DNA of 35,037 nt from an uncultured Clostridia bacterium (lineage in GTDB: Bacteria > Bacillota_I > Bacilli_A > RF39 > UBA660), in NCBI GenBank assembly GCA_947165135.1, contig CAMUZE010000014.1:1-35037 (forward strand), given 5' to 3'. Positions 1 through 35,037 of the stretch are shown piece after piece. The position numbers were made by a program, and so were the translations under genes. The notes under the pieces were generated by a model. That model made no database searches and was not told the origin of the DNA. It worked only from the letters and a program-made list of their open reading frames with translations. The stretch's first letter is position 1. Each line of letters begins with the position of its first letter.

Positions 1-247
1 AGATATGTATTTCATACATTCCTCTTTTATATTCCTTATATATTAGTAGTTTTAGCTTTTCTAATATCTTTAGATTATTTCTAAATCCTACATTCGTTAT
101 CGGAATATAATTTTGGATATCCCCTATATTGAAGTGGAATACTGTTCTATCAAATCCCTTACAATATAGATAGGAATATATTTCTTTTGCTTCTGGTTTA
201 ATATCTTTGTTTTCCCAGATATCATTTGGTGTTTTAAACTTCCTCAT
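1..247 (-). CDS. Partial winged-helix-like protein (mobile-element type)
   Basis: This frame is open from an ATG at 247 to the window edge, so only the first 82 codons are visible. The start is chosen because an AGGAGG site lies just upstream; the ATG four bases earlier reads only five codons before a stop. The protein begins MRKFKTPNDIWENKDI and continues with a helix-rich stretch containing NVGFRNNLKILEKLKLL. This resembles the winged-helix N-terminus of replication or DNA-binding proteins on mobile elements. That assignment is by feel; no catalytic motif is visible. It has its own promoter, divergent from the XRE regulator at 430, and probably shares its operators. Confidence 0.6.
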   Translation of the reverse strand, partial: MRKFKTPNDIWENKDIKPEAKEIYSYLYCKGFDRTVFHFNIGDIQNYIPITNVGFRNNLKILEKLKLLIYKEYKRGMYEIHI

Positions 248-307
248 ACATTTTATTTCCTCCTTTCTTTTATATCTATAAACATTTTTTAATATAATGT
301 TTCCGTT

Positions 308-407
308 TGTTAACATCTATAATATACATCAATTAAAAACACATGTCAATACTTTTATTAACATTTTCTATTACTTTGTTGACATTTGGTAACATATGTG
401 ATATTAT
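308..407. promoter_or_regulatory. Divergent promoter/operator region
   Basis: Minus-strand promoter: TTGACA (349-344), 17-base spacer, TATATT (326-321), firing into the partial gene at 1-247. Plus-strand promoter: TTGACA (379-384), 17-base spacer, TATTAT (402-407), firing into the XRE gene at 430. Repeated TTAACA-type words occur at 308-315 (palindrome TGTTAACA), 357-364 and 377-394 (TGTTGAC facing GGTAACA). They overlap or flank the promoters. This is the usual layout of a divergent repressor-controlled switch; that the XRE protein binds here is inference. Confidence 0.6.
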
Positions 408-429
408 TATTTCAGTGAGGTGAAATAGT

Positions 430-933
430 ATGCAAGATAAAAGTATCGGTGAAATAATTGCTGAAGCTAGAGAAAAAGCAGGTTTATCACAAAGAGCTTT
501 ATCTAAAATTGCTAATGTAAGTAATGCTGAAATATCTAAAATAGAATCTGGAGAAAGAGATGTTCCAAATCCTAAAACATTAAGAAAGATTAGTAAATAC
601 ATTAATATTAACTATAATGAGTTAATGAATATGATCGGTTTAGGTTTAGAAGTATCTCCACTTAATCCATTTATCAAAGATTATTATTCTAAAATGAATA
701 TGGATGAATTAAACAATGCTGAAATAAATGTTTTAGGAACTATCGATAATTTAGATAAACTAATAAAATCATGTGAAGAAAATCTAAAAAAAGAAAATCT
801 TTCAGAACCAGAACTTGAATTACTTAATAAAGCAATAGAAGATAATACTTACCAGTTAAATACACAAAAAGAAATAATAACATTAATACAAAGTTTAAAG
901 ATAAAGGAGAGAAATAAAAATGCAAAGAATTAA
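430..933 (+). CDS. XRE-family transcriptional regulator
   Basis: This 167-aa protein has an N-terminal Cro/CI helix-turn-helix at residues about 7-65. The recognition region reads LSQRALSKIANVSNAEIS and is followed by KIESGERDVPNPKTL, typical of HTH_3. The C-terminal half (about 70-167) is acidic and helical, with coiled-coil character and no recognised ligand domain. It has a good ribosome site (GTGAGGTG) and a near-consensus promoter. Repeated TTAACA words around that promoter suggest autoregulation and control of the divergent gene. The next gene overlaps it by 14 bases, so the two are co-transcribed. The target is inferred. Confidence 0.85.
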   Translation: MQDKSIGEIIAEAREKAGLSQRALSKIANVSNAEISKIESGERDVPNPKTLRKISKYININYNELMNMIGLGLEVSPLNPFIKDYYSKMNMDELNNAEINVLGTIDNLDKLIKSCEENLKKENLSEPELELLNKAIEDNTYQLNTQKEIITLIQSLKIKERNKNAKN

Positions 934-1339
934 TTTTAAATTATCATTAATAATTAGTAATCTATTATTAGTTGTATCATTAATACTAGCATTAGTATTA
1001 GATATTAATAAAATATATAGTTTATATTGGATTATAATTCCAGTAGTAATGTTTATATTATTACTGCTTATGAAAAAATATGATAAACAAGGATTAAATA
1101 TAGATAAAGAAAAATCAAGTTCAATAATTCGTACTTATAATGATATGACAACTGTTGCTACTACCTTTTATTTCTTGATATACCTTATGATTATGTTTTA
1201 TGAGATGTTTAATGAATCAATAAAACATAATAGTTATTTAATAATTTGTTTCTTCATATTAACTTTACTTTATGAATTCACTTTAATTACATCAATTAAT
1301 AATGCTAAAAAAGAAACAATAAAATTATTAAATAAATAG
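920..1339 (+). CDS. Four-TM membrane protein paired with XRE regulator
   Basis: This is a 139-aa integral membrane protein with hydrophobic segments at residues about 8-28, 34-50, 80-98 and 104-122, joined by a charged loop. I recognise no family. It starts inside the end of the XRE gene (overlap 14 bases, ribosome site AAGGAGAG) and so is translationally coupled to it. It is followed at once by a strong terminator, so the operon has two genes. Such XRE/membrane-protein pairs can act as sensor-regulator couples or as immunity/toxin pairs; the sequence does not decide between these. Confidence 0.7.
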   Translation: MQRINFKLSLIISNLLLVVSLILALVLDINKIYSLYWIIIPVVMFILLLLMKKYDKQGLNIDKEKSSSIIRTYNDMTTVATTFYFLIYLMIMFYEMFNESIKHNSYLIICFFILTLLYEFTLITSINNAKKETIKLLNK

Positions 1340-1340
1340 A

Positions 1341-1375
1341 AAAAGATCCTATACAATTAAGTATAGGACCTTTTT
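1341..1375 (+). terminator. Rho-independent terminator of XRE operon
   Basis: Stem TCCTATAC (1347-1354) pairs with GTATAGGA (1361-1368) around a 6-base loop and is followed by a T run (1371-1375). Confidence 0.85.
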
Positions 1376-1376
1376 A

Positions 1377-1405
1377 ATTGAATTGTGCTAGTAGCATAAT
1401 TCAAT
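1377..1405. repeat. 29-bp near-perfect palindrome
   Basis: Two 14-base arms (1377-1390 and 1392-1405) are inverted copies with a single mismatch and only one base between them. No T run follows. It lies between a terminator and another hairpin. It could be a protein-binding or recombination site; nothing here tells which. Confidence 0.6.
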
Positions 1406-1408
1406 AAT

Positions 1409-1468
1409 AAAAGACGGGGCACGTTTTGTTACGAAGTAATGAAAGTGGCGATAGTCTTTTCTTTTTTA
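1409..1468 (+). other. Long imperfect hairpin with T run
   Basis: Outer arms AAAAGAC (1409-1415) and GTCTTTT (1454-1460) enclose a smaller stem (GTTAC with GTAAT) and possible CAC/GTG pairing, followed by CTTTTTT. It reads as a terminator-like or small structured RNA on the plus strand. I could not match it to a known riboswitch class. Confidence 0.4.
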
Positions 1469-1489
1469 TGAAGTATTCATTACTGAAAT

Positions 1490-1533
1490 AAAAAAGGCAA
1501 TACATTCACTTGAATAGCAAGTTTATGTATTGC
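1490..1533 (-). terminator. Terminator of histidine-kinase gene
   Basis: The stem GCAATACAT...ATGTATTGC (1525-1533 with 1497-1505) has a second inner stem ACTTG/CAAGT. On the minus strand it is followed by TTTTTT. Confidence 0.85.
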
Positions 1534-1544
1534 TTAAAAGGATT

Positions 1545-1624
1545 CCAAAGGAAAATTTTTCCTTGGCACACATGAAGTTGGTTTCCAACTTCGTAGTGTG
1601 TTACTAACTATCTTAAAGTTAGTA
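1545..1624 (-). other. Chain of three hairpins in kinase 3' UTR
   Basis: Directly after the kinase stop codon, reading on the minus strand, come three stems. They are TACTAACT/AGTTAGTA (1602-1609 with 1617-1624), GAAGTTGG/CCAACTTC with an outer CACAC/GTGTG (1567-1600), and CCAAnGGAAAA/TTTTTCCTTGG (1545-1566). None has a T run; the terminator at 1490-1533 follows. The messenger therefore ends in about 130 nt of nearly continuous secondary structure. Confidence 0.6.
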
Positions 1625-3790
1625 CTATTCATTATTATTTGTATTTGAAGTTTCATCTCCAACAATAACATGTGCCTCTACATCTTTAAATCTATCTTCT
1701 GTTGGATTATATTTAGGAGTTTCATCTGGAACACTAATTTCACTTATTGGTTTTGACATATCAGAAAATGCTTTTACCACTTCATCTTCTTCTGCCTTTA
1801 CCTCTTCTTGTTTAGTTTCTTGTGTTCCTGCACTACCACCAAATACTGAATCTAATTTTTCTTTTATTTGATCTTTGCTAAATGGTTTTGCAATATAATC
1901 AACAAATCCTTCTCCTAAATATTTTTCTCTTGCTCCTGCAACTGCATCAGCAGTTAAAGCAATTGTAGGAATACTAAAGTTAGGATTTTCTTTTAACTTA
2001 GCTATTGCTGTTTCACCACTCATGTTAGGCATCATTATATCCATTAAAATTAAATCATATTCATTACCATTAACAACTTTATCCAAGCATTCTTGACCAT
2101 CATAACACTCTTCAATTTCAAAATTAAATCCATCAAGCGCTCTACGAGCTACTTTAATATTTAATTTATTATCATCAACAATTAGAATTTTCTTTCCATC
2201 AAATCCAGTAGAAGTTATTTCTTGTACTGGTATTACAGTAGGTGTTTGTTGTGTTGGTTGTTCAACAGCTGGTTTTGACATAACTACTTCAGGTTTTGGT
2301 TGTGGAATAGTTTGTTGTTCTTCCATTGCTTTTCTTATAGGTGTTATATTAATTTGTACTGTTTGATCAGGATTAACCATTTGACTTATTTTTTGTGGTA
2401 TTTGAACCATAAAGATTGAACCTTTACCAAATTGTGATTGAACATTAATCTTACCACCCATCATATCAACAAGTGCTTTTGTAATAGCAAGACCTAATCC
2501 AGTTCCTTCAGTAGTTGAATTTCTTTCAGCATCTAATCTTTCAAATTTAGTAAATAATTTATTAATATTTTCAGCTTTGATTCCTCTACCAGTATCTCTT
2601 ACACTAATAATTAATGTACTTGTGTTATCTTTATTAATACATTTTGCATCTAATAAAATTTCACCTTGATCTGTATATTTAATTGCATTAGTAAGTAAAT
2701 TATTAACTATTTCTTTAATATGAGTTTTATCACCAATCAATTCATAAGGAATATCTGGTGCAATATTAACTTTGAAATTAATATTTTTTTCTCCAATTCT
2801 AGTAGCATCTATTTTTGCAAGTTGCTCTATTTCTTCCCTAAAATTATATTTTGTTTCAGATATTTCCATTTTATTACTTTCAATCTTGTTAATATCTAAT
2901 ATATTACCTACTATTTCAAGTAATGTTTTTGATGCTTCTAATATATAATCAGCATCTTCAACAATCTCTGGATCTGCTGTATCTTTATGGCTTTGTATAT
3001 CCTCACTAAATCCAACAATTGCATTAAGTGGTGTTCTTATTTCATGACTCATACTTGATAAGAAATCACTCTTAGCATTATTTGCTCTCTCAGCTTGATC
3101 TTTAGCAAGTTCCATTTGCTTTAATAATTTTAAATCAGGATTTTCTATTGTATGGTACATTAAATAAATAATAAATCCAAAAACTGCATTTGCTAAAAGT
3201 ATTTCAGGGTGAGCTTTTTGAATCATACCTTCAGCTATCAAACAAATAATTAAGGCAATTATTGGTATATAACCTTTATTGTGTACTTTCTTTAAATGTG
3301 TTAAAACCATAATACTCATCAATGTTGTATATACCCCTAATGTTACAAATACAACATTAACAGCAGGACCAGTTGTATATTTAACACTATCTGATAATGA
3401 AACAAATTCTATAGGTAAAATAAATATTAAAATATAAAGTAATATATTAACTGCAACAAATATCAAATGAGGAAATCTAAACTTAGCAATGTTCTCTTCT
3501 TCCGATTTTTTATCATCAAATGATGTAACATAAAATGTATATAGCATAAAAACTGATAACCACAAGATTAAACAAACTAAGAAAAGTTTTTGAACTATAG
3601 TTGCAATTGATCCCATATCAACAGTTGCAACTATAGATAATTCCGTAATCATTGATACTATAGTAACTAATAACAATTTTTTAAATATTCTATTTTCTAA
3701 TTTATTAATTGTATCTTTTTTAAAGAAAATAATAGTTGTTGATATTGTATATATCAAAGCAGATACAGTTAAAAATATAATACCCTTCAT
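1625..3790 (-). CDS. Hybrid sensor histidine kinase/response regulator with 7-TM sensor
   Basis: This membrane sensor kinase autophosphorylates on His and passes phosphate to its own receiver. From the ATG at 3790 (site GGGTGTGAT upstream; an ATG six codons earlier has no good site) it is 721 aa. Seven TM segments fill residues about 1-215. A HisKA domain follows with the phospho-acceptor in SHEIRTPL (His about 249), then HATPase_c with the N box (NNLLTNAIKY) and G boxes (DTGRGI, GTGLGL). A Pro/Gln-rich linker leads to a receiver domain with VDDN and phospho-acceptor Asp about 584 (LILMDIMMP) and the conserved KPF. The C-terminal tail is acidic, with no HPt or DNA-binding output, so the downstream partner is unknown. 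It lies downstream of the acyl ligase but has its own -10 (3819-3814). Confidence 0.9.
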   Translation of the reverse strand: MKGIIFLTVSALIYTISTTIIFFKKDTINKLENRIFKKLLLVTIVSMITELSIVATVDMGSIATIVQKLFLVCLILWLSVFMLYTFYVTSFDDKKSEEENIAKFRFPHLIFVAVNILLYILIFILPIEFVSLSDSVKYTTGPAVNVVFVTLGVYTTLMSIMVLTHLKKVHNKGYIPIIALIICLIAEGMIQKAHPEILLANAVFGFIIYLMYHTIENPDLKLLKQMELAKDQAERANNAKSDFLSSMSHEIRTPLNAIVGFSEDIQSHKDTADPEIVEDADYILEASKTLLEIVGNILDINKIESNKMEISETKYNFREEIEQLAKIDATRIGEKNINFKVNIAPDIPYELIGDKTHIKEIVNNLLTNAIKYTDQGEILLDAKCINKDNTSTLIISVRDTGRGIKAENINKLFTKFERLDAERNSTTEGTGLGLAITKALVDMMGGKINVQSQFGKGSIFMVQIPQKISQMVNPDQTVQINITPIRKAMEEQQTIPQPKPEVVMSKPAVEQPTQQTPTVIPVQEITSTGFDGKKILIVDDNKLNIKVARRALDGFNFEIEECYDGQECLDKVVNGNEYDLILMDIMMPNMSGETAIAKLKENPNFSIPTIALTADAVAGAREKYLGEGFVDYIAKPFSKDQIKEKLDSVFGGSAGTQETKQEEVKAEEDEVVKAFSDMSKPISEISVPDETPKYNPTEDRFKDVEAHVIVGDETSNTNNNE

Positions 3791-3823
3791 AAGATCACAC
3801 CCTATCATCTTATATTATAACAT

Positions 3824-3853
3824 AAAAAAACTATAATTTGACATTATAGTTTT
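3824..3853 (-). terminator. Terminator of acyl ligase gene
   Basis: Stem AAAACTATAA/TTATAGTTTT is followed by T's on the minus strand. A TATAAT (3819-3814) for the kinase gene starts immediately after it, so termination and re-initiation are packed into about 40 bases. Confidence 0.75.
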
Positions 3854-3860
3854 ACATTTT

Positions 3861-5651
3861 TTATTTTTTTAATACTTTTGCTGTTCCTAATCTTTCTTTT
3901 ACAATGCTATTTCCTAGTTCTTCAAGTTTTCTAAAGTCATGTTTTCCATTACCAGTATAAAGCATTTCATCAATTTGTTCAAAGTATGTTGGGATTTCAT
4001 AATCTGGTAATTCTTCTTCACATTTCTTTCTAATAGCTTCTTGAACATCATCAATTGAAACATTATCTTCTAATTCCACAAAAGCCATTGGAACACTTAT
4101 AAATTTTTCATCATCAACACCAACTACAACACATTCTTTAACAAATGGTAATGAAATTATTACTTCTTCAATAGTATCTGGTGCTATTTTGAATGCATCC
4201 TTCTTAATTAATCTTCTATTTCTTCCTTTTGGGAATACATATCCTTCTGAATCTATAACACATAAATCTCCAGATTTAACCCATTCTTTTCCAGATTCAT
4301 CTGTTACTTTAATTTTACTAGTTTCTTCTGGATTATTTAAGTATTCAACAAATAAGTTATCTGATGAAACATATAACTCACCCATTTCACCTTCTTTAGC
4401 ATCTTCACCAGTTTCAGGATTAACCAATTTGATATCTACACCTCTCATTGGTACACCAATACTACCTGGCTTATTTGCATACATTGGTGAAACAATAGTT
4501 GCACCTAAACATTCGTTATTTCCATAACCATTAACTATAGTTTTATCAAAAGCTTGTTGCATTTCAATTAACTCTTCAGCACTAATCTTATCTCCACCTG
4601 AAACAAATACCTTAGCTCTTTCAATACCATTTAACACTCTTGTTAATTCTTTTAATTTTGCTTTTAGTATTTTTTTATCACTTGGATTATTGCTTTTTTG
4701 TAATTGATCTATATCACTTCTTAATTTTTTTAATTGTTCATAAATATATCTATAATGTAATGGAGCTGCAAAAGATATATCAAATTTACCTAAATCGTTA
4801 TAAACTGTATTTTCATCTACAAATGGAGTCATTTCAGCTTTCATTGTATGAACTAAACTACAATAAACTGAATTTCCTAAACCATAAATAATAAATGGTG
4901 GAACAGAAACATGCATAGTTTGTCCTTTATATAAAGGTAAATCTAAATAACTCATCTTTTGAACTTCTGAGTTAAAATTATGTTCTGTATGAACAATTTG
5001 TTTTGGTTTTCCTGTACTACCACTAGATTGAATTATTAATGAAGGTCTATCAATTTTAAAATCAGCAGTTGAAACATCAGCTGTATGTTTTCCTTCTTTA
5101 ATAAAATCAGAAAACTTAACAAATCTATCATCTGAAGGTATCACAATATTTTTACCTTCTTTTTTATCTTTTAAGTTAGCTAAAACTCTTATAGCTGGAT
5201 TTAAATAATCTTTGGGTGAACATACAATAACTCTTTCAGCATTTATATCACCAGCAATTTTTTCAATTAAAGGTAATAAATCCTCAAAAACAACTACAAC
5301 TTTACAATTACCATTGTTAATATAGTTAATTAAGTCTTTTTCCTTTGCTCTTAAATCTATCCAAGACATTGTTGCACCTATTTTACTCAATGATAATAAA
5401 CATTGTTGTACTAAAGGCATACTAATAGTTAGTATTGCAACATTATCTCCTTCTTTAACACCCATCGCATTAAATGATTTTGCTAAATCATCAGCAGATT
5501 CAAACAATTCTCCATATTTCATAGAAGCACCCATAAAACCAGTTGCTTCTAAATCTAAATCATTTTTAGCTTCATCAGTAACTAATGAATACATTGTTTG
5601 TTCAGTATTAAATTCCTTAATTGGAGTACTTCTCCAATATTTATTTTCCAT
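3861..5651 (-). CDS. AMP-dependent acyl ligase (ANL superfamily)
   Basis: The enzyme activates a carboxylic acid as acyl-adenylate and usually transfers it to CoA or a carrier thiol; the substrate here is not evident. The 596-aa protein starts at MENKYW (site GGAGGGGG). It carries the P-loop-like IIQSSGSTGKPK, a YGNNECLG motif in the place of the family's YGxTE, SGDLCVIDSEGY with the ribose-binding Asp, and KGRNRRLIKKDAFKI at the domain hinge. The C-terminal catalytic Lys is in NGKHDF. No carrier domain is fused. It has a strong promoter with a palindrome in its spacer. The neighbouring sensor kinase is on the same strand, but a terminator separates them. It could be a fatty-acid or aromatic acyl-CoA ligase; the family call is firm, the substrate is not. 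Confidence 0.85.
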   Translation of the reverse strand: MENKYWRSTPIKEFNTEQTMYSLVTDEAKNDLDLEATGFMGASMKYGELFESADDLAKSFNAMGVKEGDNVAILTISMPLVQQCLLSLSKIGATMSWIDLRAKEKDLINYINNGNCKVVVVFEDLLPLIEKIAGDINAERVIVCSPKDYLNPAIRVLANLKDKKEGKNIVIPSDDRFVKFSDFIKEGKHTADVSTADFKIDRPSLIIQSSGSTGKPKQIVHTEHNFNSEVQKMSYLDLPLYKGQTMHVSVPPFIIYGLGNSVYCSLVHTMKAEMTPFVDENTVYNDLGKFDISFAAPLHYRYIYEQLKKLRSDIDQLQKSNNPSDKKILKAKLKELTRVLNGIERAKVFVSGGDKISAEELIEMQQAFDKTIVNGYGNNECLGATIVSPMYANKPGSIGVPMRGVDIKLVNPETGEDAKEGEMGELYVSSDNLFVEYLNNPEETSKIKVTDESGKEWVKSGDLCVIDSEGYVFPKGRNRRLIKKDAFKIAPDTIEEVIISLPFVKECVVVGVDDEKFISVPMAFVELEDNVSIDDVQEAIRKKCEEELPDYEIPTYFEQIDEMLYTGNGKHDFRKLEELGNSIVKERLGTAKVLKK

Positions 5652-5694
5652 ATAACCCCCTCCAAAAAGCTCCTTTGCTTTTTTAATGCCCTTT

Positions 5695-5723
5695 ATTCTA
5701 GCACAAAATGGCAATTTTGTCAA
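5695..5723 (-). promoter_or_regulatory. Promoter of acyl ligase with palindromic spacer
   Basis: TTGACA (5723-5718), 17-base spacer, TAGAAT (5700-5695). The spacer region carries CAAAAT-N4-ATTTTG, a perfect 6-bp inverted repeat, placed where a repressor would block RNA polymerase. Confidence 0.65.
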
Positions 5724-5742
5724 ACTTGTGTAAACAATGATA

Positions 5743-6156
5743 CTACCTACATTCGTTTATTTTTACTAACAAATTATACATTTCTTCATTTCTTGTTTGT
5801 TTATAAAAGAAAACAACACATCCAATGGCTTTAAAAGTCTTTAGTGGTTCACAATAAAAACCACTATCTATATACTCATTTTCTACTATTTCTAAATGCG
5901 ATGATCTCATACCACCAAAGTGTTTATCATCTACTATTTCCTTTAATTTACTTGATATATTACAATTTAGATATTTTATTACTCTCTTACCATATGCATA
6001 AACTATCTTATCAGTATTGGTAACAATACATTCAATATAATTATCATTCATATATAATTCAATATTATTTATTGATTCATTATTTTCTATATTGTCTAAT
6101 CCTTTTCTAAATATATTCATAAATATTTTTACATCTTTTTTAGTTAGTTTTTTCAT
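5743..6156 (-). CDS. Uncharacterised 137-aa protein
   Basis: The start is taken at MKKLTKKDVK (site AGAGG, 8 bases before). I recognise no family. The protein is soluble, with basic helices at the N-terminus, an LYMNDNYIECIV strand-like region, and a C-terminal GCVVFFYKQTRNEEMYNLL. It is encoded divergently from the tandem-XRE regulator at 6269. A TATAAT on the minus strand (6193-6188) would serve it. No signal peptide or TM segment is seen. Its place beside a MobV relaxase block suggests an accessory gene of a mobile element. Confidence 0.65.
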   Translation of the reverse strand: MKKLTKKDVKIFMNIFRKGLDNIENNESINNIELYMNDNYIECIVTNTDKIVYAYGKRVIKYLNCNISSKLKEIVDDKHFGGMRSSHLEIVENEYIDSGFYCEPLKTFKAIGCVVFFYKQTRNEEMYNLLVKINECR

Positions 6157-6268
6157 ATCAATACCTCTTTCAAATATAATCTTAAACATTATATCACTTT
6201 TTCAACGAATAATCTTCGGTTTTCTAGTTAAAACTAATTTTAATGGGACAATGGTATCGGTGATAGTT

Positions 6269-6718
6269 ATGTTTGATAATAATTTACGATATGCTAGAGA
6301 AGAATTAGAAATGACACAAGCTGAACTAGGTTATGTTTTCGGTGTATCTGATTCAGCAGTTAGATCATGGGAAACTGCTCATGATTCTATACCTTTACCT
6401 AAACTAATTAAATTTTGTGATATGTATGATTTCTCATTAGATTTTATTTGTGGTTTAATTAGAAAGAATATAAAGTATGGTCATTTTAAAACAGATAAGG
6501 TTAAAATTAGTAAGAAATTAAAAGAATTAAGAAAGAGTTTAAATATATCTCAACAAAAGTTATCTGATGATTGTAAAATATCTCAAACAACATATAGTGG
6601 TTATGAAACAGGTCATTATCTAATTAATACAACTAATCTTTATTATATTTGTAAAACTTATGATGTTTCTATGGATTGGATTGTTGGAAGAACTAATAAT
6701 AAAAAAATAGGCAAATAA
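6269..6718 (+). CDS. Tandem XRE (double HTH) regulator
   Basis: A 149-aa DNA-binding protein made of two Cro/CI helix-turn-helix domains in a row. The first is about residues 4-60 (MTQAELGYVFGVSDSAVRSWE); the second is about 78-135 (ISQQKLSDDCKISQTTYSGYE). There is little else in the protein. The start at MFDNNLRY is preferred because the HTH begins there and a GGTGAT site lies just before; the longer open frame upstream has no domain. The gene is convergent with the relaxase gene and divergent from the 137-aa gene. Two HTH domains in one short chain could bind an operator as a monomer. It is probably the regulator of the mobilization block (inference). Confidence 0.85.
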   Translation: MFDNNLRYAREELEMTQAELGYVFGVSDSAVRSWETAHDSIPLPKLIKFCDMYDFSLDFICGLIRKNIKYGHFKTDKVKISKKLKELRKSLNISQQKLSDDCKISQTTYSGYETGHYLINTTNLYYICKTYDVSMDWIVGRTNNKKIGK

Positions 6719-6760
6719 AAAAAGCGAGAGTATGCTAATTAAAACATATTCTCGCTTTTA
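6717..6760. terminator. Bidirectional terminator
   Basis: Stem AAAGCGAGA-TATG/CATA-TCTCGCTTT (6721-6734 with 6745-6758) has A and T runs on both sides. It separates the convergent XRE and relaxase genes. Confidence 0.85.
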
Positions 6761-8044
6761 CTATCTACACATATCATAATCATCTTTATCTAATTCATAT
6801 GGTTTTTTAACTCTTTCTTTTAGGTAATCTGGAGCTCCTACATAATCAAATAATTCATCTTGTTTAGTAGTTCCTTTTGAAATACCAACTACATCAGATA
6901 ATTCAAATTCTTCTTCATCATAACAGTTTTTAACTGTATTAGAAGCTTCATCTTTAGTATAATCATTACCTCGTTGTAATAGTTTTCTTAAGAACTTCTT
7001 TAACAGATTAAATAGATAATTTATTCTATATAATAAATTTCTATTTTCTTCTTTTAATTCTTTATTCTCGTTTTCTAGTTTTTCAACTTCCTTTTTATAT
7101 TTTTTTGATTCTTCTTGTAATGAGGTATAACTTCTATTAAAACTATCTACTTTATTAAAAGCAGATTCTAATTTAGGTTGTACTTGTAATACTTCTTTTG
7201 TTTCATTAATTACTTCTTTTATATTCTTAAAAGTTTCTCTTTTTATTTTTACATGATCTTTATCTAATAACAAGTCTTTATTACTTTTCATATTATCTTC
7301 TAGTTTTAATAATGAATTATCTAATCTTTCATGTTTAATACTTAAATCCTTATTTAACATTCTAGTCATTCTTTTAAGTTCGTTAACAGGAATATATTCT
7401 CTTCCAAATTTACTTTCTCCACGAAGGAGATCATATCCATTTTTGGTCATTCTCTCATGATACTTATCTTGTAGTTGAGATAAATGCATTTTATCGTGTA
7501 TATAAGTCTTTTTAGATATTGTATATCTTTCTTCTTTACTTCTTTTATCAAATCTTTTAATAAGTGGAACAACAACTACATGTAAGTGTGGTGTTGTTTC
7601 ATCCATATGGATAATTGAACTAATAATTTGATTTTTATTATATCCTAAATCTTCATAAACAAAATTCATACAATGTTCTCCCCATTTTTTTATTTCTCTT
7701 CTAGACATATCATTAAAGAAATTATGAGAAGCTGTTAAGATTAATTCATCAGCTACTACATTTTTACCTTCATTAACCATTCTTGAAAAGCTTCTTTTTC
7801 TATCTGGTCTTTCAGTTTTCATTCTTTCATCCCATTCATCTTTATATGGTTTAGTAATTTCATAAAACTTTTCTACATAAGTTTTATCACATGGAACTAA
7901 TTCTATATTTTCATGTGATCTAGTTGTATCTATATCTGGATTAGATAAATACTTTTCTTTTTCTCTTTTATCATGAGAACCAATACCTGATAAAGCATTA
8001 GTAGTCATTATTGGTTTACTTCTAAATATTGCATAATTATTCAT
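6761..8044 (-). CDS. MobV-family relaxase (Mob/Pre)
   Basis: Relaxases of this family nick the origin of transfer and lead the strand into a recipient cell. The 427-aa protein starts at MNNYAIFRSK (site GGGAG). It has the family's N-terminal region with SGIGSHDKREKEKY, and the diagnostic HMDETTPHLH metal-binding motif at residues about 146-155 (the HxDExxPHxH pattern of MobV). A long C-terminal coiled coil runs over about 215-355. The length matches Mob/Pre proteins. The upstream gene encodes a zinc-ribbon protein and a terminator lies between them. No integrase or replication gene is seen nearby; transfer probably depends on a helper element (inference). Confidence 0.9.
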   Translation of the reverse strand: MNNYAIFRSKPIMTTNALSGIGSHDKREKEKYLSNPDIDTTRSHENIELVPCDKTYVEKFYEITKPYKDEWDERMKTERPDRKRSFSRMVNEGKNVVADELILTASHNFFNDMSRREIKKWGEHCMNFVYEDLGYNKNQIISSIIHMDETTPHLHVVVVPLIKRFDKRSKEERYTISKKTYIHDKMHLSQLQDKYHERMTKNGYDLLRGESKFGREYIPVNELKRMTRMLNKDLSIKHERLDNSLLKLEDNMKSNKDLLLDKDHVKIKRETFKNIKEVINETKEVLQVQPKLESAFNKVDSFNRSYTSLQEESKKYKKEVEKLENENKELKEENRNLLYRINYLFNLLKKFLRKLLQRGNDYTKDEASNTVKNCYDEEEFELSDVVGISKGTTKQDELFDYVGAPDYLKERVKKPYELDKDDYDMCR

Positions 8045-8072
8045 AATATCACTCTCCCTTTTAAATAAATGC

Positions 8073-8104
8073 ACAAAAAAAAGAGATGCCTTTTCAAGCA
8101 TCTT
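8073..8104 (-). terminator. Terminator between zinc-ribbon and relaxase genes
   Basis: Stem AGATGC/GCATCT is followed by eight T's on the minus strand. It sits just upstream of the relaxase start and could also attenuate relaxase expression. Confidence 0.75.
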
Positions 8105-8105
8105 C

Positions 8106-8732
8106 CTAGTTATTTTTAATCCTTATTAATAAATTATCTTCATCATATCTATTTATGAAATTCTTAAATCCATGTATAAATGTATTCCAATTAAGTGGAA
8201 TCATATCATGTCCATTAAAATATTCTGAAAGTCCATTATAATATTCTAATTTTAATATCCATTTATAATTATCATAATCTTTATTGATATATTCTTTATT
8301 CCAAAAGTTTATTTTAGAATTAGTTATACTATCTAGTATTTTTATTTTATCTTTATTAGTAATTATTTCTTGATTAATTAATTGAGAGTTCTTTTTAAAT
8401 AGAAATGTTGGTTTATCATCAAATATAAATTCATACTTATATCTTGCTTTACTTAACATAAATACTAATGTTATTTTACTAATATCTACTGCATATAAGT
8501 TTTCTATTGAATTAAATGTTTTATGACATCTATTACAATACTTATTATGATTATGATCTGTTATAAGAGTTCCATCATAGTTTAATCTTTTAGGTTTTCT
8601 TTTTCTTTCTGAATATTTTACTTCATCATTATTCTTTTTAACAAAAGTATTATTATCTTTATATCTATAAAGATAAATAACACTTGTAGTATCCTTACTA
8701 TTACAATAAGGACAAGTCATTTTTGCTCCCAT
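8106..8732 (-). CDS. Zinc-ribbon protein next to relaxase
   Basis: This 208-aa protein has an N-terminal zinc ribbon: CPYC at residues about 7-10 and CNRCH at about 66-70 give four cysteines. A basic stretch (SERKRKPKR) lies between the pairs. The C-terminal two thirds is rich in Tyr, Asn and Lys with no family I know. A second possible start lies four codons in (MTCPYC) behind GGGAG; the first ATG has AAAGGTG. It lies immediately upstream of the MobV relaxase on the same strand and is probably a mobilization accessory or DNA-binding protein (inference). Confidence 0.7.
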   Translation of the reverse strand: MGAKMTCPYCNSKDTTSVIYLYRYKDNNTFVKKNNDEVKYSERKRKPKRLNYDGTLITDHNHNKYCNRCHKTFNSIENLYAVDISKITLVFMLSKARYKYEFIFDDKPTFLFKKNSQLINQEIITNKDKIKILDSITNSKINFWNKEYINKDYDNYKWILKLEYYNGLSEYFNGHDMIPLNWNTFIHGFKNFINRYDEDNLLIRIKNN

Positions 8733-8787
8733 ATTTATTACACCTTTCCTGGAATCTTATAACCTTTGCTAATATTCTCTCACTGGG

Positions 8788-8964
8788 GGTGATAGCGGGG
8801 TTATTATGGGAGAATTTTTAACATCAAAAGCAGGTATAGGATATCTGATATTATATGGTTCACAAATATTTAATTTAGATTTAGTTATGTCAGGAATAGT
8901 AATATTAACTATCATTTCAATATTTTTATATTTAACTATTAACGCAATTAAAAAGTTTTTATAA
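8788..8964 (+). pseudogene. 3' remnant of an ABC transporter permease gene
   Basis: The frame around the ATG at 8806 reads GVIMGEFLTSKAGIGYLI and continues YGSQIFNLDLVMSG. It ends with a last TM segment and a basic tail, stop at 8962-8964. This is the conserved C-terminal end of binding-protein-dependent permeases of the nitrate/sulfonate/taurine type. The full protein would be about 250 aa; only about 55 residues remain. The frame is closed by a TAA at 8770, and the rest of the gene is replaced by the zinc-ribbon/relaxase block. The 5' part, if it survives, must lie left of this window. Confidence 0.75.
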
Positions 8965-9002
8965 AAAAATACACACGTATTTCCATATGCGTGTATTTTA
9001 TT
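8965..9002. terminator. Terminator after permease remnant
   Basis: A 12-bp stem (8969-8980 with 8985-8996) with one mismatch and one G-T pair is flanked by A7 on one side and TTTTATT on the other. It directly follows the remnant's stop codon, as expected for a formerly intact gene. Confidence 0.75.
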
Positions 9003-9086
9003 GCAAATTTTAATATAGATAAAACACAAGATTCTAATTGTTAATCTTAAATTTATATTGGAAAAAAACAGGCAAATAAAGTGTTA

Positions 9087-9689
9087 TTAAATGTTTCCAT
9101 GTTTATTTTCTATTTTTTTAAGTCTAATTTTAAAAACTATTAACTTTATAAACTTATAAATATCATAAATAATAATCGCAAGTACTGGAATTAATATAGC
9201 TATCATCCAACCACTTTTAGATGCTATAAAAAATTGTAGTTTACCTAACTCTGGTACTATAAATAATACTTTCCCAATAATATTGTTTGCAAGTACTACT
9301 TCTGCATCTTCATCCTCATTAGCGTCCCCTTTAACAATAAAGTCTCCACTATCAGTTTTTCTTACTATTCTATGTGTTATTGGTCTTCCACCATATAGTG
9401 CATTAGTTGAGTAAAATGTTATTATATCGCCAACTTTTAATTTATTAACATCCTTTTTTACTACAAAAACCGCATCATATACATTGATATTAGGTTCCAT
9501 ACTTGGACTTATTATTGTATATAATCCAAATGCTGGTTTTTTATTTGAATTTTCAGCAATTTTAGCGGACGCAATAAAAAATATTAATAATAAAACTACT
9601 ATTAATAATAAGGTTATAATTATATAAGAAAAAGTTTTTAATATTCTTCTCAATAATTTCTTTCTCTTTATGTTTGCATCTTCTTCCAT
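9087..9689 (-). CDS. sipW: Signal peptidase I, SipW/ER type
   Basis: A membrane-bound serine protease that removes signal peptides outside the cell. The 200-aa protein starts at MEEDANIKRK (site AAGGTG). It has an N-terminal TM segment (about 17-45), a catalytic Ser in SPSMEP (about residue 63), and a His in ITHRIV (about 106) where classical bacterial enzymes have Lys. The GDANEDED region comes next and a second TM segment lies near the C-terminus. The Ser-His arrangement marks the S26B branch (SipW, archaeal and ER enzymes). In Bacillus, SipW matures TasA-type fibre proteins; no such substrate gene is visible here. It is separated from metG by a terminator. Confidence 0.85.
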   Translation of the reverse strand: MEEDANIKRKKLLRRILKTFSYIIITLLLIVVLLLIFFIASAKIAENSNKKPAFGLYTIISPSMEPNINVYDAVFVVKKDVNKLKVGDIITFYSTNALYGGRPITHRIVRKTDSGDFIVKGDANEDEDAEVVLANNIIGKVLFIVPELGKLQFFIASKSGWMIAILIPVLAIIIYDIYKFIKLIVFKIRLKKIENKHGNI

Positions 9690-9720
9690 ATCATACACCT
9701 TAATATACTTTAATATTATC

Positions 9721-9755
9721 AAAAAAGTAAGTATGTATTCAACAAACTTACTTTT
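9721..9755 (-). terminator. Terminator of metG
   Basis: Stem AAAGTAAGT (9754-9746) pairs with ACTTACTTT (9732-9724) and is followed by T's on the minus strand. Confidence 0.8.
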
Positions 9756-9772
9756 ATTTAACATTATCTTTA

Positions 9773-11299
9773 CTACTTATTTTCTATTCTACTAAATAGT
9801 ATTTGTGATTCATTAAGAACTATATTATTCTCTAAGTTTCCAAATTCTAATGTATCAAAAGATGTATTCTTTGTGTTTAACATATTAAATATCTTTTGAG
9901 ATGTATCTGGCATAAACGGTTGTAATAATATTGCACTAATTCTTATACTCTCAAGTAAATTATATAAAACTGTTTTTAATCTATCTTTTTGTTTTTCGTC
10001 TTTAGCAAGTACCCATGGACATGTATCATCAATATATTTGTTACTTCTTCTTAATAATTCAAATATATCTTCAAGAGCATCACTAATTCTTAAATTATCC
10101 ATTTTTTCATCTACTAATTTTGGAAGTATTTTAGCATAAGTAATTAAACTATCATCTACGCTTTCGTATACATTTGGATTTTCAACTTTGCTTTCGAAAT
10201 ACTTTTTACTCATTGCAAGAGTTCTATTAACTAAATTTCCTAATACATTTGCAAGATCAGAATTGAATCTTTCTTCTAATAATTCAATTGTAATATTTCC
10301 ATCATTAGCAAAAGGTGTTTCATGAAGCACATAATATCTAACAGCATCTACTCCATATTTTTCAGCTAAATCATCTGCATATATAGCGTTTCCCCTACTT
10401 TTTCCAATCTTATCATTATTTGAAAGTAACCAAGGATGACCAAATATCTTATGTGGAAGTTCTAAGTCTAAACTCCATAAAAATGCTGGCCAATATATAC
10501 TGTGGAATCTTACTATATCCTTTCCTATTAGATGTAAGTCTGCTGGCCAATATTTATTAAACATATCACTAGGATTCTCTGTATCGTAACCAATATTAGT
10601 AATATAGTTTGTAAGAGCATCAAGCCATACATATATAACATGTTTATCATTAAATGGAACTTTAATTCCCCACGTAAATGATGTACGAGAAACACATAAA
10701 TCTTGAAGCCCTGGCTTAATAAAATTATTAATCATTTCATTTTTACGAGAAGCTGGTTCTAAAAATCCATTATTATCTTCTAATAACTTTTGAAGTCTAT
10801 CTTGGTATTTAGATAATTTAAAGAAATATGCTTCTTCTTTTTTTAATTTTACTTCTCGTCCACAATCAGGACATTTTCCATCAACTAGTTGTGATTCTGT
10901 CCAAAATGCTTCACAGTCAGTGCAATAAAGCCCACTATATTCTCCTAAGTAGATATCTCCTTTATCATACATTTTTTGAAATATTTTTTGAACTTCTTTT
11001 TCATGCATTTCATCTGTTGTTCTTATGAATTTATCATAACTAATATTCATTACATCCCAAATTCTTTTTACTTCTCCTGCAATTTCATCAACAAATTCTT
11101 TAGGTGTTTTTCCTTGATCTTTTGCTTTTAATTCTATCTTCTCGCCATGTTCATCAGTACCGGTTTGAAAATAAACATCATATCCTTTTAATCTTTTATA
11201 TCTTGCAATTGAATCAGCCAAAATAATCTCATAAGTATTTCCTATATGAGGTTTACCTGATGTATATGCTATTGCTGTACTTATATAATATTTTTCCAT
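9773..11299 (-). CDS. metG: Methionyl-tRNA synthetase
   Basis: Class I aminoacyl-tRNA synthetase charging tRNA-Met in the cytoplasm. The 508-aa protein starts at MEKYYIS behind AAGGAGG. It carries the HIGH-type motif (KPHIGNTY), a zinc knuckle with two CxxC pairs (CTDC and CPDC, about residues 127-146), the KMSKS-type motif as KIGKS, and a helical anticodon-binding domain. It ends there and lacks the C-terminal tRNA-binding extension found in longer enzymes. Expression is controlled by the methionine T-box in its leader. Confidence 0.95.
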   Translation of the reverse strand: MEKYYISTAIAYTSGKPHIGNTYEIILADSIARYKRLKGYDVYFQTGTDEHGEKIELKAKDQGKTPKEFVDEIAGEVKRIWDVMNISYDKFIRTTDEMHEKEVQKIFQKMYDKGDIYLGEYSGLYCTDCEAFWTESQLVDGKCPDCGREVKLKKEEAYFFKLSKYQDRLQKLLEDNNGFLEPASRKNEMINNFIKPGLQDLCVSRTSFTWGIKVPFNDKHVIYVWLDALTNYITNIGYDTENPSDMFNKYWPADLHLIGKDIVRFHSIYWPAFLWSLDLELPHKIFGHPWLLSNNDKIGKSRGNAIYADDLAEKYGVDAVRYYVLHETPFANDGNITIELLEERFNSDLANVLGNLVNRTLAMSKKYFESKVENPNVYESVDDSLITYAKILPKLVDEKMDNLRISDALEDIFELLRRSNKYIDDTCPWVLAKDEKQKDRLKTVLYNLLESIRISAILLQPFMPDTSQKIFNMLNTKNTSFDTLEFGNLENNIVLNESQILFSRIENK

Positions 11300-11314
11300 A
11301 ATATCCTCCTTAAA

Positions 11315-11505
11315 ATAAAAAGTCATAAATTAAGGACGAAATATTCCGCGGTACCACCTTAATTCATGACTTATCATGCTCTTGAAACTTTAACGCAGTT
11401 ATACGTTTTGACTCCAGAACCATTTTCAAGTACCACTCTATTAGTTTTCACCAACCACTAACTCTCTTTAAAAGCGATATCTCTCTCTTTCCTTCCTAAT
11501 CAATT
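11315..11505 (-). promoter_or_regulatory. Methionine T-box leader
   Basis: The leader carries the conserved T-box AAGGTGGTACCGCG (11360-11347). It pairs with uncharged tRNA to form the antiterminator. The competing terminator is a long stem (AGTCAT-AATTAAGG with CCTTAATT-ATGACT) followed by TTTTTATTTT at 11311-11325. A candidate specifier ATG lies at 11423-11421 in a GAAAATGG context, which fits the metG gene downstream. Uncharged tRNA-Met would favour read-through. Confidence 0.92.
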
Positions 11506-11553
11506 ACATACAGATTTTAACATAATTATATTTAAAAATCTAGTATATTTTTA

Positions 11554-12693
11554 TTATTTAGATTGTAATGTTACTGTTATAGTAATAGTTTTACCATTTC
11601 TTTCAACTGTCAATTTTATTTTCTCACCAAGTTTATATTTATATAAATTATATTTAAAGTTTGCTACACTAGTAATTTCAGTATCATCTATTTTTAATAA
11701 TTTATCTCCAGCTTGTAATCCTGCTTTATCAGCAGATGATCCTTTCTCAACAGAATTAATATAAACTGAAGAATCCAAACTAAATCTATTCATACCTTCA
11801 TATATACTAATACCCAAATAAGGACGTTTAATATCTTCTCCACTTATTAATGATTCAGCAACTTCCATAGCAGTCTCAATTGGTATAGCAAATCCAATAC
11901 CTTCAATTGAAGAACTAGCTATTTTCATATTAGTGATTCCAATTACTTCACCATTAATATTGCAAATAGGCCCTCCACTATTTCCAGAATTAATAGCTGC
12001 ATCAGTTTGAAGAACTTCCATTACACTACTGCTTGTTTCAATTTTTCTATTTTTTCCACTTAATATTCCTCTTGTAACTGTCCAAGAATAAATTGTTGAA
12101 TCAAGTGGTGCTCCAACAGTAAATGTTGTATCTCCAACTCTCATATTTTCACTACTACCAATTTCAGCTTCCATAACAACACTATTACTAGGAACAGATA
12201 ACACTGCTATATCAGAATAATCATCACTTCCCACAACAGTTGCTGCAACTGTTTTCTCATTAGTAAAAGTTATTTTAATATCTTTAGAACCATCTATTAC
12301 ATGATTGTTTGTAAGAATATATCCATATTCACCTGAGATTTTAAATACAAATCCACTTCCGCTAGATGAAAGCTTACCATTTGAATAGTTTTCAATAATA
12401 ACAACTGAATCATATACTTTTTCTACTGCATCAGCAAGTCCTGTTTCAGTAATTGTTATATTACTTTTTTCTTTTATTGAATTATTATTGATTGTTTGTT
12501 TGGAAGTTTGCTCACCTGTTTTAACAGATATTAAATCTCTCAAACAAAGTTCATATAAGCATCCAACTGCAATTACACATGTTAAAATAATTATAATTAC
12601 ATATAATAAGGCAGTTCTATTAGGAGAAATATCTTCTTTTTTTACCTCTTTCTTTTCAATTATTTCTGCATCTTTAACTTTTTTATTTGTCAT
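11554..12693 (-). CDS. htrA: HtrA/DegP-like serine protease
   Basis: A membrane-anchored quality-control protease acting at the cell surface. The 379-aa protein starts at MTNKKVKD (site GAGGTG) and has one TM segment at about 28-50. The trypsin-like domain has the full triad: His in TNNHV (about 131), Asp in YSDIAVL (about 161) and Ser in NSGNSGGP (about 239). One C-terminal PDZ domain (about 280-379) contains AGLQAGDKLLKID. The length and order match Firmicute HtrA/HtrB proteins. It has its own TATAAT (12752-12747), back to back with the DUF308 gene. Confidence 0.93.
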   Translation of the reverse strand: MTNKKVKDAEIIEKKEVKKEDISPNRTALLYVIIIILTCVIAVGCLYELCLRDLISVKTGEQTSKQTINNNSIKEKSNITITETGLADAVEKVYDSVVIIENYSNGKLSSSGSGFVFKISGEYGYILTNNHVIDGSKDIKITFTNEKTVAATVVGSDDYSDIAVLSVPSNSVVMEAEIGSSENMRVGDTTFTVGAPLDSTIYSWTVTRGILSGKNRKIETSSSVMEVLQTDAAINSGNSGGPICNINGEVIGITNMKIASSSIEGIGFAIPIETAMEVAESLISGEDIKRPYLGISIYEGMNRFSLDSSVYINSVEKGSSADKAGLQAGDKLLKIDDTEITSVANFKYNLYKYKLGEKIKLTVERNGKTITITVTLQSK

Positions 12694-12824
12694 CTTTATC
12701 ACCTCTATATTGATATTACATTTGTATTATTAAATGTACATTAAAAATTATAACACAAATTAAAAAAAATAAATATAAGTTATTTTTATGATATAATATT
12801 TTTGTAAAAAGGAAGATGATATCT

Positions 12825-13379
12825 ATGAATTATAAAATGCTTAAATGGAATAGTAGCATTAATGCATTAATATTTTTATTACTTGGATTATTATTACTAA
12901 TATTTCCGATTGAATCAATTAGTATTGGTGGATATTTAATAGCAAGTATATTGATGTTAGGAGGAATTGGATATCTGATTAGAATATACAAAGAAAGAGC
13001 ATCATTAACTAATGGAGATATCATCTATATAATATTAAGTATCATTGCTATAGGGGTTAGCATTTCAATATTTGTAAATCCAACATGGATAATAAGAGTA
13101 ATAAATATACTAGTTGGATTAATATTGTTAATTAGTGGATTAATTAATCTAAATAATATATTAAAATTTAGAAAAAATAGAACTACTTCATGGTGGATAT
13201 ATGTTTCACTAATTGGAATAATCATTCTATTAGGAATTCTAATAATAGTAAATCCACTATGGTTAACTAAAGTAATTACTAGATTAGCAGGAGCAGCATT
13301 AATAATTGATACATTAATTACAATGTTATTAACAAAAAAAGTAAGCAAATACTTAATGATTGAAGAAAAAACAGAATAA
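12825..13379 (+). CDS. DUF308-like six-TM membrane protein
   Basis: This 184-aa protein consists almost entirely of six hydrophobic segments in three pairs with short basic loops (RIYKERAS, KFRKNRTT). That is the pattern of the HdeD/DUF308 family, whose function in Gram-positives is not known. The ATG at 12825 is used because GGAAG lies 9 bases before it; the ATG at 12816 is too close to that site. A TATAAT lies at 12792-12797. A terminator follows the stop. Confidence 0.75.
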   Translation: MNYKMLKWNSSINALIFLLLGLLLLIFPIESISIGGYLIASILMLGGIGYLIRIYKERASLTNGDIIYIILSIIAIGVSISIFVNPTWIIRVINILVGLILLISGLINLNNILKFRKNRTTSWWIYVSLIGIIILLGILIIVNPLWLTKVITRLAGAALIIDTLITMLLTKKVSKYLMIEEKTE

Positions 13380-13404
13380 AGGTTTATTAAACCTTTTTTA
13401 TTTT
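13378..13404 (+). terminator. Terminator of DUF308 gene
   Basis: Stem AAAGGTTT/AAACCTTT with a 3-base loop, followed by a T-rich run. Confidence 0.8.
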
Positions 13405-13440
13405 ATGTATTTTTTTTATATTTATACTCATAATATTAGT

Positions 13441-13968
13441 ATGAAGAAGATTAAAATATTAAATGTTTTTTTGTTGTTTGGTTTATCATTTCTTGCACAT
13501 TTTATGTATAAATGGATTCCATGTTTTATTACAAGTGTATTTTTTCCAGTAAATGAAAGTGTGTGGGAACATATGAAAATAATATTTACTTGCTCACTGG
13601 TAATAGGGTTAATAGAATATTTTATTTTCAAAAGCAAACATATTGAGTATGACAATATTATTATTAATACACCTATTATTTTTATATTGGGTATTTCTAT
13701 TTATTTAGCATTGTATTATTCAATAACATCTTTTATTAAAGAAAGTATGTTTTTAAACATTTCATTATTATTAATAGTTTATATAATAATGCAATTAATA
13801 AGTTACTATATACTAAGTTCAGAACATATAAAATATGAAAAAGCAATAGGAATTACAATTGTTATAGTATGTATTATATTATTTGGATATTTAACATATT
13901 ATCCAATTAAAGATAAATTATTTTTAGATACGGAAAAGAACGCTTATGGAATTATAAAAGAGGAATGA
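13441..13968 (+). CDS. DUF6512-like membrane protein
   Basis: A 175-aa protein with about five TM segments. After the first segment it has the motif FFPVNESVWEHMKI, which I associate with DUF6512 membrane proteins of unknown role. The ATG at 13441 is the first that fits the family start; the longer open frame runs back into the previous terminator. No Shine-Dalgarno site is visible before it, while a TATACT lies about 20 bases upstream, so the message may be nearly leaderless. It is convergent with upp. Confidence 0.7.
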   Translation: MKKIKILNVFLLFGLSFLAHFMYKWIPCFITSVFFPVNESVWEHMKIIFTCSLVIGLIEYFIFKSKHIEYDNIIINTPIIFILGISIYLALYYSITSFIKESMFLNISLLLIVYIIMQLISYYILSSEHIKYEKAIGITIVIVCIILFGYLTYYPIKDKLFLDTEKNAYGIIKEE

Positions 13969-13986
13969 TTGATTCCTCTTTATTTT
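13957..13986. terminator. Bidirectional terminator between DUF6512 gene and upp
   Basis: Stem AGAGGAAT (13959-13966) with ATTCCTCT (13972-13979), with A's before and TTATTTT after. Confidence 0.75.
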
Positions 13987-14606
13987 GTTCCGTACACTCT
14001 ATCTCCTGCATCTCCTAATCCAGGTAGTATATAGCCATGTTCATTTAAGCATCTATCAACATGGGCTGTATATATTTGAACATCAGGATGTGCTTTTTGA
14101 ATCTTTTTTATTCCAATCGGAGAAGCTATTACGCATAAAAATTTAATTTTCTTTACCCCATCTTTTTTTAATCTATCTATTGTTGCAATTGCACTTCCCC
14201 CTGTTGCTAACATAGGATCCAAAACAAGAACCTCTCTTTTTTTAATATTATCTGGCATTTTGTAATAATATTCAACTGGATTAAGTGTTTCTTCATTTCT
14301 ATATAATCCGATATGACCTATTTTAGCATTTGGAATTACTTTAATAATTCCGTCTACCATACTCATACCTGCTCTTAGAATTGGTACAAAAGCATAATCA
14401 TCTTCATTCATTGATTGTGTTTTATATTTTTCAAGAGGTGTTTCAATTACTGTGTTATGTAATTTAGCATCTTTTAATGCTTCATAACAAAGAAGTATTG
14501 CTATTTCACCAACTAGTTCTCTAAATTTTTTAGTTCCTGTATTTTTATCTCTTAATATAGATAATTTATGTGTTATTAAAGGATGATTTAATACTATCTC
14601 TTTCAT
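13980..14606 (-). CDS. upp: Uracil phosphoribosyltransferase
   Basis: Converts uracil and PRPP to UMP, the key step of uracil salvage. At 208 aa it has the usual length. It has the PRPP-binding loop [10 protein letters not shown] (about residues 129-138), a typical RAGMSM segment, and the uracil-binding end [18 protein letters not shown]. Its start overlaps the stop of uraA by one base (TAATG), so the two are translated as a unit. Transporter plus enzyme make a complete uracil-uptake route. Confidence 0.97.
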
Positions 14607-15886
14607 TATTTTTCCTCTGGTATAAATAGATTTAATAAAATTCCTATGATTGCTGCTAAAGACATACCAGATATTGATACAGATACGTTCTTAGTTATTA
14701 TTGATATAGCAGCTCCTCCTAAACCTAATACTAACATTGAAGATGCTACTATTACATTTTTAGTATTACTAAAATCTACTTTGTTTTGAATTAATATCTT
14801 TAATCCGTTTACTGAAATAAATCCATATAGTAGGATTGCAACTCCACCTAATACTGGAGATGGAATTGATGATATAACTGCAGTTAATTGCCCTAAGAAA
14901 CCAAATATTATTGCTATTATTGCTGCTAGACCTGTTACCCAAACAGATGCAACTTTCGTCATACCAACTACTGATGTATTTTCACCATATGTTGTATTTG
15001 CAGGTCCTCCAATTAAACCAGCTGCGAATGTCGCAACACCATCACCAAGTAATGTTTTATCAAGTCCAGGATCTTCAATTAAATCTTTATCTATGATTGA
15101 TCCTAATACTTTATGATCTCCTATATGTTCTGAAATAGTTACAAGTGCAATTGGCACTATTGTAAGAAGTGCTCCAAAATTTAATTTATAATGTACAAAT
15201 GGTAAATAGAATTTTGGAAGACTTAGTATTTTTGCACTAGTTATTCCACTATAATCTACTATTCCAAGAATCATAGATGCTATATAACCAGCTGTAATTC
15301 CCAATAAGAATGGAATTACTTTTAAGAATCCTTTTCCTCTTACTGCAAATATTGCTGTTGTTAAGAATGCAACTAATGCTACTACTATATTTTTCCAAGG
15401 TATGCTTACGGCATTTAATCCAATTTCCTCTACTGCAGTTGGAGCTAATGCAAGACCAATTATCATGATCATTGGTCCAACTATTATTGGTGGTAATAGT
15501 TTATTTAGCCATTTCTTTCCTGCTAGTTTGATTAATAAAGCAAATAGCATATATACAAGTCCTACTGCCATTATTGCAGTAAACACACTTCCTTTACCAC
15601 TCTTAGCAAATCCTACTGCCATTGGAGTAATAAAAGCAAATGAACTTCCTAAGTATACAGGACTCTTACCCTTAGTACATAATATATAAAGTAATGTACC
15701 TATTCCTGATGATACTAGTGCTACAGGTATTGATAACACTTCACTTCCTGCTGCCTTGTTAACAAGTATTGGTACTAAAATAGTTGCTCCGAACATTGCA
15801 AATACATGTTGAAGTGATAAGAATAACCATTTTAATACTGGTGGTTTGTCATTAACATCAAGTAACATTTTACTGTTTCTTTTCAT
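14606..15886 (-). CDS. uraA: Uracil permease (NCS2 family)
   Basis: A membrane transporter bringing uracil in with protons. The 426-aa protein starts at MKRNSKML behind AAAGGAGG. It has about 12-14 TM segments, the family start [17 protein letters not shown], and the NCS2 signature region [16 protein letters not shown] with SEHIGDHK before it. It is the first gene of uraA-upp. The leader upstream holds a terminator immediately preceded by a 25-codon open frame (15947-16024). That suggests attenuation in response to pyrimidine supply. Confidence 0.95.
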
Positions 15887-15917
15887 ATTCTCCTCCTTTA
15901 AAACAATAAACTTGAGC

Positions 15918-15946
15918 AAAAAAAATCTCACCAATAAATGATGAGA
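15918..15946 (-). terminator. Leader terminator (attenuator) of uraA-upp
   Basis: Seven-base-pair stem TCTCATC/GGTGAGA (15946-15940 with 15932-15926), loop of 7, then eight T's (15925-15918). It lies upstream of uraA and inside its leader, so it must be read through for expression. Confidence 0.85.
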
Positions 15947-16024
15947 CTAAATAACAAAGATACTAACAACATTAAGATTGTAATTTTTTGTTAAAACCAA
16001 TTTTTCTGTCATTAATATTTCCAT
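15947..16024 (-). CDS. Putative 25-aa leader peptide of uraA-upp
   Basis: The open frame starts with ATG at 16024 behind AGAGG (9 bases spacing). It encodes MEILMTEKLVLTKN and then YNLNVVSIFVI, and stops with TAG at 15949-15947. The stop touches the first base of the attenuator stem. The promoter (TTGCAT-17-TATTCT) would place the transcript start only a few bases before the ribosome site, so the leader RNA is little more than this reading frame and the terminator. The last third is T-rich, which could slow RNA polymerase when UTP is low. The layout resembles the E. coli pyrBI leader. No PyrR-binding loop was recognised. The mechanism is inferred. Confidence 0.55.
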   Translation of the reverse strand: MEILMTEKLVLTKNYNLNVVSIFVI

Positions 16025-16044
16025 ATCTTTTTTCCTCTTTTAAA

Positions 16045-16073
16045 AGAATAGCATATCTTTTTTATAAATGCAA
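16045..16073 (-). promoter_or_regulatory. Promoter of uraA-upp leader
   Basis: TTGCAT (16073-16068), 17-base spacer, TATTCT (16050-16045) with an extended TGC before the -10. Confidence 0.5.
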
Positions 16074-16088
16074 CAATTTTTTTAATAT

Positions 16089-16117
16089 TTGTATAAGGCA
16101 TAAATAAATGTTATAAT
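16089..16117 (+). promoter_or_regulatory. Promoter of glycosyltransferase gene
   Basis: TTGTAT (16089-16094), 17-base spacer, TATAAT (16112-16117), about 19 bases before the ATG at 16136. Confidence 0.6.
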
Positions 16118-16135
16118 TTTATAGAGGTTGGCATT

Positions 16136-17638
16136 ATGGAAGTAATTGATTCTATCTTAAAAACAATTGGAAATTCATATTTGCATAGTAAAAATATTTA
16201 TGACACAATAGGTTTAATATTAAGTATAATTGTTGCTCATAAAGCAGTTTATTTAATTCTTGGAATGTTTTTTACAAGAAAATTTAAACCAGCTAAAAAC
16301 AAACATAAATATGGAATTTGTATTGCAGCAAGAAATGAAAGAAATGTTATAGGAAATTTAATTGATAGTATAAATAAACAAAATTATCCAAAAGATTTGT
16401 ACACTATTTTTGTTGTTGCAGATAACTGCACAGATGATACAGCAAAAATTGCTAGAAGCAAGGGTGCAATAGTATATGAAAGATTTGATAATGATCATAG
16501 AACTAAAGGATTTGCATTACAGTTCTTATTCAATAATATTAAAAAAGACTATGGAATTGAATCATTTGAAGGATACTTTATATTTGATGCAGATAACTTA
16601 TTAAAAAGTAATTATATTGAAAAAATGAATGATGCATTTGATTCTGGATCTAAAATAATAACTTCTTTTAGAAATACTAAAAACTTTGATGAAAATTGGA
16701 TATCATCAACATATGCTCTTCATTGGATAAGATCTGCAAGAACTAATCATAGAGCAAGAAGTCTTCTTAGATTAGCAACTAATATACAAGGAACTGGCTT
16801 TCTATTCTCAAACGAAATAGTAAAAGATGGATGGAAATATACTTCTCTTACTGAAGATAGGGCTCTTACTGCTGATGCAGTAGCACAAGGGTATCAAATA
16901 ACTTATCAAGATGAAGCTGAATTTTATGATGAACAACCAGTAAGTTTAAAAGTTGCATTAAGACAAAGATTACGCTGGTCAAAAGGTCATCTTCAAGCGT
17001 TCGCAGAATCAGGCCCATACCTATTTATTAATATATTTTTTGGAAAGCTATTTCTAAAAACTAAGTGGAATAAGCAAAAGAAAGAAAAGAAAAAAATTAC
17101 ATTTAAAAGTATTTTACTTGGAATAGTAGAATCAATAAGACATAGGTTTGCATCATTTGATACTCTTGTTCAATTAACACCCATCTCTTTAATTAATCTA
17201 ATTAGATGGTTAATAGTATGTGTATTTATTTATTCTTGCTATACATATTCAAATGGAATTATTAATGTTAGTTTATTTAGTGGAGGATCATTCCTTACAA
17301 AATTCTTAAGAAATTATGCTAATGTTAATATTAACATTATTCCTGGATTTAAGGCTTTATGGATTGGTATGCTAATTGCTATATTAGCTAGAATATTATA
17401 TAGAATTGGTGCCTATTTTACTAATATGCTAACTGCAATATACTTATTCATAATTGACAATGATAGAATTAAAAAAATGGATTTTATGGATAAAGTATTA
17501 TTTGTACTTACATGGCCAACATTTGATATGATTGGAAGATATACAACTTATATAGCAGTATTTAAAAAAGTTACATGGAAACCAATACCTCATGAAAGTA
17601 AAGTTACAATTGATGACTTAAATGAGGTGAATAAATGA
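16136..17638 (+). CDS. Processive family-2 glycosyltransferase (membrane)
   Basis: A 500-aa membrane enzyme that probably builds or extrudes a surface polysaccharide. An N-terminal TM segment (about 24-42) precedes a GT-A domain with AARNERNVIGNLIDS, DNCTDDT, the metal-binding FDADN (about 146-150), the acceptor-site TED, and RQRLRWSKGH, the Q/RxxRW-type motif of processive synthases. Several TM segments follow (about 345-470). Sugar and product cannot be told. It overlaps a 64-aa membrane protein by 4 bases, and an LtaS-like gene follows convergently, so the setting is envelope synthesis. Confidence 0.88.
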   Translation: MEVIDSILKTIGNSYLHSKNIYDTIGLILSIIVAHKAVYLILGMFFTRKFKPAKNKHKYGICIAARNERNVIGNLIDSINKQNYPKDLYTIFVVADNCTDDTAKIARSKGAIVYERFDNDHRTKGFALQFLFNNIKKDYGIESFEGYFIFDADNLLKSNYIEKMNDAFDSGSKIITSFRNTKNFDENWISSTYALHWIRSARTNHRARSLLRLATNIQGTGFLFSNEIVKDGWKYTSLTEDRALTADAVAQGYQITYQDEAEFYDEQPVSLKVALRQRLRWSKGHLQAFAESGPYLFINIFFGKLFLKTKWNKQKKEKKKITFKSILLGIVESIRHRFASFDTLVQLTPISLINLIRWLIVCVFIYSCYTYSNGIINVSLFSGGSFLTKFLRNYANVNINIIPGFKALWIGMLIAILARILYRIGAYFTNMLTAIYLFIIDNDRIKKMDFMDKVLFVLTWPTFDMIGRYTTYIAVFKKVTWKPIPHESKVTIDDLNEVNK

Positions 17639-17829
17639 AAAATTTAATTTATCAATTTTATAATGAAGGATTAGGAAAACTATTCTGTAAGAAGCCAATT
17701 GACCATATAAATAAAAAGATTAAAAGTAAATCTATACGTAATATATTATCATTTATAATTATGTTTATATATACAATAATAATACTTTTAATCGCAGGAT
17801 ATGTATTATATAAAAAATTGCCAATATAA
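17635..17829 (+). CDS. 64-aa membrane protein coupled to glycosyltransferase
   Basis: A small basic protein with a cytoplasmic-looking N-terminal half rich in Lys (HINKKIKSKS) and a single TM segment at about 38-60. The start overlaps the glycosyltransferase stop (ATGA), with a GAGGTG site inside the upstream gene, so the two proteins are probably made in fixed ratio. No family is recognised. Small membrane subunits assist some polysaccharide synthases; that role is inference here. Confidence 0.7.
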   Translation: MKNLIYQFYNEGLGKLFCKKPIDHINKKIKSKSIRNILSFIIMFIYTIIILLIAGYVLYKKLPI

Positions 17830-17858
17830 AAACATTAATACAAATTAATGTTTTTATT
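17827..17858. terminator. Bidirectional terminator
   Basis: Stem AAACATTAA (17830-17838) with TTAATGTTT (17845-17853) and flanking A/T runs, between two convergent genes. Confidence 0.85.
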
Positions 17859-19791
17859 GTGCTTCTTTATTTTTAAAATAATTATATTTTAATGTTAAAT
17901 CATTTTTTCTTGTTAAATAATTAACATATTCATTTTTCTCAAATAACTTATCAGAATTGATCTTCTTGCCATTGGTTACTTCTCCACTTTCAACATATAC
18001 ATTTCCATCATACCAAGAATAATCACTAAAGAATACTAGCCCTTCATATTTTGAATTTAAAGCATCTGTAGATATGTAATTATTAACATTATATGAAACT
18101 CCATATAAGTTTAATATTGTAGGTAATATATTTAATTGAGAAGTTACTTTATTAACTTTAGTTTTCTTAATTGAAGTAGACCATATAAACCAAGGGGTAT
18201 TATTTATTAAATTATTAGATGTATTTTTGTATTTATCTAAAATTGTTTGATCTTCAAGAGTATATAAGTAATGATCAGTAAATACAACTATAGCAGTATT
18301 ATTTAATAAGTCCTTTTCTTTTAAATTTTGAAGTAATAATTCAATCATATAGTCTGTTTCTTTTGCTTGTCTTCTTGTACACTCTTCTTCAGACATTTGA
18401 ACAAAATCAGGTCTTACTCCAGTTTCTTCTTCAATCTTATCCATATCTTCTTCATAAAGCATCTTACATACACCTTTAGTATTTGTAAAAGGCAAATGAC
18501 CAGAATATGCAATGATATAATCTAAAAAATTACCTTCTTTATTAAATAATAATTCATTGAATTTCTCATTTAATATTAGCTCTCTATCAAGTTGATATGA
18601 TTGATCTGAATATTTGTCTATATCAATAAGTCCATAATAATTATCATAACCCCAATTTTTATAATTAGCAGTTCTTGAATAATACTCTCCAGTATTCATA
18701 TGGAACGCATTTACACTATATCCTAATTCTTTAAATATATGAGCAAGTGAATTAGGAAAACTATTTTTATTAAATGCATATGCATTTTTAGTATATGAAA
18801 TTGGTGTTATATATCCAGTATTAACAGCAAATTCAGAATTAAATGTACTACCACCACCATTATAATATGAATAATGTTTATCGAAATTAATTCCCTCATT
18901 CATTAGTTTATACATAGTTGGTGTATCTTCTTTAGTAATTAACCATTTATCTGTACCTTCTAATTGAATGATAATTAGGTTTTTACCTTTTAAATTACCA
19001 GTATAACTATTCTTTTTGTTTTTCTCTTCAACATAAGAAGAATCTAAGAATTCTAGATCTTCTTCATTTTCTTGTTCTTCAGTTTTTAAAAATGTCTTAT
19101 AGAAGTTTCTAATAGTGTACTCATAAAATCCACTTATTTTAAGACTCTTATTATTATCATTAAATGAATTATATATATTTTTAGGATTTCTCCAACTAGA
19201 CCATGTCAAACTTGTATTTGCTCTTCCAAGTGTCAATAATGCTATTGTATGAATAATAATAAACGCTAAGAATACTTTGCCAAATACTTTATAGTTGTTT
19301 TTATCTATTTTAGGCATCTTTTTAAGTCCAATAATCGACATAATTATTAATATTATAAATGCAAAGTAAACAAGTGAATTACAATTCTTAATAGCGTCTA
19401 ATATATATGGAGCCCCTTCACTAGCAGATTCAGTTAGTCTAAAATCAAAGAATGTTTTTGTCATTGAAAAATAAATGTTATTTGTTAAAAACATAACTAA
19501 AAATAGCAAGTCAAAAACAATATATAAAATTTTACCTATCCATTTTTTAAAACATAAAGATGTCCCAACAAATAACGTTATCCAACTTATTGTAAAAATT
19601 AATGGAGATATAAAATTATAATTAACATATCTTACTTTTAAACCAAAAATAAATATAAATACTTCCATTAAAATAAAAGGAGAAGCCATCCATAACATAT
19701 ACGGATTATATATTTCAATAACTTTATTTTTTAGTGTTTTAAAATACCCTTTTATTCTTTTGAAATGTTTATTTTTTTTCAACACTTCCAT
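17854..19791 (-). CDS. LtaS-like membrane sulfatase (phosphoglycerol transferase family)
   Basis: Enzymes of this family transfer glycerol-phosphate from phosphatidylglycerol to lipoteichoic acid or related glycolipids outside the cell. The 645-aa protein starts at MEVLKKNK (site GGTGG). Five TM segments occupy about residues 30-190. The extracellular sulfatase domain has the metal-binding Glu in IIQLEGTD (about 278), the nucleophile Thr in GSTFNSE (about 316) and a late FTDH metal site. It ends with a Tyr-rich C-terminal tail. The length matches LtaS enzymes. It could instead modify other surface polymers. It is a single-gene unit. Confidence 0.87.
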   Translation of the reverse strand: MEVLKKNKHFKRIKGYFKTLKNKVIEIYNPYMLWMASPFILMEVFIFIFGLKVRYVNYNFISPLIFTISWITLFVGTSLCFKKWIGKILYIVFDLLFLVMFLTNNIYFSMTKTFFDFRLTESASEGAPYILDAIKNCNSLVYFAFIILIIMSIIGLKKMPKIDKNNYKVFGKVFLAFIIIHTIALLTLGRANTSLTWSSWRNPKNIYNSFNDNNKSLKISGFYEYTIRNFYKTFLKTEEQENEEDLEFLDSSYVEEKNKKNSYTGNLKGKNLIIIQLEGTDKWLITKEDTPTMYKLMNEGINFDKHYSYYNGGGSTFNSEFAVNTGYITPISYTKNAYAFNKNSFPNSLAHIFKELGYSVNAFHMNTGEYYSRTANYKNWGYDNYYGLIDIDKYSDQSYQLDRELILNEKFNELLFNKEGNFLDYIIAYSGHLPFTNTKGVCKMLYEEDMDKIEEETGVRPDFVQMSEEECTRRQAKETDYMIELLLQNLKEKDLLNNTAIVVFTDHYLYTLEDQTILDKYKNTSNNLINNTPWFIWSTSIKKTKVNKVTSQLNILPTILNLYGVSYNVNNYISTDALNSKYEGLVFFSDYSWYDGNVYVESGEVTNGKKINSDKLFEKNEYVNYLTRKNDLTLKYNYFKNKEAQ

Positions 19792-19846
19792 ATAACCACC
19801 ATATGACAATATTATACTATATTTTTATATTTTTTCAATTGAAATA

Positions 19847-19875
19847 AAAAAAGTATATGTTAATTAACATATACT
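19847..19875 (-). terminator. Terminator of PNPOx operon
   Basis: A perfect 24-bp palindrome (19852-19875) overlaps the stop codon and is followed by seven T's on the minus strand. Confidence 0.85.
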
Positions 19876-20266
19876 AAAATTCTATTATTTTAGGTTCTTC
19901 ACCAAACGATGAAATTACTGCTTTAGCATGTTCAAAATATAAAACTGCAGTATTATCATCATTTTCATTATACATTCCTCTTAAATTAGGATTCTTATCA
20001 AGCATATCTTTTTTAGCTTCAATTCTATCATCTAATATTAAGTTACCTGATACTCTTATCCATTTGCCATCTTTAAATGCACACATTTCAACATTATTAT
20101 TTTTTTCAATTTGCTTAAATACATCTTTTTTCTTACCTGTTTGAATATACAAACGTCCTTCAAATATTTCAGCTGTGCCGAAAGGTCTAACTCTTGGTTT
20201 ATCATTTTCTATAGTCGCTAAATAATAAACTCCACAATCTTTTAAAAATTTTTGTACTTCTTCCAT
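19874..20266 (-). CDS. Pyridoxamine-phosphate-oxidase-like flavoprotein
   Basis: A 130-aa protein of the FMN-binding split-barrel family. VYYLATIENDKPRVRPFG, then RLYIQTGKKKDVFKQIEKN and VEMCAF are typical of the short PNPOx-like proteins in anaerobes. These bind FMN or F420-like cofactors and have mostly unknown substrates. The start is behind AAAAGGAGG. It is the last gene of an operon behind a lipoprotein gene (12 bases between). Confidence 0.87.
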   Translation of the reverse strand: MEEVQKFLKDCGVYYLATIENDKPRVRPFGTAEIFEGRLYIQTGKKKDVFKQIEKNNNVEMCAFKDGKWIRVSGNLILDDRIEAKKDMLDKNPNLRGMYNENDDNTAVLYFEHAKAVISSFGEEPKIIEF

Positions 20267-20278
20267 AATATCCTCCTT

Positions 20279-20794
20279 TTATTCATATACTATTGATTTT
20301 AAGAATATATCAACGAGTCTAGATAAATCTATACTTGCAGTAAAACAAAATGCATATACATCTTTATTATGTTTATAATAATAAATACTTGTTTCAACGT
20401 TTTCACCAACTGGATTTACAAAGTGAACCACAGTGTAATCTAAATCACCTACTTTGATATCGTATTTCTTATCATATGAAATAGTTGAATCTTTAATAGC
20501 ATAATCTATAGATTTATTTTTATAATAAAATATTCTATAAACAAAGTAAGCTTGATTATTAATATTTTCAGAAAAATAATTTATAGCATTTCCTGTATCT
20601 GTTTTTCTAAAATTACTAGCTATTTTATATTTTATTCCATATTCACTTTCATCTTGATCTAATTTATATTTTATTCCTTTTAGTACTACTTCATCATCTT
20701 GTAATTTATTTTCTTCTTGTTTAGTCTTTTTACCACATCCAATTAAGCAAATACAAATTAATAACAATACAAATATTTTAAATAACTTTTTCAT
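20279..20794 (-). CDS. Lipoprotein, uncharacterised
   Basis: A 171-aa protein with a lipoprotein signal peptide: basic KK, hydrophobic core, lipobox LIGC with Cys at residue 20. The mature part is a mixed alpha/beta domain (KYDIKVGDLDYTVVHFVNP, YYKHNKDVYAFCFTAS). This resembles small PsbP/DUF-type surface domains, but I do not assign a family. It lies 10 bases after the 367-aa gene and shares its operon. Confidence 0.8.
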   Translation of the reverse strand: MKKLFKIFVLLLICICLIGCGKKTKQEENKLQDDEVVLKGIKYKLDQDESEYGIKYKIASNFRKTDTGNAINYFSENINNQAYFVYRIFYYKNKSIDYAIKDSTISYDKKYDIKVGDLDYTVVHFVNPVGENVETSIYYYKHNKDVYAFCFTASIDLSRLVDIFLKSIVYE

Positions 20795-20804
20795 TCATAT
20801 CCCC

Positions 20805-21908
20805 CTATCTAGATAAACCTCTTGAATGAATATCTTTATATATTCTATTATTCATCCATAATGGTATTTCTTCTTCAGTACACATTCTAGTTTTATGATA
20901 TGCAATTAATTCTTTATAGAATTCATCAACATTTATTTTAGAACCATCATTTCCATATTTTTTCATTAATTTATCATATACATAATTTAAACATATATCC
21001 ATGTATTGATTAAATGTATGAATAAGTCCACCCCCAAGTGAACTTTTAATTCTAATGCCATATGGTTCTGCTCCATGCATCGCGATAGAATAATAACCAT
21101 TATCGCCTATAGTAGCAGCAAATGGTTGTGGTTTACCAAAATTCTCTATTGCGTTTAATACTTTTTCTCCATATCTTTTTTCATCTTTTAAGTCTTCTAA
21201 TAATATAACTATTCCAAGTAAATTATTTTTATCAATATAGAATATTATTCCATCTGATTCCTCAAAACGAACTTTACATCTAACATATATGTTCCGTCTT
21301 AACGCCTCATTTTGAAATGCTTTTATAAACGCTAAAACGTCTTCGTTTTTTAAGATATTTGAATTTCTTAACGTTATTCTATAATTAACATCAGCAGCTT
21401 TTTCTGGCTCAACTCCAGTATTACTTATTATAAATGCATCAGAACTTTCTGTTGGGTCAACTGATGCTTGAATAATACCTGGATTAACATTATTTCTACC
21501 TTTTGATTCCTGATACATAAATTCTTTAAATCGGTTATTTCTTTTACTATCCAAATATCTATTTATACTTTCTTTATCTCTTTGAGCAGTGTTTGCAATA
21601 CTATTTCTATTACATATATAATCTAACAATTCATTTGAATCATTTATACTTTGGAAATTATTTCTTATACTTCTACTACTCTCAACTGGTTTATATGCAG
21701 AAAGACTATTTAGTTTTCTATTACATTCTTTTATTATGTCTAATAGTTCTTCTCTTCTTTCATATGTTTTCATTGTATAAGGTTTACTATCAATGTTATC
21801 AATTTCTTTTAATGCTCTACTTTTTAATTCCATTGCATCTAAATACTCTTTTTTCTTAGATTCCTCATCATCTTGAAAACTTGTTGGTCTATAAAAAAAT
21901 TTATCCAT
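20805..21908 (-). CDS. Uncharacterised 367-aa cytosolic protein
   Basis: First gene of a three-gene operon (site AGGAGTG). No TM segment or signal is seen. The N-terminal 130 residues are charged helices, partly coiled coil (ELKSRALKEIDNIDS). The C-terminal half is a folded alpha/beta domain with VNYRITLRNSNILKNEDV, then VRCKVRFEESDGIIFYID, and AATIGDNGYYSIAMHGAEPYG. A faint likeness to HopA1-type domains is not strong enough to name it. The operon with a lipoprotein and a flavoprotein gives no clear function. Confidence 0.75.
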   Translation of the reverse strand: MDKFFYRPTSFQDDEESKKKEYLDAMELKSRALKEIDNIDSKPYTMKTYERREELLDIIKECNRKLNSLSAYKPVESSRSIRNNFQSINDSNELLDYICNRNSIANTAQRDKESINRYLDSKRNNRFKEFMYQESKGRNNVNPGIIQASVDPTESSDAFIISNTGVEPEKAADVNYRITLRNSNILKNEDVLAFIKAFQNEALRRNIYVRCKVRFEESDGIIFYIDKNNLLGIVILLEDLKDEKRYGEKVLNAIENFGKPQPFAATIGDNGYYSIAMHGAEPYGIRIKSSLGGGLIHTFNQYMDICLNYVYDKLMKKYGNDGSKINVDEFYKELIAYHKTRMCTEEEIPLWMNNRIYKDIHSRGLSR

Positions 21909-21965
21909 AACACCACTCCTACTTTAATTTTAACACATCAAAATTATAATAAAAGCAATAATAAC

Positions 21966-21997
21966 AAAAAAAGAATTTTAAAGTGTAAAATTCTTTT
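21966..21997 (-). terminator. Terminator of glycosyltransferase pair
   Basis: Stem AAAGAATTTTA/TAAAATTCTTT (21970-21980 with 21986-21996) with T's on the minus side, directly after the stop codon. Confidence 0.85.
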
Positions 21998-22842
21998 TAC
22001 ATTATTTTTTCTTTAATTAATTTTTCCAAAAGACTAACATCCTCTATTCCAATTAAATTTATATTATTTGGATCATATTTATTAATCCAAGATTTAAAAA
22101 TATTTTTCTTCTCTTCACTAAAATCTTTATAAATTTTGTTATAATATTTATACTTGTTAACAAGAAAATTAACTACTATTTTCTTGTTACTATCATCTAT
22201 TGTAATTCTATCCATCAATTCTTTTACATTTGATAACATAATTTCTAATCTATTAAATTCTAATTCTTTTGAATTATTAGTAGTAGAGTTCTTATTATTA
22301 CAGTAGATATAGACAAGTTCTAATAGTATATGATTTTGTGCGCCACTTAGTAATACTAGATTGTTAAAATAATTATCTTCATGAAATCTAGTTGCATTAA
22401 ATTTTATATCTTTTTCGATTAAATATTTTCTTCTATATAATTTACCATGTAGGTCACCCTCATTTACAACTAAAAAGTTCCTTGACTCATCATATGTGCC
22501 ACCAGAAACCATATCATAACCATCAAGAATTTTTTTATAAAGTTTATTTAAAGAATCAACATTATATAATAAATCATCTGCATCAATAAATATTATATAC
22601 TCACCATTAGTTATATCTATCCCTTTTTGCCTAGCAACTCCACCTCCGGAATTTTTATTTAATCTATAATAACCAATTTTAAAATATTTTGAAAATGTTT
22701 CAATTGTTTCTGAATAATCATCATCAGAGCAATCATCTATTAGTGTTACTTTTATATTACACTCAATATTCTGCATCATAATGCTCATTAACGTTAATGG
22801 AAGAGTATTATTCGCATTATAAACAGGTATTATAACATCAAT
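21997..22842 (-). CDS. Family-2 glycosyltransferase
   Basis: A 281-aa GT-A enzyme starting MIDVIIPVYN behind GGTGTG. It has the nucleotide-sugar fold (LIDDCSDDD), GGGVARQKGID, and the metal-binding IDADD (about residues 90-94). The C-terminal part is helical and without TM segments, so it is a cytoplasmic, non-processive transferase. It overlaps the upstream gene by 5 bases. The two proteins align along their whole length and are clearly a tandem duplication. Confidence 0.88.
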   Translation of the reverse strand: MDVIIPVYNANNTLPLTLMSIMMQNIECNIKVTLIDDCSDDDYSETIETFSKYFKIGYYRLNKNSGGGVARQKGIDITNGEYIIFIDADDLLYNVDSLNKLYKKILDGYDMVSGGTYDESRNFLVVNEGDLHGKLYRRKYLIEKDIKFNATRFHEDNYFNNLVLLSGAQNHILLELVYIYCNNKNSTTNNSKELEFNRLEIMLSNVKELMDRITIDDSNKKIVVNFLVNKYKYYNKIYKDFSEEKKNIFKSWINKYDPNNINLIGIEDVSLLEKLIKEKIM

Positions 22843-23788
22843 CATTATAATCACACACCATATCTATGAATTCTTCAAAATTAATAAATTTATTAATTAT
22901 CTTATTTTCTTTAATATAATCTTTTTCTCTATTATCAATTAATTTATCCAATTCATTCTTATTTATACTTTTTACATTATATTTTTGATAATTTGATAAT
23001 AATGGTTTTGACCATTTTAGTATCTTTTTAACATCATAAGAATTATATAATTCTAAATAATAAAAATACATTGAAATTAATACGTTAAGGGTTAAATATT
23101 TAATTAATTCAGGAATACAATTTCTTTTTGTAGCTTCATCCATAGCCCATTTCATATTATATATAAGACCCTCTAAACCATCTAATTTATATTCTCTATT
23201 ATTTTTTCTAGTAATAGAATTATTATTTTCTGAATAAACATATGTTATTTCATTCAAATAATATATGTTTGGATTTAATAAAAGAATTAACCTATTAAAT
23301 CCATTATCTTCATTTGCCATTGTATTATTAAATCGAATATTATTTTTATCTAAGAAACCTCTTCTATAAATCTTACCATGTAGCCATGTATGATCTTGTT
23401 CTTTTATTGTTCTTTCATTATCTCTTTCATATATAAAATTACTTATTACTAAATCATAATTACTTTTATTAATTAATTTATATAATTTATCAATTGAATC
23501 AGTAGAATAAAAAAAATCATCACTATCAATGAATACAATAAATTCAGAATTGCTGTTATCAATACCAGTGTTTCTAGCTCCACCCGGCCCAATATTTTTC
23601 TTCGTTTTTATTTCTTTAATGGGATAATATTTAGAAAAATAATCAACAAAAGATGAATAATCATATTCAGAACAATCATTAACAATAATAACATTAAAAG
23701 GAACACTACATCTTTGTACTGCTATAGAAGACAATGTTTTAAATATTGTATCTTTTGCATTATATGCTGGTATTATAATGTCTAGCAT
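22838..23788 (-). CDS. Family-2 glycosyltransferase (paralogue)
   Basis: A 316-aa GT-A enzyme starting MLDIIIPAYNAKDT. It has IIVNDCSEYD, the GPGGARNTGID stretch, and FIDSDDFF as the DxD-type site. NEDNGFNRLILL matches HEDNYFNNLVLL in the next gene. The promoter is TAGACA-17-TAAAAT (23832-23804) with an extended TGC. Substrates are unknown; a pair like this usually adds side-chain sugars to a surface glycan. Confidence 0.88.
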   Translation of the reverse strand: MLDIIIPAYNAKDTIFKTLSSIAVQRCSVPFNVIIVNDCSEYDYSSFVDYFSKYYPIKEIKTKKNIGPGGARNTGIDNSNSEFIVFIDSDDFFYSTDSIDKLYKLINKSNYDLVISNFIYERDNERTIKEQDHTWLHGKIYRRGFLDKNNIRFNNTMANEDNGFNRLILLLNPNIYYLNEITYVYSENNNSITRKNNREYKLDGLEGLIYNMKWAMDEATKRNCIPELIKYLTLNVLISMYFYYLELYNSYDVKKILKWSKPLLSNYQKYNVKSINKNELDKLIDNREKDYIKENKIINKFINFEEFIDMVCDYND

Positions 23789-23803
23789 ATTATCACCAAT
23801 TTA

Positions 23804-23832
23804 ATTTTAGCAAATAAATAATAATATGTCTA
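23804..23832 (-). promoter_or_regulatory. Promoter of glycosyltransferase pair
   Basis: TAGACA (23832-23827), 17-base spacer, TAAAAT (23809-23804) with TGC before the -10. Confidence 0.55.
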
Positions 23833-23833
23833 A

Positions 23834-23857
23834 TAAAAAAACGACCAGTTAGTCGTC
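23834..23857 (-). terminator. Terminator of 183-aa gene
   Basis: Stem ACGAC/GTCGT with a 6-base loop and seven T's, just after the TAG stop. Confidence 0.75.
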
Positions 23858-24408
23858 TATTTTGTTTGTTTTGGATATTTGGTAAGTATCATTTGAACTG
23901 CTTCTTCTTGTCCATTTTCCAAACAAGAAACAAAGAATTCACGTCTTGCATTATAGTACCTATCATAGCAATCAAATATTGTACTCTTTCCGTATATTAC
24001 TCTATGAGTGCTTTCAAATTCTTCTTGATTTTCCTTAGGTACAATTGAACGCTTAGTTCTGTTTTCTAAATCCGTGTAAAGAATAACTACTTTACTCTTA
24101 TCTTGCTCTAATAATCTTATATTAAAATATTCTTCATATTGTGAAACTGGACATTCAAGCATATATAACCAAATCTCATTAGTTTTTCTTGGCTTTCCAT
24201 ACCCATACTCTTCAAGACAATAATCTAGAACATCTCCATCTTTACTAAACTCTCCACATTGAACTTTACTTCTTAGTTCTTTTAAATAGTTATACCTTTT
24301 TACTGTAAGCGTTTCTTCTAATCTGCCTATTTCTCTAAAATTACTTTTTAAAGTATCACTTATATCATTATACTCTTTTTTTATTCTATCTAATACTTCG
24401 TTTTCCAT
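23857..24408 (-). CDS. Uncharacterised 183-aa protein
   Basis: A soluble protein with an N-terminal coiled coil (residues about 1-45, RIKKEYNDISDTLKSNF) and a mixed C-terminal domain with four to five cysteines that show no zinc-finger spacing. No family is recognised. It has a strong ribosome site (TTGGAGG) and its own promoter (TTGTAA-17-TATAAT). It is followed by a terminator, so it stands alone. Confidence 0.7.
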   Translation of the reverse strand: MENEVLDRIKKEYNDISDTLKSNFREIGRLEETLTVKRYNYLKELRSKVQCGEFSKDGDVLDYCLEEYGYGKPRKTNEIWLYMLECPVSQYEEYFNIRLLEQDKSKVVILYTDLENRTKRSIVPKENQEEFESTHRVIYGKSTIFDCYDRYYNARREFFVSCLENGQEEAVQMILTKYPKQTK

Positions 24409-24434
24409 ATTATTCCTCCAATATATGGTTATAT

Positions 24435-24463
24435 ATTATAAAATTTTTTATTGTTAATTACAA
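24435..24463 (-). promoter_or_regulatory. Promoter of 183-aa gene
   Basis: TTGTAA (24463-24458), 17-base spacer, TATAAT (24440-24435). Confidence 0.6.
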
Positions 24464-24464
24464 A

Positions 24465-25343
24465 TCATTTTAATTCTTTATTTATTTGTTCAACTAGTTT
24501 TTTATTGTAATAGAAAGTTAATGCTTTCGGTATAACTGTCATTTCAAATTTTGTAGATGTTAAATCTTCGCCATCGAGATTTGCCGAGATATCTTCATCA
24601 GTAATAATAGTAAATTTATTAGTTCTAACATGTTCAACATATTTTGATTCTTTATGAGTACCCTTTAATAATCTAATTAAATAACTGATTAATTGTCTTC
24701 TGTTAGTGGCAGTAATAATATAAGCATCCATTAACCCGTCATTATATATTCCATCACGATTAACATGGAAACCTCCACCATAATATCCACCATTACATAC
24801 AGTTACTAAGGAAAGTTTACTTGTCATAGATTCATTATTCCATTTCATTGTAAAGTTATATGGTTTATATAAAAAAATATGTTTTACTACACCTAATTTA
24901 TATTGAAGTTTTCTTGGAATAAACTTGTTATGTACTATCTTATCATCATTGGCGATATCTGCATCAATACCAAAACAAGCAACATTAACAAAATACTTAT
25001 TGTTACATTTAATCAAATCAACTAGATTATCTCCAGTACTAAAAAATTCATTTATTGAACGATTAAAATCATTTCCAGTTCCAGCCGGAATACAAGCGAC
25101 TTTATTTTGACTTCCATATACGGAATTAATAACTCTATTTAATATTCCATCTCCACCAACAGCATATATTATATAATTATTATTTTTATATTTTTCCAAT
25201 ATATCTTCTGTAGATTCTTTTTCATTATTTACTTCTATTTTATAATCTAATTTTAAATCCTTTGCTGCTTTATCTATTGCATTAATATAATTATCAGTTC
25301 TTTTTTTTAAACTAAATCTATTAATTAAAAAAATATGTTTCAT
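24465..25343 (-). CDS. Diacylglycerol kinase-like lipid kinase (DagK/YegS family)
   Basis: Phosphorylates diacylglycerol or a similar lipid at the membrane, returning it to phosphatidate. LtaS-type enzymes release diacylglycerol, so it would recycle that product (inference). The 292-aa protein starts at MKHIFLINRF (site GGTGAT). It has the nucleotide-binding VGGDGILNRV (about residues 57-66, with Ile for the usual Thr), PAGTGNDFNRS, and the later GGYYGGGF and ANLDGED typical of DgkB-type enzymes. It stands close to, but apart from, other envelope genes. Confidence 0.9.
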   Translation of the reverse strand: MKHIFLINRFSLKKRTDNYINAIDKAAKDLKLDYKIEVNNEKESTEDILEKYKNNNYIIYAVGGDGILNRVINSVYGSQNKVACIPAGTGNDFNRSINEFFSTGDNLVDLIKCNNKYFVNVACFGIDADIANDDKIVHNKFIPRKLQYKLGVVKHIFLYKPYNFTMKWNNESMTSKLSLVTVCNGGYYGGGFHVNRDGIYNDGLMDAYIITATNRRQLISYLIRLLKGTHKESKYVEHVRTNKFTIITDEDISANLDGEDLTSTKFEMTVIPKALTFYYNKKLVEQINKELK

Positions 25344-25387
25344 ACATATCACCATTCTAATAATATCATACCTTTATATTTTATTTC

Positions 25388-25411
25388 AAATAAAAAGTCA
25401 TAAAGATGACT
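25388..25411 (-). terminator. Terminator of 118-aa gene
   Basis: Stem AGTCAT/ATGACT (25411-25406 with 25401-25396), 4-base loop, then TTTTTATTT on the minus strand. Confidence 0.7.
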
Positions 25412-25445
25412 ATTTTCTAGATAATGCAATATATAATATATTTTA

Positions 25446-25802
25446 TTATTGCTTAGTATTAGGAATAAGTTTTCTTTGAGACTCTGATGATTCTTTATCT
25501 GCTTGATTAAGCCAAATAATATCTTCAAACGCAATCCCTAATTTACTATAAACTTCTTCAACTTCCTCTTTATTAATATTTTTTGTATACCATTCGAAAT
25601 ATTTTTTATATAAGTCTTTTGAATTCTTAAACATTAACAAATCGCCAGCAACTGTGAACAAATTTAATATTTTATTTACATTATCCTCATCAACTCTTTT
25701 AAATCCAAATCTTTCGATATTTAATACACTATCTAATAATCTTACAGAGCCATATGAACATTTTTCTATATCATCTCTTTTTTCTATAAAATCAGTAAGC
25801 AT
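25446..25802 (-). CDS. Uncharacterised 118-aa protein
   Basis: A small, charged, helical protein with no TM segment and no recognised family; WLNQADKESSESQRK is near the end. The first ATG (25802-25800) sits inside a perfect TATAAT (25806-25801) that is 17 bases from TTCACA. If that promoter is active, the transcript would begin after this ATG. No ATG, GTG or TTG follows soon in frame. The 5' end may therefore be wrongly placed or the gene truncated. Confidence 0.5.
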   Translation of the reverse strand: MLTDFIEKRDDIEKCSYGSVRLLDSVLNIERFGFKRVDEDNVNKILNLFTVAGDLLMFKNSKDLYKKYFEWYTKNINKEEVEEVYSKLGIAFEDIIWLNQADKESSESQRKLIPNTKQ

Positions 25803-25878
25803 TATACCATTTTTATTTGTTAATGTGAAATTTTTTATATACTGTGAATAATTTTTTTCTTATCCAGTTAGGTCAAAG

Positions 25879-25907
25879 TTGATTTTCACTAATAATTTCA
25901 GTATAAT
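25879..25907 (+). promoter_or_regulatory. Promoter of J-domain gene
   Basis: TTGATT (25879-25884), 17-base spacer, TATAAT (25902-25907). No CIRCE element was seen. Confidence 0.7.
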
Positions 25908-25938
25908 ATAGACATATTTCTAATGAGGGAGTATTAAA

Positions 25939-26505
25939 ATGGAAAATAACAATGAGCAAACTTTTTATGACATTTTAGGTGTATCAATAAATGCAACTTT
26001 AGAAGAGATTAAAAAAGCATATAGACAAAGATCTATGGAGCATCATCCAGATGTTAACCCTAATACCAATAATGCTTATTGCCATGAGATGATGTGTAAA
26101 ATAAATGAAGCATATAAAACTTTAAGAAAAAAAGAGACTAGGTTTGAATATGATGAAATGTTAAAACAAAGAGGACTATATCATGAGCATAAACAAAGTG
26201 TTTCAGATGAAGAAAATAATAATCAAATTCAAAAGAAGCAATCTGAAACTAGACCAAATCCATTCTCACATCTTCATGACAATATATATGATTATTACTA
26301 TAGTTGCGATATTGATGATGAAAGTGAATTTATTTATTGGATGGAAAATTTTGCTGATTATTATACTAAATATGTTCGAATGTATTATAGAAAAAATAAA
26401 CATATACAAAATATTGATGACTTATTAAATAAATTAGATACCACATTCTATGAAAATATTGAATTAGAAAAAGAATTATCAAGAAGAACATATAATTTCA
26501 GATAA
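25939..26505 (+). CDS. J-domain (DnaJ-like) protein
   Basis: A 188-aa co-chaperone that would stimulate DnaK's ATPase. The J domain covers residues about 7-75 and contains YDILGVSINATLEEIKKAYR, the essential HPD (HHPDVNP) and the closing RFEYDEML. The Gly/Phe region, zinc-binding domain and client-binding domain of true DnaJ are absent. The C-terminal half is polar and tyrosine-rich (YDYYYSCDIDDESEF). It is thus a class III J protein with an unknown client. It is a single gene with a good promoter and terminator. Confidence 0.88.
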   Translation: MENNNEQTFYDILGVSINATLEEIKKAYRQRSMEHHPDVNPNTNNAYCHEMMCKINEAYKTLRKKETRFEYDEMLKQRGLYHEHKQSVSDEENNNQIQKKQSETRPNPFSHLHDNIYDYYYSCDIDDESEFIYWMENFADYYTKYVRMYYRKNKHIQNIDDLLNKLDTTFYENIELEKELSRRTYNFR

Positions 26506-26540
26506 ACACATTAGAAAGAAAAAAATTATATGGAAATACT

Positions 26541-26573
26541 AAAAAAGAATTATTCAAATAATTCTTTTTTAAT
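26541..26573 (+). terminator. Terminator of J-domain gene
   Basis: Stem AAAGAATTA/TAATTCTTT with six T's, about 40 bases after the stop. Confidence 0.75.
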
Positions 26574-26703
26574 CTTATAACAAAAACATTTGTTTTAAAT
26601 TATTATTTCTATTTTTTATAACTCTTGAATATATAATAATCAAAATCAGCTAAGTTATTGCTTAATATTATACATTAATTTATTTGGCTTTATTAGTGCT
26701 ACA

Positions 26704-26973
26704 TTATTTTTTCAATGATTGAATTATTTCTCGTTTTCTATTAATATCTTTTTTTGTGGTAACTATATCAATTATAGAAGCAGTAGCAAAACAAGCAGAT
26801 GCTATTGAATCTAATACTGCTCCTGCAATATTTTTATTTAACCCTAATTGGATTGCAATTCCTAACATTGCCATTGAAGAAATAGCTTCAATAGAAGATG
26901 TAACTATTCCCCAATTTCTTTGATTTTTAATTTTTTTCTCTAGTGCTATAATTTTATATTCATTTTGTGTCAT
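26704..26973 (-). CDS. Small two-TM membrane protein (paralogue A)
   Basis: An 89-aa protein with a charged N-terminal helix, TM segments at about 22-44 and 48-68, and a basic C-terminal tail (KKDINRKREIIQSLKK). The start is behind GAGGAG. It has the same plan and end (KREIIQSLKK vs KREQLRRLIR) as the gene 30 bases upstream, so the two are diverged duplicates. They share one operon and a strong promoter. Glycine/alanine-rich helix pairs recall holin-like or stress membrane proteins, but no family is recognised. Confidence 0.65.
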   Translation of the reverse strand: MTQNEYKIIALEKKIKNQRNWGIVTSSIEAISSMAMLGIAIQLGLNKNIAGAVLDSIASACFATASIIDIVTTKKDINRKREIIQSLKK

Positions 26974-27002
26974 AAAATTCTCCTCTATTATTTATTATGT
27001 AA

Positions 27003-27284
27003 TTATCTAATTAATCGTCTTAATTGTTCTCTTTTGGGATCTAATTTTCTATCCAAATATATAGATCTGTCCACTCCACCAAGTAATGTAGCAAATGCTC
27101 CAAGGCAAGTAACAACTGATTCATAATAATTATCATTAATAAAGTTTTTAGCTGCCATTCCAGCTAATGCACCAGCTAGAACTATACTTAAACCAAAAGT
27201 GGCAATACTTTTTGCTTTACCCTTTTTAATGTCTTTTTCTATTTGGATTATATTGTATGATTTATATTCCTTTTTTGTTCCCAT
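27003..27284 (-). CDS. Small two-TM membrane protein (paralogue B)
   Basis: A 93-aa protein with a basic amphipathic N-terminus, two glycine/alanine-rich TM segments (about 25-45 and 55-72) and the conserved tail LDPKREQLRRLIR. The promoter is TTGACT-17-TATAAT (27346-27318), among the strongest in the window. The site is AAAGGATGATGGG. It is the first gene of the two-gene operon. Function unknown. Confidence 0.65.
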   Translation of the reverse strand: MGTKKEYKSYNIIQIEKDIKKGKAKSIATFGLSIVLAGALAGMAAKNFINDNYYESVVTCLGAFATLLGGVDRSIYLDRKLDPKREQLRRLIR

Positions 27285-27317
27285 TTTTATCCCATCATCC
27301 TTTCAAATTTGGTTTGT

Positions 27318-27346
27318 ATTATACCAAATCCTAACATAGAAGTCAA
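27318..27346 (-). promoter_or_regulatory. Promoter of the paralogue pair
   Basis: TTGACT (27346-27341), 17-base spacer, TATAAT (27323-27318). Confidence 0.75.
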
Positions 27347-27472
27347 ATTAATTTAGTTAGTTAATCTCAGATGTTTTTAAAAATAAATTCACTACTGAAT
27401 CAATTAAATATTAAACCTAAAAATTTGAATACAATTCCTTTTAAAAATAAAAACAAGTTTTTCAAATATTTG

Positions 27473-27582
27473 GTGTGAAACTTTTTTGTACTTTTTTTAA
27501 TAAAAATTTGCACACTATTTAAGCATTTAAAAAAGTTGCATAAAGCAACTAATTTTTTTAGTGGGGCAATAATTTTTCTCGT
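27473..27582 (-). repeat. Imperfect direct repeat, copy A
   Basis: Matches 29813-29922 in order. Shared parts are GTGAAACTTTTTT and a diverged hairpin partner ending GCACACT, a terminator of the form AGTTGC/GCAACT, an A/T-rich joint, and TTGCCCCA, which corresponds to the last bases of the tRNA-His gene in copy B. Likeness stops a few bases into the tRNA. The 27.3-27.66 kb gap holds only this repeat, the promoter of the paralogue pair and the small-RNA candidate. Confidence 0.6.
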
Positions 27583-27619
27583 TTAAGAAATTATGACACC
27601 ATTCTATTCGACTAAATCT
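27529..27619 (-). ncRNA. Candidate small RNA (about 90 nt)
   Basis: A promoter (TTTACA 27654-27649, 17-base spacer, TATTAT 27631-27626, with TGC before the -10) points at a stretch ending in a terminator (AGTTGC/GCAACT plus six T's, 27550-27529). Between them is a hairpin (ATAATTT with AAATTAT, about 27594-27569) and a tRNA-like 3' end TTGCCCCA. No reading frame is apparent. It could be a decayed tRNA gene that kept its promoter and terminator. Confidence 0.4.
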
Positions 27620-27661
27620 AAATGAATAATAGCACATTTATTTTAACTTGTAAAATCATTT

Positions 27662-28858
27662 TTATTTTATCAACCAATCTTTAATATCAATTATTTGTAT
27701 TCCTTCATAAGTATACATAGAATGATGCGTTTTGGCTATTACAACTTTTGGATAAGCATCTTTTATTTTTAGTAATGGATCAACTTCACGTCTGAATGTA
27801 TCATTTTCAAAATCATCTCCAATATCACTAGATACTTGAATATATAGTTGTTCATTTCTCTTTTTTGCAACAAAATCGATTTCTTTATCATATAATGTTC
27901 CAACATATATTTCATATCCTCTTCTAATTAATTCCATCGCAACAATATTTTCATATATACTGCCATAGTTCATATTCTTTGTTCCTTCTATTGCATATTT
28001 AACAGCATGATCTGACAAATAATATTTATCTTGAGAAGCTAAATACCTTTTTCCTTGAATATCATATCTTCTTACCTTATAAAATGCAAATGCTTCACAT
28101 AAAAACTTTATGTATGACCCAACCGTTTTATCATTAGTATTGGCTTTATTAGAATTTAAAGTGTCAGTGACACTTCTATAGGAAGTTAATCTTGAGATAT
28201 TATCAATTAGAAAATCACTTATACTATCAAGTAATGGAATATTTTGTATCCTATTTCTTTGAACTATGTCTCTTACTATCATAGTTTTATATACATCTCT
28301 TATGTAATTATATTTTTTATCTATTTCTTTGTATAAATAAGAACCAGAAAATCCACCTTCCAAAACATATCTTTCAAAATTATCTTGAGTATTTTCCATT
28401 TTATAGTACTCGAGATATTCTTTATATGAAAATGGAAATACCTCGATACTATATGTTCTACCAGTAAATAATGTTGCTAAATCACTTGATAATAAAAAGG
28501 CATTTGAACCAGTTATATAAATATCATACTTTTCTTCTGCATGAAAATTATTAATTGCTTTTTCAAATCCATTACACATTTGAACTTCATCAACCATTAA
28601 ATAATTATTCTTTTTAGAATCATATTTTTCATCTACATATTTTATAAATTCTTTATACTGCTTTAATTCATCATATTTATCCAAATTAAAATCTACAAAT
28701 ATTATATTTGCTTTTTTATCAGTCTTTTTAATATAGTTAATAAACATATTTAATAACTCAGATTTGCCGCTACGTCTTACTCCAGTAATAACTTTTATAT
28801 CTGGAGTTCCCATAACATTAATCATTACTTGTAAGTAATTTCTTTCTATGATCCTCAT
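27662..28858 (-). CDS. AAA ATPase with DUF4143 domain
   Basis: A 398-aa protein starting MRIIERNYL behind GGTGAT. It has a Walker A variant GVRRSGKSELL (about residues 27-37), a Walker B region NYLMVDEVQMC, the sensor GSNAFLL, and the nuclease-like DUF4143 C-terminus with DKEIDFVAKK. These ATPases are common in gut bacteria and patchily spread, as if moved horizontally. Their function is not established; defence or regulation has been suggested. The promoter carries an 11-bp inverted repeat around the -35 box. It lies between the two copies of a tRNA-end repeat. Confidence 0.88.
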   Translation of the reverse strand: MRIIERNYLQVMINVMGTPDIKVITGVRRSGKSELLNMFINYIKKTDKKANIIFVDFNLDKYDELKQYKEFIKYVDEKYDSKKNNYLMVDEVQMCNGFEKAINNFHAEEKYDIYITGSNAFLLSSDLATLFTGRTYSIEVFPFSYKEYLEYYKMENTQDNFERYVLEGGFSGSYLYKEIDKKYNYIRDVYKTMIVRDIVQRNRIQNIPLLDSISDFLIDNISRLTSYRSVTDTLNSNKANTNDKTVGSYIKFLCEAFAFYKVRRYDIQGKRYLASQDKYYLSDHAVKYAIEGTKNMNYGSIYENIVAMELIRRGYEIYVGTLYDKEIDFVAKKRNEQLYIQVSSDIGDDFENDTFRREVDPLLKIKDAYPKVVIAKTHHSMYTYEGIQIIDIKDWLIK

Positions 28859-28877
28859 ACATATCACCTTCAAGTTA

Positions 28878-28926
28878 ATTATATCATTCATTTCGCAAAA
28901 GTCAATTTTTTTTATTTTTGCGAAAT
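28878..28926 (-). promoter_or_regulatory. Promoter and operator of AAA ATPase gene
   Basis: TTGACT (28905-28900), 16-base spacer, TATAAT (28883-28878). An exact 11-bp inverted repeat, ATTTCGCAAAA (28890-28900) and TTTTGCGAAAT (28916-28926), brackets the -35 box, spaced 26 bp centre to centre. Confidence 0.65.
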
Positions 28927-28953
28927 AATTTTTATATATTTAATTATAAAAAT

Positions 28954-28978
28954 AAAAAAGTTTTCTTTTATGAAAACT
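28954..28978 (-). terminator. Terminator in the ATPase-lipoprotein gap
   Basis: Stem AGTTTTC/GAAAACT with six T's on the minus strand. It lies 234 bases past the lipoprotein stop. Confidence 0.7.
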
Positions 28979-29211
28979 CTAATATATATCTAGCCAAACC
29001 ATAAAAGTTCGACAAGATTTCATTATGGGGCAACAAATTAGATGATTTAAAACTTGTTACCTTTAAAGAAAAGTTGTTAATACAACTAATTTATATGAAG
29101 ATATTATCACAAATTATGTAAAAGCCAAAATACTCTTTACTCTAACAAAAAATAAGATCTTTAATCCTATTTTAATCTAAATAATATGCTCTAATTAATA
29201 CTTATATATAT
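28979..29211 (-). other. Intergenic stretch with tRNA-end-like debris
   Basis: No reading frame is seen. On the minus strand there is a weak TTGGCT-16-TAATAT promoter-like pair (about 29136-29109), a hairpin AGTTGT/ACAACT followed by TTTTC that resembles the tRNA-His terminator, then TTGCCCCATAATG and a stem CCATAA/TTATGG. Then comes the terminator at 28954-28978. Confidence 0.35.
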
Positions 29212-29667
29212 TTAAATAAGTGGTGAGAAAAGTTCGATTATAGCATTAATGGCTTCTCTATAATTATCTGGAGACTTACCATATCCTCTTGCTTTAATAC
29301 TTTTACCATCTTTGAATGCTATTTCTAATTTAAAACTTCCACCATCCATAAGACCTTCTTCATTTTTATCAAATCCATCCCATTCATATATATTATAATC
29401 ATTAACTAATTTCGATAATTCTTTTAAATATGAATCACTAATTTCTTCATTTATTTCTTTATGTTCATTACAATTAACACATCTTGACTCATATGAAAAT
29501 ATTGTTTTATCATCATTTACAGATACATTATACTTTGTAAATCCATTCATGCCAGAAGTTGAATAATAAAAACTAACAATATCACTTTCAATCTCTTGAT
29601 TGTTTTCACATCCAAGCATAGTTAAGGCCATCATAATGGTTAAAACAAATATAATTATCTTTTTCAT
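29212..29667 (-). CDS. Small lipoprotein, uncharacterised
   Basis: A 151-aa protein starting MKKIIIFV behind TTGGAGG, with a lipobox TMLGC (Cys at about residue 20). The mature domain has a CVNC pair and the stretch YNIYEWDGFDKNEE followed by SFKLEIAFKDGKSIKARGY. That is a pattern I have met in small lipoproteins of gut Firmicutes, without a known role. It stands alone between tRNA-related repeats and the DUF4143 gene. Confidence 0.8.
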   Translation of the reverse strand: MKKIIIFVLTIMMALTMLGCENNQEIESDIVSFYYSTSGMNGFTKYNVSVNDDKTIFSYESRCVNCNEHKEINEEISDSYLKELSKLVNDYNIYEWDGFDKNEEGLMDGGSFKLEIAFKDGKSIKARGYGKSPDNYREAINAIIELFSPLI

Positions 29668-29711
29668 AATTACCTCCAATTGCATTTTAAACTATTTAAT
29701 TTAATAATTGT

Positions 29712-29772
29712 GTTTCTGGCACAATTTGAACGTATGACCGGTCATTGCTCTATCCAGCTAAGCCTCAGAAAC
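29712..29772 (-). pseudogene. tRNA-shaped fossil lacking most of the anticodon loop
   Basis: A 61-nt stretch folds as a broken tRNA: 7/7 acceptor pairs (GTTTCTG/CAGAAAC), a textbook D arm (GCTT-AGCTGGATA-GAGC), and a 5/5 anticodon stem (ATGAC/GTCAT). Only CG remains where seven loop bases should be. The T arm has kept TTCAAAT but lost its 5' strand. The 3' end reads ACAA instead of NCCA. The body recalls tRNA-Arg, but the anticodon is gone. It lies downstream of tRNA-His on the same strand. Confidence 0.65.
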
Positions 29773-29812
29773 AACTGAATTACTAATAAAGTATATCACA
29801 TTCGCTCTAAGA

Positions 29813-29922
29813 TGTGAAACTTTTTTTGCACGCTTTTTATAAAAAAGTTTCACACTGAAATAATTTTATACAATATAAAAAAGTCGCAAAAGCAACTTAT
29901 TTTTTTAATGGGGCGCAATGTG
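29813..29922 (-). repeat. Imperfect direct repeat, copy B (at tRNA-His 3' end)
   Basis: Holds the tRNA-His 3' end (ending CGCCCCA), its terminator, and a strong second hairpin, GTGAAACTTTTTT (29815-29827) with AAAAAAGTTTCAC (about 29841-29853). The same order recurs at 27473-27582. Confidence 0.6.
29876..29898 (-). terminator. Terminator of tRNA-His
   Basis: Stem AGTTGC/GCGACT (29897-29892 with 29887-29882), 4-base loop, then six T's on the minus strand, starting about 12 bases after the tRNA. Confidence 0.85.
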
Positions 29923-29985
29923 GGAATCGAACCCACGCATAACGGGACCACAATCCGCCGTGTTAACCACTTCACCAATTACGCC
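29909..29985 (-). tRNA. tRNA-His (GTG)
   Basis: A 77-nt gene with the extra G-1 (29985) opposite C73, acceptor GCGTAAT/ATTGCGC, T arm GTGGG-TTCGATT-CCCAC and encoded CCA (29911-29909). The anticodon GTG is at 29951-29949. G-1:C73 is the histidine identity pair. The last anticodon-stem pair (31-39) is A-C rather than a Watson-Crick pair. The promoter TTGAAA-17-TATAAT lies just upstream. Confidence 0.95.
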
Positions 29986-29997
29986 ATAAGCACAAGT

Positions 29998-30026
29998 ATT
30001 ATAGCAAATTAATAATTGTTTTTCAA
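29998..30026 (-). promoter_or_regulatory. Promoter of tRNA-His
   Basis: TTGAAA (30026-30021), 17-base spacer, TATAAT (30003-29998) with TGC before the -10. Confidence 0.75.
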
Positions 30027-30047
30027 GTATATAAGTCTTTTTTACAA

Positions 30048-30071
30048 AAAAAAATAGTTAATTAATAACTA
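30048..30071 (-). terminator. Terminator of envelope operon
   Basis: Stem TAGTTA/TAACTA at the stop codon of the SH3-repeat gene, then nine T's on the minus strand. Confidence 0.75.
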
Positions 30072-31322
30072 CTTCTTTTCTTCATTATTTTCTAGTGGTT
30101 TTTCTTCTGGTTTTACATCTTCTTTAACTTCTTCTTTATTTTTCTTTTTGTTAATAAGTACTATTGTTACTATAGAGGTAATACTTACTACAGCCACGGC
30201 AGCTAAACACCAATATAATGTTTCCATTGAAGGATTACGCTTTATTTCAGTTGGTGTTGGATTTGGATTAATATCTATAGGTGCAATTACTTCTGGATCA
30301 TCTGGAGTCTCTGTTGGTTCTTCATATTCTTCCTCATCATCATCCCCAAATTTTACACCGCAATAATAATTGCCATCATCTAATTCATTATCATAATCAT
30401 ATTCAGTATAAATCCATCCTTTAATACCATCTTTTTCATAATATGCTGTGCAAAGCTGATAGTCATCATAATATTTTGTTGAAAATGTAGTACCTTTTTT
30501 TAACTTTCCAATTACTTTTAAATTATTTTTATCTATTTGCTCATTTGCTTGCTCATATATATTTAAATCTTCTAAAGCAGTTATCTCAATAGATTCATCA
30601 TTTTTTGCTACTGCTTCACTGTAAGCAATATAACCATATGCTCCATTATATTTTACATAGTATCCCCATGACCATGGATCTAGATTGTATACATCTTTTT
30701 TCAATACAGTATTTACAGGAATGGTATTATTATTATTTAATTTAATTATTGAATTTGTTATAAGTTCCACTTCAACTGGCTCATAAGTTACTGCGCCATC
30801 CATTGTATTAATGAAGCCATTTGTCCCATTATATTCAACATATGCCCATGGATTCCATTCACTATCAATAAGTCTAATAGATATTTTTTCTCCAGCTTTA
30901 ATAATAGTTCCAGTAGAATCATATATTTCCGCAGGCCCTTTTTTAATAACTACATCTTTTAATACTAACGAAGTAAATTTTTCTCTATAATTTCTAGTAT
31001 CTATTTTATAATCTTTTTTTACTAATGTTATATCTCTTAAATAGAAAAAACCATCGTATTCATCTGACCAAGCAGTAAGTCCATCTTCATTTTCTCCATC
31101 TACTTCTATTTGCTTATTGTATGGAATGAATACATCAGTTGCTACTAGTTCACCAGTTGGAGTATCATCTTCAGCATCATATCCATATTCATATAGTCTA
31201 GCTCCTTCTGGATTAGTAACAATTGCTTTATATCTTTCAATCATTGGCGCAGACATATCCGCTTTTACTACAAATGGTATAATTAACAGAATACCCAATA
31301 TTACATAAAATACTTTTTTCAT
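30069..31322 (-). CDS. SH3-repeat membrane protein
   Basis: A 417-aa surface protein anchored by one C-terminal TM segment. It has a signal peptide (about 1-21, ending VKADM) and then at least three bacterial SH3-like units marked by NPWAYVEYNGTNGFI, WSWGYYVKYNGAYGYI and TAYYEKDGIKGWIY (about residues 100-330). An acidic/proline linker (DDDEEEYEEPTETPDDPE) leads to the TM segment at about 370-392 and a long Lys/Glu cytoplasmic tail. SH3b domains usually bind peptidoglycan. The gene overlaps the 54-aa gene by 4 bases (ATGA) and closes the operon. Confidence 0.85.
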   Translation of the reverse strand: MKKVFYVILGILLIIPFVVKADMSAPMIERYKAIVTNPEGARLYEYGYDAEDDTPTGELVATDVFIPYNKQIEVDGENEDGLTAWSDEYDGFFYLRDITLVKKDYKIDTRNYREKFTSLVLKDVVIKKGPAEIYDSTGTIIKAGEKISIRLIDSEWNPWAYVEYNGTNGFINTMDGAVTYEPVEVELITNSIIKLNNNNTIPVNTVLKKDVYNLDPWSWGYYVKYNGAYGYIAYSEAVAKNDESIEITALEDLNIYEQANEQIDKNNLKVIGKLKKGTTFSTKYYDDYQLCTAYYEKDGIKGWIYTEYDYDNELDDGNYYCGVKFGDDDEEEYEEPTETPDDPEVIAPIDINPNPTPTEIKRNPSMETLYWCLAAVAVVSITSIVTIVLINKKKNKEEVKEDVKPEEKPLENNEEKK

Positions 31323-31483
31323 TTTACTTCCTTCTTTCTTTTATTTATTACTTTAAATAACACTATTGTTGCTACTGCCAATACTATAGCAAGACAAATA
31401 CATATTAGTATTAATTCTGTATTGCTTAGACCAGTATTTAATAATCCAGGTGGAGCAACATCTAATATATTAAACAAATTCAT
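31319..31483 (-). CDS. 54-aa membrane protein with sortase-like C-terminus
   Basis: A tiny protein, MNLFNILDVAPPG then LLNTGLSNTE, a TM segment (about 25-45) and a basic tail KVINKRKKEVK. Its layout is that of a cell-wall sorting signal (LPxTG-like LLNTG, hydrophobic stretch, positive tail) with almost nothing in front and no signal peptide. The ribosome site is AAGGTG, 6 bases before the ATG. Its stop overlaps the start of the SH3-repeat gene (ATGA), which supports real translation. Confidence 0.65.
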   Translation of the reverse strand: MNLFNILDVAPPGLLNTGLSNTELILICICLAIVLAVATIVLFKVINKRKKEVK

Positions 31484-31496
31484 TTTAACACCTTCT

Positions 31497-31853
31497 TTAA
31501 TATATTATATAGTTTATTATTTCACCTATTAAATATGATGAACCATTTAATATGAGTGATAATATATAAGGGTTTATCTTTCTGTTCTTCAAATATTTTT
31601 TATAAATAAATCCTTCAACAACTAACACCATCAATTCTAGCACTAGCAAACATATATTTCTACTTTGTACTCCGAATTTTACATTAAAATATACGGGAAC
31701 ACTAGTAACTATTGGATTAGTAAGTACATTAACAAGTAATACATTAATTAAATCTTTCTTTCTATATCCTATAATTAATGCTATTCCAACTTCAATTATT
31801 ATTGTTAATATTAAGCATCTTATCATTACATATGGTAAATCTATAAGTTTCAT
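31497..31853 (-). CDS. 118-aa membrane protein
   Basis: About four TM segments (residues about 10-30, 36-55, 65-85, 95-115). It starts MKLIDLPYVMIRCLILTI and has a basic loop IGYRKKDLIN. The ATG overlaps the stop of the 43-aa gene (ATGA), with AGGAGATAAGG before it. I recognise no named family. It sits in the operon between the MFS transporter and the SH3-repeat protein. Confidence 0.75.
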   Translation of the reverse strand: MKLIDLPYVMIRCLILTIIIEVGIALIIGYRKKDLINVLLVNVLTNPIVTSVPVYFNVKFGVQSRNICLLVLELMVLVVEGFIYKKYLKNRKINPYILSLILNGSSYLIGEIINYIIY

Positions 31854-31981
31854 TTTTTCCTTATCTCCTTATAACCAAATACTATTGATAAAATAATCAT
31901 AGTTACGATTGAGATAACATAAATATAAAATATTATTTCATTACCAGATATAAATTTACTATCAAATATATATTTAATCAT
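31850..31981 (-). CDS. 43-aa single-TM peptide
   Basis: Encodes MIKYIFDSKFISGNEIIF, then one TM segment (about 16-35) and a basic end YKEIRKK. It starts 8 bases inside the 3' end of the MFS gene behind a strong AAAGGAG. It ends by overlapping the start of the 118-aa gene (ATGA). Overlap on both sides and the clear ribosome site argue that it is translated. Function unknown; possibly a small subunit or regulator of the transporter. Confidence 0.65.
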   Translation of the reverse strand: MIKYIFDSKFISGNEIIFYIYVISIVTMIILSIVFGYKEIRKK

Positions 31982-33032
31982 ACTTTTCTCCTTTAATTAT
32001 TTTAGCAAGTATAAATGAACATAATACTGAAAGAACTACTATCATAACTATATTAGCTATATTACTTGTAATAGTAATAAAGAATATTGGCGCTGTTCCT
32101 AAAAAGAGACCTATTGTAGTAAATCCAAAAGCAAGTCCTGGTCTATTTTTGTATATACTTACAAGTACTGCTAAAGTTATTGCCATTGTCATTGAAAACA
32201 TCATCACTCCAATTAATGATATTAACATATATTCATTTCCAAAACACAAGAACGGAATTGCTAAAAGTGTACTAATAATTCCAACTTTTCTTATTCCATA
32301 TGCATCAGATAATATTCCTCCTAAACATTTACCAATACCCATTATAAAGAATAGTATTACAGTTTGAAGGGTTGTTTTATTCCAACTAGTAGGAATTCCA
32401 TACCCCATATAACCTCTAACTATTACAACTAATACTGCTAAAAAAACTATTAGATATGGTGATAATTTAGAATTGGCATAATCAAATTTGGTTTCTTTTT
32501 CTTTATAATCGACGTATGTATCAGCAAGTAAGATAAATGGTATCATAGTTAACACTAGTGGAATCATAATTAGTGGTGTAAATGATGTTCCAGCAAGAAT
32601 CCTTCCAGTTATTACACCAAATGATCCCCCTCCTACAAATATGGCACTATGTGATAATTTTCCTTTACTTGCTTTTAAAGTACATTCTGCTCCACTTATA
32701 TGCAAAAATGCATTACCTAAGCACAATATAACCAGTGGTAGAATTACATTAACATGCAGAAATGAATATATCAAATAAGATAATATAAGTAATATAGTTC
32801 CGATTATACCTGTTTTTAATTTTGGATTTAAATCATTAATATATCCAATTAAACTCTGTGGTACAAAAGCTAAACCATCATATATAAATGGTATTAACCA
32901 AACTATTCTTGAATTACCAGTCACTTTTGATAAAAAATAAAAACAAGCCACTTCAGTAATAAAATGAATATAAAAATATAAATATCCACATGCAATATTT
33001 TTTTGTTTTAAAGAATTAAATATATTTTTCAT
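31974..33032 (-). CDS. Major facilitator superfamily transporter
   Basis: A 352-aa integral membrane protein with 10-11 TM segments. The loop after TM2 (SLIGYINDLNPKLKTG) and the repeat after the central loop (LGGILSDAYGIRKVGII) are the paired GxxxDxxxRK/R-type motifs of MFS carriers. This is a little shorter than the 400 aa usual for the family. The substrate is unknown. The start is at MKNIFNSLKQ (site GGTGAAAAT), with TATAAT about 20 bases upstream. It is the first gene of an operon with the small membrane proteins and the SH3-repeat protein. Confidence 0.82.
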   Translation of the reverse strand: MKNIFNSLKQKNIACGYLYFYIHFITEVACFYFLSKVTGNSRIVWLIPFIYDGLAFVPQSLIGYINDLNPKLKTGIIGTILLILSYLIYSFLHVNVILPLVILCLGNAFLHISGAECTLKASKGKLSHSAIFVGGGSFGVITGRILAGTSFTPLIMIPLVLTMIPFILLADTYVDYKEKETKFDYANSKLSPYLIVFLAVLVVIVRGYMGYGIPTSWNKTTLQTVILFFIMGIGKCLGGILSDAYGIRKVGIISTLLAIPFLCFGNEYMLISLIGVMMFSMTMAITLAVLVSIYKNRPGLAFGFTTIGLFLGTAPIFFITITSNIANIVMIVVLSVLCSFILAKIIKGEKYD

Positions 33033-33055
33033 ATTTTCACCATAATAATTATAAC

Positions 33056-33083
33056 AGAATAAAAGAGAACAATCTATTCTCTT
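33056..33083 (-). terminator. Terminator of M14 peptidase gene
   Basis: Stem AAGAGAA/TTCTCTT (33083-33077 with 33069-33063) at the stop codon, followed by TTTTATT on the minus strand. Confidence 0.7.
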
Positions 33084-34372
33084 TCATTTACGTATCTAAC
33101 TAAATCGTAAAACATTTCTTTTAAACCATGATTATAATACTCATCTTTATGTTTATTTGGATCTTTATAATTATCATTCATTGTTTCAAGTACTATGGCT
33201 GGTGCATGATATTTTAAAGTAGCATTATTATTCTTATATGAACTAGATGATAATCTACCTGTTTTAGAACTAAATATAAATCCATTTACTAATTCTGCCA
33301 TAAAATCTGATGCTGTTCCATCATTACCTTCTCCTATTTCTTCTCTTTCAAGTTTATGAACCTTATACTTATTAAATTTAGACATTCTATTACACAATTC
33401 TATTGTTAGATCATTATATTCATCCGATAAATTAGGTTTACCAGAATATATAACTCTTCCTTGACTATGGATATTAATATATGCATATGTATCTTCATAA
33501 TGAGATAGTATTTGATACATTACTGCTCTTACTTCCGGTTCACTTCCAAGAGTACTACCTCCAAAATATGTATGTCTTTGAGTTGTTTTAGATAAAGATA
33601 CACTACTTATTAATTCATATTCATTATAATAAAGACCAGCATTTTGAGTTGGAAAGTTTCTATTTAAATCCACTCCATTAGCATTATATTTAAAATGGTT
33701 AAAGAATACATTATCTTTATTTTGATATATCCACAAGTCTTTATTATTTAAATAGTCAATTCCAAAATTATATATTTCATATCCATCTGGATTTATACAC
33801 GGAATAGCGACTATTTTAACTTTATTTAACAGGTCTACTACTTCTTTATCATTATTTTCATAATCATTTAAAATATCAATTAAAAACTTGGTTAAAATTG
33901 GTGCGTTAGCACTTTCTGCAGCATGCATATTAGCATCCAACATTAAAATTTTATTTCCTTTACCTATTTCAACATCATAAATATTCCTATTATCATGAGA
34001 TTCACCTATTATATAAACATTAACGATATCTGACTTATTCATTTCTTTTATTAATTCTTCTATTTCATAATAATGTAAAGTATTCTCAAAGTCATAGTTT
34101 ATCTTATTATAATTTACACCCGATATTAGTTTAGCAGGTGTATAATTTAATATATTTTTGTAATCTTCAGTGCCCATGCCATCTGCAAATATGGTATTAA
34201 TTACATCAGTATCTATTTCACTCGTATTAATAATATTATCATTTTCTTCTTGTATTTTTTCTTTTTTATCACAACTATTAACTGATACAATAATTATTAA
34301 AATTATAATAATAAGTGATATAAATAATATTTTACCTTTCTTTGTCAACTTTCTAATATGCCATTTTCTCAT
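33074..34372 (-). CDS. M14-family zinc carboxypeptidase, membrane-anchored
   Basis: A 432-aa metallopeptidase. A basic N-terminus and TM segment (about 13-33) end in VNSC, which could be a lipobox. The zinc ligands are His150 and Glu153 (MHAAES) and His302 (NIHSQG). Substrate-binding residues lie in NPDGYE and GVDLNRNFPT. The catalytic Glu is about residue 396 (IVLETMND). The type fits enzymes that trim peptidoglycan stem peptides outside the cell. The start has AGGTGAT before it. It lies upstream of, and on the same strand as, the MFS/SH3 operon, separated by a terminator. Confidence 0.9.
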   Translation of the reverse strand: MRKWHIRKLTKKGKILFISLIIIILIIIVSVNSCDKKEKIQEENDNIINTSEIDTDVINTIFADGMGTEDYKNILNYTPAKLISGVNYNKINYDFENTLHYYEIEELIKEMNKSDIVNVYIIGESHDNRNIYDVEIGKGNKILMLDANMHAAESANAPILTKFLIDILNDYENNDKEVVDLLNKVKIVAIPCINPDGYEIYNFGIDYLNNKDLWIYQNKDNVFFNHFKYNANGVDLNRNFPTQNAGLYYNEYELISSVSLSKTTQRHTYFGGSTLGSEPEVRAVMYQILSHYEDTYAYINIHSQGRVIYSGKPNLSDEYNDLTIELCNRMSKFNKYKVHKLEREEIGEGNDGTASDFMAELVNGFIFSSKTGRLSSSSYKNNNATLKYHAPAIVLETMNDNYKDPNKHKDEYYNHGLKEMFYDLVRYVNERE

Positions 34373-34447
34373 ACTATCACCTATTTTAATTTTATCATAG
34401 ATATTGAAAAAAACAAAAAATTATAATATACTTTTATTGGTGAAAAT

Positions 34448-34915
34448 ATGAAAAAGAAATTACTTATATTGACTTTAATTATCCTTTTATTAAGTGCTTG
34501 TAAAACACAAGAAGAAATGGAAGAAGAAAAAGAAAAGCAAAGAATTAATGATATAACAAAAGAAGTAGAAAAGAATACTGAAATATCTGACGAAGCAAAA
34601 AAGTGGTTGATTGATAACAAAGCTACTAAAGTATTAACAATATTCTGTATGAAAACATCATCTAGATGTAATAAACTCAAGGAAGATGTAAAAGAATATG
34701 AAAGTAAATTAAAAGTATATTATATTGAAATGGATGAAACAGATGAAAGTACAAAAGAATCGTATAAAACAACATACGAATTAAAAGAGTATACTGGTTA
34801 TCTTCCATATATAATACTTGTTGATAATAATAAATTAATAGATTATTCAAATAAAATTAATGATATTAAAGATATAAAAGATATACTTATAAAAAATAAA
34901 ATAGTAAGTGAATAA
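34448..34915 (+). CDS. Thioredoxin-fold-like lipoprotein
   Basis: A 155-aa lipoprotein: signal peptide with lipobox LSAC (Cys at about residue 18), a charged coiled stretch (EEMEEEKEKQ) and a domain with VLTIFCMKTSSRC followed by a YIEMDETDES strand and GYLPYIILVDN. The last part looks like the cis-proline loop of thioredoxins. The active-site position has Cys-X6-Cys, not CxxC, so redox activity is doubtful. The site is GGTGAAAAT. It is divergent from the M14 peptidase gene and convergent with the rRNA operon. Confidence 0.75.
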   Translation: MKKKLLILTLIILLLSACKTQEEMEEEKEKQRINDITKEVEKNTEISDEAKKWLIDNKATKVLTIFCMKTSSRCNKLKEDVKEYESKLKVYYIEMDETDESTKESYKTTYELKEYTGYLPYIILVDNNKLIDYSNKINDIKDIKDILIKNKIVSE

Positions 34916-34930
34916 ACTTACTATTTTTTT
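34901..34930. terminator. Bidirectional terminator
   Basis: Stem ATAGTAAG (34901-34908) with CTTACTAT (34917-34924) and seven T's on the plus side; T-rich on the minus side as well. It serves the lipoprotein gene and can stop transcription leaving the 5S gene. Confidence 0.8.
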
Positions 34931-34942
34931 GCAATAAAAAAA

Positions 34943-35037
34943 TTGGCAACTTGCTATCTTCGCTTACACTATTTTCGCCGTTAAAGTGCTTAACTTCTCT
35001 GTTCGGTATGGGAAGAGGTGTATCCACTTTGCTATCG
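34943..35037 (-). rRNA. rrf: 5S ribosomal RNA (5' end outside window)
   Basis: The minus strand carries the 5S core: CACCTCTTCCCATACCGAAC, then AGAGAAGTTAAGC, ending with AGCAAGTTGCCAA. About 10-15 bases of the 5' end lie beyond the window. It is the last gene of an rRNA operon coming from the right. Confidence 0.95.

Follow-up and report, generated by a model that had tools for sequence, protein, structure and literature searches.

What controls the uracil salvage genes in a genome in which no PyrR was found? The question is raised by a locus on the minus strand of the window (the whole stretch of DNA that was analysed, 35,037 nucleotides), where uraA and upp both lie downstream of a short leader ending in an intrinsic terminator. 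uraA (14606..15886, ATG at 15886) encodes an NCS2-family uracil permease. Its best NCBIfam match was PRK10720, uracil permease, below the equivalog cut-off, and TIGR00801 matched above its cut-off. upp (13980..14606) encodes uracil phosphoribosyltransferase (TIGR01091, above the NCBIfam cut-off) and overlaps uraA by one base.

The leader is compact. A sigma-70 type promoter, TTGCAT-17-TG.TATTCT, is predicted from the sequence at 16045..16073, with the -35 box TTGCAT at 16073-16068 and, after a spacer of 17 nt, an extended -10 element, TG-C-TATTCT, at 16050-16045. The predicted start of the leader RNA is at about 16038, and a Shine-Dalgarno sequence, AGAGG (16034..16038), sits at this predicted 5' end. 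The preliminary description had noted that almost no RNA precedes the leader frame, and this agrees with a 5'UTR of about 14 nt predicted from the promoter position. The frame (15947..16024, ATG at 16024) has 25 codons encoding MEILMTEKLVLTKNYNLNVVSIFVI and a U-rich 3' end. Its TAG stop codon (15949-15947) falls on the first bases of the stem of an intrinsic terminator, the putative attenuator (15924..15948). This stem-loop, identified by sequence and folding, reads AGTCTCATCA-TTTAT-TGGTGAGATT and has 10 pairs and a folding energy of -11.1 kcal/mol. A run of 8 T follows (15918..15925), the first two of which are also paired, forming the 3' end of the stem. The uraA Shine-Dalgarno sequence is at 15892..15899. 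Only 37 nt separate the stem from uraA, which is too small a gap for a second promoter, so expression of uraA should come by terminator readthrough alone.

Other features of the window were noted. A T-box leader (11329-11506, minus strand; Rfam RF00230, 102 bits) lies directly before a gene that by eye resembles methionyl-tRNA synthetase (9773-11326). A frame resembling by eye a plasmid mobilisation relaxase of the Mob/Pre type (6761-8101, minus strand) is accompanied by a helix-turn-helix-like frame (6092-6718, plus strand), and the two are possibly part of an integrated mobile element.

The preliminary description had read this leader as an attenuator of the pyrBI type, and our analysis supports that reading; dependence on UTP and coupling of ribosome to polymerase are what we infer from it. 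We put the probability that the uraA-upp leader is a translation-coupled transcription attenuator that senses UTP at roughly three in four, judging from the sequence features described here. Ribosome loading on the leader frame would follow emergence of the RNA almost at once. With ample UTP, polymerase would pass the U-rich end of the frame and outpace the ribosome, and the terminator would fold. When UTP is scarce, polymerase would slow in the U-rich stretch, allowing the ribosome to reach the stop codon on the stem. The ribosome's footprint at the stop would then block folding of the hairpin, and uraA-upp would be transcribed. We infer that the promoter is used, that the frame is translated, that UTP is the signal and that the ribosome occludes the stem.

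Conservation of the layout was examined in relatives. uraA was carried by 10 of 18 genomes of the genus and 31 of 291 genomes of the family, and a further 80 uraA loci came from named MAGs labelled Erysipelotrichaceae, Tenericutes, Bacilli and Clostridia. In a set of 80 non-redundant uraA leaders, with the start codon picked by its Shine-Dalgarno sequence only, the frame was open to within 30 nt or less of the stem in 74, whereas dinucleotide shuffles predict 12.1. Only 1 and 19 of the 80 were open to the stem in the +1 and +2 frames, respectively, and 70 of the stop codons fell in the interval from 27 nt upstream of the stem to the end of the stem. By this count, the frame-to-stem layout exceeds chance. 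The order of parts was the same as in the window, with leader frames mostly of 24-47 codons. A promoter with a spacer of 17 or 18 nt was found in 66 of 70 relatives (17 nt in 63), the predicted 5'UTR was 10-20 nt, and the median gap from stem to uraA was 39 nt. Mollicutes that read TGA as Trp have the same layout. In both the window genome (16136-17638, plus strand) and G003, a family 2 glycosyltransferase gene lies divergent to the leader, and other members of the genus have different neighbours at this position. Since the upstream neighbours differ within the genus, conservation of the leader does not depend on what lies upstream.

The relatives' leaders were compared, as had been proposed, and only part of what was expected appeared. 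The frame, with its stop near the stem, is conserved, but synonymous-biased evolution was not seen in close pairs, for which the pooled pN/pS was 1.2. The peptide sequence is therefore not conserved, and leader peptides from different genera are dissimilar. What is conserved is the frame, the position of the stop and the base composition. A pN/pS of this size fits a leader in which translation matters and the peptide does not.

The base composition is distinctive. U content climbs from about 22% at roughly 75 nt before the stem to 65% beside it. The T-rich final codons seen earlier in the window proved to be a general feature: across leaders, the last 12 codons held 1313 U, compared to 1216 expected from the codon usage of each locus's own uraA (z 8.5, a value overstated, like the other z and p values here, by the shared ancestry of the relatives). 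Recurrence of the layout in several families softens this problem. The first 12 codons held less U than expected (z -2.9), and the zone that is U-rich beyond codon usage covers the last ~45 nt before the stem. The shift also reached synonymous positions of Val, Ile and Thr codons. C was not enriched, at 5% beside the stem and 5-13% in the stretch before it. As a control, 56 ordinary genes ending at terminators in the same loci showed no U bias (z -0.3), and U made up 31% of the last 36 nt of ordinary gene ends compared to 52% in leaders (p 8e-18). The U-rich stretch is thus specific to this leader.

How such a terminator behaves depends on coupling. In E. coli, the ribosome follows so closely that it almost completely suppresses a terminator located a few bp past a stop codon (PMC4824070), and termination is prevented only when coupling over pyrL is tight (PMC5021804). 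In the genomes studied here, ordinary genes also can end on stop-adjacent terminators. Elsewhere, such terminators have been read as evidence that polymerase runs ahead of the ribosome, which is predicted to happen in all Firmicutes (as reviewed in PMC10953045), and coupling therefore cannot be assumed here. The two sets of observations can be reconciled if the terminator is on by default, in an uncoupled state, and is turned off when a shortage of UTP allows the ribosome to close the gap. By extension from the E. coli work (PMC4824070), any shift in the relative speeds of ribosome and polymerase would move the terminator. The same anatomy could then serve as a general sensor of coupling, responding to ribosome or polymerase speed, the stringent response or antibiotic stress instead of UTP. 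We consider this unlikely, as the enrichment before the stem is specific to U, with C at 5-13%, and the pairing of the leader with uracil genes and the loss of PyrR point to UTP.

A different explanation is that a PyrR-like protein or an undescribed aptamer controls the terminator, with the frame being incidental. PyrR governs uraA leaders in many Firmicutes, and undescribed aptamers escape Rfam. However, the search for PyrR in the window's own genome, which had been suggested at the outset, found none, and among 80 leader-bearing genomes none exceeded the curated PyrR cut-off and one matched at E<=1e-20 (these absences, like that of pyrB, come from draft genomes). The preliminary description had seen no PyrR loop in the window leader, and Rfam and loop-pattern checks of it were negative as well. 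The loop pattern occurred in 1 of 116 leaders, and no Rfam family matched. Also, no sequence or hairpin was conserved between start and stem in relatives' leaders, yet the frame is. Control by PyrR or an aptamer is, on this evidence, very improbable.

In a contrast sample of other Bacilli with uraA, PyrR was found in 42 of 80 (E<=1e-20). The PyrR-loop pattern was present in 31 of 41 PyrR-positive uraA leaders. Two of these 41 were scored as having a leader frame, both of which also have the loop pattern, and the two scores are probably false. Among 41 loci scored as PyrR-negative, a leader frame with a terminator was scored in 15, five of them in genomes that read TGA as Trp; a few of the 15 (L174, L188 and L199) look weak by eye, the frame being very long, very short or the end of an upstream gene. 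The single PyrR loop in the PyrR-negative group was in G374, a genome left out of the PyrR search. These counts suggest that the leader-frame and PyrR-loop layouts are nearly mutually exclusive in the sampled genomes. In several PyrR-positive Bacilli (G457, G410, G451, G468, G504, G402, G558 and others), a pyrR-like gene adjoins uraA in divergent orientation.

A translated leader before a terminator also recalls trp-type attenuation, in which shortage of an amino acid stalls the ribosome at the corresponding codons and an antiterminator is formed. Codons for Phe, Ile, Leu and Val are abundant in the leaders, but no single codon recurs, and synonymous positions share in the U bias. In none of 70 leaders was upstream RNA found to pair with the 5' arm of the terminator, which argues against a switch of this type, and the downstream genes serve uracil salvage instead of amino acid metabolism. 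We therefore regard a trp-type mechanism as having very little chance of being correct. A hairpin like the one that aids pausing at pyrBI was present within the frame of some relatives without an excess over shuffles (mean z -0.3; 9 of 70 with p<=0.05), and that of the window was weak and worse than shuffles. The least credible alternative, an independent small-protein gene with an ordinary terminator and uraA expressed by leaky, unregulated readthrough, could draw on the stop-adjacent terminators of ordinary genes but is contradicted by the pN/pS of the leader, the dissimilar peptides, the lack of U bias at ordinary gene ends, and a layout that different families retain at uraA and that is missing where PyrR acts.

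Other pyrimidine genes were searched. Neither pyrB nor pyrE had a model match in the window genome, a 91% complete draft, and this genome therefore probably depends on uracil salvage. At pyrG, the same leader was not found in the genus, where pyrG lies directly behind another gene. At pyrB, inspection by eye showed it in 2 of roughly 20 loci and in none of the others. In these two (L126 and L133), as at uraA, a short frame bearing a Shine-Dalgarno sequence runs up to a terminator in front of pyrB; L133 comes from the same genome as L118, whose uraA has no leader. In five PyrR-negative Bacilli (L161, L163, L166, L172 and L187), uraA starts roughly 26-38 nt past a terminator. This terminator comes shortly after the stop of a longer upstream frame, and no promoter would fit in between. 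By analogy with rph-pyrE, this upstream frame may serve as the leader. In L034, an rpsR-like frame precedes uraA, and its stop abuts the terminator.

On balance, it seems probable that PyrR has given way to a UTP-sensing, ribosome-coupled attenuator at the uracil salvage genes of many PyrR-less Bacilli, including Mollicutes with TGA as Trp, and Clostridia, in convergence with enterobacterial pyrBI. If so, coupling would occur, at least conditionally, in lineages predicted to be uncoupled. Repressor-free control of pyrimidine genes would extend from enterobacteria to much of the Firmicutes and Mollicutes, and the regulation of uptake in PyrR-less uracil users would be explained. Transcription-translation coupling could also be followed with this leader as a natural reporter, both in lineages for which it has been doubted (B. 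subtilis) and in those for which tomography has shown it directly (Mycoplasma pneumoniae, PMC8116511).

The leader can be compared with several known systems. In the literature searched, which covered few subscription papers, no account of a leader frame at uraA was found. With the pyrBI leader (pyrL) of E. coli and Salmonella it shares a translated frame, a U-rich stretch before an intrinsic terminator, a short path from the RNA 5' end to ribosome loading, downstream pyrimidine genes and the lack of a repressor. It differs in its genes, uraA-upp, and in its hosts, Bacilli, Clostridia and Mollicutes, and no significant pause hairpin was found in it. Also, the stop of the frame is at or in the stem here, whereas the ~135-bp leader gene of pyrBI has the terminator within it (PMC4824070). 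The PyrR-controlled uraA/pyrP leaders of Bacillus and Lactococcus likewise place a terminator before a uracil permease gene and have the same output, but they use a PyrR-binding loop and an antiterminator where this leader has a translated frame. At the rph-pyrE attenuator of E. coli, the stop codon of the upstream frame lies near the terminator, as it does here. The rph-pyrE leader is a full gene, in contrast to the dedicated short frame found in most relatives. The nearest published relative in anatomy is uORFC-13-1, which precedes aroF in Acholeplasma, a wall-less relative of the Bacilli, and also combines a promoter, a ribosome-binding site, a short frame with a U run and an adjacent terminator (PMC8632094). 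It has 24 representatives, and its authors suggest Phe supply as the signal (PMC8632094); it stands before a different gene, with no link to uraA or UTP. What is apparently new here, judged by these comparisons, is a probable pyrBI-like mode of working on a different gene, in different phyla and apparently in place of PyrR.
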